Shown: one piece after another, positions 1 through 60,978 of the stretch
Layout of the letters: each line of letters starts with the position of its first letter
How positions within the stretch are numbered: position 1 is the stretch's first letter
Source of the DNA: an uncultured Actinomycetes bacterium
GTDB taxonomy: Bacteria > Actinomycetota > Thermoleophilia > Miltoncostaeales > Miltoncostaeaceae
Reading direction: 5' to 3'
Length of the DNA stretch: 60,978 nucleotides
Assembly (NCBI GenBank): GCA_903896045.1
Contig: CAITWD010000004.1
Location: 1 to 60,978, forward strand
Translations under genes and position numbers: made by a program
Notes under the pieces: model-generated
Seen by the model: the letters and a program-made list of their open reading frames with translations, nothing else
What the model was told of the DNA's origin: nothing
Databases searched by the model: none

Positions 1-99
1 ATTGCTCACCCGTGCACGCACGCATTGCACAATGGCGGTCATCGCCGACCCAACACGCGACGTGTTTTTTAGGAATGATCCGTGGGAAAAGGCGGGAAA

Positions 100-172
100 T
101 GGGCCGTGTAGGACTCGAACCTACGACCATGGGATTAAAAGTCCCCTGCTCTACCAGCTGAGCTAACGGCCC
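100..172 (-). tRNA. tRNA-Lys (TTT)
   Basis: On the minus strand a complete cloverleaf can be folded. The 7-bp acceptor stem pairs 166-172 with 101-107, and base 100 is an A discriminator. The D arm has the usual AGCTCAGCTGGTAGAGCA form, the anticodon loop is CTTTTAA (anticodon TTT) and the T loop is GTTCGAGTCC. The 3' CCA is not encoded. It points away from the pterin dehydratase gene that follows. Confidence 0.95.
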
Positions 173-379
173 CATGTACTCTCAGCAACATCTTCTGAGT
201 GCCTTGGACTCTACGGTACCAATTTGTTGCAGGCGCAGATTGCGCAACGCCGTGATGGACCATGAGCGTGATACACATCACAAGATCCATCCAAGAGCGA
301 GCACCCGTGCGAGAATGCGGCATGCACCGAGTACGCCGTCGCGGCCTCGGACACAATCGTGAAAGAAAAGGTACGCGGC

Positions 380-655
380 ATGGTGTTGTCTGAAGCTGAG
401 ATTCACGAGCGACTCAATGGGCTCGAAGGTTGGGGATGGGCCGATGGCGCGATTACCAAGTCGTTTTCCTGCGGGAACTTTGTCGGCTCGGTGGAACTGG
501 TCAATCGCATCACTCCCGTTGCGGAGGCCGCAGATCATCACCCAGATCTCGATATTCGCTGGAACACCGTGACGGTACGGCTTGCGACACATAGCCAAGG
601 TGGAATCACTGAGGCCGATTTTGCTGTTGCCCGGCAGATCGAAGCGATCTCCTGA
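380..655 (+). CDS. 4a-hydroxytetrahydrobiopterin dehydratase (pterin-4a-carbinolamine dehydratase)
   Basis: This 91-residue protein belongs to the PCD/DCoH family, which dehydrates the carbinolamine formed when pterin-dependent hydroxylases use tetrahydrobiopterin. In some bacteria the family instead acts in molybdopterin or folate side reactions. The diagnostic segment is DHHPDLDIRWNTVTV followed by THSQGGIT, carrying the active-site histidines. I chose the ATG at 380 because AAAGG precedes it by 8 bases; the in-frame GTG at 359 has no ribosome site. No aromatic hydroxylase is nearby, so the physiological role is open. It lies 41 bases before pyrD on the same strand and may share its transcript. 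Confidence 0.88.
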   Translation: MVLSEAEIHERLNGLEGWGWADGAITKSFSCGNFVGSVELVNRITPVAEAADHHPDLDIRWNTVTVRLATHSQGGITEADFAVARQIEAIS

Positions 656-696
656 GCGTCGAGGCGACATCGTCGTCGGGGGGTCTGTATCGCCTC

Positions 697-1770
697 GTGC
701 GGCCACTCATGTTTCGAATGGACCCCGAGCGCGCCCATCTTCGGGCCATGTCGGTTGCCGAGCACACAACCCCGCTCATACGTCTTGGGCGTTTGCGTGT
801 CCGCGATGAACGCTTAAGCCAACGGCTTTGGGGTCTGCGATTTCCGAATCCGGTGGGGCTTGGAGCGGGGTATGACAAGTGGGGGCGGGGTATCTCGGCG
901 TGGCATGCGCTGGGATTTGGCTTTGCCGAGATCGGAACTGTGACCGCACTTGCCCAAGATGGGAATCCCACGCCGCGACTGGTGCGGCTGCCACAGGATC
1001 GTGCGGTCATCAACCGTATGGGATTCAATAACGAGGGCGCTGCGGCGACGGCGCACCGATTGGCCCAGTGGGATCGTCGAGGAGTGCTGCACCGCATCCC
1101 CATTGGCGTGAACATCGGCAAGTCAAAGGTCACCCCCTTGGAGGACGCGAAACGGGACTATGTCTCCAGCCTCGAACGCCTGTGGCCCTATGCCGATTAC
1201 ATCGTCGTCAATGTGTCCTCGCCGAATACTCCAGGCTTGCGGGAGCTGCAAGAGTCGGTTGCTCTCGGCGGAATTCTCGAGGAGTTGGTTGAACTCAATC
1301 GGGTGAAATCGCAACTCACCGGTGCCCGGCGACGGCCGATTCTGGTCAAGATTGCGCCCGATCTCACCGATGAGCAATTTGACGCGGCAATTGATCTCAT
1401 TAGTGCGGTCGGGGTGCATGGCGTGATCATCAGCAATACGACGCTGTCGCGCGAGGGGCTGACATCGGCTGCGCGCTTGACCGCACAAGAGGGTGGATTG
1501 TCGGGTGCGCCCCTCGCTGCCCGGAGCCTTGCGATGCTGCGTCGCTCGATTGCCCGTGCGCCGCAACTGCCCGTGGTGAGCGTCGGCGGGATTACAAGCG
1601 CAGATGATGTGTGGGAGCGGCTCGCCGCAGGGGCATCCCTGGTCCAGGTATGGACGGGTTTGATTTATGAAGGACCAGCGATGGTGGCACGCATCAATCG
1701 GGGGCTAATCGCCCGGATGGATGCTGAAGGAATCAGAGATATCTCAGAGCTGATCGGTCGCGAGGTCTAG
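697..1770 (+). CDS. pyrD: dihydroorotate dehydrogenase, class 2 (quinone-dependent)
   Basis: This FMN enzyme oxidises dihydroorotate to orotate in pyrimidine synthesis and passes electrons to membrane quinones. The N-terminal membrane-associating segment, ending in FRMDPERAH, marks class 2. The barrel follows, with NPVGLGAGYDK, NRMGFNNEG, the catalytic-loop region NVSSPNTPGLRELQ and the FMN phosphate region VVSVGGI. The GTG at 697 has no good ribosome site. Upstream codons in frame read L-Y-R-L before it, as in homologues that begin M-Y-R-L, so a CTG start at 685 is possible, although a run of G directly abuts it. The next gene starts 3 bases after the stop, so the two are probably co-transcribed. 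Confidence 0.95.
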   Translation: MRPLMFRMDPERAHLRAMSVAEHTTPLIRLGRLRVRDERLSQRLWGLRFPNPVGLGAGYDKWGRGISAWHALGFGFAEIGTVTALAQDGNPTPRLVRLPQDRAVINRMGFNNEGAAATAHRLAQWDRRGVLHRIPIGVNIGKSKVTPLEDAKRDYVSSLERLWPYADYIVVNVSSPNTPGLRELQESVALGGILEELVELNRVKSQLTGARRRPILVKIAPDLTDEQFDAAIDLISAVGVHGVIISNTTLSREGLTSAARLTAQEGGLSGAPLAARSLAMLRRSIARAPQLPVVSVGGITSADDVWERLAAGASLVQVWTGLIYEGPAMVARINRGLIARMDAEGIRDISELIGREV

Positions 1771-1773
1771 TTC

Positions 1774-3381
1774 ATGCGAGGGGCTCCACGACCCCAGCGT
1801 CGCTCACTGCGGGGCTTGTTGTTGCGTTTGGTCTCCGCGCTTGCCGTGGTGCTGTTGTTGTTGATCGCGATCGCGGCGGCGGGCACGGTACTGACCGCCA
1901 GCGATTACAGCACCGCTGGGGAGCAGGCGCTTTCGCGTCAACAGGCTGCCAATCAGTTGCTCATCGATCTATTGAACGCGGATACGGGCAGTCGTGGGTT
2001 TGTATTGACGGGTCGTTACGACTTTTTGGAGCCATACACCGCATCGGTTGATCGTTACGGCAGGGATTTTGCACAACTCCAACGACTGGTCAGAGGAAGC
2101 CCAGAAATCAGCGCTGACGTCGCTCGCGCCAATAGTGATGCACAACAGTGGTACGCCCAAAATCTGAAATTGATTCAAGAGCGACGGGCAGGCCGACTCG
2201 GGGCATCCATCGCATTGGTGAGTCATGGAGTTGCGCAGCGATCGTTTGACGCTTTTCGTCGCGATTCAAACCGGCTCGCGGCGGATGTGCAGCGCGATAA
2301 ACAGGAAGCATTTGCGACGGCCAAGAACCGCCGCAACATCACCCTTATCGCGGTGATTGTTGCCGCCATCATCGCCTTTGGCGTCGTTGCGATCACCGCA
2401 CTCCGTCTGTGGCGTCGAGTCGGCATTCCGATTGGTGGACTGGTGCTGGGTGTTGGTCGGGTGGCACGCGGTCGACTTGCCGAGCCTGTGACAGAAAGCG
2501 AGAGCGCCGTTCGCGAGCTGGGCGAGTTGGTTGATGGGTTTAACACCATGCAACGTCAGGTCTTTCAGCAGCGCGAGGCGGTTGCTCAGGCGGCACGCCG
2601 GGAAGCGATGCAGCGCACCGAACGTCGGCTCTGGGAAACGGTGCAGGAAGGGTTGCTCCCAACTCGCCTCCCGGGTTATCCCGGTTTTCGTGTGGTGGCC
2701 AGATATCGACCCGCGGAACGGGCGCTGCTGATCGGTGGGGATTTTTACGATGCCGAGGTGTTACCCGATGGGCGGCTCGCGGTGTTGGTGGGCGACATGG
2801 CAGGTCATGGAGCAAGTGCCGCGGCACAGGCTGCGGGTTTGCGATTTGGGTGGCGCACAATGATGACTGTCGACCCCGATCCGCGTCGCGTATTAGCGGC
2901 GTTGAATGCGCAGATGGCACGTCCGGATCTTCGCACCGAAGGGCTCTTTGCAACAATGATCTACGCCCTTATTGATGAGAACGGCCAGGGAATTTTTGCC
3001 TGTGCGGGGCACCCCGCGCCACTACGCAGCGGCCCCGATGGTTGCCATCCGATGACCCCTGAGGCTTCCGGGCCGCTGTTGGGAGTGTTTGATGACGCGC
3101 AGTGGCCGACGACCACATTTGCGCTCGCCCCGGGTGAGACATTGCTGCTCTACACCGATGGGCTGATCGAGGCACGGACGAGCGATGAGCTCTTCGGGCT
3201 TGAGCGGGTTGCCGCAATCATCGACGCCGAGAGGGCGGCCGCGGTGGAGTTGCGAGTCGAGCGGGTCATCGACGCTGCGCGACGATTCGATGCGGGTTCA
3301 TTGCGCGATGACGTCGTTGTTGTCGCGATTGAACGCTCCCTGTCTGCATCAGGGCGCGCCAAGGACATCCGCTGCGAGTGA
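1774..3381 (+). CDS. membrane-bound CHASE3-HAMP-SpoIIE (PP2C-type) serine phosphatase
   Basis: This 535-residue sensor phosphatase resembles RsbU-type regulators. Residues 18-37 form a first membrane helix. Residues about 40-180 are a helical extracytoplasmic CHASE3-like sensor with the TGSRGFVLTG signature, 189-211 form a second helix, and about 212-262 a HAMP linker. A short coiled coil leads into a SpoIIE/PP2C domain (about 300-525). Metal-binding motifs are GGDFYDA (321-327), GDMAGHG (340-346), LLYTDGLIEA and the final DDVVVV. Such proteins usually dephosphorylate an anti-anti-sigma factor in a partner-switching cascade, but no kinase or STAS partner is in the window. The ligand is unknown. 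Confidence 0.92.
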   Translation: MRGAPRPQRRSLRGLLLRLVSALAVVLLLLIAIAAAGTVLTASDYSTAGEQALSRQQAANQLLIDLLNADTGSRGFVLTGRYDFLEPYTASVDRYGRDFAQLQRLVRGSPEISADVARANSDAQQWYAQNLKLIQERRAGRLGASIALVSHGVAQRSFDAFRRDSNRLAADVQRDKQEAFATAKNRRNITLIAVIVAAIIAFGVVAITALRLWRRVGIPIGGLVLGVGRVARGRLAEPVTESESAVRELGELVDGFNTMQRQVFQQREAVAQAARREAMQRTERRLWETVQEGLLPTRLPGYPGFRVVARYRPAERALLIGGDFYDAEVLPDGRLAVLVGDMAGHGASAAAQAAGLRFGWRTMMTVDPDPRRVLAALNAQMARPDLRTEGLFATMIYALIDENGQGIFACAGHPAPLRSGPDGCHPMTPEASGPLLGVFDDAQWPTTTFALAPGETLLLYTDGLIEARTSDELFGLERVAAIIDAERAAAVELRVERVIDAARRFDAGSLRDDVVVVAIERSLSASGRAKDIRCE

Positions 3382-3415
3382 CAACGCGCCCTGTCAGGCG
3401 CGACGTCAGATGCCA

Positions 3416-3763
3416 TTACTCAGTTGGTGTAGCGACCCCAAGAATCTTTTGGAGTTCTCCAGATTGAAAAAGCTCGGTGGTGATGTCACATCCACCAATC
3501 AGCTCGCCGCCCACAAAGACCTGCGGAATTGTTGGCCACTGTGACCATCCGCCGAGCACCTCGCGGATGCGGGGGTCGGTCAATACATCACGGGCGCCGT
3601 ATTCGACCTTGAGGTGGTTGAGGATCTGCACCACCTGGTTGGAGAATCCACACCGGGGCATCTCAGGAGTGCCCTTCATAAAGACGAACACACGGTTGTC
3701 CTGGACCTCGCGTTGAACCTGCTCGAGGATTTCCTGCTCAGACATGGTCAAGGTGTCGCTCAT
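3416..3763 (-). CDS. grxD: monothiol glutaredoxin, Grx4/GrxD family
   Basis: This 115-residue protein has the CGFS active site inside MPRCGFSNQVV, followed by WPTIPQVFVGGELIGGCDI, the glutathione-binding region. CGFS glutaredoxins bind a bridging [2Fe-2S] cluster with glutathione and deliver or sense iron-sulfur clusters rather than reducing disulfides. Its start overlaps the stop of the bolA gene by 4 bases, so the two are translationally coupled. This matches the known Grx-BolA heterodimer, which also holds a [2Fe-2S] cluster. The symbol follows the E. coli family name. Confidence 0.95.
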   Translation of the reverse strand: MSDTLTMSEQEILEQVQREVQDNRVFVFMKGTPEMPRCGFSNQVVQILNHLKVEYGARDVLTDPRIREVLGGWSQWPTIPQVFVGGELIGGCDITTELFQSGELQKILGVATPTE

Positions 3764-4002
3764 GATGCCTCCGGGGCACGGGTCTTCAGCGCAAGCGCAT
3801 GGATGCTGCCGTCATCGAGACGTGCCTGCACTGCTGCGTACACCATGCGGTGTTGCGCGAGTAGTGATTGATTGGCGAATTGTGGCGCCGTAATCGATGC
3901 AAACAGGTGATCGCCACCTCCTTGGTCAACGATTTCGACCTCGGAGCCTGGCAATGCAGCCTCGATGAGTGTGGTGAGTTCATGCAAATCAGCCATTGTC
4001 AC
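3760..4002 (-). CDS. BolA/IbaG family protein
   Basis: A small class II KH-like fold protein of about 80 residues. The conserved stretch is H(L)FASITAPQFANQSLLAQHRMVYA followed by IHALALKT, with the family's invariant histidine. BolA proteins pair with CGFS glutaredoxins to bind and traffic [2Fe-2S] clusters, and the downstream gene encodes exactly such a glutaredoxin with a 4-base overlap. The GTG start directly follows the stop of the yyaL-like gene; the ATG two codons later (first base at 3996) is an equally good start. A TATCCT hexamer lies just upstream on the minus strand, so a private promoter is possible. Confidence 0.9.
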   Translation of the reverse strand: MTMADLHELTTLIEAALPGSEVEIVDQGGGDHLFASITAPQFANQSLLAQHRMVYAAVQARLDDGSIHALALKTRAPEAS

Positions 4003-6081
4003 TCAAGGATAGCCCGACTGTTGATGTTCAGGCCCGACGGACGACGCTGCAAGCGCGGTGCGGAGGGCTGCCGGATCGGTAATTGGCGCCTGACATGCGA
4101 ACCGCGCACAGACATATGCCGCTGGCATGCCATCGATGAGTGTGCGACCGGTAAGGAGCGGGATCTCGCCGATCGCCACTGCATCACTCGGGTCGGCCGC
4201 TGCAAGTGCCAGTCCTGAGCGCTGGTGCGCGCGCGCGACGGTAATCAGTGCTTGAGTGCGGGGATCCTCGAGCGCGCCGATCACTGCGATCTCGCGGGAG
4301 GGTGTCGTGAGATGGGCGCAGGCGAGAAGGCCTGTTCCAAAGGCCTGCGGATAACGCGCGAATTGGTCGTGCGCGAGCGCGAGCGCCCTGGCGGCGCAGG
4401 CGCGATAATCATCGGATCCTGTGAGCCCTGAGAGGTGGAGGAGCGCGAGTGCCGCCTGCGAGTTCCCTGCAGGGGTGGGTTGATCTTCGAGATCGCGGAG
4501 TCGCATCAAGAGTTTCGGTGCGTCACGACCGGTGGAGTAGAACCCGTTGGTATCAGGATCAAAGAACAGATCCACCATTGCATCCGCGAGTGTGCGGGCT
4601 GCAGTGAACCATCGCGGCGCGAAGGTGGCGGTGTACAGCCGCAAGAGGCCTTGGATCAGATTTGCGTAATCATCGAGTTGTGCGAGGTGATGCGCGGTGT
4701 GATCTGCAAGGACGCGAAACAGCCGGCCCGAGACGACGAGGCTGTCAAGGATGCGGTCTGCGGCGCGCGTCGCGGTGTCGAGATAGTCGGTGCGCGCCAA
4801 CTCGACTCCGGCATCGGCAAATGCCGCGATGGCAAGTCCGTTCCATGAGCTTATGAGCTTGTCATCGCGCGTCGGGGGGGTGCGCATCGCCCGCACGCGC
4901 AAGAGCTGCGCATGGATCTCCTGGAGTGCGGGAAGCGGATCTTCGCTGAGTTCACGGGCAAGAAATGGGATCGGCAGTGCTGCAGACAGCACCGATCTGC
5001 CGTCAAAGTTCCCTTCGTCGTGGACCCCAAAGCGACGCGCGGCGAGTGCCGCCTGTGTTGGGGTGAGTACGCTGGCGAGTTCAGCGGGCGTCCACGTGTA
5101 GTACACCCCTTCGCCCTCAGGGCTATCGGCATCTTGCGCGGCGGCAAACCCGCCGTCGGGTAATTCCATTTCTCGAATGAGGTAGTCGAGGATCTCTTCG
5201 GCGGTCGTGGTAAATCGAGGTTCGTCATAGCGCGTACCGGCGTGGAGGTAGACGCGGGCAAGCAGCGCATTGTCGTAGAGCATCTTTTCAAAGTGGGGCA
5301 CGAGCCAGTGATCGTCAACGGCATACCGATGAAAGCCGCCACCGAGCTGGTCGTAGATTCCGCCATCGGCCATACGCCGGAGCGTCAGTGATGCAATTTC
5401 TTGTGTGAGGGGCGCCACGTCATCTTCGACGATTGCCTGCACCAGGAACTCGAGCACTGTTGAGGGTGGAAATTTCGGAGCGCCACCAAACCCGCCATAC
5501 GTGTGGTCGAGTTGCTGGCCAAGTTGGGCAACCGCCTCGGGTATCACAGAACGATCTGGAGAGACAGTCGACCCCGGGCGGGTGGCGATCGCACCGAGAC
5601 GATCGGTCAACTCGGTTGCCTGAAGATCGACGTCGTCTCGACGATCGCGATATATCTCTGCCATCCACGCGCACAACTCTCGCATCCCGGGCATGCTGCC
5701 CCGGTTTGTTGGCGGAAAATAGGTTCCGGCATAAAAGGGCCGTCCATCCGGGGTCGCAAAGACAGTCATCGGCCATCCGCCATGCCCTGACAGCGCGAGG
5801 GTTGCCTGCATGTAGAGCGCATCGATATCGGGCCGTTCCTCTCGATCGACTTTGATGCAGACAAAATGGGCGTTCATGACCGCAGCGGTCTCGGGGTCCT
5901 CGAAAGACTCATGTGCCATCACATGGCACCAATGGCATGCCGAATAGCCGATCGAGATCAGGAGTGGACGATCCTCGGATGCCGCGCGGGCGAGTGCCTC
6001 ATCAGTCCATGGATACCAATCCACGGGGTTCTCTGCGTGCTGGCGCAGATAGAGGCTGGATTCATTGGCCAGTCGATTCAC
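4003..6081 (-). CDS. YyaL-like thioredoxin-domain protein (DUF255 family)
   Basis: A 692-residue cytosolic protein of the YyaL / spermatogenesis-associated-protein-20 family. The N-terminal quarter is a thioredoxin fold: NPVDWYPW, then the redox-like CHWCHVM motif, and later [13 protein letters not shown]. The rest is an alpha/alpha-barrel resembling N-acylglucosamine 2-epimerase or glycosidase folds, with [14 protein letters not shown] and [14 protein letters not shown]. The biochemical function of the family is not established. I prefer the GTG at 6081, giving M-NRLANESS, because homologues begin that way and because a TATCCT hexamer lies 8 bases before it. A TTG three codons upstream is the alternative. 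It heads a minus-strand group with bolA and the glutaredoxin gene. Confidence 0.9.
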
Positions 6082-6089
6082 AGTTACCA

Positions 6090-6095
6090 AGGATA
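6090..6095 (-). promoter_or_regulatory. -10 hexamer TATCCT of the yyaL-like gene
   Basis: On the minus strand TATCCT ends 8 bases before the GTG at 6081, so transcription would start at or next to the start codon. No Shine-Dalgarno precedes that GTG. Promoter identity is inferred from spacing only. Confidence 0.45.
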
Positions 6096-6112
6096 CTCAT
6101 GGTCTGGCGCGG

Positions 6113-6118
6113 TACCCT
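6113..6118 (+). promoter_or_regulatory. -10 hexamer TACCCT of the J-domain gene
   Basis: TACCCT is followed by exactly six bases and then the GTG at 6125. There is no Shine-Dalgarno. This is the spacing expected of an actinobacterial leaderless transcript. It is back-to-back with the TATCCT of the divergent gene, so their upstream elements overlap. Confidence 0.5.
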
Positions 6119-6124
6119 GACACT

Positions 6125-7183
6125 GTGCATGAGCAACTCGTGTCCCACGCAGGATCGATCCCTGCCGCGGCCAGAAGTGGACGTTGGCGACAAGTCGCAT
6201 TGCTTGCGACCGCTGCCGCGCTGAGCCCTGATCTGCGCATTCGTGCAGATCTTGCTGGAGTGCTGCATGGGTTGGATCTGCCCGACGCTGCTGCCGTTGT
6301 TGCGGCGACCGCGGTTGGTGATCCCTGGGCGCAGTGGTGGGAGGTGCTGGCTGCCGGGCAATCGGGGGAGGTGCAGGGGTATGAGTTGCCTCATCTGGAA
6401 GCGCAGGTAGGGAGTGGCCCCGACGCGCGTGAGGTGGCCCGACGCCGCGAGGATCTGGCAATTGAATTGCACGACATTCATCACGGAACTGGCGAGGGGC
6501 GCTTTGCCCTCCTCGGGGTGACGCACGATGCCCCCCGCCGTGCCCTGCTTGTCGGCCGCTCGTCTGCGGTATTTCTCGTGGAACCCGCGTGGGATGAATT
6601 GGCCTTGGTCCGTCTTGGCCCGTCCGATGGCCCCGCCGGAGGAAATCGCGCGCATCTGACCCTTGAGGATGTGATGACACAGATTGCTCGCGGGGAGCGC
6701 GGAGCCGAACGACCGGTCCCCGCCGATCTCCCGGATCAGTTTGTTGCCCTCGCAATGCTTGAGAGCCTGCGGGAGGATCGCGGTGTCCGAGATCAGCGGC
6801 TCTTACGGCTCGCCGACGAGGTGCGCGATGAACGGGAGCAGCTCGCCGAGGATCGCGTGCGATTGCGTACCGAAAAGTCCCAGGTCGCAGCAATTCTGCG
6901 GCAGGTTGCCGCGATGCGCGCGCAGCCGATCCCAGGAGAAACGCCGCTTCCGACGACGTTGCAGGATGCGGCGTCCCTCCTGGAAATCGGTCCTGATGCA
7001 TCTCCTACCGAAATTGAGCGGGCATTTCGGGCCCAGATCGTGCGCTGTCACCCCGACCGCGTCGCCGATTTGCATCCCCGCATTCGTGGCCAAGCAGAAG
7101 GCATGACGGTGGCGCTCAACGCCGCGCGCGAATTGATGATGGGTGGCAAATCAACCACCCGCCATCGCACGCCACCGAACTAA
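6125..7183 (+). CDS. J-domain protein with unknown N-terminal region
   Basis: A 352-residue protein whose C-terminus carries a J domain: TLQDAASLLEI, then an amphipathic helix, the invariant HPD tripeptide (about residues 309-311) and a final helix. J domains stimulate the ATPase of DnaK chaperones. The first ~130 residues are helical and Ala-rich with no family I recognise. A central beta-rich part precedes a charged coiled coil (about 215-270). There is no Gly/Phe region or zinc finger, so this is a type III J protein with its J domain at the C-terminus. The GTG at 6125 is chosen over an earlier start because the earlier one would run into the divergent gene and its promoter. Confidence 0.75.
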   Translation: MHEQLVSHAGSIPAAARSGRWRQVALLATAAALSPDLRIRADLAGVLHGLDLPDAAAVVAATAVGDPWAQWWEVLAAGQSGEVQGYELPHLEAQVGSGPDAREVARRREDLAIELHDIHHGTGEGRFALLGVTHDAPRRALLVGRSSAVFLVEPAWDELALVRLGPSDGPAGGNRAHLTLEDVMTQIARGERGAERPVPADLPDQFVALAMLESLREDRGVRDQRLLRLADEVRDEREQLAEDRVRLRTEKSQVAAILRQVAAMRAQPIPGETPLPTTLQDAASLLEIGPDASPTEIERAFRAQIVRCHPDRVADLHPRIRGQAEGMTVALNAARELMMGGKSTTRHRTPPN

Positions 7184-7192
7184 CGAGCTCGG

Positions 7193-7447
7193 TTAGTCCT
7201 CGTCGTCCCAGTCGGGTTCGACTGCCAGGGCGGCGTATGCCAACCACTCCCGCAGAATCTGTAACGCGTCATTGCGGTCGACCTCGGGGCACGCTTGGTC
7301 AATAAGCGTGAGGGCCAGATCGATACTTGTCGGTGCTGGCGGTGCGCCAAATTCGCGCAAGACCGCCCACACGTGATCCGTATCGAGTTCAGGGCGCTCG
7401 CCAAGGATGTACTCCGCGGCTTCTGCGAGATCGAGTTCGTCATCCAT
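7193..7447 (-). CDS. hypothetical acidic protein
   Basis: An 84-residue acidic protein beginning MDDELDLAEAAEYILGERP and ending EPDWDDED. I do not recognise the family. It is predicted to be helical, with no membrane segment or cysteine pair. The start at 7447 is preferred because a TATTGT hexamer lies 8 bases before it on the minus strand, while the 25 codons further upstream are basic and unlike the rest. It converges with the J-domain gene, ending 9 bases from it. Confidence 0.55.
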   Translation of the reverse strand: MDDELDLAEAAEYILGERPELDTDHVWAVLREFGAPPAPTSIDLALTLIDQACPEVDRNDALQILREWLAYAALAVEPDWDDED

Positions 7448-7659
7448 CGATTCACACAATAAAGGTTTGGGTGCCCGCCGCCGATGCAGTGGGTGGATCG
7501 CTGCGGGGGTCGGCTTTGCCAATCCCTTACCGAGAGCTCACCGAGTGATGACGCACGCACGGGAAACTCAGCCTCCACGAATTGCATGAAAGGAATGAGT
7601 TTTTGACATGGGGCCAACATTCGGTGCCGCAAAATTCAAGCGCGCGAGGTCGTCGACCG

Positions 7660-7932
7660 ATGAGTACAGGGATGCCTGAACCCCAACAATTTGACTCATT
7701 GAATGCCCACGAACAGCAGTTGCTCTCACGGGTGCTCGACGCACTGGACACGTATACCGAAGCGCCCTTGCGTCTATGTGGCCACAGCAACGACGGAGTG
7801 TGCACCGTCTTTGAGTTCCAAGAGGAGTTTGAGTTGGGAGATCCGGGTCGTCGCTTTCTGATGTCCATTACCGATGCAGGGCAGTCCGCCGTGCTGATTC
7901 CGGTCCACTCGACAGTTTTGGAGACTCAATGA
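7660..7932 (+). CDS. hypothetical protein
   Basis: A 90-residue protein starting MSTGMPEPQQFDSL. It is soluble and acidic in the middle, and I recognise no domain. The ATG at 7660 has GAGG 10 bases upstream; the earlier TTG at 7582 would add 26 low-complexity basic residues and is less likely. The stop overlaps the start of the next unknown gene by 4 bases (ATGA), so the two are translationally coupled and may act together. Confidence 0.55.
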   Translation: MSTGMPEPQQFDSLNAHEQQLLSRVLDALDTYTEAPLRLCGHSNDGVCTVFEFQEEFELGDPGRRFLMSITDAGQSAVLIPVHSTVLETQ

Positions 7933-8219
7933 CTCCCCCGAGCCGCACCCCTGTGCCGCGTGGGATCCCCACGGTGGAAGATGTACAACAACATTGTCAT
8001 CGTGTGCACTCCGCAGGTTCACCGAACGCAATTGCACGCCCGGCGCTGGTGACTCACTACCGCCGATTGTGTGATGCATTGCGTGTAGAACCCGTGCACA
8101 CAGCCACAAATCTTGATCTTCAGCGGGCCTCTAGCGCGTTGCTTCGGATCGCTGCGCTTGCCGAGCAGGCAGCGACGCGGAACCGCTTTCGCCGACCGAT
8201 TACGGCTCCAAAACGATAA
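7929..8219 (+). CDS. hypothetical protein, coupled to the preceding gene
   Basis: A 96-residue basic, helical protein starting MTPPSRTPVPRG and ending RRPITAPKR. No family is recognised and no membrane helix is seen. Its ATG overlaps the previous stop (ATGA). A 12-bp perfect hairpin begins 8 bases after its stop, closing this two-gene unit just before the rpmG promoter. Confidence 0.5.
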   Translation: MTPPSRTPVPRGIPTVEDVQQHCHRVHSAGSPNAIARPALVTHYRRLCDALRVEPVHTATNLDLQRASSALLRIAALAEQAATRNRFRRPITAPKR

Positions 8220-8226
8220 GAATTTT

Positions 8227-8255
8227 CTCTGACAGGCCTTCTGGGCCTGTCAGAG
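8227..8255 (+). terminator. 12-bp hairpin before rpmG
   Basis: CTCTGACAGGCC (8227-8238) pairs perfectly with 8244-8255 around a TTCTG loop. No T tract follows on the plus strand. Its place between two transcription units suggests a U-less terminator. Confidence 0.6.
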
Positions 8256-8269
8256 CGCGAGGCATGTGG

Positions 8270-8275
8270 TAGCCT
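8270..8275 (+). promoter_or_regulatory. -10 hexamer TAGCCT before rpmG
   Basis: TAGCCT lies 32 bases before the rpmG GTG, just downstream of the hairpin that ends the previous unit. Expected transcription start is near 8282, leaving a short leader that includes GAAAGG. No clear -35 is seen. Confidence 0.4.
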
Positions 8276-8307
8276 GCCTCTCCGTTTCACGACCGAAAGG
8301 CTGGCAC

Positions 8308-8469
8308 GTGCCTCCGGGACAGCGTCTCGCGATTACTCTTGCTTGCCAAGAGTGCAAGCGTCGGAACTACCAGACAAATAAGAGCCGTCGTAATACACCC
8401 GATCGCATCGAGCTCAGTAAATACTGTCGCTGGTGCGGGCGTCATACTGCGCACAGGGAGACTCGTTAG
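8308..8469 (+). CDS. rpmG: 50S ribosomal protein L33, zinc-binding form
   Basis: A 53-residue protein, the usual L33 length. Cys13, Cys16, Cys40 and Cys43 (CQEC and CRWC) form the zinc site of the C+ paralogue type. Some actinobacteria hold a second, cysteine-free copy used under zinc limitation; none is in this window. The GTG at 8308 has GAAAGG upstream and gives the family N-terminus; an earlier in-frame GTG would cover the promoter. It starts the classical rpmG, tRNA-Trp, secE, nusG order. Confidence 0.95.
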
Positions 8470-8471
8470 TT

Positions 8472-8492
8472 CGTCACGCCAGTGGCGTGACG
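8472..8492 (+). terminator. 9-bp hairpin between rpmG and tRNA-Trp
   Basis: CGTCACGCC (8472-8480) pairs with 8484-8492 across a 3-base loop directly after the rpmG stop. No T tract follows, so it may equally be a processing or stability element in a shared transcript. Confidence 0.45.
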
Positions 8493-8498
8493 CTTCCT

Positions 8499-8571
8499 AG
8501 GGTCGTAGCTCAACTGGTAGAGCACCGGTCTCCAAAACCGGGGGTTGGGGGTTCGAGTCCCTCCGGCCCTG
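8499..8571 (+). tRNA. tRNA-Trp (CCA)
   Basis: The acceptor stem pairs 8499-8505 with 8564-8570, and G8571 is the discriminator. The D arm AGCTCAACTGGTAGAGCA, anticodon loop TCTCCAAAA region (anticodon CCA) and T loop GTTCGAGTCC are all present. The 3' CCA is not encoded. secE begins 17 bases later, which fits the widespread rpmG, trnW, secE arrangement. Confidence 0.95.
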
Positions 8572-8588
8572 TTATCAACGTGGACTGA

Positions 8589-8951
8589 ATGGCACGCATT
8601 CGACCCGCAAAAAATGATGGTTCACAAAAAGATGACGGTCGCGAGGTGTCGCCGCCGCCTCCTTCGCGTGGGCGTCAAAAGAAAAGCGAGGGGCGTCAGC
8701 CCGTCGCACCGCGACCTGCACCCAACGCATCCCGCGAAAAGACGGGATCGGTTACCAAGGCTGTGCAGGAACAACGTAAGGGCTCGCGCTTTCTGAGCGA
8801 TGTCATCGCGGAATTGCGCAAAGTGCAGTGGCCGACTCGTTCGCAGTTGATGCAGTCCACCGCAGTGGTGATTTTGGTGGTTGCCATCGTCACGATTTAT
8901 CTCGATGTGGTCGATAACATCGTCAACCGCATCGTGCACGCCATCTTTTAG
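8589..8951 (+). CDS. secE: preprotein translocase subunit SecE
   Basis: SecE clamps SecY in the SecYEG channel. The 120-residue protein has a disordered, basic, Pro-rich N-terminus of about 60 residues. The conserved amphipathic segment is FLSDVIAELRKVQWPTRSQL, followed by a single membrane helix (VVILVVAIVTIYLDVV). The single-helix form with a charged N-terminal tail is typical of Gram-positive and actinobacterial SecE. The start has no strong ribosome site. RNase processing of the upstream tRNA would leave a leader of about 17 bases. Confidence 0.95.
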   Translation: MARIRPAKNDGSQKDDGREVSPPPPSRGRQKKSEGRQPVAPRPAPNASREKTGSVTKAVQEQRKGSRFLSDVIAELRKVQWPTRSQLMQSTAVVILVVAIVTIYLDVVDNIVNRIVHAIF

Positions 8952-8986
8952 CTGGTTATTCGCGCTCCGAAGGGACGTATCTACCC

Positions 8987-9514
8987 GTGTTTCGTTGGTA
9001 TGTGATCAACACCTATTCCGGTCATGAGAAGAAGGTCAAGGCGAATCTTGAACATCGCCTGGTCTCATTAGGCCAGCGCGAAAATGTCCGTGAGATAGTG
9101 GTGCCGACCGAGCAAGTGGTCGAAACCAATAAGGACGGGCAGAAGGTCCAGACCGAAAAGCGCACCCTTCCCGGTTACGTGTTGGTGCACATGGATATGA
9201 CCCCGGACGCGCTGTGGGTTGTCAAGGACACTCCTGGAGTCACCGGTTTTGTGGGTTCCTCAACCGACCCAGTGCCATTGACCCAAGCTGAGGTCGACCG
9301 TTTGCTGCGTACCCATTCTGAATTGCGTCCCAAGGTGCGCGCAGAGTTCTCGGTGGGTGAATCGGTCAAGGTCATCTCGGGTCCGTTGTCGGACTTCACC
9401 GGCGAAATCGCCGAAATCAATTCAGAGGCCGGTCGTATCAAGGTGCTGGTCAGCATTTTCGGGCGTGAAACCCCGGCGGATCTCTCCTTTGACCAGGTGA
9501 AAAAGCTCTCCTAA
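8987..9514 (+). CDS. nusG: transcription termination/antitermination factor NusG
   Basis: The 175-residue protein has the NGN domain (WYVINTYSGHEKKVKANLEHR, then PGYVLV) that binds the RNA polymerase clamp. A C-terminal KOW domain with VKVISGPLSDFTGEI contacts Rho or S10. It lacks the long N-terminal acidic extension of Streptomyces and Mycobacterium NusG and is close to the minimal bacterial length. The start is GTG with GAAGGGA upstream at long spacing. It lies between secE and the L11 operon, as in most bacteria. Confidence 0.96.
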   Translation: MFRWYVINTYSGHEKKVKANLEHRLVSLGQRENVREIVVPTEQVVETNKDGQKVQTEKRTLPGYVLVHMDMTPDALWVVKDTPGVTGFVGSSTDPVPLTQAEVDRLLRTHSELRPKVRAEFSVGESVKVISGPLSDFTGEIAEINSEAGRIKVLVSIFGRETPADLSFDQVKKLS

Positions 9515-9559
9515 CAACAGAATTTCCACTGAGTCCCCACGCGAGACGCGTGAGGTGGC

Positions 9560-9565
9560 TACAAT
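9560..9565 (+). promoter_or_regulatory. -10 hexamer TACAAT of the rplKA operon
   Basis: TACAAT is a near-consensus -10 sited 76 bases before the rplK ATG. A small GC hairpin (CACGCG-AGA-CGCGTG, 9538-9552) occupies the region where a -35 would be, and no good -35 is visible. Confidence 0.5.
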
Positions 9566-9640
9566 GGCCGTCCGCATTGGCGCGCGTAGGTGTCGCCGGT
9601 GCGTGCGTTTTGCATCCACGACACGTACACAGAAAGAGCC

Positions 9641-10066
9641 ATGGCGAAGAAGGTCCTGCAGATCATCAAGCTCCAGATCCCGGCTGGGCAGGCGTCACCA
9701 GCGCCGCCAGTTGGTCCTGCTCTGGGTGCGGCGAGTATCAACATCATGGAGTTCTGCAAGGCGTTTAACGCTCAGACTCAAGCCGCGAATGGAACGGTTA
9801 CTCCTGTCGAGATTTCGGTCTTCGAGGATCGTTCCTTCACCTTTATTACCAAAACCCCACCTGCACCGGTGCTGATTTTGCAGGCACTGGGTATTCCAAG
9901 TGGTTCAGCCGTGCCCCAGACCGACAAGGTCGGCACGCTGACGAAGGCGCAAGTTCGGCAGATTGCCGAGACCAAGATGCCCGATCTCAACGCGAATAGC
10001 ATTGAGACGGCAATGTCCATGATCGCCGGAACGGCCCGAAGCATGGGAGTTCTGGTCGAGGATTAG
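9641..10066 (+). CDS. rplK: 50S ribosomal protein L11
   Basis: L11 binds the GTPase-associated region of 23S rRNA and is needed for the stringent response and factor binding. The 141-residue length is standard. The N-terminal domain carries [21 protein letters not shown] and the C-terminal domain has GTARSMGV. The ATG at 9641 restores the family start; a longer frame reaching back to 9590 would run into the leader. rplA follows 85 bases later. Confidence 0.97.
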
Positions 10067-10151
10067 GTCCACCAGGCCTACAACGACTGGGAGGGTTCGT
10101 CACTCGCGCGCATGTGCGTGATTGTCGCCCGCCAAACAAGGAGAGAACACC

Positions 10152-10868
10152 GTGGCAAAGCACGGCAAGCGGTACGAGCAGGCAAAGGCAGAAATTAGCG
10201 CGCAGGAGATCTACTCCCCGCTGGCAGCACTACGTTTGATCAAGTCCCAAGAGCTGACCAAGTTCGATGCAACCGTCGAGGTGCACATTCGTCTCGGTGT
10301 GAATGTGCGTCACGCCGATCAGCAATTGCGCGGCACAATCAGCCTTCCCCATGGAACTGGGAAAAGCGTCCGCGTGGCAGTCTTCGCCCAAGGCGACAAA
10401 GCCCGTGAGGCACAAGAGGCTGGCGCAGACATCGTCGGCGCTGAAGACCTTGCCGCACAGGTTGAGGCGGGATTCACCGATTTTGACGTCGCAATCGCGA
10501 CCCCGGACCTGATGGCGACCGTCGGGAAGCTTGGTCGTGTCCTCGGACCGTCGGGAAAGATGCCAAACCCCAAGACCGGCACCGTGACCTTCGATCTTGC
10601 GCGCGCAATCGAAGATGTCAAGGGAGGAAAGGTCGAGTACCGCACCGACCGTACCGGCATCATTCACTTGGGTATCGGTAGGCGCTCCTTTGAGGAGAAC
10701 GCATTGGTCGAGAACTACCAATCGGTCATCGAGGAGATTTTGCGCGCAAAGCCGGCAGCAGCCAAGGGCCGCTACATCAAGTCCATCACCGTTGTGCAGA
10801 CCATGGGTCCTGGTATCCCGGTCGATACGACACGCACATCCAACCTGTTTGAGGAGGCGACCGCCTAG
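10152..10868 (+). CDS. rplA: 50S ribosomal protein L1
   Basis: L1 forms the mobile L1 stalk and often represses its own mRNA. The 238-residue protein has the family landmarks LIKSQELTKFDATVEV, GADIVGAEDL, LGRVLGPSGKMPNPKTGTV and GRYIKSITV. The GTG at 10152 is preceded by AAGGAGAG. A short GC hairpin followed by six T residues overlaps the stop codon, separating this gene from rplJL. Confidence 0.97.
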   Translation: MAKHGKRYEQAKAEISAQEIYSPLAALRLIKSQELTKFDATVEVHIRLGVNVRHADQQLRGTISLPHGTGKSVRVAVFAQGDKAREAQEAGADIVGAEDLAAQVEAGFTDFDVAIATPDLMATVGKLGRVLGPSGKMPNPKTGTVTFDLARAIEDVKGGKVEYRTDRTGIIHLGIGRRSFEENALVENYQSVIEEILRAKPAAAKGRYIKSITVVQTMGPGIPVDTTRTSNLFEEATA

Positions 10869-10884
10869 GGCGGCCATCTTTTTT
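10861..10884 (+). terminator. intrinsic terminator or attenuator at the rplA stop
   Basis: CCGCC (10861-10865) pairs with GGCGG (10869-10873), and TCTTTTTT follows. The stem is short but GC-only and has the best T tract in the window. The TAG stop of rplA sits in the loop. It would lower transcription into the rplJL leader. Confidence 0.55.
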
Positions 10885-10887
10885 ACA

Positions 10888-10975
10888 AGCTAACCAAAGA
10901 CCCACGGGGGCGCGCCAACTGGCCGCCTGAAACCGGTCCGATTCGGACCACCCGTGCGAGGTTGGCGAGGTGCAG
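10888..10975 (+). ncRNA. ribosomal protein L10 leader (autoregulatory mRNA element)
   Basis: The rplA-rplJ gap begins GCTAACCAAAGACCCACGGG and later has CCCGTGCGAGG, resembling the conserved boxes of actinobacterial L10 leaders. GCCAAC (10914-10919) pairs with GTTGGC (10961-10966). Inside, GGTCCG (10935-10940) pairs with CGGACC (10944-10949). In other bacteria the L10-L12 complex binds this leader and represses rplJL. Family membership is judged from memory of the consensus. Confidence 0.6.
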
Positions 10976-11003
10976 TGCACAGGCCCGTGATGGTGCGGGT
11001 CGG

Positions 11004-11035
11004 CATTGGTCCGCGTCGATCCCGCCGGACCAATG
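11004..11035 (+). promoter_or_regulatory. rplJ: 10-bp hairpin beside the rplJ ribosome-binding site
   Basis: CATTGGTCCG (11004-11013) pairs perfectly with 11026-11035 around a 12-base loop. The AGGAGGT ribosome site begins only 4 bases later (11039). The placement suggests control of translation initiation by the L10 leader, but it is inferred. Confidence 0.5.
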
Positions 11036-11051
11036 ATGAGGAGGTGAAGCA

Positions 11052-11579
11052 CTGCGACGGGACCAAAAGGCGGACGTTATCGCCGAACTTGAAGAGCATC
11101 TTGGATCGACCAATACGATTCTCGCAGCTGACTTTCGTGGCCTAACCGTCAAAGAGCTCTCCGAACTGCGTGGTGCGCTGCGGGCGGCAAATGCCAGCCT
11201 GACCGTTGCCAAGAACACCTTGGCGCGGCGTGCAGCGAACGCCACGGGGCAAGAAGCGCTTCTGGGATTCCTGAACGGCCCGACCGGATTGGTCTGGGTC
11301 AACGGTGATCCTGCGGAGACCGCGAAGGTGCTCAATGGCTTTGCGGAACGTTTGGAGCACCTTGAGCTCAAGGGTGGCTTGCTTGACGGTCGTGAATTGT
11401 CGGCCGCGGAGCTCAATTACCTTGCGACCTTGCCGTCGCGTGACCAGTTGCTTGCGCAATTGGCGGGTGGCGTTGCAGCACCACTTCGTGGTCTTGCGGG
11501 CGCAATGAACAACATGATCACCGGGCTGGCACAAGCCCTCAACGCGTTGCACGCGCAGCGCGCGGGCGAGGGCAGCTAG
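11052..11579 (+). CDS. rplJ: 50S ribosomal protein L10, apparent CTG start
   Basis: L10 anchors the L7/L12 stalk. The conserved N-terminal part reads [14 protein letters not shown], then [26 protein letters not shown], and later LKGGLLDG and [11 protein letters not shown]. This frame is open from a TGA at 11037, but it contains no ATG, GTG or TTG before the TTG at 11220, which would delete 56 conserved residues. A strong AGGAGGT (11039-11045) lies 6 bases before CTG 11052, exactly where L10 proteins start, giving 175 residues. I therefore call a CTG initiation codon. rplL follows after 58 bases. Confidence 0.9.
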
Positions 11580-11637
11580 CTCTCCGCTCGTCCAACGACA
11601 CGATTCATTTACTTTTTACGAACGAGGAGGACGAACG

Positions 11638-12012
11638 ATGGGTATTACGACTGAAGAGTGGATTGAAGAGCTCAAGGGCATTTCCGTGCTCGAGCTTGCT
11701 GAGCGCATCAAGGCCATTGAAGAGGCGTTTGGTGTGACCGCTGCTGCACCGGTTGCCGTTGCTGCTGCTCCTGCTGCCGCCGCTGCTGTTGAGGAAGAGA
11801 AGACATCCTTTACCGTCAACCTCGACGGCGCTGGTGACAAGAAGATTCAGGTCATCAAGGTCGTGCGCGCGGTGACCGGTCTGGGTCTCAAGGAAGCCAA
11901 GGACCTCGTTGATGGCGCCCCTGGCGTGGTCAAGGACGGCGTTGCCAAGGAAGAGGCTGACCAGATCAAGGCGCAGCTCGAAGAGGCCGGAGCACTCGTT
12001 TCGGTGAGCTAA
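11638..12012 (+). CDS. rplL: 50S ribosomal protein L7/L12
   Basis: This is the multimeric stalk protein that recruits translation factors. In 124 residues it has the N-terminal dimerisation helices ([22 protein letters not shown]), an Ala/Pro/Val-rich hinge (about 36-56), and the C-terminal factor-binding domain with [20 protein letters not shown] and [24 protein letters not shown] gives a strong ribosome site. In most bacteria rpoB follows directly, but here two unknown genes intervene. Confidence 0.98.
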
Positions 12013-12050
12013 TCGCGCCGCCGCATCTGCGGCGACGATGAGAGTTGGTG

Positions 12051-12095
12051 TGCAGATGGCCTTCCGTGCAGAAGTTGTGCGGAGGGCCATCTGCA
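12051..12095 (+). terminator. 16-bp hairpin downstream of rplL
   Basis: Bases 12051-12066 pair with 12080-12095 (TGCAGATGGCC against GGCCATCTGCA, then five more pairs including one G-U). A second small hairpin (CGCCGC-ATCT-GCGGCG) lies just before it. No T tract follows. It may end the rplJL transcript or be an RNase III-type processing site. Confidence 0.6.
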
Positions 12096-12293
12096 TTGAT
12101 GGGGCAGGTCAGTTGCGCGAAATCGCACATCTTTTTGTGCGGATTCGCACGCTCCCCCTAGAAACACGGGGTACTGATCCGCCAAACTCTGTTGACCTCG
12201 GCAGGAGACGCAATCGATGCGCCTCTCGCCAGATGACGTGGCGCGACGCCCGTCAGTAAGAATGTTGTCCCACCCTGTGATCCGGAGGATTCC

Positions 12294-12506
12294 ATGCCAC
12301 TCGAGCGTTCCGTAAAAAGCGATCTTCGCGACAAGGTTTCGACCGCAAATAAGTCCAACGTCGATGACATCATCGCTTTGGTTGAGGGCGCGCGCAGCGG
12401 GCTTGCCCAAGATGACGCTGACTACACGCGTCTCGGTGGATGGCTTGAAGACCTTGCAGTTGTGAAGTCGGGTTCGGTGCCCGGTCGTTTCGGAGACACC
12501 AACTAA
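12294..12506 (+). CDS. hypothetical small protein between rplL and rpoB
   Basis: A 70-residue charged, helical protein starting MPLERSVKSDLRDKV and ending GSVPGRFGDTN. I recognise no family. The ribosome site CGGAGG sits 5 bases before the ATG, which strongly supports translation. It stands alone between the rplL hairpins and a convergent unknown gene, an unusual place inside the rplL-rpoB interval. Confidence 0.6.
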   Translation: MPLERSVKSDLRDKVSTANKSNVDDIIALVEGARSGLAQDDADYTRLGGWLEDLAVVKSGSVPGRFGDTN

Positions 12507-12577
12507 GTACCTCGCAGGCGAGAGCGGCGTGGGGAAATCGCGGAGAGCTCTGCACCGCCCCCCGCCGCGCCGCCCGA

Positions 12578-12593
12578 GATCTCTTAAGAGGTC
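12578..12593. terminator. small inverted repeat at convergent gene ends
   Basis: GATCTC-TTAA-GAGGTC pairs with one G-T wobble and is followed by TTTG on the plus strand. It overlaps the stop codon of the minus-strand gene that ends at 12584. It could serve as a weak terminator for the 70-residue gene. Confidence 0.35.
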
Positions 12594-13084
12594 TTTGTCC
12601 TGGGGACCTGCAGCATCCGCTGTAAGCGGCGCGTCTCGGCAAGGACATTGACCGCAGGTCGGTCGTAGGTCGTAATCTGTGAATGGCGATTGAGGCGTGC
12701 CTGGCGTCCTTCGCGCACCTCAACCCATCGCTCGTACCCCTCGATGAGATCGAGCAGGGTACGGACGAAATGGAGCGACGCATCGGTGAGCGTGAACGGT
12801 TCATCGTTGAGGAGAACCGCGCGATCTCCGGCCCGGTAGACAATTTCTGCCACACCTGGCTGGCTGACACGAAACACGGCGGTCGAAATACGAACGCCCA
12901 GGCCATGCCACTCGCGTTTGAGCACCCCCTGCTCCACGGCCGGGCGGAAGCCGAAGGCGCGCATGCGCCGACGCTCCTCCGGCGCGGACCAGAGCGCATG
13001 CGTGGTCTCCAGAAGCGCCTCAACCCGGGGGAGGAAACTTTCAGGATCACCGGGGTCGCCGAGCGGAAGGAGTGCCACAGTCAT
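12584..13084 (-). CDS. hypothetical protein divergent from rpoB
   Basis: A 166-residue soluble protein starting MTVALLPLGDPGDPESFLPRV. It has mixed alpha/beta content with LKREWHGLGVRISTAVFRV and EIVYRAGDRAVLLNDEPFTL. No family is recognised. The ATG at 13084 is preferred over the GTG at 13222 because the upstream codons would cover the rpoB promoter region and are compositionally unlike the rest. It is transcribed away from rpoB, so the 247-base gap serves both genes. Confidence 0.6.
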   Translation of the reverse strand: MTVALLPLGDPGDPESFLPRVEALLETTHALWSAPEERRRMRAFGFRPAVEQGVLKREWHGLGVRISTAVFRVSQPGVAEIVYRAGDRAVLLNDEPFTLTDASLHFVRTLLDLIEGYERWVEVREGRQARLNRHSQITTYDRPAVNVLAETRRLQRMLQVPRTKTS

Positions 13085-13241
13085 TCCTACAAGTATGCAC
13101 CGACTAGCGGACGAGTGTCGAAACAGATAGACTCTAATTTCAGTCTGACGGGTTGGGGTGATTTCAGCTGCGCGTTTCTTTCGACCCCCCAGGTGCGCAT
13201 GTGCGTACCGAGTGGGGACCACAACTGCTGCGGCCGTCTGC

Positions 13242-13247
13242 TACACT
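13242..13247 (+). promoter_or_regulatory. extended -10 (TGC-TACACT) of rpoBC
   Basis: TACACT preceded by TGC makes an extended -10, sited 85 bases before the rpoB TTG. No -35 matches at 17-18 bases. It would give rpoBC a promoter separate from rplJL, needed here because unknown genes separate the two. Confidence 0.45.
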
Positions 13248-13331
13248 CCTCGGCCCCGTCCCGCCCGGTCCATGTAAGCGGCGTGCGTCTGCCCGCCGTG
13301 ACCACCATGCTCGTCCAGGAGGCCTCGCGAC

Positions 13332-16300
13332 TTGAGCAAGGTTAATGCTGCCCGTGTCCGTCGTACATTTTCCCGTTTGGGAAACATCGAAGAGGTCCCA
13401 GACCTCATCGATATTCAGCGCTCGTCATTTGAGTGGTTTCTCAACGAAGGACTCCGAGAGACCATCGACGATATATCACCGATTGAGGACTTCACCGGCA
13501 CGCTGGCAGTCCAGTTCGGCTCGTATTCCATTGGCGGTTGGGAGCCAGGGATGCCGCTGGACCAAATCGTTCCCAACAATGACATCCGCGAATGCCGCGA
13601 GAAGGACCTTGTCTACGCTGCGCCGTTGACAATGCAGGTCTTTTTCATCAACCGGGAAACCGGTGAGATTCGCGAGCAGAAGGTCTTCATGGGCGATGTT
13701 CCCCTGATGACCGACTGGGGTACCTTCGTGGTAAACGGCACAGAGCGTGTCGTCGTCACGCAGCTCGTGCGTTCCCCTGGCGCCTACGTGATGGAGCCGA
13801 AAGACCCTGAAAAGCAGGTTTTCATTGCCAACCTGATGCCATCGCGTGGCTCATGGGTTGAGTTGGAGATCGATAAGAAGGGGCTGGTCAATGTCCGCAT
13901 TGACCGAAAGCGCAAGCTTCCGGTGACCACTCTGTTGTTCGCGATTGGCTACACCCGCGACGACATCGCCAATCTGTTCCGTCATCCAAATGATCCAGAT
14001 CGGGTGAACCCGTTCATCCAGATGACGCTGGACCGCGACACCACTGAGGGCGCGCCGCAGTCAGGGAACCGCAAGAGCCTCAAAGAGCTTGAGAAGCTCG
14101 TTGCGGACATGCGTGCACTTGATGTCGACAGTGAAAATCTTTCTGCCGACGAGCGTCAGCGCATCGAAGATGAGATCGCAAAGGTCCAAAAGCTAATCGA
14201 TCTGCGTGCAGGCGAGCTGATGCAGCACGCCCTGATCGAGGTGTTCAAGAAGCAGCGTCCGGGCGAGCCACCAACAGTGGACAACAGCAAGGCGCTTGTA
14301 CGCTCCTTGTTCTTTGACCCAAAGCGCTACGACCTCACCCGTGTCGGTCGCTACAAGCTCAACGCCCGTCTGGGAACCTCGGTTGACCCAGAAGTGCGCA
14401 CGCTGACCAACCCGCGCTTTACCGGTCGGGTCTCGAACATGAGCGACGACTTGGTCGATTTGATTCGTCGCCTGGTTGAGTTGCCGATCCGTATCGGTGT
14501 GCCTGAGGACTCAAAGGACTTTGCTGCCGACGCCATGATCTATCCGCGCGATGAAATCGCGATCGAGATGGATGAGTACGAACACTTTGGTAACCGTCGT
14601 CTGCGCACCGTGGGCGAGCTCATCCAAGAGGCATTCCGCATCGGTTTCTACCGTATGGAACGGGTTGTCCGCGAGCGGATGAGCACCGAGGATGTCGACA
14701 CAATCACCCCGCAGACGATCATCAATATTCGTCCGGTGGTTGCTGCACTCAAGGAGTTCTTTGGCTCCTCGCAGTTGTCGCAGTTCATGGACCAGACCAA
14801 CACCCTCGCGGGGCTGACCCACCGCCGTCGTCTGTCGGCATTGGGCGCTGGCGGTCTGACGCGTGAGCGGGCTCCAATTGAGGTCCGCGACGTCCACCCA
14901 ACCCACTACGGGCGTATGTGTCCGATTGAGACCCCTGAAGGTCCAAACATCGGGCTGATTGGCTCGCTCGGCAGTTACGCCACGGTGAACGAGTTTGGAT
15001 TTATCCAGACCCGCTACCGGCGTGTCGTCAAGGGCGTCGTCACCGATGAACTCGAGTGGCTCGATGCGACCCAAGAAGAGAACAAGATCATCGCCCAGGC
15101 GAACGCTGAGGTCGACAAGAAGGGCAAGCTGGTGGGTCCGGTGCTCTGCCGTCGTGCAGGAGAGCCAGACCTGTTTGCACCCGAAGGTGTCGACTACATG
15201 GACGTCTCGCCGGCACAGATCGTCTCTGTGGCAACCGCGTTGATTCCGTTCCTCGAGCACAACGACGCAAACCGCGCATTGATGGGCGCCAACATGCAGC
15301 GCCAGGCTGTGCCGCTCATGATTACCGAAGCCCCGCTTGTGGGTACCGGGATGGAGCGCCGTGCCGCCATCGATAGCCGTGATGTCGTGGTGTCGCGCAC
15401 CGCAGGCAAGGTTGCTGCGATCGACGCCAACCGCATCATCATCGAGGACAAGAAGGGTGAGACCACCCGCTACGAACTCGAGAAGTTCAAGCGCTCAAAC
15501 CAGGGCACCGTCATTCACCAGAAGCCAATCATCAAGATGGGCGACACGGTGGACGCAGGTGATGTCTTGGCGGACGGAAGCTCGACCGATATGGGTGAGC
15601 TGGCGCTGGGCAAGAACATCCTGGTCGCCTTTATGGCGTGGGAGGGTTACAACTACGAGGACGCCATCATCATCTCTGACCGCTTGGTCAAGGATGACGT
15701 GCTTTCGTCGATCCACATCGAGAAATACGAAGTTGATGCGCGGACGACGAAGTTGGGCGCCGAGGAAATTACTCGTGATATTCCCAACCGCTCTGAGGAA
15801 TCACTCAAGGATCTCGACGAGCGTGGCATCGTCCGTATCGGCGCCGAGGTGTCGTCGGGCGATTTGTTGGTCGGAAAAGTCACGCCAAAGGGTGAGACCG
15901 AGCTGACCGCAGAAGAGAAGCTGATCCGTGCCATCTTTAAGGAGAAGGCCGGCGAGGTTCGTGACACCTCATTGAAGGTGCCACACGGTGAGGGCGGTAA
16001 GGTCATCGACGTGAAGGTGTTCAGCCGTGAGAACGGTGACGACCTTTCACCCGGTGTCAACCAGCTTGTGACCGTCTATGTGGCAAAGCGTCGCAAGATC
16101 GCTGAAGGCGACAAGCTCGCGGGCCGCCACGGAAACAAGGGTGTGATTTCCAAGATCGTCCCTGTTGCCGACATGCCGTTCCTTGAGGACGGAACGCCGG
16201 TGGACATGATCTTGAACCCACTCGGTGTGCCGAGCCGTATGAACATCGGTCAGATTCTCGAAACCCATCTTGGTTGGGCTGCGAATTACGGCTGGACTCC

Positions 16301-17072
16301 TGAAGGTGAAGGAGACGGCTTGCCGTTGGGTCGCACCTTCGTGTCAACACCGGTCTTCGATGGCGCGACACCAGAAGATGTCGACCATGCATTGATCGGT
16401 TGGTACAAGAGCCACCCTGAGGTGCCGATCAATCTCGCGATTGATGAGAGCGACCTTGACGGACGCCAGTGCTCTGGAAAATTCCAGCTCTACAACGGCC
16501 GTACCGGTGAGCCATACGACGGGAAGGTCACCGTCGGGTTCATGTACATGTTGAAGCTTTTGCACTTGGTGGACGACAAGATCCACGCACGTTCGACCGG
16601 CCCGTACTCGCTTGTGACCCAGCAGCCGTTGGGTGGTAAGGCACAGTTCGGTGGTCAGCGGTTTGGTGAGATGGAAGTGTGGGCGCTTGAGGCCTATGGC
16701 GCCGCATACACATTGCAAGAAATGCTCACCATCAAGAGTGATGACACGGTCGGCCGCGTGAAGGCATACGAGGCCATCGTGAAGGGCGAGAACATTCAAG
16801 AACCATCCATTCCGGAGAGCTTCAAGGTCTTGCTGAAGGAAATGCAGAGCCTTGGTTTGGATGTGCGGGTGCACGGTGGCGCAATGCCAGAGTTCATCGG
16901 GAAAGATGAAGACGATGATCTTTTGCGTGCGGCTGAAGAGCTCGGTATCGACCTCTCGGGCGGCCTTGGTGGGTTGCGTCGCGAGGACGAGACGTCAGCA
17001 GATGGCGATGCGACTCCTGCAGAGGTTGTCGCAAGCACCGAACCTTCCGAGGACGAAGAGGACCAGGACTGA
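13332..17072 (+). CDS. rpoB: DNA-directed RNA polymerase subunit beta
   Basis: The 1246-residue beta subunit is complete, from [20 protein letters not shown] to an acidic tail. The rifampicin region (residues 480-506) keeps Asp487, His497 and Ser502, equivalent to E. coli 516, 526 and 531. It has Thr489, Thr491, Ala493 and Ala506 where many bacteria have Asn, Pro, Ser and Pro. Downstream are [22 protein letters not shown], the active-site region [34 protein letters not shown] and the C-terminal clamp [20 protein letters not shown]. The start is TTG with AGGAGG upstream. rpoC follows after 102 bases. Confidence 0.98.
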
Positions 17073-17174
17073 CGGGGGCCCCGGGGCGCGCGCCGCGTGT
17101 TCCGGGGCTCTTTTGGGGGATGCAACCTCGAGTGGTGCCCGTCGCACCACCCGTCGCAATGAGGAGCGAGCGCA

Positions 17175-21734
<4,560 letters not shown>

Positions 21735-21739
21735 TCAGT

Positions 21740-21777
21740 CAATGGGGCTGTCTCGGTATGACCGAGCAGCCCCATTG
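21740..21777 (+). terminator. strong U-less hairpin after rpoC
   Basis: CAATGGGGCTG (21740-21750) pairs with 21767-21777 and, after one bulged T, CTCGG pairs with CCGAG around a TATGA loop. No T tract follows on either strand. Its position directly behind the stop supports termination of rpoBC. Confidence 0.75.
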
Positions 21778-21902
21778 AGTAACTCCCGTTGGCTGTGGGT
21801 GCCAACGTCGGGCTGGCGCGCGCAGGGCGGCCGACCGCATCGGTACGATTTTTTCGTCCCGGATTGCGAGCGTTTTGGCCAATCGGGTGCCTTTGTGTGT
21901 GC

Positions 21903-21908
21903 TAACGT
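21903..21908 (+). promoter_or_regulatory. -10 hexamer TAACGT before rpsL
   Basis: TAACGT lies 62 bases before the rpsL GTG and downstream of the rpoC hairpin. No convincing -35 is seen at standard spacing. It is a candidate for the rpsL-rpsG-fusA promoter. Confidence 0.3.
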
Positions 21909-21970
21909 CCCGAAGCCGCTCACCTCGGGCGGTTGAACACGCATTTATTTCCACGCGACAAAAGGCGCTC

Positions 21971-22342
21971 GTGCCAACGATTAACCAGCTCGTCCGGAAG
22001 GGTCGGACGCCAAAGACTTCAAAGAGTTCGACCCCTGCGCTCCGGGGTGCCCCCCAGAAGCGCGGTGTGTGTACCCGTGTGTACACAACCACTCCAAAGA
22101 AGCCGAACTCGGCGCTGAGGAAGGTCTGTCGTGTCCGACTGACCAATGGTGTCGAAGTGACCACCTATATCCCCGGTGAGGGGCACAACCTGCAGGAGCA
22201 CTCTGTGGTGCTCGTGCGTGGTGGACGTGTGAAGGACCTCCCAGGTGTGCGGTACAAGGTTATTCGTGCAGCACTCGATGCCGCCGGTGTCGCCAATCGT
22301 CGTCAAGCGCGCTCGAAGTACGGCGCAAAGACCCCAAAGTAG
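21971..22342 (+). CDS. rpsL: 30S ribosomal protein S12
   Basis: S12 sits at the decoding centre. The 123-residue protein starts [12 protein letters not shown] at the GTG 21971, the usual family start; the frame continues 32 codons upstream only as leader. [11 protein letters not shown] (residues 41-51) and GGRVKDLPG (84-92) keep Lys43 and Lys88, the classical streptomycin-resistance positions, in wild-type form. rpsG follows after 3 bases. Confidence 0.97.
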
Positions 22343-22345
22343 CCC

Positions 22346-22816
22346 ATGCCACGTCGCGCAATCATCACAAATCGTCCGCTTGATCCGGACCCCGTCTACA
22401 ACAGCCCATTGGTGACACAGCTCATCAACAAGGTGTTAAAAGACGGCAAGAAGTCAACCGCAGAGCGCATCGTGTACGGCGCCCTCGACCGTATCCGTGA
22501 CCGCACCGGTCGGGATCCAGTGCAGGTCACCGAAGAGGCGATCCGCAACGTGACCCCAATGCTCGAGGTCAAGTCCCGCCGTGTGGGTGGTGCCACCTAC
22601 CAGGTGCCGATCGAGGTGCAGGCCCGTCGCGGTCGCACCCTCGCAGTGCGTTGGATTGTCGGATTCTCGCGTCAACGTCGTGAGAAGCAGATGAGCGAGC
22701 GCCTTGCCAATGAACTGCTCGATGCCTTGGGTTCCCAGGGTGGTGCGTTTAAGCGCAAGGATGATATTTACCGTATGGCCCAAGCGAACAAGGCGTTCGC
22801 GCACTACCGCTGGTAG
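22346..22816 (+). CDS. rpsG: 30S ribosomal protein S7
   Basis: The 156-residue protein nucleates assembly of the 30S head and lines the E site. Landmarks are [35 protein letters not shown], the beta-hairpin [14 protein letters not shown], and FAHYRW at the C-terminus. It begins 3 bases after rpsL and so is translationally coupled. A 10-bp hairpin separates it from fusA. Confidence 0.98.
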
Positions 22817-22868
22817 CCGATCCCTCGCAGGATTGCGTTATTACGGGATACCCTTTAGCTGGAAGTGA

Positions 22869-22892
22869 CGCGTGCGCCTTTTGGCGCACGCG
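22869..22892 (+). terminator. 10-bp hairpin between rpsG and fusA
   Basis: CGCGTGCGCC (22869-22878) pairs perfectly with 22883-22892 around a TTTT loop, 26 bases before the fusA start and just ahead of its AAGGAG. No T tract follows, so attenuation, processing or control of fusA translation are all possible. Confidence 0.5.
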
Positions 22893-22918
22893 CGAGATGA
22901 GACGTAAGGAGATCACTC

Positions 22919-25018
22919 TTGTCGACGGCGATGAAACGCGTACCGCTTGAACGGGTGCGCAATATCGGCATCATGGCCCACATTGATGCTGGTAAGACGA
23001 CCACGACGGAGCGGATTCTTTACTACACCGGTCGTGTGCACCGCATGGGCGAAGTGCATGAGGGTGGCGCCACCATGGACTGGATGGCCCAAGAGCAAGA
23101 GCGCGGTATCACGATCACCAGCGCTGCGACCACCTGTTTCTGGGATGACCACCGCATCAACATCATTGATACCCCGGGTCACGTTGACTTCACAATCGAG
23201 GTCGAACGTTCCCTGCGCGTGCTCGACGGCGCCGTCGCCTTATTCGACTCAGTGGCTGGTGTGGAGCCGCAGAGTGAGACGGTGTGGCGCCAGGCCGACC
23301 GATACGGCGTTCCGCGCATTGCGTATGTGAACAAGATGGACCGGATCGGCGCGGACTTTGAAAAAGCTGTCGCAACGATGATCGACCGTCTTGGCGCAAA
23401 CGCCATCCCGATTCAGTTGCCGATCGGCGCCGAGTCAGAGTTCCTCGGATTGATCGACCTCGTGCAGATGGAAGCGATCATCTACACCGACGACCTTGGC
23501 ACAGTGCAGGAAAAGTCCAGTGTGCCGGCCGAGTATGCCGACGCCGCCGCTGCTGCCCGCGACAAGCTCGTTGAGGCAGTTGCCGACAGTGACGATACCT
23601 TGGCCGAGGCCTACCTCGAGGGTGAAGAAATCAGCCCAGAGCGTTTGGCAGCAGCACTGCGTTTGGCGGTGTTGAACGCCACGGTCACGCCGGTCTTGTG
23701 TGGATCATCGTTTAAGAACAAGGGCGTCCAACCGCTGCTTGACGCAGTGGTCGCCTACCTCCCATCACCGCTCGATGTCCCTCCAGCGGAGGGTATCGTT
23801 CCGGGGTACGAGGATGATCCTGTGTTTCGTGAGTCGAGCGAGACCGTGCCATTTGCCGCGCTTGCCTTCAAGGTGATGAGCGACCCATATGTCGGTCGCT
23901 TGACCTACCTTCGCGTCTATTCCGGATCGCTGCAGACGGGTGCCGGAGTCGTCAATGCGACCAAGGACCGCAAGGAGCGCGTCGGTCGTCTTTTGATGAT
24001 GCATGCGAACCATCGCGAAGATGTCGATTCCGTCATGGCAGGAGACATCGTTGCCGCAGTGGGGCTGAAGAGCACCACGACCGGTGACACGTTGTGTGAC
24101 CCCAATGCACAGATCATTCTCGAGCAGATGGTCTTCCCTGAGCCGGTGATTGGTTTGGCAATCGAGCCAAAGACCAAGCAGGACCAGGAGAAGCTCTCTG
24201 TGGCGCTCGGTCGTCTGTCTGATGAGGATCCAACATTCCGTGTGCGGACCGATGAGGAAACCGGCCAGACCGTGATTTCCGGAATGGGTGAGTTGCACCT
24301 GGAAATCATTGTTGACCGTTTGATGCGTGAGTTCAGCGTGGACGCAAACGTGGGTGCCCCGCAGGTTGCCTACCGTGAGACCGTCCGCAAGCGGGTCGAG
24401 AAGGTGGAGGGCAAGTTCGTCCGCCAGACCGGTGGTCGGGGTCAGTTTGGTCACGTCTACATTGCGATCGAGCCCAACGAGTCCGGAAAGGGCTACGAGT
24501 TTGAAAGCAAGATTGTCGGTGGCTCGATCCCAAAGGAATATGTGCCTGCGGTCGATGCAGGTATCCGCGAAGCCCTCGAGGGTGGTGTGGTTGCCGGGTA
24601 TCCAATCGTCGACGTGAAGGTGCAACTGATCGATGGTTCCTACCACGACGTGGACTCATCCGAAATGGCCTTTAAGATCGCCGGATCCATGGCGCTCAAG
24701 GAAGCCGTCAAGCGGGCGTCTCCGACATTGCTCGAGCCGATGATGGCTGTGGAAGTGGTGTCGCCGAAGGAATTTGTCGGAACGGTCGTGGGTGACCTCA
24801 ACCGTCGCCGAGGACGTATCGGTGGCACCGAGCCACGCATGGGCGGCCTTGAGGTGGTCAACGCGACGGTGCCGCTCTCTGAGATGTTCGGATACGCGAC
24901 CTCGGTCCGTTCCGCCACACAGGGACGCGCAACCTTCACGATGCAGTTTGAGAACTACGCTGATGTGCCGGCACACGTTGCGGCAGAGGTGCAGTCGAAG
25001 GCAGGTTCTCGCTCGTAG
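22919..25018 (+). CDS. fusA: elongation factor G
   Basis: EF-G is the GTPase that drives translocation. The 699-residue protein has the P loop AHIDAGKTT (20-28), switch II region DTPGHVDFT and NKMD in the G domain. Domains II-V follow, with [15 protein letters not shown] near the front and the domain IV loop region [10 protein letters not shown]. The start is TTG with AAGGAG at 7 bases; an ATG four codons later is the alternative. The usual downstream gene, tuf, is displaced by a convergent oxidoreductase gene. Confidence 0.97.
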
Positions 25019-25059
25019 TTCATGCGATCGGCGGGTGACCGCCATCGATGTGGTGTTCT

Positions 25060-25089
25060 TCGGCCTGGGCGCACATGCGCTCAGGCCGA
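25060..25089. terminator. bidirectional hairpin between fusA and the FAD/Fe-S gene
   Basis: Thirteen pairs form between 25060-25072 and 25077-25089 (TCGGCCTGGGCGC against GCGCTCAGGCCGA, one G-T) with an ACAT loop. The stop codon of the minus-strand gene lies within the stem. There is no T tract on either side, yet the convergent position fits a bidirectional terminator. Confidence 0.7.
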
Positions 25090-27822
25090 GTTCGTTGCGG
25101 AGCGTTCCGTGTGGGGAAGTTGTGCGGCGAGAAGCACGGCGGGGTGGAATGTCGGCCGGTCTGCGAGATCCGCGATTTGCTGCCGGCAGGATGCCCCATG
25201 TGCAACGACGAGATCAGCGGTACGCGTGGCGGGGAGAAGTTGCATCTCGGCGATCTGTCGTGACAGATCGGGGTGCTCGTACCCAAACGCACCCGCCATG
25301 CCGCAGCATCCCGCGCCAGAGGGCGTGGCGGTGAGTTCGGGAATCATCTCGACAAGCCGATGGAGCGCGTCGCCTGCGCCATCGGCACGGGTGTGGCAAT
25401 GGCTGTGCACCACGGCAACTTCTGGGCGCGGACGCAGCCCCGGCAGCCCCCGATCGATCACAATCTGCTCAAAGGTCTGGACCGCCTCACGAATCTCACT
25501 GAGCCGCGGATCGTCGGACAGCGTGATGGCGTCATCGGTCAGCATTGACCAACACGATGGCTCGAGGGTGACGATCGGTACCCCGTGGCGTGCGAAGGGC
25601 AGGAGCTGGTCGCAGGCATGCAGGAGCTGCTCGCGTGCCCGCTCAACGCGTCCTTGCGAGAGTTGCGGGCGTCCGCAGCATCCTGGATCGACCACCCCAA
25701 CGCGTGCTCCTGTGGCGGCAAGGACCTGAAGGGCGGCCTCACCGACTTCCGGGTGCAGATAGCGTGTGAATGTGTCGGCCATGATCACGACATCAACGGT
25801 TGCGGGATCCGCGGGTGTGAACTTCCACGGTGCGACGGGCGCTGGCACCGGGCGTCCGAGCACGCGGCTGGCAATGCGTGCCCCATGACCGGCGATCCGG
25901 GGAGTCATGGCACCGATTCGCAAGAGCTGGTGGGTGGCAGCGAATGCGCGTGTGCGCAGTGGAATGCCGCGTTCGGCATGCCGAGCATGCAGTGCTTCGA
26001 CCTTCATTCGCGACATATCGACCGATGCGGGGCATTCTGACGCGCATGCTTTACAGCCCAAACATAGACTCAGCGCCTCGTGGAGCCCATCATCGGCAAG
26101 CCCACCGTCAAGGCGACCCTCGATTGCGCTCCGGAGCAGATTGGCGCGTCCGCGCGTGGAGTGGCGTTCATCACCCAGCGCGTGAAAACTTGGACACATC
26201 GCGCCCTGATGACTCCGACACGCTCCATTCCCGTTGCATGCCTCCACTGCCCGCGTGAAGCCGCCGCTGTCGGCGAACGACACCGAGCTCAAGATTTCTG
26301 TGCGGACGGGTGCTTCGAAAATACGGAGCCCCGAGTCAAGCGGCTCAGGATTGATCAGCACCCCCGGGTTTAAGAGCCCATGAGGGTCAAGTGCGTGTTT
26401 GAGATCCTCGAACGCGCGCATGGTGGCTGCCGGGTACATCCGGCGCAAGAGCTCGCCGCGCAGCCGTCCATCCCCATGTTCCCCCGAAAGTGACCCCTCA
26501 TAACTCACCACAAGGTCGGCAACCGATTCTGCGAGGCGCCGCAGTTGCGCGACGGCACCCGGCGCCCGTAAGTCGATTAAGGGGCGAATATGCAGACAGC
26601 CGACACTTGCATGCCCGTACCAGACTGCAGGCAGCCCCTCCTCAGCAAGGAGCGCGCGCACATCGTGTGCAAACGCGGCCAGATGCATTGGGGGAACAGC
26701 TGGGTCTTCGATGACCGGAAGAGGTTTGGCATCAGGGGAGGGGGCGGGCTGGCCGACGAGCCCTTCGCCACGCAGTGCGCGGGCGATCCCTGCACGCCGG
26801 ACCGCCCAAATCGCCTGTTGGGCAGGCAGATCGCGCACGGTGTGCGCGTCGGGCATCTGGGCGAGTGCGTGATGCACCTCATCCTCGGATCCGCTGTACT
26901 CGACAACAAGGAGTGCCCCGAGGCCACGGCCAAAGTCGGTGAGCCCAGCGGTGATGGGCGCCCGGTTTGCCGGGTCCAGCATTGCAGCATCCATGAGCTC
27001 AATCGCCGACGGGCGTGAGCTGAGTATGTCGGTGACCGCACCGAGTGCCGATGCCACGTCGGCAAACCCCACAAGCGCGAGCCCACGTGTCTCGGGAATC
27101 GGCACCAGCCCGACCCGTGCTCCGCACATCAATCCCAGCGTGCCTTCGGATCCGCAGAACAGACGCGGCCAATCTGGCGACTCGCCATTGAGTGCATCGA
27201 GGTTGTACCCCGAGACGCGCCGCAGAAGCGTTGGCCCTGACCAGGCAGCACCGAGTGGTTGGCATGCCGCCAGCTGCACGGGCACCGTACCCCCTCGCCG
27301 GAGCGTCGTCCGCGTGCCATCGGCCAGGATCACATCGAGTTCAAGGACGTGGTCTGCGGTGAGCCCGTAGACAATCGATCTGGCCCCAGCGGAGTTGTTG
27401 CCGATCATTCCACCGAGTGTCGCCCGGTTTGCCGTTGCGACATCGGGACCAAACATCAGCCCATGTGCCGCGGCGCGACGGTTGAGATCATCGAGCACCA
27501 CACCTGGTCCAATGAGCGCAGTGTGTGATTCCGGATCGATCTCGCAGGTGTTCAGCGCAGAGGAATCGATGACCAATCCGGTCCCGACAGACTGTCCCGC
27601 GAGGCTCGTTCCCGCCCCTCTGATGGTAATCGGCACTCCGCATTGGCCTGCAATGGTCATTGCTGCGTGCAGATCGTCACTTATTTTTGCCTGCAATACC
27701 GCGGCTGGACGCCGCCGAAACAGGCTTGCATCGCTCGAGTAGACCTCGCGAGTTGCCGTGTCATTGCGCAGAACACCCGCTATTTCGGGGGTTAGACGTC
27801 CGATCAGATCATCTACGCTCAT
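25081..27822 (-). CDS. FAD-linked oxidase / 4Fe-4S / CCG-domain fusion oxidoreductase
   Basis: This 913-residue flavoprotein resembles YdiJ-type D-2-hydroxyacid dehydrogenases. Residues about 35-235 form a PCMH-type FAD domain (RGAGTSLAGQ at 68-77, GNNSAG at 141-146, GSEGTLG). A C-terminal FAD-oxidase domain ends with SGEHGDG (446-452). Next comes a ferredoxin-like region with C529, C535, C543 and CLGCKACASECP (587-598), then two CCG cysteine-rich repeats (715-716 and 839-840). Such proteins oxidise lactate, glycolate or 2-hydroxyglutarate and pass electrons to a quinone or cytochrome; the substrate cannot be read here. It splits fusA from tuf, on the opposite strand. Confidence 0.88.
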   Translation of the reverse strand: MSVDDLIGRLTPEIAGVLRNDTATREVYSSDASLFRRRPAAVLQAKISDDLHAAMTIAGQCGVPITIRGAGTSLAGQSVGTGLVIDSSALNTCEIDPESHTALIGPGVVLDDLNRRAAAHGLMFGPDVATANRATLGGMIGNNSAGARSIVYGLTADHVLELDVILADGTRTTLRRGGTVPVQLAACQPLGAAWSGPTLLRRVSGYNLDALNGESPDWPRLFCGSEGTLGLMCGARVGLVPIPETRGLALVGFADVASALGAVTDILSSRPSAIELMDAAMLDPANRAPITAGLTDFGRGLGALLVVEYSGSEDEVHHALAQMPDAHTVRDLPAQQAIWAVRRAGIARALRGEGLVGQPAPSPDAKPLPVIEDPAVPPMHLAAFAHDVRALLAEEGLPAVWYGHASVGCLHIRPLIDLRAPGAVAQLRRLAESVADLVVSYEGSLSGEHGDGRLRGELLRRMYPAATMRAFEDLKHALDPHGLLNPGVLINPEPLDSGLRIFEAPVRTEILSSVSFADSGGFTRAVEACNGNGACRSHQGAMCPSFHALGDERHSTRGRANLLRSAIEGRLDGGLADDGLHEALSLCLGCKACASECPASVDMSRMKVEALHARHAERGIPLRTRAFAATHQLLRIGAMTPRIAGHGARIASRVLGRPVPAPVAPWKFTPADPATVDVVIMADTFTRYLHPEVGEAALQVLAATGARVGVVDPGCCGRPQLSQGRVERAREQLLHACDQLLPFARHGVPIVTLEPSCWSMLTDDAITLSDDPRLSEIREAVQTFEQIVIDRGLPGLRPRPEVAVVHSHCHTRADGAGDALHRLVEMIPELTATPSGAGCCGMAGAFGYEHPDLSRQIAEMQLLPATRTADLVVAHGASCRQQIADLADRPTFHPAVLLAAQLPHTERSATNSA

Positions 27823-27828
27823 ATTGCG

Positions 27829-27834
27829 ATGCTA
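27829..27834 (-). promoter_or_regulatory. -10 hexamer TAGCAT, leaderless promoter of the FAD/Fe-S gene
   Basis: On the minus strand TAGCAT is followed by exactly six bases (CGCAAT) and then the ATG at 27822. No ribosome-binding site precedes the ATG. This spacing predicts a transcript beginning at the start codon. Confidence 0.55.
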
Positions 27835-27888
27835 GCGATGTTGAGCGGCCGATCTCTATCGGTCTTCGCACCAAGGTCCATCTGGGCC

Positions 27889-27917
27889 TTGCGGCTGCGT
27901 GCGCCCCTCGCTACTCT
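27889..27917 (+). promoter_or_regulatory. tuf: sigma-A-type promoter of tuf
   Basis: TTGCGG (27889-27894), a 17-base spacer and TACTCT (27912-27917) form the best two-part promoter seen in the window. Transcription would start near 27924, leaving a leader of about 130 bases before tuf. It gives tuf its own promoter, needed because a convergent gene separates it from fusA. Confidence 0.6.
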
Positions 27918-28056
27918 TCTCTGGCTCTAATGAGCACCCCTGGTTTCACCTGCGCGCTTTTGGGCGCGCGATCTCTGCCAGGGCTTTCAATCTGTGGTCC
28001 GGAAGCTACGCCTTGCGGATGGTCCGCTTGGCACGAGTGCCTGACAGGAGTGTTTG

Positions 28057-29247
28057 ATGGCCAAAGAGAAGTTCGATAGGTCTAAGCCCCACGTGAATGT
28101 GGGCACAATTGGCCACGTCGATCATGGTAAGACCACACTTACTGCGGCCATCACCAAGGTGCTCAATGAGCGCAGTGGTACTGGCTCCTTTGTGGCATAT
28201 GACGAGATCGACAAGGCCCCCGAAGAGCGCGAGCGCGGTATTACCATCGCGACTGCGCACGTCGAGTACGAGACCGACAACCGACACTACGCACACGTCG
28301 ACTGTCCTGGTCACGCTGACTACATCAAGAATATGATCACCGGTGCTGCGCAGATGGACGGCGCAATCCTGGTGGTATCGGCTGCTGATGGACCAATGCC
28401 CCAGACGCGTGAGCACATTCTGCTTGCCCGCCAGGTCGGTGTCCCATCGATCGTCGTGTTCTTGAACAAGGCCGACATGGTCGATGACCCAGAGTTGCTT
28501 GAGCTCGTCGAGCTCGAGGTCCGCGAATTGTTGTCGGCATACGAATTCCCAGGCGACGATGTCCCTGTCATTGCCGGTTCCGCGCTGAATGCGCTGAACG
28601 GTGACGCGGATGCGGCTGCGAAGATCCTTGAGTTGATGGATGCAGTCGACGCCTACATCGAAGAGCCAGTACGTCAGACGGACCTTCCGTTCTTGATGCC
28701 GGTTGAAGATGTGTTCTCGATCACTGGTCGTGGAACCGTCGCGACTGGTCGTATCGAGCGCGGTATCGTCCACGTCGGTGACACCATCGAGATCGTCGGC
28801 ATCAAAGAGGCGACCGAGAGCACCGTGGTCACAGGTGTGGAAATGTTCCGCAAGCTCCTCGACGAGGGTCGCGCGGGAGACAACGTTGGCTGTCTGCTTC
28901 GTGGTGTCAAGCGTGAAGACATCGAGCGTGGTCAGGTCTTGGCTGCTCCGAAGTCGATTACGCCGCACACCAAGTACCTCGCAAGCGTGTACGTATTGAG
29001 CAAGGACGAAGGTGGACGTCACACGCCATTCTTTGATGGCTATCGTCCGCAGTTCTACTTCCGTACGACCGACGTGACCGGTGTCTGCACACTGCAAGAG
29101 GGTGTGGAGATGGTTATGCCGGGCGACAACGCTGAAATGACGATTGAGCTGATTCAGCCCATCGCCATGGAAGAGGGTCTGCGTTTCGCCATCCGTGAGG
29201 GTGGACGTACCGTGGGCGCTGGCGTCGTCGGCAAGATTCTTCAGTAG
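28057..29247 (+). CDS. tuf: elongation factor Tu
   Basis: EF-Tu delivers aminoacyl-tRNA to the ribosome. The 396-residue protein starts [16 protein letters not shown], with GHVDHGKTT (19-27), the switch [10 protein letters not shown] and the guanine-specificity NKADMVDD. Domains II and III are full length, ending VVGKILQ. The ATG at 28057 has CAGGAG upstream; a TTG one codon earlier is not preferred. A strong terminator follows. Confidence 0.98.
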
Positions 29248-29265
29248 TACAGCGAGTAGGTCATA

Positions 29266-29301
29266 CCCCGCCGCGCCCCATTTCGGGCACGGCGGGGTTT
29301 T
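29266..29301 (+). terminator. intrinsic terminator after tuf
   Basis: CCCCGCCG (29266-29273) pairs with CGGCGGGG (29290-29297), an inner GCCC/GGGC adds four pairs, and TTTTCT follows. This is the clearest Rho-independent terminator in the window, yet rpsJ starts only 24 bases later. Confidence 0.85.
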
Positions 29302-29324
29302 CTATCCCTTGAGAAGGGCAGAGC

Positions 29325-29633
29325 GTGCAGCAGAACAAAATCAGGATTCGGCTTAAGGCCTACGATCACGAGCAGATCGACCGCAGCGCAGCGTCCATCG
29401 TTGAGACAGCGCAACGTTCCGGTGCGACCATTTCGGGTCCAGTGCCACTGCCGACCGAATGCAATCGCTACTGCGTCATCAAGGGTCCGTTTAAGGACAA
29501 GGACTCTCGCGAGCACTTCGAGATCCGTACCCACAAGCGGCTCATTGACATTTATTCACCGACCCCGAAGACCGTTGACTCGCTCATGCGACTCGATCTT
29601 CCGGCCGGTGTTGACATCGAAATTAAGGCGTAA
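29325..29633 (+). CDS. rpsJ: 30S ribosomal protein S10
   Basis: S10 joins the 30S head and also serves as NusE in antitermination complexes. The 102-residue protein carries [24 protein letters not shown] and [14 protein letters not shown]. The GTG start has GAGAAGGG upstream. It begins the S10 cluster, but no promoter fits between the tuf terminator and this start, so readthrough or a promoter inside tuf is needed. Confidence 0.97.
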
Positions 29634-29642
29634 CAGCAGCGC

Positions 29643-30263
29643 ATGCCGGCAATTATTGGACGCAAATTGGGGATGACCCAGATCTTCGCTGAGGACGGCG
29701 CCCGCGTGACGCTGACCGTGGTTGAAGCTGGTCCGTGCCCGGTGACCCAGGTCAAGACCAACGAGACCGATGGGTACGAGGCTGTGCAGCTTGGCTTTGG
29801 TGATGTTCGCCCGAAGCTGCTCAACAAGCCGAAGCTTGGCCACCTGCGCAAGGCATCTGCCCCGCCGGTCCGCCACTTGCATGAGTTTTCGCCGAATGAA
29901 GTTGGCGAGGGTCTCAATGTCGGTGATGTAGTGACCGTCGCAAACTTTATCCCTGGTGAAATCGTCAAGGTGACGGGTACCAGCAAGGGTAAGGGCTTCG
30001 CGGGAACGATTAAGCGTCACAACTTTGCCAGCGGTCCGAAGTCACATGGTTCGCACAATGTCCGCGGTCCAGGATCGATTGGTGCATCCGCCTATCCTTC
30101 CCACGTGTTCAAGGGCGTGCGTATGGCCGGCCACATGGGCGCCCGCCAGGTCACTCAGCGCGGCCTGCAAGTTGTCGGTAGCGATCCAGAGCGCAACCTT
30201 CTGCTCATCAAGGGCCCTGTGCCTGGTGCGCGGAACGGCATTGTGATTGTGAGGCCCGCATGA
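29643..30263 (+). CDS. rplC: 50S ribosomal protein L3
   Basis: L3 starts 50S assembly and reaches the peptidyl-transferase centre. The 206-residue protein begins MPAIIGRKLGMTQIF and contains GTSKGKGFAGTIKRHNF, the loop that approaches the active site, followed by GPKSHGSHNVRGPGSIG. It starts 9 bases after rpsJ, and its stop overlaps the rplD start by 4 bases. Confidence 0.97.
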   Translation: MPAIIGRKLGMTQIFAEDGARVTLTVVEAGPCPVTQVKTNETDGYEAVQLGFGDVRPKLLNKPKLGHLRKASAPPVRHLHEFSPNEVGEGLNVGDVVTVANFIPGEIVKVTGTSKGKGFAGTIKRHNFASGPKSHGSHNVRGPGSIGASAYPSHVFKGVRMAGHMGARQVTQRGLQVVGSDPERNLLLIKGPVPGARNGIVIVRPA

Positions 30264-30922
30264 GCTCATTGCAGATTCTCGGTGCGCAAGGCACCACAAC
30301 AGGCAACCTGGATTTGACTGCCGCCCTGGCAGACCAGGTCATCAAGCCACACTTGATCCACGAAGTTGTCACCCAAGAGCTCGCTGCACGTCGTAGCGGT
30401 TCGGCAAACACCAAGACGCGTGCCGATGTGCGCGGTGGTGGGGCGAAGCCGTGGAAGCAAAAGGGCACCGGCCGTGCGCGTCAAGGATCTATCCGCTCAC
30501 CGCAGTGGGTTGGTGGTGGTGTGGTCTTCGGTCCGCATCCGCGTACTTTCGGTGGCAAGGTGAACCGCAAGGTGCAGTTGCAAGCGTGGCGGGGTGCCTT
30601 AAAGGCGCACGCAGAACGCGGCACCGTTGCAGTCATCGACAGTCTGGATTGGGAAGTCCCGTCCACGAAGGCTGCCGCAGCATTCTTGTCCAAGGCCCCA
30701 GAGGCTTTGCAGGCGCGGCCGCTGTTGGTCGTCGTTGACGAGCTCGATTCGGTCGTCGCTCGTTCCTTCCGCAATCTTCGCGATGTCTACATTCTCGAAG
30801 CCTGGGAATTGGAAACCGTTGATGTCATGGCCGCGCGTAGCCTGTTGGCCGAGCGCGCAGCATGGGATCGCATGGTTGCGGTCGGCGAACCCCGTGCCGC
30901 AGCAGTGGAGGCCTCCTCATGA
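30260..30922 (+). CDS. rplD: 50S ribosomal protein L4
   Basis: L4 lines the exit tunnel and in some bacteria represses the S10 operon. The 220-residue protein has the tunnel loop TRADVRGGGAKPWKQKGTG and RQGSIRSPQWVGGGVVFGP. The C-terminal half has the RNase-E-binding-type fold seen in the family. It overlaps both neighbours by 4 bases, so translation of rplC, rplD and rplW is coupled. Confidence 0.96.
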   Translation: MSSLQILGAQGTTTGNLDLTAALADQVIKPHLIHEVVTQELAARRSGSANTKTRADVRGGGAKPWKQKGTGRARQGSIRSPQWVGGGVVFGPHPRTFGGKVNRKVQLQAWRGALKAHAERGTVAVIDSLDWEVPSTKAAAAFLSKAPEALQARPLLVVVDELDSVVARSFRNLRDVYILEAWELETVDVMAARSLLAERAAWDRMVAVGEPRAAAVEASS

Positions 30923-31224
30923 GCACCAACATTCGTGACGACATCCGCCGCGTGCTGATCGCACCGGTCGTGTCGGAGAAGAGTTTCAGTCTGGTGGAAG
31001 CGCACAACCAGTACACCTTCCGTGTCCTGGACCACGCTCACAAGACCATGATCCGCCAAGCCGTCGAAGAGCAGTTCGATGTGACGGTGACCGATGTCCG
31101 GATCGTGAATGTCCGCAGCAAGCCGAAGCGTCGTGGGGCAACCCGCGGGCGTCGGCCGGGCTGGAAGAAGGCGATCGTCGAGTTGCAGCCGGGCGACCGC
31201 ATCAATCTGTTTGAGGGTGCATAG
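30919..31224 (+). CDS. rplW: 50S ribosomal protein L23
   Basis: L23 lies at the tunnel exit and docks trigger factor and SRP. The 101-residue protein has [31 protein letters not shown] and the tail [20 protein letters not shown]. The ATG at 30919 overlaps the rplD stop (ATGA), giving the normal family length; an upstream in-frame start lies inside rplD and is rejected. Confidence 0.96.
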
Positions 31225-31226
31225 GC

Positions 31227-32075
31227 ATGGGGATCAAGACCTATAAGCCGACTTCGCCGGGGCGTCGTTTCATCACGACGTCGGACTTCGAAGAAATTAC
31301 GAAGACGACCCCTGAGCGTTCGTTGCTGGAGCCTGTCAAGAAGACTGGTGGGCGCAACAACAACGGTCGGATTACGACGCGGCACATCGGTGGCGGACAC
31401 AAGCGTCGCTATCGCATCATCGACTTTAAGCGTCGCAAGGATGGCATTCCCGCCAAGGTCCACTCGATCGAGTACGACCCCAACCGGAGCGCCCGCATTG
31501 CGCTCTTGCATTACGCAGATGGCGAGAAGCGCTACATCCTCGCCCCGTTGCGTCTGCAAGTTGGCGACACGGTCTCCAGTGGCCCAGGTGCCGATATCAA
31601 GCCAGGCAACAGCCTTGCATTGCGCGATATCCCGACGGGTACCATCGTGCACAACATCGAACTTCAGATCGGCCGCGGGGGCCAGTTGGTCCGTTCGGCC
31701 GGCACCGGTGCCCAGTTGATGGCAAAGGACGGCGATTACGCGACGTTGCGGTTGCCCTCCTCGGAAATGCGCCAGATCCACCTTGAGTGCCGGGCCACCA
31801 TTGGCCAGGTCGGAAATGTCACCCATGAGAACCTGACTGGCGGTAAGGCTGGCCGGTCGCGTTGGCGCGGCGTACGTCCGACAGTTCGTGGTTCTGCCAT
31901 GAACCCGGTCGATCACCCGCATGGTGGTGGTGAGGGCAAGTCCAACTCGGGTCGTCACCCAGTGACCCCATGGGGAAAGCCCACCCATGGCTATCGCACG
32001 CGCAACAAGCGCAAGGCGAGTCAGAAGTTCATCGTCCGCGGACGCAAGCGCGGCAAGCACACGGAGGGTCGCTAA
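31227..32075 (+). CDS. rplB: 50S ribosomal protein L2
   Basis: L2 is a core protein near the peptidyl-transferase centre and an intersubunit bridge. The 282-residue protein begins with the family motif [12 protein letters not shown], then [22 protein letters not shown]. It contains the functional histidine segment [21 protein letters not shown]. It starts 2 bases after rplW and ends directly before rpsS. Confidence 0.98.
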
Positions 32076-32357
32076 ATGGGGCGTAGCCTCAAGAAGGGGC
32101 CGTTCGTTCAAGATCGGCTTATGCAACGGATTGACACAATGAACGTCGCCGGTGAGAAGAAGATGATTCGCACTTGGTCGCGTTCGTCGACAATCTTTCC
32201 AGAGATGGTTGGCCACACGATCGCCGTGCATGACGGCCGTCGCCATGTGCCGGTCTTTGTCTCTGAGAGCATGGTCGGCCACAAGCTTGGTGAGTTTGCA
32301 CCGACCCGTACCTACCGTGGCCACGTCGGCTCCGACCGCACGTCGAAGATGCGCTGA
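32076..32357 (+). CDS. rpsS: 30S ribosomal protein S19
   Basis: The 93-residue S19 of the 30S head starts [16 protein letters not shown]. It contains [24 protein letters not shown] in two adjoining parts, and [14 protein letters not shown]. Its ATG directly follows the rplB stop, and its stop shares bases with the rplV start (TGATG). Confidence 0.97.
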
Positions 32358-32740
32358 TGGCGACTGCAACGGAAAAGACACACGTCACCGCGACAGCCAA
32401 GTATGTGCGGACCTCTGCACGTAAGGCCCGTCTGGTTGCCGACATCGTTCGCGGCAAGTCGGTGGTTCAAGCGCAAGCTATTCTGGCGTACGACACCCAC
32501 GCTGCTGCAGAGCACGTGCGCAAGGTGTTGCAGTCCGCAATGGCGAATGCCGATCACAACGCCGGCCTTTCCATCCAGGACTTGGTGTTGGCTCGCGTGA
32601 CCGTGGATGAGGGCCCGACAATTCAGCGTTTTCGGCCCCGTGCCCAGGGACGTGCCACACCAATTCGCAAGCGCACCTGTCACATCACAATCGGACTTGC
32701 TCCCTCGGGTGCCCGTTCCGCCGGTTCGCGAGGAGAGTAG
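32357..32740 (+). CDS. rplV: 50S ribosomal protein L22
   Basis: L22 spans the 50S subunit and contributes the tunnel hairpin where macrolides act. In 127 residues it has [20 protein letters not shown] and the loop segment [19 protein letters not shown]. It overlaps the rpsS stop. The C-terminal [11 protein letters not shown] is a short variable tail. Confidence 0.97.
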
Positions 32741-32745
32741 GCACA

Positions 32746-33549
32746 GTGGGTCAGAAGGTACATCCCGGCGGTTTCCGCATCGGCATTCTCACCGGTTGGC
32801 GGTCGAATTGGTTCTCTGAACGTGAATTCGCTGCTTACCTGGATGAAGATCGCCGTGTGCGCGAATACATCACACGTCGCCTGAACCACGCAGGCTTGTC
32901 GTCCATCAATCTGCGCAAAGACGCGCAGAAGTTGACGGTCGACATCTTCACCGCACGCCCCGGCATCGTCATTGGTAAGAGCGGTTCCGAGGTCGAGTTG
33001 TTGCGGAAAGAGTTGAACAAGATGACCGGCAAGGCCATCCAGGTCAACATCAACGAGATCAAGCGTCCCGAGCTCGACGCAAAGCTGGTCGCCCAGTCGA
33101 TCGCTGAGCAGCTCGAGAGCCGTGTGAGTTTCCGTCGTGCCATGAAGCGCGCATTGACCTCTGCGATGCGCTCCGGCGCCCAGGGCGTCAAGGTGCAATG
33201 CGCCGGCCGTCTCGGTGGCGCCGAGATGTCGCGCAAGGAGCACTACTCGGATGGTCGTGTGCCATTGCACACACTTCGCGCAGATATTGACTATGGATTC
33301 CATGAAGCCAAGACCACCTTTGGTCGTATTGGTGTGAAGGTCTGGATCAACCGCGGGGAAGTGCTTCCCGAGGGTGTTGCAGACTCCCGTGGCCGTGTCG
33401 ATTTGGATCAAGGCACTCCGCCTCCTCGTCGTCCCCGTCGTGACCGTCGCCCTGAGGGCGGCGACCGCGGGGGTCGGGGTGGACGCGGTGGACAAGGTGG
33501 TCAAGGTGGCGGTTCCGCGAACGCTGGGCAACAGGGCGGAGGTCGTTAA
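32746..33549 (+). CDS. rpsC: 30S ribosomal protein S3 with Arg/Gly-rich tail
   Basis: S3 lines the mRNA entry channel and has helicase activity with S4 and S5. The 267-residue protein has [14 protein letters not shown], the KH domain [17 protein letters not shown], and the C-terminal domain [19 protein letters not shown]. After about residue 215 comes a low-complexity tail rich in Pro, Arg and Gly ([15 protein letters not shown], then RGG/QGG repeats). Such tails occur in actinobacteria, but this one is notably glycine-rich. The start is GTG. Confidence 0.97.
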
Positions 33550-33552
33550 GCC

Positions 33553-33966
33553 ATGTTGATGCCGAAGCGAACAAAGCACCGCAAGGCCCACCGTGGGCGC
33601 CGCGAGGGATTGTCGAAGGGGCACACCGAGCTGCACTTTGGTGAGTTCGGCCTCAAGGCCCTTGAACCCGCATGGATCACCAACCGTCAGATCGAAGCCG
33701 CCCGTATCGCGATGAACCGTCGCATCCGTCGTGGTGGAAAGATCTGGATCAATATTTTTCCGCACTTGCCCGTCACCAAGAAGCCTGCGGAAACCCGCAT
33801 GGGTTCAGGTAAGGGTTCGCCGGAGACCTGGGTTGCAGTGGTCAAGCCTGGACGGATCATGTTTGAGATGTCCGGCGTGACGGAGCCGTTGGCGCGTGAA
33901 GCAATGCGCCTGGCGGCCATGAAGCTGCCAATTCGTTGCAAGTTTGTCACTCGTGAGGATCAGTGA
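33553..33966 (+). CDS. rplP: 50S ribosomal protein L16
   Basis: L16 positions the A-site tRNA and is assembled late. The 137-residue protein begins [16 protein letters not shown] and contains [44 protein letters not shown] in two adjoining parts, and LPIRCKFV. The ATG at 33553 gives the common M-L-M-P start. It follows rpsC after 3 bases. Confidence 0.97.
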
Positions 33967-33973
33967 GGCTGTC

Positions 33974-34189
33974 GTGAAGGGGACCGAAGTCAACGGGCTC
34001 ACCGATGAGCAATTGACAGCGACGATGCGCGATACGCGCGACGCGTTGTTCAATTTGCGTTTTCAGAATGCCCAGGGCGCATTGGAGCGTACGGCTGAGA
34101 TTCGCGCGCGCAAGCGTGATATCGCCCGTCTGTTGACGGCAGCACGTGCACGTGAAATTGCCCGCGAGCAGGAGGCCGCAGGTGCCTGA
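33974..34189 (+). CDS. rpmC: 50S ribosomal protein L29
   Basis: L29 is a small helical hairpin near the tunnel exit. The 71-residue protein has [23 protein letters not shown] and [16 protein letters not shown] chose the GTG at 33974, with GAGG 5 bases upstream, because the earlier ATG at 33944 lies inside rplP. Its stop overlaps the rpsQ start. Confidence 0.95.
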
Positions 34190-34454
34190 GACACCACAAG
34201 AACTTGTTGCGCGCCGTAAGGTGCGTCAGGGCATCGTGGTGAGTGCTGCGCGCGATAAGACGGTCACCGTTCAAATCGCCGGGCAAACCTCACACCCGAT
34301 GTACAAGAAGACCATGCGTCGCACGACGAAGTTGCACGTCCATGACGAAAGCAACGAAGCCGGCGTTGGCGATTTGGTCCGCATCATTGAAACTCGTCCG
34401 CTCTCCAAGCAAAAGCGTTGGCGGCTGGCCGAGATCATCGAGCGCGCGAAGTAA
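34182..34454 (+). CDS. rpsQ: 30S ribosomal protein S17
   Basis: The 90-residue OB-fold protein S17 binds 16S rRNA early in assembly. It contains [39 protein letters not shown] and [15 protein letters not shown]. The GTG at 34182 has AGGAGG at 6 bases and overlaps the rpmC stop; an earlier frame start inside rpmC is rejected. Confidence 0.96.
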
Positions 34455-34463
34455 GGGGCGAAG

Positions 34464-34832
34464 ATGATCCAGAATGAAAGCCGACTGCGCGTTGCAGACA
34501 ACACCGGTGCCCGGGAAATCCTGTGCATTCGCGTGCTGGGTGGTTCACGACGTCGTTACGCGACTGTGGGTGACGTGATCGTCGCCACAGTCAAGGCAGC
34601 GACGCCAAATGGCGCGATCAAGAAGGGCGATGTGGTCAAGGCGGTTGTTGTGCGCACCAAGAAAGCACACGGGCGCAACGATGGCACCTTCATTGCCTTT
34701 GACGAGAATGCTGCGGTGATCATTGACGCTGCGCAGAACCCTCGTGGGACGCGCATTTTTGGCCCAGTGGCGCGTGAGCTTCGCGAGAAAGATTTTATGA
34801 AGATTATTAGCCTTGCGCCGGAGGTGCTCTAG
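34464..34832 (+). CDS. rplN: 50S ribosomal protein L14
   Basis: L14 forms an intersubunit bridge and binds the silencing factor RsfS. The 122-residue length is standard. It begins [20 protein letters not shown] and includes [26 protein letters not shown] and [14 protein letters not shown]. It opens the spc part of the cluster, and its stop shares bases with the rplX GTG. Confidence 0.98.
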
Positions 34833-35146
34833 TGCCTGCCCGTATTAAGAAGGGCGACACCGTCATTGCCATTTCCGGCAAGGACAAGGGCAAAACCGGT
34901 ACCGTGCTTGAGGTGCGGCCGACTGATGAACGCGCGGTTGTGGAAGGCTTGAACATCATCAAGCGTCACACCAAGCCGCAGCCACCAGACAACCCTGGCG
35001 GCATCATCGAGAAGCCCGCACCGATTCACCTCTCCAACTTGGCCCTGGTTGACCCAGAGACCAAGAAGGCGACACGTGTGCGGATTGAGGACAACAATGG
35101 CGAGCGCGTGCGCGTCGCTGTGCGGAGTGGAAAGCGGATCGATTAA
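34832..35146 (+). CDS. rplX: 50S ribosomal protein L24
   Basis: L24 starts 50S assembly. The 104-residue protein opens with the KOW motif [35 protein letters not shown] and [20 protein letters not shown] follow. The start is GTG, overlapping the rplN stop (TAGTG). rplE follows after 5 bases. Confidence 0.97.
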
Positions 35147-35151
35147 TCGCG

Positions 35152-35805
35152 ATGAGTGACGAGCAGAACACCTCCACCGCGGTACGTCCGCGACTCAAAG
35201 ATTATTACGAGAACGATGTTCGACCACTCCTTCAGGAGCAGTTCGGATACCGCTCGTCGATGGAGCTTCCGCGCATCGAAAAGATCACCCTTTCTATGGG
35301 TGTCGGTGAAGCGAAGCAGAACTCAAAAGCGCTTGATGAGGCAGTTGCGCAGTTGGCGATCATCGCCGGCCAGCGGCCGATCATCACCCATGCACGTAAG
35401 TCCATTGCACAATTTAAGTTGCGCGAAGGCATGCCAATTGGCTGCAAGGTGACCTTGCGTGGCGCACGGATGTGGGAATTTTACGATCGCTTGACGGCGA
35501 TTGCGCTCCCGCGTATTCGTGACTTCCGCGGTATCAACCCCGATGGGTTTGATGGCCGTGGGAACTACAACCTTGGCCTGCGTGAGCAGACCATTTTCCC
35601 GGAAGTCGACTACGATCGTATCGACGCTGCGCGGGGTCTGAACGTCACCATCACGACGTCAGCCAACACGGACGCCGAAGCACGCGAGTTGTTGCGTGCC
35701 TTAGGTATGCCGTTCCGCACAGAAGGGTATTCAGCAGAAGAGCTCGCCATCCGACGCCGGCGCAAGCAGCGCAAGCGTGGGGCTGTGCGGGGCAAGAAGC
35801 GCTAG
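35152..35805 (+). CDS. rplE: 50S ribosomal protein L5 with extended basic tail
   Basis: L5 binds 5S rRNA in the central protuberance. The core has [53 protein letters not shown] and [10 protein letters not shown]. At 217 residues it exceeds the usual 180-190: about 12 extra residues at the front and a very basic tail [17 protein letters not shown] at the end. The tail may contact rRNA. It is followed by the zinc-type rpsZ. Confidence 0.97.
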
Positions 35806-35826
35806 AGAGTCTCAAGGAGCCTAGAG

Positions 35827-36012
35827 TTGGCGAAGACCAGCCTGCGCGTCAAGTCGGCGCGTCCACAGAAATATTCGACCCGGCAATACGCCCGCTGCAT
35901 GCGGTGCGGTCGGTCACGCGCGGTCTTCCGCAAGTTCGGGCTCTGCCGCATCTGTCTGCGTGAGCAGGCGCATGCTGGCGTGATCCCTGGCATGACGAAG
36001 GCGAGCTGGTAG
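35827..36012 (+). CDS. rpsZ: 30S ribosomal protein S14, type Z (zinc-binding)
   Basis: The 61-residue zinc form of S14 has Cys24, Cys27, Cys40 and Cys43 (CMRC and CRIC) and the C-terminal GMTKASW. The start is TTG, with AAGGAG upstream. Zinc S14 in the spc operon is typical of Gram-positive bacteria. Any zinc-free paralogue would lie elsewhere. Confidence 0.97.
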
Positions 36013-36014
36013 CC

Positions 36015-36398
36015 ATGCTGACTGATCCAATTGCCGACATGCTCACCCGTATGCGCAATGCGAACCTCGCGTTGCACGATACGGTCGTGATGCCATCAAG
36101 CAAGATGAAGCAGTCTGTCGCACAGCTGCTCCAAGACGAGGGCTACATCACCGGCTACGACGTCGATGGTCGTACCCTTACCGTGCGCTTGAAGTACGAC
36201 AAGGAACGTCGTCGGGTCCTTTCGGGAATCCGCCGTATGTCCAAGCCTGGTCGTCGCGTGTACCTCGCCAGCGAGGATATCCCGCGTGTACTCGGTGGAA
36301 TGGGCGTGGCAGTGGTGTCCACCTCGCAAGGGGTGATATCTGGGCAGGAAGCGCGTCGCCGTGGAATCGGTGGCGAGTTGATCTGCACTGTGTGGTAA
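36015..36398 (+). CDS. rpsH: 30S ribosomal protein S8
   Basis: S8 organises the 16S central domain and represses the spc operon in E. coli. The 127-residue protein begins [16 protein letters not shown] and ends [26 protein letters not shown] in adjoining parts. It starts 2 bases after rpsZ. Confidence 0.98.
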
Positions 36399-36423
36399 GG
36401 ACGAGGACGAGGCAAGGAAAAGC

Positions 36424-36957
36424 ATGAGTCGTATCGGTCGCGCACCGATCCCTGTCCCTGATGGGGTCAACATTCAAATTTCTGGGCAGCACATTGTCGT
36501 CACGGGTCCGAAAGGGACCCTTGAGCACGACGTTGTTGTGCCGATTTCCGTCGAGCAGCACGAAGGCGAACTTCGTGTGACACGTCCGACTGATCGTGGC
36601 CCGCACCGTTCCCTGCATGGGTTGACCCGTACCTTGGTCGCCAACATGGTGCAGGGCGTGACCGACGGGTTCACCAAAGAGCTTGAGCTCGTTGGTGTGG
36701 GGTATCGTGCGGCACTCAAGGGCAGTGCGCTTGAGTTGGCCGTCGGATACTCTCACCCCGTCTCAATGGATCCCCCAGATGGGATCACATTTGAAGTTCC
36801 CGTTCCCACGCAGATCGTGGTGCGCGGTATTGACAAGCAGGCCGTGGGGCAGATCGCTGCCCAGGTTCGCGATGTCCGTCGTCCTGAGCCGTACAAGGGC
36901 AAGGGTATTCGGTACGCCGGCGAACACGTCAGGCGCAAGGTCGGTAAGAGGGCATAA
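36424..36957 (+). CDS. rplF: 50S ribosomal protein L6
   Basis: L6 lies near the sarcin-ricin loop. The 177-residue protein has two repeated alpha/beta domains, with [39 protein letters not shown] and the C-terminal [31 protein letters not shown] provides the ribosome site. rplR follows after 2 bases. Confidence 0.98.
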
Positions 36958-36959
36958 CC

Positions 36960-37313
36960 ATGGGTCAGCTCACGTCACAAGAAAAACGCACACGACGTCA
37001 TCGTCGTATTCGCGGCAAAGTCAACGGCACGGCCGGTCGTCCGCGGCTGTGTGTCACCCGGTCGAACCTGCGCATCTACGCACAGATCATCGACGATACG
37101 CAGGGTCACACACTTGCAGCAGCGGGTTCAACCGAAGCCGAGTTGCGTGGTTTGAAGAAGGGCGACGCTGCGGCCGAAGTTGGTCGGTTGCTCGCAGAGC
37201 GCGCTCGCGCGGCAGGGGTCGAGACGGTTGTGTTTGACCGTGGCGGCTATAAGTACCACGGGCGTGTCAAATCGCTCGCGGATGCAGCTCGCGCAGCGGG
37301 CTTGGTCTTCTAG
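36960..37313 (+). CDS. rplR: 50S ribosomal protein L18
   Basis: L18 binds 5S rRNA together with L5. The 117-residue protein has [33 protein letters not shown] and the C-terminal [20 protein letters not shown]. Length and order are standard. Confidence 0.97.
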
Positions 37314-37328
37314 GAAGGGGCGGGGTTC

Positions 37329-37886
37329 GTGGCAGAGCGGCGACGTAAGCCGAAAGTCAATTCTGATGGGCTCGAACTCAACGAGCGCGTCGTGCAGGTC
37401 AACCGCGTGGCCAAGGTGGTCAAGGGTGGTCGGCGTTTTTCGTTCTCCGCACTTGTTGTCGTTGGCAACGAGGTGGACACCGTGGGCGTTGGTCACGGGA
37501 AGGCCAATGAGGTCCCGGTTGCCATTCAAAAGGCCGTCGACGACGCAAAGAAAAACTTGTTCCGCGTACCCAAGTACCGCACGACGATTACCCATCAGGT
37601 AACCGGTCGTCACGGTGCAGGTCGCGTGCTCCTGAAGCCTGCCTCTGAGGGAACTGGCGTGATCGCCGGTGGTGGAGTGCGCGCGGTGCTCGAGCTCGCC
37701 GGAATTCATGACATCTTGAGCAAGTCGCTTGGTTCAAACAACCCGCAGAATCTTGTGACCGCAGCGGTCGACGGGCTCAAGCAGCTCCGTACGCCTGAAG
37801 AGGTTGCTGCGTTGCGTGGCAAGCGCATCGGCGAAATGCTTGGTTCGACACCGAAGGCCGCTCCAGTTGCAGAGGAAGTCGCATGA
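37329..37886 (+). CDS. rpsE: 30S ribosomal protein S5
   Basis: S5 acts in decoding fidelity and mRNA entry. The 185-residue protein has the double-stranded-RNA-binding-like N-domain ([21 protein letters not shown], then FSALVVVGN) and [15 protein letters not shown]. The C-domain has [19 protein letters not shown]. The start is GTG. Its stop overlaps rpmD by 4 bases. Confidence 0.97.
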
Positions 37887-38074
37887 GCCAGTTTCGCGTG
37901 ACACAGACCCGTTCGACGATTGGTCGTCCACAGCGGCACCGTGGCACACTGCGGGCGTTGGGATTGCGACGTATTGGTCAGACAGTTGAACACCAGGACT
38001 CTCCGCAGCTGCGTGGCATGTTGCGAATCGTGTCCTCGATGGTGAATGTTGAGGAGATCCGCGATGGCGACTGA
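37883..38074 (+). CDS. rpmD: 50S ribosomal protein L30
   Basis: The 63-residue L30 has [20 protein letters not shown] and [15 protein letters not shown]. It overlaps rpsE at its start and rplO at its end. The complete overlap chain supports coupled translation. Confidence 0.95.
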
Positions 38075-38588
38075 TGAATTGACGCCTGTCGACCCGAATG
38101 AGGTTCGGCTTGAGTCGTTGGCGCCGCGTCCGGGTTCCCGGCACCGTCGCAAGCGCATTGGCCGTGGCCCAGGTTCGGGAACGGGAAAGACATCTGGTCG
38201 TGGGCAAAAGGGCCTCGGCGCCCGTTCGGGGGGCACTGTGCGCCCTGGATACGCCGGTGGTCAGGTGCCTGTCTACATGCAACAAGCCAAGATGCGCGGT
38301 CCGAACCACAAGAAGTCGATGCCATTTGGCCCATTCCGGACGCACACCGTTCCGGTCAATGTCGGCCAGCTCGACGTCTTTGACGCGGGCTCAGTTGTTG
38401 ATGTGGCCGCGCTCGAGGGCCGCGGGATTGTCAAGAACAACCTGCATCGCCAATGGCCGATCAAGATTCTTGCCGAGGGTGAGATTGATCGCGCATTGAC
38501 CGTTCGCGCGCATGCCTTTTCTGCATCTGCCAAGGCCAAGATTGAGGCCGCAGGTGGCACCGCTGAGGTCATCGGGACCGAGGAGTAG
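38064..38588 (+). CDS. rplO: 50S ribosomal protein L15
   Basis: L15 joins late 50S assembly. The 174-residue protein has [43 protein letters not shown] in adjoining parts, and the C-terminal [23 protein letters not shown] in two parts. It carries about 15 extra residues at the N-terminus ([17 protein letters not shown]). The ATG at 38064 overlaps rpmD. Confidence 0.96.
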
Positions 38589-38594
38589 TTCGCT

Positions 38595-39857
38595 GTGTTG
38601 AAGTCGATGCTGAGCGCGCTCAGTTCACCAGAACTGCGCAAAAAGATCGGCTTCACCGCGTTTATCTTGTTGGTGTACCGGCTCGGGTCGTATGTGCCCG
38701 TGCCGGGCGTCAACTCTGCCGCGATTCAAAATGCGATTAATAGTCGTGGATCGAGCCTCGTCGGGCTGTTGAACCTTTTCGCCGGTGGTGCGTTGACCCG
38801 GTTTGCAGTCTTCGCGCTCGGGATCATGCCCTACATCACCGCAAGCATCGTCTTGCAGCTGCTGACCGTGGTGATCCCACGCCTCGAGGAGCTGCAAAAA
38901 GAGGGTGAGGCGGGGCAAGCCAAGGTCACTCAGTACACCCGGTACTTCACTGTGGCACTCGCAGCAGTGCAGTCGGTGGCATATGTCCTGTACTTCAAGT
39001 CGCAGGGCGGCCTGCCTGGGATCACTCTTGGCAAGGTCTACATCATCGCCATTTCATTGACGGCGGGGACAACCTTGGTCATGTGGTTGGGTGAATTGAT
39101 CACACAACGTGGTATCGGTAACGGCATCTCCTTGATCATTTTCGCCAACATCGTGTCATCGTTGCCCGCAGGTGTCAGCGCGTGGTTGAACCTCACCCCG
39201 ATTATTCAGATCGTGATTTTCGCGATTGCCTTGGGAGTGGTTGTTGGTGTGGTCTTCATCAATGAAGGTCAGCGCCGGATCCCGATCCAGTACGCAAAAC
39301 GAATGGTGGGGCGTCGCATGACCACCGGCGGGCAGACCTATCTGCCGCTGCGCGTGAACATGGCAGGCGTGATGCCGGTCATTTTTGCCTCGTCGGTCGT
39401 GATCTTGCCGGCGACAATTACCGAATTTGCTGGCCGCGGGTCGATTTTCCAATCGATCTCGACCTTCCTGGCGCCAGGCTCCTGGTACTACATTATTTTT
39501 GAAGGGCTTCTGATCGTGGTGTTCACCTACTTCTACACCGCCATCGTCTTCAACCCGGTTGAGCAGTCTGAGAACTTGAAAAAGAACGGTGGGTTTATTC
39601 CCGGCGTGCGTCCAGGGCGACCGACCGCGGTCTACCTTGATCGCGTGCTGACCCGATTGACCCTTCCAGGTGCTGTGTACTTGGCGTTGATCGCCATGCT
39701 GCCGAGCATTGTCTTTAAGTATCTCCCGCAGTCCAATGTGTTCTTTGGCGTGCTTGGTGGCACATCCATCCTGATTGTGGTCGGTGTCGCACTTGACACC
39801 ATCCGTCAGATGGAGGCCCAACTGATGATGCGCTCGTACGAAGGATTCCTCCGATAA
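38595..39857 (+). CDS. secY: preprotein translocase subunit SecY
   Basis: SecY is the channel of the Sec translocon. The 420-residue protein has ten membrane helices, beginning with KKIGFTAFILLVYRLGSYVPVPG. It includes the plug region LLNLFAGGALTRFAVFALGI and the cytoplasmic loops ITQRGIGNGISLIIF and GGFIPGVRPGRPTA. The GTG start has GAGGAG upstream. Its final TAA overlaps the apparent ATA start of adk. Confidence 0.97.
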   Translation: MLKSMLSALSSPELRKKIGFTAFILLVYRLGSYVPVPGVNSAAIQNAINSRGSSLVGLLNLFAGGALTRFAVFALGIMPYITASIVLQLLTVVIPRLEELQKEGEAGQAKVTQYTRYFTVALAAVQSVAYVLYFKSQGGLPGITLGKVYIIAISLTAGTTLVMWLGELITQRGIGNGISLIIFANIVSSLPAGVSAWLNLTPIIQIVIFAIALGVVVGVVFINEGQRRIPIQYAKRMVGRRMTTGGQTYLPLRVNMAGVMPVIFASSVVILPATITEFAGRGSIFQSISTFLAPGSWYYIIFEGLLIVVFTYFYTAIVFNPVEQSENLKKNGGFIPGVRPGRPTAVYLDRVLTRLTLPGAVYLALIAMLPSIVFKYLPQSNVFFGVLGGTSILIVVGVALDTIRQMEAQLMMRSYEGFLR

Positions 39858-40501
39858 CACGTCTCGTCTTTCTTGGTCCTCCCGGCGCCGGCAAGGGTAC
39901 CCAGGCGGATCGCCTCAAAGCCGAATTCACGCTCACGCATCTCGCTACGGGCGATCTGTTGCGCGAAGCAGTTGCCCAGGGCACCGATCTCGGTCGCGAG
40001 GCCAAGCGCTACATGGATGCGGGGGACTTGGTTCCCGACGCCGTGGTCATCGGAATGATTCGGGAACGCCTTTCCCCTGGCGCAGACAACTTCTTGCTCG
40101 ATGGTTTTCCGCGCACGATTGCGCAAGCACAAGCACTCGACCAGATGCTCGGGGAGCTTGACGCGCCACTCGATGCGGTCTTGGCACTGGATGTCTCACG
40201 TGAGGAACTCGTGCGTCGCCTTGCGGGCCGCTGGATTTGCCGGACCTGCAGCCGCTCATGGCATGAAGTCTTCGCCCCGCACGTGCGCGATGACGCATGT
40301 GTTGCCGTCGGTGAATGCGATCTCTATCAGCGCCCAGATGATCGTGCAGATGCGGTCGAGAATCGGTTGACGGTCTACGCCGAGAGCACTGAACCTTTGA
40401 TCGCGTACTACGCAGAGCGCGGGTTGTTGCGGGCGATTAACGGTGAGCAATCGCAAGAGCAGGTCTATGGCCAGATCGCGTCGGCCGTCACGGGCAATTA
40501 G
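39854..40501 (+). CDS. adk: adenylate kinase, apparent ATA start
   Basis: Adk interconverts ATP, ADP and AMP. The frame reads TRLVFLGPPGAGKGTQADRL at the very start (P loop), then ATGDLLREAV, LLDGFPRTIAQAQAL and a LID with CRTC. The P loop is lost if translation starts at the first ATG, GTG or TTG (39959). AAGGA at 39841-39845 sits 8 bases before ATA 39854, which overlaps the secY stop (ATAA) exactly where an ATGA overlap would be expected. I therefore call an ATA start, giving 215 residues. The LID cysteines are spaced C-x2-C and C-x5-C, not the usual paired C-x2-C. Confidence 0.9.
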   Translation: MTRLVFLGPPGAGKGTQADRLKAEFTLTHLATGDLLREAVAQGTDLGREAKRYMDAGDLVPDAVVIGMIRERLSPGADNFLLDGFPRTIAQAQALDQMLGELDAPLDAVLALDVSREELVRRLAGRWICRTCSRSWHEVFAPHVRDDACVAVGECDLYQRPDDRADAVENRLTVYAESTEPLIAYYAERGLLRAINGEQSQEQVYGQIASAVTGN

Positions 40502-40541
40502 GTCGCTGGGCGCGACCTCGACACGTGGTTCGTCCGGGATC

Positions 40542-41294
40542 TTGAAGACCCCGGGTGAGATCGATGCCATGGCGGCATCAGGCGCGGTGTTGGCGCGGGC
40601 CCATGCGGCAATGGCGCGCGCCGTTGCGGTCGGTGTGACCACCGCCGAGTTGGACGCCATTGCCGAACAGGTGATTCGGGATGCGGGCGCAGAGCCTGCC
40701 TTTTTGGGATACCACGGCTTCCCGGCAACGATCTGTCCCTCGGTCAACGATGAGGTTGTGCACGCGATCCCCGGCGACTATGCCCTCATCGATGGCGATT
40801 TGATTTCCATCGACTGCGGTGCGGTGCTCGACGGCTGGGTCTCAGATGCAGCACGGACCTACGTGGTCGGGGGCGGTAACGCCGCTGCAATGCAATTGTC
40901 TGAAACGACTGAGCGGGCATTGGCCGCCGGTATTGCCGCAGCCCAAGTTGGCCGGCATATCGGAGATATTGGCCATGCTGTCCAGCGCGTTGTCGAAGCA
41001 GAAGGTTTTTCGTGTGTCGAGAGTCTTGTCGGCCACGGGGTGGGGCGTTCTATGCACGAGCCACCGAATGTTCCAAACCTCGGCGTGCCGGGGAGCGGTG
41101 AGCAGTTGGTTGAAGGGCTGGTGATTGCCATCGAACCGATGGTGAATATCGGCGGCCCTGATGTCATGTTGGGCCCTGATGGGTGGACAGTGACCACGAA
41201 AGATGGCTCGCTTTCTGCACATTGGGAGCACACCGTGGCAATTACGTCTCGAGGACCACGCATTTTGACGTCCAGTCAGGACGGCAATTCGTGA
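40542..41294 (+). CDS. map: methionine aminopeptidase, type I
   Basis: Map removes the initiator methionine. The five metal ligands are visible in ISIDCGAVLDGWVSDAART, VGHGVGRSMHEPPNVPN, IAIEPMV and the final WEHTVAIT, with HGFPATICPSVNDEVVHAIPG in adjoining parts ahead. The start is uncertain. I use the TTG at 40542 (M-KTPGEIDAM), the usual family N-terminus, though no good ribosome site precedes it. An in-frame CTG at 40506, ATG at 40467 and GTG at 40443 also exist, the last two inside adk. The infA gene that normally follows is missing. Confidence 0.9.
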   Translation: MKTPGEIDAMAASGAVLARAHAAMARAVAVGVTTAELDAIAEQVIRDAGAEPAFLGYHGFPATICPSVNDEVVHAIPGDYALIDGDLISIDCGAVLDGWVSDAARTYVVGGGNAAAMQLSETTERALAAGIAAAQVGRHIGDIGHAVQRVVEAEGFSCVESLVGHGVGRSMHEPPNVPNLGVPGSGEQLVEGLVIAIEPMVNIGGPDVMLGPDGWTVTTKDGSLSAHWEHTVAITSRGPRILTSSQDGNS

Positions 41295-41312
41295 CGGGCC
41301 CCTCGGACGTGC

Positions 41313-41318
41313 TAGTAT
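41313..41318 (+). promoter_or_regulatory. -10 hexamer TAGTAT before rpmJ-rpsM
   Basis: TAGTAT lies in the 112-base gap between map and rpmJ, 89 bases before the rpmJ GTG. No clear -35 is seen. It could drive the rpmJ-rpsM-rpsK-rpsD unit. Confidence 0.45.
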
Positions 41319-41406
41319 GCGCGGCCGCTCGCGGACGATCTATCGCGGGCGTTTCTTTGACCCTGCATTCGGTATTCGCTGAATGTTCTCTGTACGGGGG
41401 ATTGCT

Positions 41407-41520
41407 GTGAAGGTTCGCCCATCGGTGAAGCCAATTTGTGAAAAGTGTCGTGTGATTCGTCGTCACGGCAAGGTTATGGTGATTTGTCAGAACGCCCGCC
41501 ACAAGCAGGTGCAGGGCTAG
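41407..41520 (+). CDS. rpmJ: 50S ribosomal protein L36, zinc-binding form
   Basis: A 37-residue protein: [19 protein letters not shown] followed by [18 protein letters not shown]. Zinc ligands are Cys11, Cys14, Cys27 and His32. The start is GTG, and rpsM begins 2 bases after the stop. L36 at the head of the alpha operon, before rpsM, is the normal order. Confidence 0.97.
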
Positions 41521-41522
41521 CC

Positions 41523-41897
41523 ATGGCACGCATCGCTGGAGTAAACATTCCCCGTGAAAAGCGGGTCGAAATCGGTCTTACCTACATCTACGGCATCGGT
41601 CGCCCTACGGCGAACAAGGTGCTTGCAGAGACCGGGATCAATCGCGACACCTACGTGCGTGATTTGACCGAAGATGAAGTTGGGCAGTTGCGTGACGTGA
41701 TCGAGAAGCACTTGACCGTCGAAGGTGACCTTCGTCGTGAGCGTGCCAACGACATTAAGCGACTGATGGAAATCGCTTGCTACCGTGGATTGCGCCACCG
41801 GCGTTCACTCCCGGTTCGTGGGCAACGCACCAAGACCAACGCGCGTACCCGCAAAGGTCCGAAGAAGACCGTCGGCAAACAGCGCAAGAAGAGCTAA
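41523..41897 (+). CDS. rpsM: 30S ribosomal protein S13
   Basis: S13 contacts the P-site tRNA and the 50S subunit. The 124-residue protein begins [21 protein letters not shown], with [36 protein letters not shown] in adjoining parts, and a basic tail [13 protein letters not shown]. The ATG at 41523 is the family start. rpsK follows after 7 bases. Confidence 0.97.
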
Positions 41898-41904
41898 GGG
41901 GTCC

Positions 41905-42303
41905 ATGTCTCGTCAGAAGGTCACGCGCGGCCGCTCTCGTCGGCGTGTGCGCAAAAACATCGCCGTCGGCCAGGCGCATATCAAGACGTCGTTTAACAAC
42001 ACGATCGTTACCCTGACCGATAAGCAGGGCAACGTGATCGCGTGGGAGACGGCCGGATCTGCCGGGTTCAAGGGCTCGCGTAAGAGCACTCCGTTTGCGG
42101 CGCAGGTGACTGCTGATGCGGCAGCCAAGAAGGGCATGGAGCACGGGCTCCAGAAGGTTGATGTCTACGTCAAGGGTCCTGGCTCCGGCCGGGAAACCGC
42201 GATCCGTTCACTCCAGGCCGCTGGCCTCGAGGTGACTTCGGTGACCGACGTGACCCCAGTTCCCCACAACGGATGCCGTCCTCGCAAGCGGCGCCGGGTC
42301 TAG
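41905..42303 (+). CDS. rpsK: 30S ribosomal protein S11
   Basis: S11 lies at the platform near the mRNA exit. The 132-residue protein has [56 protein letters not shown] and the C-terminal [16 protein letters not shown] much longer frame upstream overlaps rpsM and is rejected. Confidence 0.97.
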
Positions 42304-42315
42304 AGGACGTACGAG

Positions 42316-42936
42316 ATGGCACGTGATACCGGTTCAGTTTGCAAGCTTTGTCGGCGCGAGGGAGAGCAGCTCTTCCTGAAGGGCGCCCGTTGCTACACCC
42401 CGAAGTGCGGAGTGACGGTACGTCCGTACCCTCCGGGGGAGCACGGTCGTGGGCGTATTCGTCAGAGCGAATATCTTCTTCAGCTTCGCGAGAAGCAGAA
42501 GATGCGCCGCTACTACCAAATTCTTGAAAAGCAGTTCCGTCTCTACTATGAGAAGGCCAGCCGTCAGCCCGGGATCACCGGTGAGAACTTGCTGCGCTTG
42601 TTGGAAATGCGCTTGGATAATGTGGTGACCCGTTTGGCGTTTGCGTCATCACGTCGCGAAGCTCGCCAACTGGTCCGTCACGGACACTTTATGGTCAATG
42701 GCCGCAAGGTCGACATTCCGAGCTACCAGGTCAAGCCTGACGATGTGATCAGCGTGAAGCCTGCGTCTGCCTCGGAGCCGCAAATTCGCCAGAACACCGA
42801 GATGGTGTCGTCCCTGGCACCGTGGTTGCAGGCCGACCACGATTCGTTGATCGGCAAGATTCTGCGCTTTCCTGAGCGCAGCGAGATCGACACGCCTGTC
42901 CGCGAGCAGTTGATCGTGGAGTTGTACTCGAAGTAA
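42316..42936 (+). CDS. rpsD: 30S ribosomal protein S4 (four-cysteine form)
   Basis: S4 nucleates 30S assembly and contributes to fidelity. The 206-residue protein has the N-terminal zinc site Cys9, Cys12, Cys26 and Cys31, then [20 protein letters not shown]. The S4 RNA-binding fold follows with [20 protein letters not shown] and [21 protein letters not shown]. The zinc form is common but not universal. A hairpin separates it from rpoA. Confidence 0.97.
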
Positions 42937-42943
42937 GCATGCT

Positions 42944-42988
42944 CATCGGCGATGGTTTCCGGGCCTCGACGCGTCCCGGAAGCCGATG
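42944..42988 (+). terminator. two-part hairpin between rpsD and rpoA
   Basis: CATCGGC (42944-42950) pairs with GCCGATG (42982-42988), and TTCCGGG (42957-42963) with CCCGGAA (42975-42981). No T tract follows. It may attenuate rpoA or be a site where S4 acts on its mRNA. Confidence 0.5.
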
Positions 42989-43049
42989 CTGTTGAGACAA
43001 TTTGCGTCGGTAGTACCTCCGGCCGACGCCGGATAACAAGGATGGATTC

Positions 43050-43985
43050 GTGAACGACGAGCAGACACCTCGCATGACCTATGAGCCTGTCTCTGACACG
43101 CTCGGCATTTTCGAGGTTGAACCGCTGGACCGTGGCTTTGGTCACACCTTCGGCAACTCCCTGCGCCGTGTGCTGTTGTCCTCGCTTGAGGGTGCCGCAG
43201 TGACTTCGGTGCGGATCGAAGGAGTCCAGCACGAGTTCACCGCCATTTCAGGCGTGCGTGAAGATGTCACCGACATTATTCTCGCGCTGCGTGGCTTGGT
43301 ATGCCGCCTGCACGGCGAGGTCGAAGAGATTGAGGTCGAGCTCTCCAAGTCGCAGGCCGGTCCGGTGCTTGCGGGCGACATCAGCTGCCCCGCTGACCTT
43401 GAGATCCTGAACCCCGAGCTTGAGATCGCCAACCTTGAGGGTGGCGGACGGCTTGAGATGATATTGACGATCTCCCGTGGTCGCGGATATGTGCAGGCCG
43501 AGGGCAACAAGGGCCCGAACACGGTCATTGGTGTGATTCCGGTTGACTCGAACTTCTCGCCCGTCTCGCGGGTCCGGTACGAGGTCGGCTCTGCGCGTGT
43601 CGGTCAGCGGACCGATTACGACAAGCTCATCCTTGAGGTGGAGACCAACGGGAGCATTGACCCCCGTGCCGCGGTTGCAGAAGCAGCTGAGACCCTGATT
43701 TTGCGTCTGGCCCTCTTTGCGGATCCGGATGTGGTCAAGACCTTGGGTCAGCCGGAGCCAGAGGAAGAGCGCCCCGGTGGCAACCTGCATGACATCATGA
43801 TCGAAGAGCTTGAGCTCGGCGTTCGTTCCTACAATTGCCTGAAGCGCGTGGGCGTGGAAACGATCGGCGATCTCGTCTCAAAGACCGAAGATGAGTTGTC
43901 AGCGATCCCGAACTTCGGTAAGAAGTCCATTGAAGAAGTCAAAGAGAACCTCGCGACGCATGGATTGTCTCTGCGAGCTGAGTAG
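43050..43985 (+). CDS. rpoA: DNA-directed RNA polymerase subunit alpha
   Basis: Alpha scaffolds RNA polymerase and reads UP elements. In 311 residues the N-terminal dimerisation domain has EPLDRGFGHTFGNSLRRVLL and SSLEGAAVTSVRIEGV. The C-terminal domain (about 240-311) has LELGVRSYNCLKRVGVETIG and FGKKSIEEVKENL. The GTG start follows AAGGATGG. rplQ comes 29 bases later with its own AAAGGAG. Confidence 0.98.
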   Translation: MNDEQTPRMTYEPVSDTLGIFEVEPLDRGFGHTFGNSLRRVLLSSLEGAAVTSVRIEGVQHEFTAISGVREDVTDIILALRGLVCRLHGEVEEIEVELSKSQAGPVLAGDISCPADLEILNPELEIANLEGGGRLEMILTISRGRGYVQAEGNKGPNTVIGVIPVDSNFSPVSRVRYEVGSARVGQRTDYDKLILEVETNGSIDPRAAVAEAAETLILRLALFADPDVVKTLGQPEPEEERPGGNLHDIMIEELELGVRSYNCLKRVGVETIGDLVSKTEDELSAIPNFGKKSIEEVKENLATHGLSLRAE

Positions 43986-44014
43986 TACCCGTCTTTTGTA
44001 AAAGGAGAAGTACC

Positions 44015-44389
44015 GTGCGTCATCAGCGCTCAGGACCAAAGCTCAACCGTTCAAGTGCCCATCGTGGGGCCCTTGGCGCAAACCTTGCGACGGCACTCTT
44101 GACGCACGGTCGCATCCAGACAACTGCGCCAAAGGCGCGTCTCGCCCGTGGTATCGCTGAGAAGGCGATCACCCTCGGCAAGGCAGATACCTTGCATGCA
44201 CGTCGTCAGGCGATTGCATTGTTACGCAATAAGCAGATCACATACCGTCTGTTCAACGAGATCGCTCCGGCATTTGCGGACGTCAACGGTGGGTACACCC
44301 GCACCCTCAAGCTCGGCCCCCGTCAGGGTGACGCAGCAGAGATGGTGTTGCTTGAGTTGACGCGCGAGCCGGTGCCCGCAGCGGTCTAG
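44015..44389 (+). CDS. rplQ: 50S ribosomal protein L17
   Basis: L17 sits near the tunnel exit. The 124-residue protein has RHQRSGPKLNRSSAHRGALG, LLTHGRIQTTAPKARLARG and the C-terminal GGYTRTLKLGPRQGDAAEMV. The start is GTG with AAAGGAGAAG. The next gene begins after one base. Confidence 0.97.
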   Translation: MRHQRSGPKLNRSSAHRGALGANLATALLTHGRIQTTAPKARLARGIAEKAITLGKADTLHARRQAIALLRNKQITYRLFNEIAPAFADVNGGYTRTLKLGPRQGDAAEMVLLELTREPVPAAV

Positions 44390-44390
44390 T

Positions 44391-45209
44391 TTGGTGCGAC
44401 CCCGGCGGACGGTCGGGGTGGATTGGAGCGGGGCGGCCGCATCGTCGGCCGCCTCCCGCGCCATCTGGTGCGCCGTGGTTGAGGATGGTCGGCTTGTATC
44501 GCTCGAATCGGGGCGTGATCGTGCACAGACAATCTCCCACCTGATCGAATTGACCTTTGTTGAGCCGGAGACGCTCGTCGGGCTCGATTTCTCGTTCTCG
44601 GCCCCTGGGTGGTTCCTTGTCCAGATGGGGTTCCGGTCGGCGGGCGAGTTATGGCGGTGGGCAGAGCGTTCTGCGCAGCTGAATCCGCAATTTGTACGCG
44701 CGCTGGATCCGCCATTCTGGGGACCGGGTATTCGTTCTCGGCCGGAGCTTGATGGCGACCCGCTGCGCGAGACCGAACGTCAGATTGCCCGACCCGGGGT
44801 GCGTCCATCCTCGTTTTTCCAACTCTCTGGGCCAGGCAGTGTGGGCGCCCAGTCGCTGTATGGGATGTCGGGGCTACTCTCGTTGTGTGATGCCGGGGTG
44901 AGTATTTGGCCCTTTGATCCGCCGCGGCTTCCCTGCGTGGTCGAGGCCTATCCGCGCATGTATGCGCATGATCTGATGCCAGGTGGAACCTCGTTGGCCG
45001 GTCGACATTTGCGCATCGCATTGTGTGAACGCTTCGCGGAGGCCTTTGGGGCGTGGGCAGATCTGTGTATCGAAAATCAGGATGCCTGCGATGCCGCCAT
45101 CATTGCGATTGCCCTTGATCGCGCAGATGACCCCATCGCACAGTTGGAGCGCACGCGCGACCTCTGGGATCCTCTCGAAGGCGCGATTGCGGTATTCGAG
45201 GTTGTATAG
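44391..45209 (+). CDS. DUF429-like protein with predicted RNase H-type fold
   Basis: A 272-residue protein beginning VGVDWSGAAASS, with LVGLDFSFSAPGWF in the middle and DACDAAIIAIAL near the end. Aspartates at the ends of three such segments resemble the acidic residues of RNase H-fold nucleases and of the DUF429 family. This assignment is by pattern and not certain, and no activity is known. The start is TTG 44391 or GTG 44394, directly after rplQ. The stop abuts the truA ATG, so it is transcribed with the alpha operon, where no function would be predicted from context. Confidence 0.65.
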   Translation: MVRPRRTVGVDWSGAAASSAASRAIWCAVVEDGRLVSLESGRDRAQTISHLIELTFVEPETLVGLDFSFSAPGWFLVQMGFRSAGELWRWAERSAQLNPQFVRALDPPFWGPGIRSRPELDGDPLRETERQIARPGVRPSSFFQLSGPGSVGAQSLYGMSGLLSLCDAGVSIWPFDPPRLPCVVEAYPRMYAHDLMPGGTSLAGRHLRIALCERFAEAFGAWADLCIENQDACDAAIIAIALDRADDPIAQLERTRDLWDPLEGAIAVFEVV

Positions 45210-45983
45210 ATGCCGGTAATTCGCCTCGATATCGAGTACGACGGTGCCCGGTTTTCTGGATGGTCACCCCAGCCCGATGCGCGGACTATTGATGCGGTAC
45301 TTGCACATGCGGTGCGCATCATCCTGCAGGAGGACATTGAGCTCGAGGTTGCCGGGCGCACGGACGCCGGTGTGCATGCCGCGGCACAGGTCGTATCGTT
45401 TGTGACCCGGCAGTCGATTGATCCGGCGCGATTGACCAAGGGGCTGGCGGGACTCTTGCCCGTCGATCTCGCGGTCGTGAGCACTTCGATAGCACCAGAT
45501 GATTTCAATGCGCGCAAGAGCGCGCTGAGTCGGGTGTATGAATACCGCGTCCGGGTGGGACAGCGCACGGCATTACGGCGCAACGTGGTGCTCGCGCATC
45601 CACAGCCGCTCGATCGTGACCTTTTGGATGCAGCTGCCGCCGCATGCTGCGGGCAACATGATTTCACCGCCTTTACCCCCACCAAGACCGAGCATATTTT
45701 TTTCCACCGCACCGTCTATGAGTGTGGGTGGCAGACACGCGGGGATGAATTGGTGCTGCGGGTCGAGGCAAATGCATTCCTGCGCAATATGGTCCGGATC
45801 ATGGTGGGCACGATGTTGGAGATTGCTCGTGGTCATCGTCCGTTGAGCGACATGGAAGAGCTTTTGGCAGGAGCCCCCCGTGAGCGTGCAGGCAAGACCG
45901 CGCCGCCGCATGCACTTACCCTGATCGATGTGCGATATCCGGTGCCGACGAGTGCGGGTCCTATACTCACAACTGCCGAATGA
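45210..45983 (+). CDS. truA: tRNA pseudouridine(38-40) synthase
   Basis: TruA isomerises uridines 38-40 in the anticodon arm. The 257-residue protein has YDGARFSGW, the catalytic AGRTDAGVHA with Asp52, FNARKSALSRVYEYRV, and FLRNMVRIMVGTMLEIARG. It overlaps surE by 4 bases. In most bacteria rplM-rpsI follow truA, but not here. Confidence 0.96.
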   Translation: MPVIRLDIEYDGARFSGWSPQPDARTIDAVLAHAVRIILQEDIELEVAGRTDAGVHAAAQVVSFVTRQSIDPARLTKGLAGLLPVDLAVVSTSIAPDDFNARKSALSRVYEYRVRVGQRTALRRNVVLAHPQPLDRDLLDAAAAACCGQHDFTAFTPTKTEHIFFHRTVYECGWQTRGDELVLRVEANAFLRNMVRIMVGTMLEIARGHRPLSDMEELLAGAPRERAGKTAPPHALTLIDVRYPVPTSAGPILTTAE

Positions 45984-46794
45984 CGCACATCCTGGTAACC
46001 AATGACGATGGCGTTCATTCGCCCGGTTTGCTTGCGCTGACACGTGCGCTCGGGTCGGTTGGGCGAGTGAGCGTTATTGCGCCCGATCGCAATCGCAGTG
46101 CCATTGCGCGCGGTATCACGATCCATACACCGTTGCATGTTGAAGAGGTTGCCCTCGCCGACGGCACGCCTGCGTATATGACCGATGGCACACCTGTCGA
46201 TTGCGTGCGGTTTGCGTTGCTCGGGCTTCTTGATGATGTTCCCGACGTGGTGGTGAGCGGCATCAATATGGGGATGAATATGGGCGATGATGTGACCTAT
46301 TCGGGCACGGTCGCAGCGGCGCTCGAGGGGGTGCTTTTGGGGTGGCCGGCGATCGCGGTCTCACAACAACATCAGGGGAATCCAACGGACCGCTGGGATG
46401 GTCGCCACTACAACTTTGATGGTGTCTGCTCAATTCTCCCCGGGTTGGTTGAATTGGCCCTCACCGCCCAGTTTCCGCGGCAGGTGCTCCTCAACGTCAA
46501 CGCGCCTGCGATCACCGCCCACACGCCGCCCCGCGCGCGGGTGACGCGACTTGGTCGCAGGATTTACAACGACTCATTGGTGCTTGAGAGTCAGGATGGT
46601 CCGCGGCGCCGTTATGCGATCTACGGCGACCGTCCGGGATATCACCCTGAGGAGGGGACCGATTTTGCCGCCATTGAGGACGGCCATATTTCCGTGTCGC
46701 CACTCCACTTTTCCCTCACCGATGAGCAGGGAATCGACGCATTGCGCACGTTGCTTGATGACGCAGGATTGGCACACGAGGGGACGAGTAACTG

Positions 46795-46795
<1 letters not shown>
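45980..46795 (+). CDS. surE: 5'/3'-nucleotidase SurE
   Basis: SurE is a metal-dependent nucleotidase and exopolyphosphatase linked to stationary-phase survival. The 271-residue protein has the metal-binding NDDG (residues 8-11), APDRNRSAIARG, VVSGINMGMNMGDDVTYSGTVAAALEG in adjoining parts, and LLNVNAPA. It overlaps truA and the next gene by 4 and 1 bases, so these form one operon. Confidence 0.95.
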
Positions 46796-49511
<2,716 letters not shown>

Positions 49512-49530
49512 ATGACGCGTTATCGGCCGA

Positions 49531-49564
49531 GAGTGGACCCCGCGCCGATTGCGCAGGGCCACTC
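49531..49564. terminator. hairpin after ligA
   Basis: GAGTGG (49531-49536) pairs with CCACTC (49559-49564), and CCC with GGG after one bulged A. It lies between convergent ligA and the small minus-strand gene, with no T tract. Confidence 0.55.
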
Positions 49565-49574
49565 GGCGAGAGGC

Positions 49575-49781
49575 CTAGCCTGGTGCGAGCACCGCTGCAT
49601 CGAGTTCCTGGAGTCCACCGGGCAATCGGTGGCCTGCGGCATCCATTGATGCCAGAAAGAGCGTCTTATCGATGCGCCCGTGAAACACAGGTACGCCCTC
49701 TTGCGCGCAGAGCTTCATCAGCGTCTTGCGCGAGATGCCGAGTGCTTCCGACAACTCGTCCGGGGTGAGGTGATTGGCCAT
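49575..49781 (-). CDS. small helix-turn-helix DNA-binding protein
   Basis: A 68-residue protein. MANHLTPDELSEALGISRKT followed by LMKLCAQEGVPVFHGRIDKT reads as an excisionase/MerR-like winged helix-turn-helix that would bind DNA. The ATG at 49781 has GAGGAGG upstream on the minus strand. No integrase or phage gene is nearby, so a role as a small regulator is more likely than excision. Its target is unknown. Confidence 0.6.
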   Translation of the reverse strand: MANHLTPDELSEALGISRKTLMKLCAQEGVPVFHGRIDKTLFLASMDAAGHRLPGGLQELDAAVLAPG

Positions 49782-49970
49782 GTGGGACCTCCTCGACGTG
49801 GGTGTGCACCGAGTCGAACGACGGATGGCTCGGCGGCGCGTGCAGTACTGCCCGTCATCCACCCGTCTATCCCGTCACACAGATGCGGTGACGAAGAGTG
49901 TGTGACGAACGAATCCCCACGATACCGCCCTGTCATGACGGTGCGTATCCGTGAGGTCCCGGATACTCGG

Positions 49971-50804
49971 CTATGCGCTGCGATCGAGCGGTAATGGATC
50001 CCGTCTGAAGCGGGCCCGAAAGTAAGGCTGCATGCGGGGCCACAGCACCATCCACAGCTGCACGCCGACAAACCCCACTGCCATGACGACGGCACCCGCC
50101 AGGCTATCGGCGACGTAATGGTTTGCGGTTCCGGTAATCGTGATAAACACCAGCACCGGGTAGGAGAGTGCGAGAAGGCGCAGCGCCCAGTGGCGCACCA
50201 GGAGTGCACCAACCACTCCGATCATAAAGGAGTACCCAAAATGCATTGACGGGATTGCCGCCTCGGCATTAAACCAACGCGAGAACATGCCTCCATGCAA
50301 GTTGATTTGCGAGACCCCACCGAGGGTATCCACAAATCCATTTGACGTCAGCATTCGTGGCGGGGCAACGGGAAATACGATGTAGATGATCAGCGCAATT
50401 CCATTTGCGGCCAGGAAGGCATTGCGAATGTAGGGGTACAGAGTGCGCCGTCGGCGATAGAGCCAGATGAAAAACAGCGGTGTGATTGTCCAGTGCCCGA
50501 CCATGTAGAAGTCATTGAGGAGCTTGGTCAAAACGAGGTGGTTCAGCAGCCACTGCTGAATTGATAGCTCGACAAAGAGCCCTGAGGTTTTCTCCCAGTT
50601 GATGATGCCGCCGGCGTTGGTGAAGGCAAGAGTGGGATTGCCGATCACAATCGCACGACTTCCCTGGTAGACCACGAGCGCAGCCAAGAAAATCAGCCAT
50701 TCGCTCAGCCAGGGATGGCGACGCAGGGTGCGCGTGATCCATCCGGAGTCTCGGGGCGCCGTGATTGACATCTGCCCAAGTGGTGTGGTGGATTCAGTCG
50801 ACAC
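49971..50804 (-). CDS. PAP2-superfamily membrane protein (Aur1/inositol-phosphotransferase-like)
   Basis: A 277-residue protein with about six membrane helices. It carries the PAP2 histidine motifs AIPSMHFGYS and NHYVADSLAG, and the arginine-rich LYRRRRTLY in a loop. This resembles the PAP2_3 subgroup, which includes Aur1-type inositol phosphotransferases and lipid phosphatases. Given the inositol lipid genes at 54-58 kb, a role in inositol lipid metabolism is possible but only inferred. The GTG at 50804 lacks a ribosome site; the ATG at 50771 is an alternative start. Confidence 0.8.
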   Translation of the reverse strand: MSTESTTPLGQMSITAPRDSGWITRTLRRHPWLSEWLIFLAALVVYQGSRAIVIGNPTLAFTNAGGIINWEKTSGLFVELSIQQWLLNHLVLTKLLNDFYMVGHWTITPLFFIWLYRRRRTLYPYIRNAFLAANGIALIIYIVFPVAPPRMLTSNGFVDTLGGVSQINLHGGMFSRWFNAEAAIPSMHFGYSFMIGVVGALLVRHWALRLLALSYPVLVFITITGTANHYVADSLAGAVVMAVGFVGVQLWMVLWPRMQPYFRARFRRDPLPLDRSA

Positions 50805-50961
50805 AGATCACGAGTGGGAGTGGAAGGGTGATTTGCATACTGTAGCCCGTCTGTCGGGGGGTATGACTGCCGAATCTCGGCGATCAATGTTCCCCATCGG
50901 CGAATCATCCAAGCCCTAGCGCCTTGCCAGTGAGATCGGCTAGCATCCCTGGGCGGTTTAT

Positions 50962-51035
50962 CGGGGTGTGGCGCAGCTTGGTAGCGCGCTCCGTTCGGGA
51001 CGGAGAGGTCCCCGGTTCAAATCCGGGCACCCCGA
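50962..51035 (+). tRNA. tRNA-Pro (CGG)
   Basis: The acceptor stem CGGGGTG (50962-50968) pairs with 51028-51034, and A51035 is the discriminator. The anticodon stem CTCCG/CGGAG carries the loop TTCGGGA, anticodon CGG, and the T loop is GTTCAAATCC. CCA is not encoded. Confidence 0.95.
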
Positions 51036-51093
51036 TACAAGGTCGAAGCTCACGGGAACGGTCCGCGCCAGCGCGCGGGCCATTCCTGGCCAC

Positions 51094-51327
51094 CTAGACG
51101 GTGATCACGCCTTCAACCTCGGGGATCTGACGGCGCAATTCAGCCTCAATCCCAAGGGTGAGCGTCGCGGTTGACATCGGGCAGCCACCGCAGGCGCCAT
51201 GCATCTGTAGGTGGACGAAACCTTCGTTATCGAACTCGACGAGTTCAACATCGCCACCATCTGCGTGCAAGGCGGGCCGGATGTTGTCGAGAACGTCCTC
51301 GATCTGCGACAGAATTTGGGTCGACAT
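51094..51327 (-). CDS. NifU-like C-terminal domain protein (Fe-S scaffold)
   Basis: A 77-residue protein: IRPALHADGGDVELVEF then HLQMHGACGGCPMSTATL. The CxxC in CGGCP binds a labile iron-sulfur cluster. The family donates clusters to apo-proteins. AAGGGGA lies 5 bases before the ATG. It is divergent from the nitrilase gene, with only 29 bases between the start codons. Confidence 0.93.
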   Translation of the reverse strand: MSTQILSQIEDVLDNIRPALHADGGDVELVEFDNEGFVHLQMHGACGGCPMSTATLTLGIEAELRRQIPEVEGVITV

Positions 51328-51356
51328 GCATTCCCCTTATTGGAAATCCGTTCACT

Positions 51357-52208
51357 ATGGATGGTAGCGCGCCACGCACAATGCGCGCCGCGGTCATCCA
51401 AATGACCTCTGGGGCCGATCGCGATGCAAATATCGCCCAGGCCACCGAGCTTGTCACACGGGCGGTCATCGATGGGGCCCAGATGGTGGTCCTCCCGGAG
51501 ACTTGGAATCGCATGGCGGGCATCTCCGCAGCACACGCCGATGCCGAATCGGTTGATGGTCCCACCATTGGATGCGCGCGTGACTGGGCGATTGCGCACG
51601 GTATTTGGGTGATTGCCGGCAGCATCGCCGAGCAGATACCTGGATCCGACCGCATTGCAAACACCAGCGTGGTGATTGGCCCTGAGGGTCGTCTCCACGG
51701 GACGTATCGCAAGTACCACCTCTTTGATGCGCGGGTCGCAGGGCGCCACTACCGCGAATCCCACCATGTTGTACCCGGCGATGCGCTGTGTGTGGTCGAG
51801 ACCGGCGCGTTCAGGGTTGGGGTCTCTCTGTGTTACGACCTAAGATTCCCTGAGATGTATCGCGCAATGATCGATCGCGGCGCACATGTGTTCGCGATCC
51901 CTTCTGCGTTTACCGCACGTACCGGTCAGGCCCACTGGGAGATTCTCGTGCGCGCCCGTGCGATCGAGAACCTCGCCTACGTCTGTGCCGCAAATCAGGT
52001 GGGTCGCCACGCCGATGCAAGTGAGTCATTCGGACACAGCATGATCGTGGATCCATGGGGCGACGTTGTTGCGCGCGCCCCTGATGGCCCAGGGATTGCA
52101 GTCGCCACGCTGGATATTTCTCATCTGGAAGATATTCGCGCCACATTCCCCGTGCTGGAGCATCGACGCATCGGGCTCGACGGAGCACCTCCAGCATCAT
52201 CGGCGTAA
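51357..52208 (+). CDS. carbon-nitrogen hydrolase (nitrilase superfamily, omega-amidase-like)
   Basis: A 283-residue amidase with the Glu-Lys-Cys triad: Glu48 in VVLPETWN, Lys119 in GTYRKYHLFD, and Cys159 in VGVSLCYDLRFPEMYR. The context of the lysine and cysteine resembles Nit1/Nit2 enzymes, which hydrolyse omega-amides of 2-oxoglutaramate or deaminated glutathione. The ATG at 51357 is used; another ATG lies eight codons on. It begins close to a divergent Fe-S scaffold gene. Confidence 0.92.
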   Translation: MDGSAPRTMRAAVIQMTSGADRDANIAQATELVTRAVIDGAQMVVLPETWNRMAGISAAHADAESVDGPTIGCARDWAIAHGIWVIAGSIAEQIPGSDRIANTSVVIGPEGRLHGTYRKYHLFDARVAGRHYRESHHVVPGDALCVVETGAFRVGVSLCYDLRFPEMYRAMIDRGAHVFAIPSAFTARTGQAHWEILVRARAIENLAYVCAANQVGRHADASESFGHSMIVDPWGDVVARAPDGPGIAVATLDISHLEDIRATFPVLEHRRIGLDGAPPASSA

Positions 52209-52245
52209 TCGGGGCATCGCGTCCCGCATTCTGAGGCGGGCCCGC

Positions 52246-52251
52246 TATCAT
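52246..52251 (+). promoter_or_regulatory. -10 hexamer TATCAT, leaderless promoter of the m5U methyltransferase gene
   Basis: TATCAT is followed by eight bases (GCGCCCCC) and the GTG at 52260. There is no ribosome-binding site, so the transcript would start at the codon. Confidence 0.55.
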
Positions 52252-52259
52252 GCGCCCCC

Positions 52260-53696
52260 GTGGAACGACCGAAACGTGATGATGAACTCGAGGTAGATGT
52301 CGACGCGCTTGCGTTCGGCGGCCTTGGCGTGAGCCGACACGACGGATTTGTGATTTTTTCGACCGATACCGTTCCAGGCGATCGCGTTCGGGTCCGTATC
52401 CGGAAGTCGCGTCGTCGGTTCGCAGAGGCCGATCTGGTGGAGGTGCTCACTCCCAGTCCGGATCGGATTACCCCGCCGTGCGCGTATGTGCCCGCATGCG
52501 GGGGATGTCGCCTGCAGCACGTTGAGTACGCCGTGACGCTGCGCGCCAAGCAACAGCACATCATCGATCATCTTGAGCGCATCGGGCATCTGGAGGGAAT
52601 CGATGTCCGGACGGTCGATCCTGCGGTGGCGCAATTCGGCTATCGCAACAAAATGGAGTATTCCGCTGCCCCGGGGCCCGATGGGGAACTGCGGTTGGGC
52701 TTTCATCGACGGGGGCGCTGGGATGAGGTCGTCAATGTCGACCCGTGCCTGCTTGCGACTGCCCAGGGCAATGCTGCCCGCGACATTGTGCGCGCCTGGG
52801 CGGTGGCACATGATGTCGCCCCCTATGACCAGCGTGCCCAAGTCGGGATGCTGCGTCATGTCGTCGTGCGCGAAGGAATTGCCACTGGCGAACTGCTGGT
52901 GACGGTGGTGACCGCTCCAGGCGCAGATGACGTTATCGAGCACCTCGTGGCGCCAATGCGCGAAGGGCTTGGCGGTTTGGTGGGCCTGTTACATGCAGTC
53001 AATGACGGCGTCGCCGAAGTCACGCAAGGGTTGCCGACCCGATGCCTCTGGGGGCGAGACTACTTCTATGAAGAAGTTCTCGGCGTACGGCTTGCCCTCT
53101 CGGCGCCAAGTTTTTTTCAGACCAATACGCAGATGACCGGCCACTTGTATGAGCGCGTTGCAGAGGCGGCGGGGCTCGATGGAACCCAGGTGGTCTATGA
53201 CCTGTTTTGTGGCGTCGGCAGCATTGGCATCACGATTGCCCGCCACGCGCGCCAGGTGATTGGTGTGGAGATCGTCCCCGAGGCCGCCGCTGATGCCGAG
53301 CGCAATGCCCGCGAGAATGGGGTGAGCGCATACCGGGTGCTGACCGGTGACGTCGGGCGCGTCGTCAAAGAGCAACTCGCACATCTCCCCAAGGCCGATG
53401 TTGCCATTATCGATCCGCCTCGCGGGGGGCTCTCGGGCCGCGCAATCCGCCGCGTGCTTGATCTCGCCCCTGAGGTGCTCGTCTACGTGTCATGCCATCC
53501 GGCGACATTCGCCGATAATGCCGCGCGCTTCGTCAACGCTGGCTATGTCCTTGAATATGTCCAACCGGTCGACATGTTCCCGAACACCCCGCATGTCGAG
53601 GCGGTCGCCCGCTTTACACGCGATGAGGCCGCTGTCACGCGTGCGCGAGAGGCCAAAGAGGACGCGGATCGAGCGAAGGCAGCGCCGCCCGCCTGA
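52260..53696 (+). CDS. 23S rRNA (uracil-5-)-methyltransferase, RlmD/RumA family
   Basis: A 478-residue SAM-dependent enzyme. Residues 1-62 form a TRAM RNA-binding domain. Cys74, Cys80, Cys83 (CAYVPACGGCRLQH) and Cys164 (VDPCLLA) are placed as the [4Fe-4S] ligands. The Rossmann domain has YDLFCGVGSIGI, DPPRGGLS and the nucleophile in VYVSCHPAT. The product is 5-methyluridine in 23S rRNA or tRNA; the exact site is not readable from sequence. The C-terminal 25 residues are charged and disordered. Confidence 0.92.
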   Translation: MERPKRDDELEVDVDALAFGGLGVSRHDGFVIFSTDTVPGDRVRVRIRKSRRRFAEADLVEVLTPSPDRITPPCAYVPACGGCRLQHVEYAVTLRAKQQHIIDHLERIGHLEGIDVRTVDPAVAQFGYRNKMEYSAAPGPDGELRLGFHRRGRWDEVVNVDPCLLATAQGNAARDIVRAWAVAHDVAPYDQRAQVGMLRHVVVREGIATGELLVTVVTAPGADDVIEHLVAPMREGLGGLVGLLHAVNDGVAEVTQGLPTRCLWGRDYFYEEVLGVRLALSAPSFFQTNTQMTGHLYERVAEAAGLDGTQVVYDLFCGVGSIGITIARHARQVIGVEIVPEAAADAERNARENGVSAYRVLTGDVGRVVKEQLAHLPKADVAIIDPPRGGLSGRAIRRVLDLAPEVLVYVSCHPATFADNAARFVNAGYVLEYVQPVDMFPNTPHVEAVARFTRDEAAVTRAREAKEDADRAKAAPPA

Positions 53697-53714
53697 GCTC
53701 GATCGCGGTGGGGT

Positions 53715-54374
53715 CTAGTACGGTGGCTGGGCGAGGTGCCATTCGCCCAACGTGCGAAATGCCGCCCAGAATGCGCGCTTGGCTGACTGCTCGTCGAGCG
53801 ATTCATCAATGTCGGGAACAACGATCGCTTCAATCGTCGGCGTCCACTCTTGGAGTACCCCAGGAGTATTTTCCAGCGGTTGGCTGCCGGGAAATTTGAG
53901 TGAGTTGATCGCCTCGAGGGCCTGTTCGCCCATCGGCATGATCAGCTTTGGCATGACAATCTGGAGTTCGCGGGCCAGCCACTGCGGACGAAATCCCGCC
54001 TCATGCAACTTGACGCACAGTGTGCCGTAGAGACTTAACGGCTCCACTCCAAGACGTTGCACGCTCTTGAGAATCGCCGAACCTGCACGACCGAAATATG
54101 CAACCCCTTCTTGGCGCTCTGCGAGTCCCGCGGACCATTTGACCATGACGATCTCTGCCTGCGGAGCCCCAGAACTCAGCACCGGCAGCGTTGTGGCGCT
54201 GTGGTGTTGTGCCCATGCGGCAATTTCATCGTTGAGCGCCCCGAGTTCTGCAATCGCCCGCTTGAGATATGCATCTTGAATATCTTCAGGAGGCACAGGC
54301 GGATCAATTGGGTCCTGCGGGCGCAATGCCCGCACGCGGCTGCTCGTACGTTTTTGGGGAGGATCTGAACTCAT
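53715..54374 (-). CDS. degenerate uracil-DNA glycosylase-like protein
   Basis: A 219-residue protein whose core has the shape of family 4/5 uracil-DNA glycosylases: a hydrophobic strand before an active-site loop, then VAYFGRAGSAILKSVQRLGV, and later MPKLIMPMGEQALEAI. The usual catalytic loop G-E-A-P-G reads KWSAG, and the four iron-sulfur cysteines are absent. It may therefore be inactive or act on something else. It ends the minus-strand inositol-lipid gene group, 51 bases after the glycosyltransferase gene. No ribosome site is strong at the ATG 54374. Confidence 0.55.
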   Translation of the reverse strand: MSSDPPQKRTSSRVRALRPQDPIDPPVPPEDIQDAYLKRAIAELGALNDEIAAWAQHHSATTLPVLSSGAPQAEIVMVKWSAGLAERQEGVAYFGRAGSAILKSVQRLGVEPLSLYGTLCVKLHEAGFRPQWLARELQIVMPKLIMPMGEQALEAINSLKFPGSQPLENTPGVLQEWTPTIEAIVVPDIDESLDEQSAKRAFWAAFRTLGEWHLAQPPY

Positions 54375-54425
54375 CTGCGTGCCTGATATTTCCCGCTCTT
54401 ACCCGGACTCCTGCGCGTCTGTGTT

Positions 54426-56168
54426 TCAGGATGTTGCACGGGGAGTGCGAGTGCGGCGCGTCCGACGACGGTGTGGACGTACGATTTCCCCATCGTGGAG
54501 CGCATCGAGGAAGTCCATTCGGTCCCTGAATGGGCGCATCGCGATCCCGATGTGCCCGAGCCCTTCGCCATCGCTGGCCCCAGATCCCGCGCTGATCGTC
54601 ATGCCCAATCGCCGTGTCGTGCGCAGGGTATGGCGTTGCCCTGGGCCACTTGCAGGCCCGATGAGCTCATAACAATCAATCAGCGCGGCATGTTGGCGCA
54701 GGATGGTGGAGGAAGGAATCTCTGCACCGGCAGGGTGGGGAATGACCACCACGCCACCTTGTGCATGAATCTGGTGGGCTGTTGCGGCAAATGACAGGCC
54801 GTGTGCAACATCACGTGACACAAAGAGCGCCGTGATGACGCCATCGGCGGTCGCAATTTCCTGTCCACAGATGACCGATAGCCCATTCGGTGCTCGAGCG
54901 GCGATTGCGTTTGCCACCGACACCCCTTGCGGTGAGCTGACGGCAACCACATCGAGCCCTGATTCCCAACAGGCGGTCGCAAACTGTTGCGGGTCGGTAC
55001 CGGGGGCGGGACGAAGGCGAAGGTCCGCAATAATGCGCGCATCCTCGGGAGCCGGCCCTTCAGTGTGATGCAGGAGCGCATCGCGGTACGCCGTCTCGAG
55101 CTCACCCGCGATGTCATCCCATTGGGTGGCGGGTGAGTGTGGGTGCGTGGGCGGTGACATCTCGCGTCCGAGTTCATCGATGGCGGTGACCCATGCATCG
55201 CGCAGAAACGGGGGGACGATGATGACCCCGGCCATCTCGCTTGGCACATCGTCCGCGTCACTGCGTCCAGGCGCAATTACGGTGCGATGCCCGGCACGCG
55301 CCTGGGCGGCAACGGGGCCCTCAAGCTCCTCTGGGGTCGCGCAGAGCACGATGGATGCGTTGGTCAGAAGATCGTGCCATGACTCAGGGCCCGTGTCGGC
55401 AACCACCGTGACGCGATCCCTCAAGATCTTCGGAATTGCCGTCATGGTCCGCCATGGGGCCTCTCGAGGGCCCATCAGGGTGATGGGGACACCGTCGAGT
55501 CCAGGCAGCCGGCGCACCACCCCCAAAATGAACCTCAGCCCGGTGCGATCACGACCGCGCGCAACCAATGCGATTCCGAAGGGGGGTGTGGTTGCGGCCT
55601 CTGGACGAGTGCCCCATGGGTGCACAAGATATGTGCCCCCTAAAATTTGGGACACCGCGCGCTCCACCGTGGGTGATGTCGCGATCCGGATATCGACACG
55701 CTCGAGGGCGCGATGGACCAGCGATCCTAAAAAAGCTGCGCCGGTAATTGGATCGGGACGATGAAATGTCATTGCGGTGACGCCGGTGGCATGTCGGAGC
55801 ACAGAAAGACCGGGGGATGGCGTCAGCGGCTCATGCACGTGGACGACATCAAATCCATCGTGGCGGATGTGATGCGCGAGTTGTGATGATGCGTCAAATG
55901 GGGCAACGCCGAGCCGTGACCCTGTGCGGCGTGCGGTGCCAATGATCTCCACGCGTACCTGCTGTGGGTCCGCCTCGGTGGGAGCGGAAGAGAGCCCTGC
56001 GGTTGCGCGTGCGCGACGTCCACCAGCGCGCGCAGCGGGTGCAAAAATCGTCACGCGGTGGCCACGGCGCGCAAGCGCGTCTGCCTCTTCGTGTACACGC
56101 CAGGCGATGTCGTCTCCTGGCGGCCACGCTGTCGGACAGACGATCGCGATTGCCAGGGGTGCGCTCAG
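54426..56168 (-). CDS. PimA-like glycosyltransferase fused to degenerate PHP domain, apparent CTG start
   Basis: This 580-residue protein has a GT-B glycosyltransferase front half. IAIVCPTAWPPGDDIAWRVH (N-terminal domain), FDVVHVHEPLTPSPGLSVL and TFHRPDP resemble the acceptor domain of the phosphatidylinositol mannosyltransferase PimA. The donor side is eroded: EELEGPVAAQARAG stands where an EGFG-type motif is expected. Residues about 378-565 look like a PHP hydrolase, keeping GQEI (435-438) and PHPAG (477-481), but the HxH metal motif reads LRLR. The frame has a TAG 15 bases before CTG 56168 and no ATG/GTG/TTG until 56054. AGGAGG lies 5 bases before the CTG. Confidence 0.8.
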   Translation of the reverse strand: MSAPLAIAIVCPTAWPPGDDIAWRVHEEADALARRGHRVTIFAPAARAGGRRARATAGLSSAPTEADPQQVRVEIIGTARRTGSRLGVAPFDASSQLAHHIRHDGFDVVHVHEPLTPSPGLSVLRHATGVTAMTFHRPDPITGAAFLGSLVHRALERVDIRIATSPTVERAVSQILGGTYLVHPWGTRPEAATTPPFGIALVARGRDRTGLRFILGVVRRLPGLDGVPITLMGPREAPWRTMTAIPKILRDRVTVVADTGPESWHDLLTNASIVLCATPEELEGPVAAQARAGHRTVIAPGRSDADDVPSEMAGVIIVPPFLRDAWVTAIDELGREMSPPTHPHSPATQWDDIAGELETAYRDALLHHTEGPAPEDARIIADLRLRPAPGTDPQQFATACWESGLDVVAVSSPQGVSVANAIAARAPNGLSVICGQEIATADGVITALFVSRDVAHGLSFAATAHQIHAQGGVVVIPHPAGAEIPSSTILRQHAALIDCYELIGPASGPGQRHTLRTTRRLGMTISAGSGASDGEGLGHIGIAMRPFRDRMDFLDALHDGEIVRPHRRRTRRTRTPRATS

Positions 56169-56185
56169 GTGTGCCTCCTACACAT

Positions 56186-56224
56186 CAACACCTGGTTGCC
56201 GCGTGCGCGGGCAACCAGGTGTTG
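56186..56224 (-). terminator. 15-bp hairpin between ino1 and the glycosyltransferase gene
   Basis: CAACACCTGGTTGCC (56186-56200) pairs perfectly with 56210-56224 around a 9-base loop. On the minus strand it follows the inositol-1-phosphate synthase stop by 9 bases and ends 18 bases before the CTG start of the next gene. No T tract follows. Confidence 0.65.
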
Positions 56225-56232
56225 CGGGTAAT

Positions 56233-57345
56233 TTATTCGCTCACAGGCCCATCGGGAGCAACAAAGCGACGGTCTTCGCCGGAGATGAACTTCTCCGTCA
56301 ATTCGCGAGCCATGTCGTCAGGGTGCTGAATCGGCGGGCTCTTCATGAAGTACGACGACGGTCCCTCGAGCGTACCTGAGATGCCGTGGTCCATCGCGAT
56401 CTTGGCGCAACGAACTGCGTCGATCACGATACCTGCCGAGTTTGGTGAGTCCCAGACCTCGAGCTTGAGCTCGATGGACATCGGCACGTCACCAAAGCCC
56501 TCACCTTCGAGGCGGATGTGTGCCCACTTGCGGTCCTTGAGCCACGGGACGTAATCGCTTGGTCCGATGTGGACGTCGTCCTTGTGGATCTTCTCGGTGA
56601 GAATTGAGGTCACCGCGTTGGTCTTGGAAATCTTCTTCGAGGCCAGACGCTCGCGCTCAAGCATGTTCAAGAAGTCGGTGTTGCCACCGAAGTTGAGCTG
56701 GCTGGTGTGCTTCAGGCGCACGCCGCGCTCATTCATCAAACGCGCGAGGGTGCGGTGCACGATTGTGGCGCCGACCTGGCTCTTGATGTCATCGCCGATG
56801 ATTGGCACGCCGTGCTCGCGGAAACGACCCTGCCAGTAGGGCTCGCGGCCGATGAAGACCGGAATGCAGTTCACGAATGCGCAGCCCGCTGCCAAGATCT
56901 GCTCGACGTACCACTTCGTGGCCTGCTCTGAGCCGACAGGCAGGTAGCTGACCACAACATGCGTGTTGGTTTCCTTGAGGATCCCAGTGATGTCTGCGGT
57001 CTCGCCAGGGGCTTTCTCGATGATTTCGCTCAAGTATTTCCCAAGGCCATCATGGGTCATACCGCGATTGACGGTCACACCGAGATTCGGCACATCCGCA
57101 AACTTGAGCGTGTTGTTCGGCGTGGAAAAGATTGCTGCCGAGAGGTCATGACCGACCTTGTTGACATCGACGTCGAACGCGGCGGTAAAGCGGATGTCAT
57201 CGATGTGGTATCCGCCCAGGTTGACATGCATGAGCCCAGGGACGAATTCGTCGGACTTTGCATTTCGGTAGTACTCGACACCCTGCACAAGTGACGATGC
57301 GCAGTTGCCGACGCCGATGATTGCGACGTTGACGGGTTCGCTCAC
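56233..57345 (-). CDS. ino1: inositol-1-phosphate synthase, actinobacterial type
   Basis: This NAD enzyme turns glucose 6-phosphate into 1D-myo-inositol 3-phosphate, the first step to inositol lipids and mycothiol. The 370-residue protein has the nucleotide-binding [54 protein letters not shown] and [13 protein letters not shown]. The short prokaryotic form is as in Mycobacterium and Archaeoglobus. The GTG start overlaps the stop of the PI-phosphate synthase gene by 4 bases, so the two steps of the pathway are coupled. Confidence 0.95.
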
Positions 57346-57968
57346 GACTCTGGACTCCCCTGATTGATTGCAGTTGCGGGCTCCGGCTGGAGAGCTCGAT
57401 AGATATGCCAGACACGGTGCACCATAGTCATCAGGCTGAGGGCCGCCAGCACGACGATCACAGCCTCAAGTACAGATCCCAGGGACCCCATAAAGATCCC
57501 TGCCCCAGTCAGCACCAGACGTTCCGGTCGGCCCATGAGCCCACCTTTATTGGAGTCAATACCCAGCCCTTCGGAACGTGCTCGGGTATAGGACACCAGA
57601 AACGATGCTGATAATGCAACAAAACATGCCGCGACAATCCATTTTTGACCATTTTCGGCAAAAGTCACACCGAGTGCTCCGAGGATGACGCCCTCTGCGA
57701 GCCGGTCAAGCGTGGAATCCAAAAACGCCCCAAATTGACTTGATCGTCCTTGGGCGCGCGCCAGGGTTCCATCTAATGAATCGGCGAGGCTAAATGCAAT
57801 GTACAAAAAGCCGGCGACGACCCACTGCCGCTCAATGATCAACCACCCCACCACGCATACCCCTGCGAAGCCCATCAGCGTCAATGCATTTGGCGAAATA
57901 TGCAGGGCATTCGCAACGCGAAGAAGTGCGCGACCGATGCTTCCGCGTGACGAAGTGGGTTGTGAAAT
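57342..57968 (-). CDS. phosphatidylinositol-phosphate synthase (CDP-alcohol phosphatidyltransferase), apparent ATT start
   Basis: This membrane enzyme joins CDP-diacylglycerol and inositol phosphate. [15 protein letters not shown] followed by [15 protein letters not shown] forms the CDP-alcohol motif D-x2-DG-x2-AR-x8-G-x3-D-x3-D. Six membrane helices follow the pattern of actinobacterial PgsA1. The first TTG (57884) would remove the conserved N-terminal helix and SPN-A-LT. No ATG, GTG or TTG lies upstream in frame. AGAGGA at 57978-57983 is 9 bases before ATT 57968, giving [19 protein letters not shown] and a 208-residue protein. A CTG three codons earlier sits too close to the ribosome site. 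Confidence 0.85.
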
Positions 57969-58002
57969 CTTTTGCAGTCCTCTGCGTGGGGATATGCCAA
58001 TC

Positions 58003-58031
58003 AGTGGAGCCGTGATGACGAGGGCTCCACT
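58003..58031 (-). promoter_or_regulatory. 9-bp leader hairpin of the PI-phosphate synthase gene
   Basis: AGTGGAGCC (58003-58011) pairs with GGCTCCACT (58023-58031) inside the predicted 5' leader, between the -10 and the ribosome site. A role in initiation or mRNA stability is possible. Confidence 0.4.
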
Positions 58032-58041
58032 GAACGAAGTT

Positions 58042-58047
58042 AGGATA
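58042..58047 (-). promoter_or_regulatory. -10 hexamer TATCCT of the inositol lipid operon
   Basis: TATCCT on the minus strand would start transcription near 58035, giving a leader of about 67 bases before the ATT start. No clear -35 is seen. It would drive the PI-phosphate synthase and ino1 genes, and perhaps the genes beyond. Confidence 0.4.
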
Positions 58048-58190
58048 GCTTGACGCGGCCGCGCGTGTGGATTTCCGCACCGAAGATCGCCATTTTTGCG
58101 CTGTTGACGTGCGTCGATAGCGGGAGTGCAGAAGATGCGCGGTGCCGAGATGGCGCGCCGAATGTAGGTGACACAACGAAGGGGTGCAGG

Positions 58191-58982
58191 GTGGCACAGG
58201 ATTCACCAGGAGCCGGCGTGGAGGAACTCATCGCGCGGGTATTGCGCAGAACGGGTTTGAGCTTTCCTCGTGGGGTGTTGACCGAGGAGGTCGCCGAGCT
58301 TGCGGTGTTGATCGGCAGCGACGTCGCGAGTGGTGCGGTCTGGGAGGACGCGCTCACCGTCGCGAGTGCGTCGATGTGGGAGCAGCTGCAGGCACCCATC
58401 GTGGCGGCGGTGAATATGCATCTCGGGCGCGCCGATGGGGATGACCGCGAGGATCTGGCGCAGGTATTGCTCCTGGCCCAGCGCTTTGACCCGACGCAAC
58501 CACTCGCACGCGCACTCACCGCACGTGCCGCGACGGAGCTTCGTGCCTCGGTCCAGTACGCAGAGGATCGGATGCGCACCGCCGAGCACGCGGTCGCCAA
58601 CGGCGGTCCGCAAGGGGCGGTCGCGGCTGCTCGCGCGCTGGGTGCGGCAGGCGTCGCCTTACTCGACCTTGATCCAGAGGACTTTGCGCCGGAAATTGTC
58701 GTCTACATCGACGCCGATCAAAGCGTTGAGGCATTGGATGAGCTTGCGCGGATCACCGGAGATGTCGAGACTCGGGCCTGGGCACGAGAGGCACTTGGGG
58801 CACTGCATGTCGCGGATGCACCCGCGGCAAGTGCCGCACTTGGCGCACTGACTGCAGGAGAAATGCCTGAGGATCCGGCCGAGGATGCAGTATGGGTCCC
58901 GGTGGTGATGGCGCTGGTCGACGAAGGTCTTGAGCGGGCCCTCGCCGAGGAAACCGCCAAGGCCCAGGCTAGTCGAGAATAA
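58191..58982 (+). CDS. hypothetical helical protein
   Basis: A 263-residue Ala- and Glu-rich, almost wholly helical soluble protein starting VAQDSPGAGVEELIARVLRR. I recognise no family; parts such as VAAARALGAAGVALLDLDPE have repeat-like helical character. The GTG at 58191 follows AAGGGG at 6 bases. The earlier GTG at 58050 would overlap the divergent promoter region. Its end overlaps the convergent glyoxalase-like gene by 14 bases. Divergence from the inositol lipid operon does not reveal a role. Confidence 0.6.
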   Translation: MAQDSPGAGVEELIARVLRRTGLSFPRGVLTEEVAELAVLIGSDVASGAVWEDALTVASASMWEQLQAPIVAAVNMHLGRADGDDREDLAQVLLLAQRFDPTQPLARALTARAATELRASVQYAEDRMRTAEHAVANGGPQGAVAAARALGAAGVALLDLDPEDFAPEIVVYIDADQSVEALDELARITGDVETRAWAREALGALHVADAPAASAALGALTAGEMPEDPAEDAVWVPVVMALVDEGLERALAEETAKAQASRE

Positions 58983-59598
58983 TCTCGCCCCGGGCGGTGG
59001 AGATTCCCACCCGCGTGATGCCCCGCCCAGGAGTCGTGGCGTGGCGCACTGGCAGGTCGTGGTCGCCAAGCCATGAGGACATGTATTCCGCCGGCTCGCT
59101 CACCTCAACGAAGGTGTACCCCTCGGGGATGTTGTCATGGGCGGCGTCGGCAAATCGCCCTGCCCACCGTTCCTGGCGTGCCTCTGGGGTCATGTTGTTC
59201 GACACGAAAAATGGGAGCGGGTACCGCGCCATGCCGGCGGTGCGAAAGAGGGCTTCGCTTCCATCGCCCATCTGCATTTGACCAGCTTGGACCGGTAGGC
59301 CGCGCCGCGCGGCGGTGTCGTCGAGATCGTTACATCCCAGTGCCCACCACAGCACTCGATCGCGGCCCTGGAGAGTTTGCTCGAGCCATGCACCATCGCT
59401 GAGCGATGTATCGCCGATACCGAGGAGTTCCAGGAAGATCGGTGGAGCAAGGGGGACAATACGATTCGTTGTTCCGCCGAGGTGCTGACCGCCTGGGACC
59501 GACCCCAACCCGTAGTCGCGTCGTAAACGCTCCGCCGCGGCATCGATATCCACAACGCCGTAGATGACGTGGTCGATGAAAAAGCCCTCGCTTGCCAT
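58969..59598 (-). CDS. glyoxalase-like domain protein (VOC superfamily)
   Basis: A 209-residue protein starting MASEGFFIDHVIYGVVDIDA, with LRRDYGLGSVPGGQHLGGTTN and IFLELLGI. This matches the Glyoxalase-like (PF13468-type) family of the VOC fold, with a metal-ligand-like His10 and Glu in the paired strands. The substrate is unknown. GGAGGAC precedes the ATG. It overlaps the end of the convergent helical gene. Confidence 0.85.
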   Translation of the reverse strand: MASEGFFIDHVIYGVVDIDAAAERLRRDYGLGSVPGGQHLGGTTNRIVPLAPPIFLELLGIGDTSLSDGAWLEQTLQGRDRVLWWALGCNDLDDTAARRGLPVQAGQMQMGDGSEALFRTAGMARYPLPFFVSNNMTPEARQERWAGRFADAAHDNIPEGYTFVEVSEPAEYMSSWLGDHDLPVRHATTPGRGITRVGISTARGEIILD

Positions 59599-59640
59599 GG
59601 TCGTCCTCCGTTGCGGGTGCGTCGTTCGAGCGCACGCACA

Positions 59641-59646
59641 AGTCTA
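59641..59646 (-). promoter_or_regulatory. -10 hexamer TAGACT of the glyoxalase-like gene
   Basis: TAGACT on the minus strand lies 42 bases before the ATG at 59598, in the gap after the MetF-like gene. No -35 is clear. Confidence 0.35.
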
Positions 59647-59695
59647 ACGCGGCAGTGCAGCGAGATTGGCCAACCACCATCTCCGTGCACAGGAG

Positions 59696-60619
59696 CTATG
59701 CGGTGGGGCGGATCCCGGCGCGGGACAGGATTTCGGGAACTGATCGTTCCCATGCGACCGCCATGACGTGACAACCGGCCACGCCGTCCATCTCACGGAG
59801 CTCCTGAATGACTTCGATGCAGATGCGTTTTCCGACTTCACCCTCGTCCGTGGCTGACTCCATCCGGGCGATGAGGGCATCGGGTACTTCAACCCCCCAC
59901 ACGTTGTCGCGCATGTGACGCGCCATCCGTGCGTGTTTGAAAGGACCGACTCCGATGAGCAGGCGCGGCCAGTGATCGAGATTACTGGCACGTAGGCGCT
60001 CCAAAAAGAGGGCGACCCGTTCGGGCTGGTAACACAGCTGAGATTGGAAAAAGTCTGCGCCAGCATCCATTTTTGCGCGCAACTTGGAGATCTCGACATC
60101 GAGGTCCGGGGCCATTGGATTCGCCGTTGCGCCGATGCACAACTCAGGGAACGCCCCGGTCATCTCTTCGTGGGTGTCGTTTGCGAAGCGACCGTTGCGC
60201 AATTCGTTCTGGAGTCGAAGGAGCGTGAGGGTGTCAATGTCGTTGACCGGTGTTGCGGTGGGATGGTTGCCCACATGAATGGGATCACCGGTCATAGAGA
60301 GGGTGTTGTGGAGCCCAAGCGCCGACGCGCCGAGAAGATCGGAGGTGATCGCGAGACGGTTACGGTCGCGCACCGTGATTTGCATCACCGGCTCAAGGCC
60401 GTTGTCGAGCGCAATGCGACCTGCAGCGAGCGGTGACATCCGCGACTGCGCGGTTTGGTTATCGGTGACATTTGCCGCGTCAACGATTGGTGCCAAAAGA
60501 CGCGCTGTCTCAGCAAACTCGGAGATCCCCGAATGCTTCGGTGGACCGATCTCGCTGGTGATCGCAAATGCGCCAGTGTGGAGTGCCCGCGAAAGGCGGG
60601 TGACGTCAGATTCCTGCAC
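59696..60619 (-). CDS. methylenetetrahydrofolate reductase-like protein
   Basis: A 307-residue flavin-barrel protein resembling MetF: FAITSEIGPPKHSG at the start, VTDNQTAQSRMSPLAAG, GLHNTLSMTGDP, GADFFQSQLCYQPERVALFL in the FAD/folate region, and LLIGVGPFKHARMARHM. The catalytic Glu equivalent may be Glu in TSEIGPPK. It differs from standard MetF and may belong to the MTHFR-C1 or corrinoid-linked subgroup. I chose the GTG at 60619 because a TAACCT hexamer lies 7 bases upstream; the TTG at 60694 is the alternative. Confidence 0.82.
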   Translation of the reverse strand: MQESDVTRLSRALHTGAFAITSEIGPPKHSGISEFAETARLLAPIVDAANVTDNQTAQSRMSPLAAGRIALDNGLEPVMQITVRDRNRLAITSDLLGASALGLHNTLSMTGDPIHVGNHPTATPVNDIDTLTLLRLQNELRNGRFANDTHEEMTGAFPELCIGATANPMAPDLDVEISKLRAKMDAGADFFQSQLCYQPERVALFLERLRASNLDHWPRLLIGVGPFKHARMARHMRDNVWGVEVPDALIARMESATDEGEVGKRICIEVIQELREMDGVAGCHVMAVAWERSVPEILSRAGIRPTA

Positions 60620-60626
60620 CGTCGGC

Positions 60627-60632
60627 AGGTTA
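60627..60632 (-). promoter_or_regulatory. -10 hexamer TAACCT, leaderless promoter of the MetF-like gene
   Basis: On the minus strand TAACCT is followed by seven bases (GCCGACG) and GTG 60619, without a ribosome site. This is the same layout as other leaderless candidates here. Confidence 0.5.
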
Positions 60633-60732
60633 GCAGTGCGGTGCCTGAGATGGCCTGCGAAATGTCGGGGTGACCGCCCGCGGCAACGGCCCAAAAATTC
60701 CCGATCAACAGCGATCTATTCGTGCGTCCTGA

Positions 60733-60738
60733 TACGAT
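60733..60738 (+). promoter_or_regulatory. -10 hexamer TACGAT of the acyl-CoA synthetase-like gene
   Basis: TACGAT lies 85 bases before the ATG at 60823. No -35 is clear. It is the only candidate promoter before this gene. Confidence 0.35.
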
Positions 60739-60822
60739 CTCGGCGAACAATTTCTGGGTTGCCCCGTGGACGTGAGCCCGGGCGGGCATCCTCCTCCGAA
60801 GACCGCATGAGGAAATGAGCAG

Positions 60823-60978
60823 ATGGCCGACTGGAGCGACTGGTACACCAAAGAAGACCCTTCAAAGTGGGTACTTGCAGACATCCTTACCGAGCGTGCA
60901 ACCAGCACCCCGGACAAGGAATTTCTCAAATTCGCTGATGATCCATGGATCAGCTATGGATCGGTCAACTCCCAGGCC
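60823..60978 (+). CDS. AMP-binding acyl-CoA synthetase-like protein, N-terminus only
   Basis: The first 52 codons of a gene cut by the window end. MADWSDWYTKEDPSKWVLAD followed by ILTERATSTPDKEFLKFADD looks like the N-terminus of ANL-superfamily acyl-CoA synthetases, where an ILxERAxxxPDK segment is typical. Conserved core motifs lie outside the window, so the family is tentative. AGGAAATGAG precedes the ATG. Confidence 0.6.
   Translation, partial: MADWSDWYTKEDPSKWVLADILTERATSTPDKEFLKFADDPWISYGSVNSQA

Follow-up and report, generated by a model that had tools for sequence, protein, structure and literature searches.

A conserved CUG start codon of rplJ beside a full-length Shine-Dalgarno sequence, a probable throttle on ribosomal protein L10 in the Miltoncostaeales

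The rplJ locus and its upstream region

The stretch of DNA analysed here (the window; 60,978 nucleotides) is contig C4 of a genome of 1.67 Mb in the order Miltoncostaeales (class Thermoleophilia), a draft assembly of 41 contigs that is labelled G000 in the comparisons below. It carries rplK, rplA, rplJ, rplL and rpoB in their usual order. The gene for ribosomal protein L10, rplJ, occupies positions 11052 to 11579 on the plus strand (175 codons and a stop), as judged from its translation, its Pfam match and a start position kept in 36 genomes. It is followed by rplL, encoding L12 (11638 to 12012, plus strand), with an ordinary ATG start in 33/33 genomes.

The L10 frame is closed upstream by tandem stops, TGA at 11034-11036 and TGA at 11037-11039, and its first in-frame ATG, GTG or TTG is the TTG at 11220, 56 codons past a CTG at 11052-11054. 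Starting at this TTG would cost L10 56 conserved residues, ADFRGLTV among them. The CTG aligns with the L10 start in other organisms, and the match to Pfam Ribosomal_L10 (PF00466, E=5e-26, above the cut-off) runs from 11058, i.e. from residue 3 of the CTG-read protein and position 3 of the profile. The original prediction was that L10 starts at this CTG, with no ATG, GTG or TTG ahead of 11220, 56 residues at stake, and AGGAGGT at 11039-11045 ending 6 bases ahead of the codon. All of these coordinates check, and the start itself is borne out by the Pfam match, by retention of CTG through the order and by the strength of the Shine-Dalgarno (SD) sequence.

The SD of the window, AGGAGGTGA (11039 to 11047, plus strand), pairs perfectly, without a break over 9 bases, with the 3' end of the 16S rRNA, which reads GGATCACCTCCTTTCT in this genome. 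The octamer GGAGGTGA, which matches the 16S tail in full, lies upstream of rplJ in all 34 of the loci measured, at a distance from the start of 4 bases in 31 loci, 5 bases in two loci and 6 bases in one. The rplJ SD pairs with an energy of -17.8 kcal/mol in G000 and of -17.4 kcal/mol in G020, a second genome of the order, and in both genomes this is stronger than for any of the 271 other orthologous genes compared (medians -5.6 and -5.9, respectively). The octamer is also present in 6/19 outgroup rplJ genes with canonical starts (the pairing energy of one outgroup gene, L130, is left out); thus, a strong SD may predate the codon change and may have permitted it. Just before the SD lies a short hairpin, ATTGGTCC...GGACCAAT (11005 to 11034, plus strand), recognised from sequence, and a tiny frame, ATG ATG AGG AGG TGA (11033-11047, plus strand), enters the SD itself; ATGAGGAGGTGA occurs in a few relatives and is absent from most. 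In many relatives, though not in the window, the SD could pair with a CCTCC element located roughly 35-60 bases ahead of the rplJ start.

Further upstream, a structured RNA domain (10887 to 10965, plus strand), identified by alignment and covariation, is conserved across the order about 60-95 bases ahead of the rplJ start. Its elements are an outer helix, a GA-rich asymmetric loop that is conserved and kink-turn-like, an inner helix that is invariant, and two hairpins. Across 26 sequences, 94.5% of cells are paired, compared with at most 48% in slid controls, and 6 of the 15 pairs have changed on both sides, in 17 cells. A search of Rfam, L10 leader model included, gave no match whether the limit on E was set to 1 or to 10, and the domain is therefore named only L10-leader-like.

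Distribution of and selection on the rplJ start codon

Within the order, the sample comprises 42 genomes of one family, and the rplJ start could be read in 36 of them, covering 11 of 12 genera. The codon is CTG in 35/36 and ATA in the remaining one (G020); none has ATG, GTG or TTG at the conserved protein start. Alignment of rplJ starts in relatives, named as a check in the original prediction, therefore finds CTG conserved across the order. In genus g3, two genomes (L007 and L009) have an in-frame GTG 9 bases upstream of the CTG. Outside the order, the start is canonical (ATG, GTG or TTG) in 19/19 outgroup genomes from other families of the class, a few of them shifted by one to three codons, and in 74 more distant loci (ATG 73, GTG 1), so that CTG is the derived state of the order. 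The neighbouring genes in the order start on ATG (30) or TTG (1) for rplK and on ATG (23) or GTG (10) for rplA. When 296 actinobacterial genomes were scanned with a sequence pattern, the motif came up in this family only, but the pattern was so narrow that most members of the family were missed too, and the scan is uninformative. On the comparative evidence the use of CUG as the rplJ start is near certain; at the level of sequence, comparison establishes where rplJ starts, that this start is conserved, and that an SD and a leader accompany it. Within an incomplete library of papers, a literature search turned up no report of rplJ/L10 starting on CUG or CTG or of such starts in any ribosomal protein gene.

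CTG is one base change away from ATG, GTG or TTG, and the number of reversions among the 36 genomes is zero. As a yardstick for start codon turnover, G000 (the whole genome bar a few kb) was compared with 400 kb of G020. In 177 gene pairs the canonical starts could be aligned exactly, and in 66 of these the two genomes use different start codons. A tree as long as that of rplJ (total length 7.2-7.8) would then be expected to carry about 5 replacements, and the probability of seeing none is about 0.006-0.009, a rough estimate in which rplJ is treated as an average gene. The sole change seen, from CTG to ATA in G020, took two base changes and ended on a codon still of the class that initiation rejects; the codons rejected by initiation factor IF3 include both CUG and AUA. 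This pattern suggests that cells keep rplJ initiation deliberately weak. Fixed switches of ancestral AUG starts to CUG are very rare (2 of 61,358), and in highly expressed genes selection normally maximises initiation (PMC5622118).

The probable explanation, in our judgement, is genuine CUG initiation of rplJ, rescued by the SD, ancestral in the order and selected as a throttle on L10. The 30S subunit would be positioned on rplJ by the full-length SD 4-6 bases before the codon, and an ordinary initiator tRNA would then accept CUG at a reduced rate, the weak codon-anticodon match being rescued by the SD. Several copies of L12 are required per L10, and synthesis of L10 per mRNA would in this way be held below that of the co-transcribed L12. 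Initiation would further respond to IF3 activity and to binding of L10(L12)n at the upstream leader. The arrangement would have arisen in the ancestor of this order of Thermoleophilia and been retained by selection. The reduced initiation rate, its sensitivity to IF3 and the stoichiometric purpose are what we infer from the comparative data. That the CTG start tunes L10 output is favoured because the start is non-canonical even where it has changed (ATA) and because a leader of the L10-binding type is conserved upstream. CUG initiation complexes are less stable than those on AUG, GUG or UUG (PMC11497404), and conserved AUA/AUU starts with extended SDs in S. aureus give, in reporter tests, about 10% of AUG output, and up to 30% in rich medium (PMC13009471). 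Against a throttle stand the in-frame GTG of L007 and L009, as a result of which CTG is not the sole option in genus g3, and the outgroups, which run the same operon on ATG, GTG or TTG. The high expression of rplJ also counts against it, since selection in such genes normally maximises initiation, as do the TTG and GTG starts of infC in the order, which lack the classical mark of IF3 self-control.

The main rival to the throttle is a frozen accident that the SD makes tolerable, in which CUG was fixed by ancestral drift, the strong SD came earlier or compensated for it, the codon has no regulatory role and is of little consequence beside such an SD, and reversion is nearly neutral. We regard this as unlikely, though it deserves more weight than any of the alternatives considered after it. 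The octamer in 6/19 canonical-start outgroup rplJ genes means that the SD could have come first, and a tendency of the SD to compensate for weaker starts has been described (PMC5622118). However, nearly neutral reversion predicts that some ATG, GTG or TTG starts should be found, and none is found in 36 genomes (P about 0.01), while the one codon that did change (ATA, G020) remains in the rejected class.

Initiation at other genes and at other rplJ codons

It is improbable that the initiation system of the order is simply relaxed, with CUG and AUA serving as ordinary starts and rplJ being nothing special. Among 303 testable, non-overlapping orthologous pairs of G000 and G020, 271 share a canonical start, and four more lie at contig ends; by inspection of the remaining 32, only rplJ and adk are without a canonical start in both genomes. 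The same orthologue comparison led to rejection of the idea that this genome commonly uses CTG starts. The initiator tRNA, with its CAU anticodon and its three G-C pairs, is normal, and the IF3 protein is full length; neither sequence shows any sign of an altered initiator tRNA or a degenerate IF3, and discrimination against CUG should therefore operate. What speaks for a relaxed system is that adk is non-canonical order-wide and that a glycosyltransferase-like gene on the minus strand has a CTG start at 56166-56168 behind AGGAGG, the latter private to this genome, with GTG at the corresponding position in the closest relatives and GTG or ATG across relatives. The initiation system is thus not generally relaxed, and two core genes, rplJ and adk, are special.

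The adenylate kinase gene adk (39854 to 40501, plus strand) is the second order-wide non-canonical start and lies in the same window, although it was absent from the original prediction. Its ATA start at 39854 overlaps the secY stop, TAA at 39855-39857. Throughout the order the adk start is ATA in 29/30 genomes, overlapping the secY stop as ATAA or ATAG, and GTA in the other (G024). Outgroup adk genes start with ATG or GTG, and in some an ATA codon directly precedes the ATG (CTGAAATAATGGCG); loss of the ATG triplet from an arrangement of this type could be the origin of the ATA state.

Two further observations concern other loci. A gene resembling a CDP-alcohol phosphatidyltransferase (pgsA type, named by sequence only; 57345-58202, minus strand) lacks, in this genome, an obvious canonical start close to the conserved N-terminus of its product. 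The ARAGORN tRNA call at 1770-1854 of L181, with the anticodon TTA (stop), looks spurious.

Initiation of L10 at some other codon, whether at the TTG at 11220, by frameshift from the ATG ATG AGG AGG TGA at 11033 or at a GTG inside the SD, is very improbable. An ATG does run into the SD in several genomes, and two genomes have the in-frame GTG at -9, but in most genomes these ATG and GTG codons are either missing or in another frame, while CTG and the SD are constant, and the TTG would delete 56 conserved residues. The frameshift was rejected in its own right, its sequence not being conserved. A sequencing or assembly error turning ATG into CTG, which the original prediction had named as a possible refutation and which a draft assembly of 41 contigs might invite, is refuted by relatives to the point of deserving practically no weight, since CTG is found in 34 other, independent genomes, including single-contig and three-contig assemblies (L390, L391).

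Comparison with known systems

The rplJ genes of E. coli and B. subtilis start with AUG; here, in contrast, the start is CUG and the leader gives no match to the Rfam L10 leader. The likeness to those systems is a conserved, structured, kink-turn-like leader upstream of rplJ, through which, in those two species, L10(L12)4 autoregulates the gene, translationally in E. coli and by attenuation in B. subtilis (PMC10931766).

Starts other than AUG, GUG or UUG that are conserved within a lineage, with an extended SD close by, have been described in S. aureus and Bacillus, namely ccpN (AUA), cvfC1 (AUU) and infC (AUA) (PMC13009471). Those genes encode a regulator, a small protein and IF3, whereas the present case concerns a core ribosomal protein gene with CUG and an autoregulatory-type leader. 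In E. coli, the AUU start of infC, mentioned in PMC13009471, underlies IF3 autoregulation, and rplJ resembles it in being a translation gene with an IF3-discriminated start. As in the infC type, the rplJ codon stays in the IF3-rejected class even upon change (CTG 35, ATA 1). As in the S. aureus and Bacillus cases, an extended SD near the codon is conserved alongside it (GGAGGTGA in 34/34, spacer 4-6). Unlike in E. coli, the target is L10 and not IF3 itself, and infC of the order uses TTG or GTG. The association of a weaker start with a stronger, more conserved SD likewise recalls the SD compensation of suboptimal starts described by Belinky et al. 2017, although that trend concerns GUG and UUG, CUG being too rare to analyse (PMC5622118). 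The principle of a conserved non-canonical start with an extended SD is already known; unexpected here is the gene, and the case comes with conservation throughout the order and with adk as a companion.

For an essential ribosomal protein to stay on CUG throughout an order runs counter to the rule of strong starts in highly expressed, conserved genes, and weak initiation may itself be selected in a ribosomal operon. More speculatively, IF3-rejected codons may act as a permanent layer of control over core genes of growth, with supply of the ribosomal stalk tied through rplJ to free IF3 and the state of the ribosome, and adk tied to secY translation; we regard this extension as less likely than not. 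If it holds, rplJ would be, as far as known, the first ribosomal protein gene under such control; we know of no earlier ribosomal protein gene held on an IF3-rejected start across an order. In practical terms, a gene caller that accepts only ATG, GTG and TTG has no choice but to shorten the L10 of this genome by 56 residues, and in relatives it must set the starts of L10 and adenylate kinase wrongly.

The start of infC in the order is TTG or GTG in 30/30 loci read (L136-L165; in G000 on contig C22 at about 110120), never ATG, AUU or AUA, so that the classical signature of IF3 self-control is absent. The codons that follow the infC start, CCTCCTAGG, CCACCTAGG or similar, form an anti-SD-like sequence.
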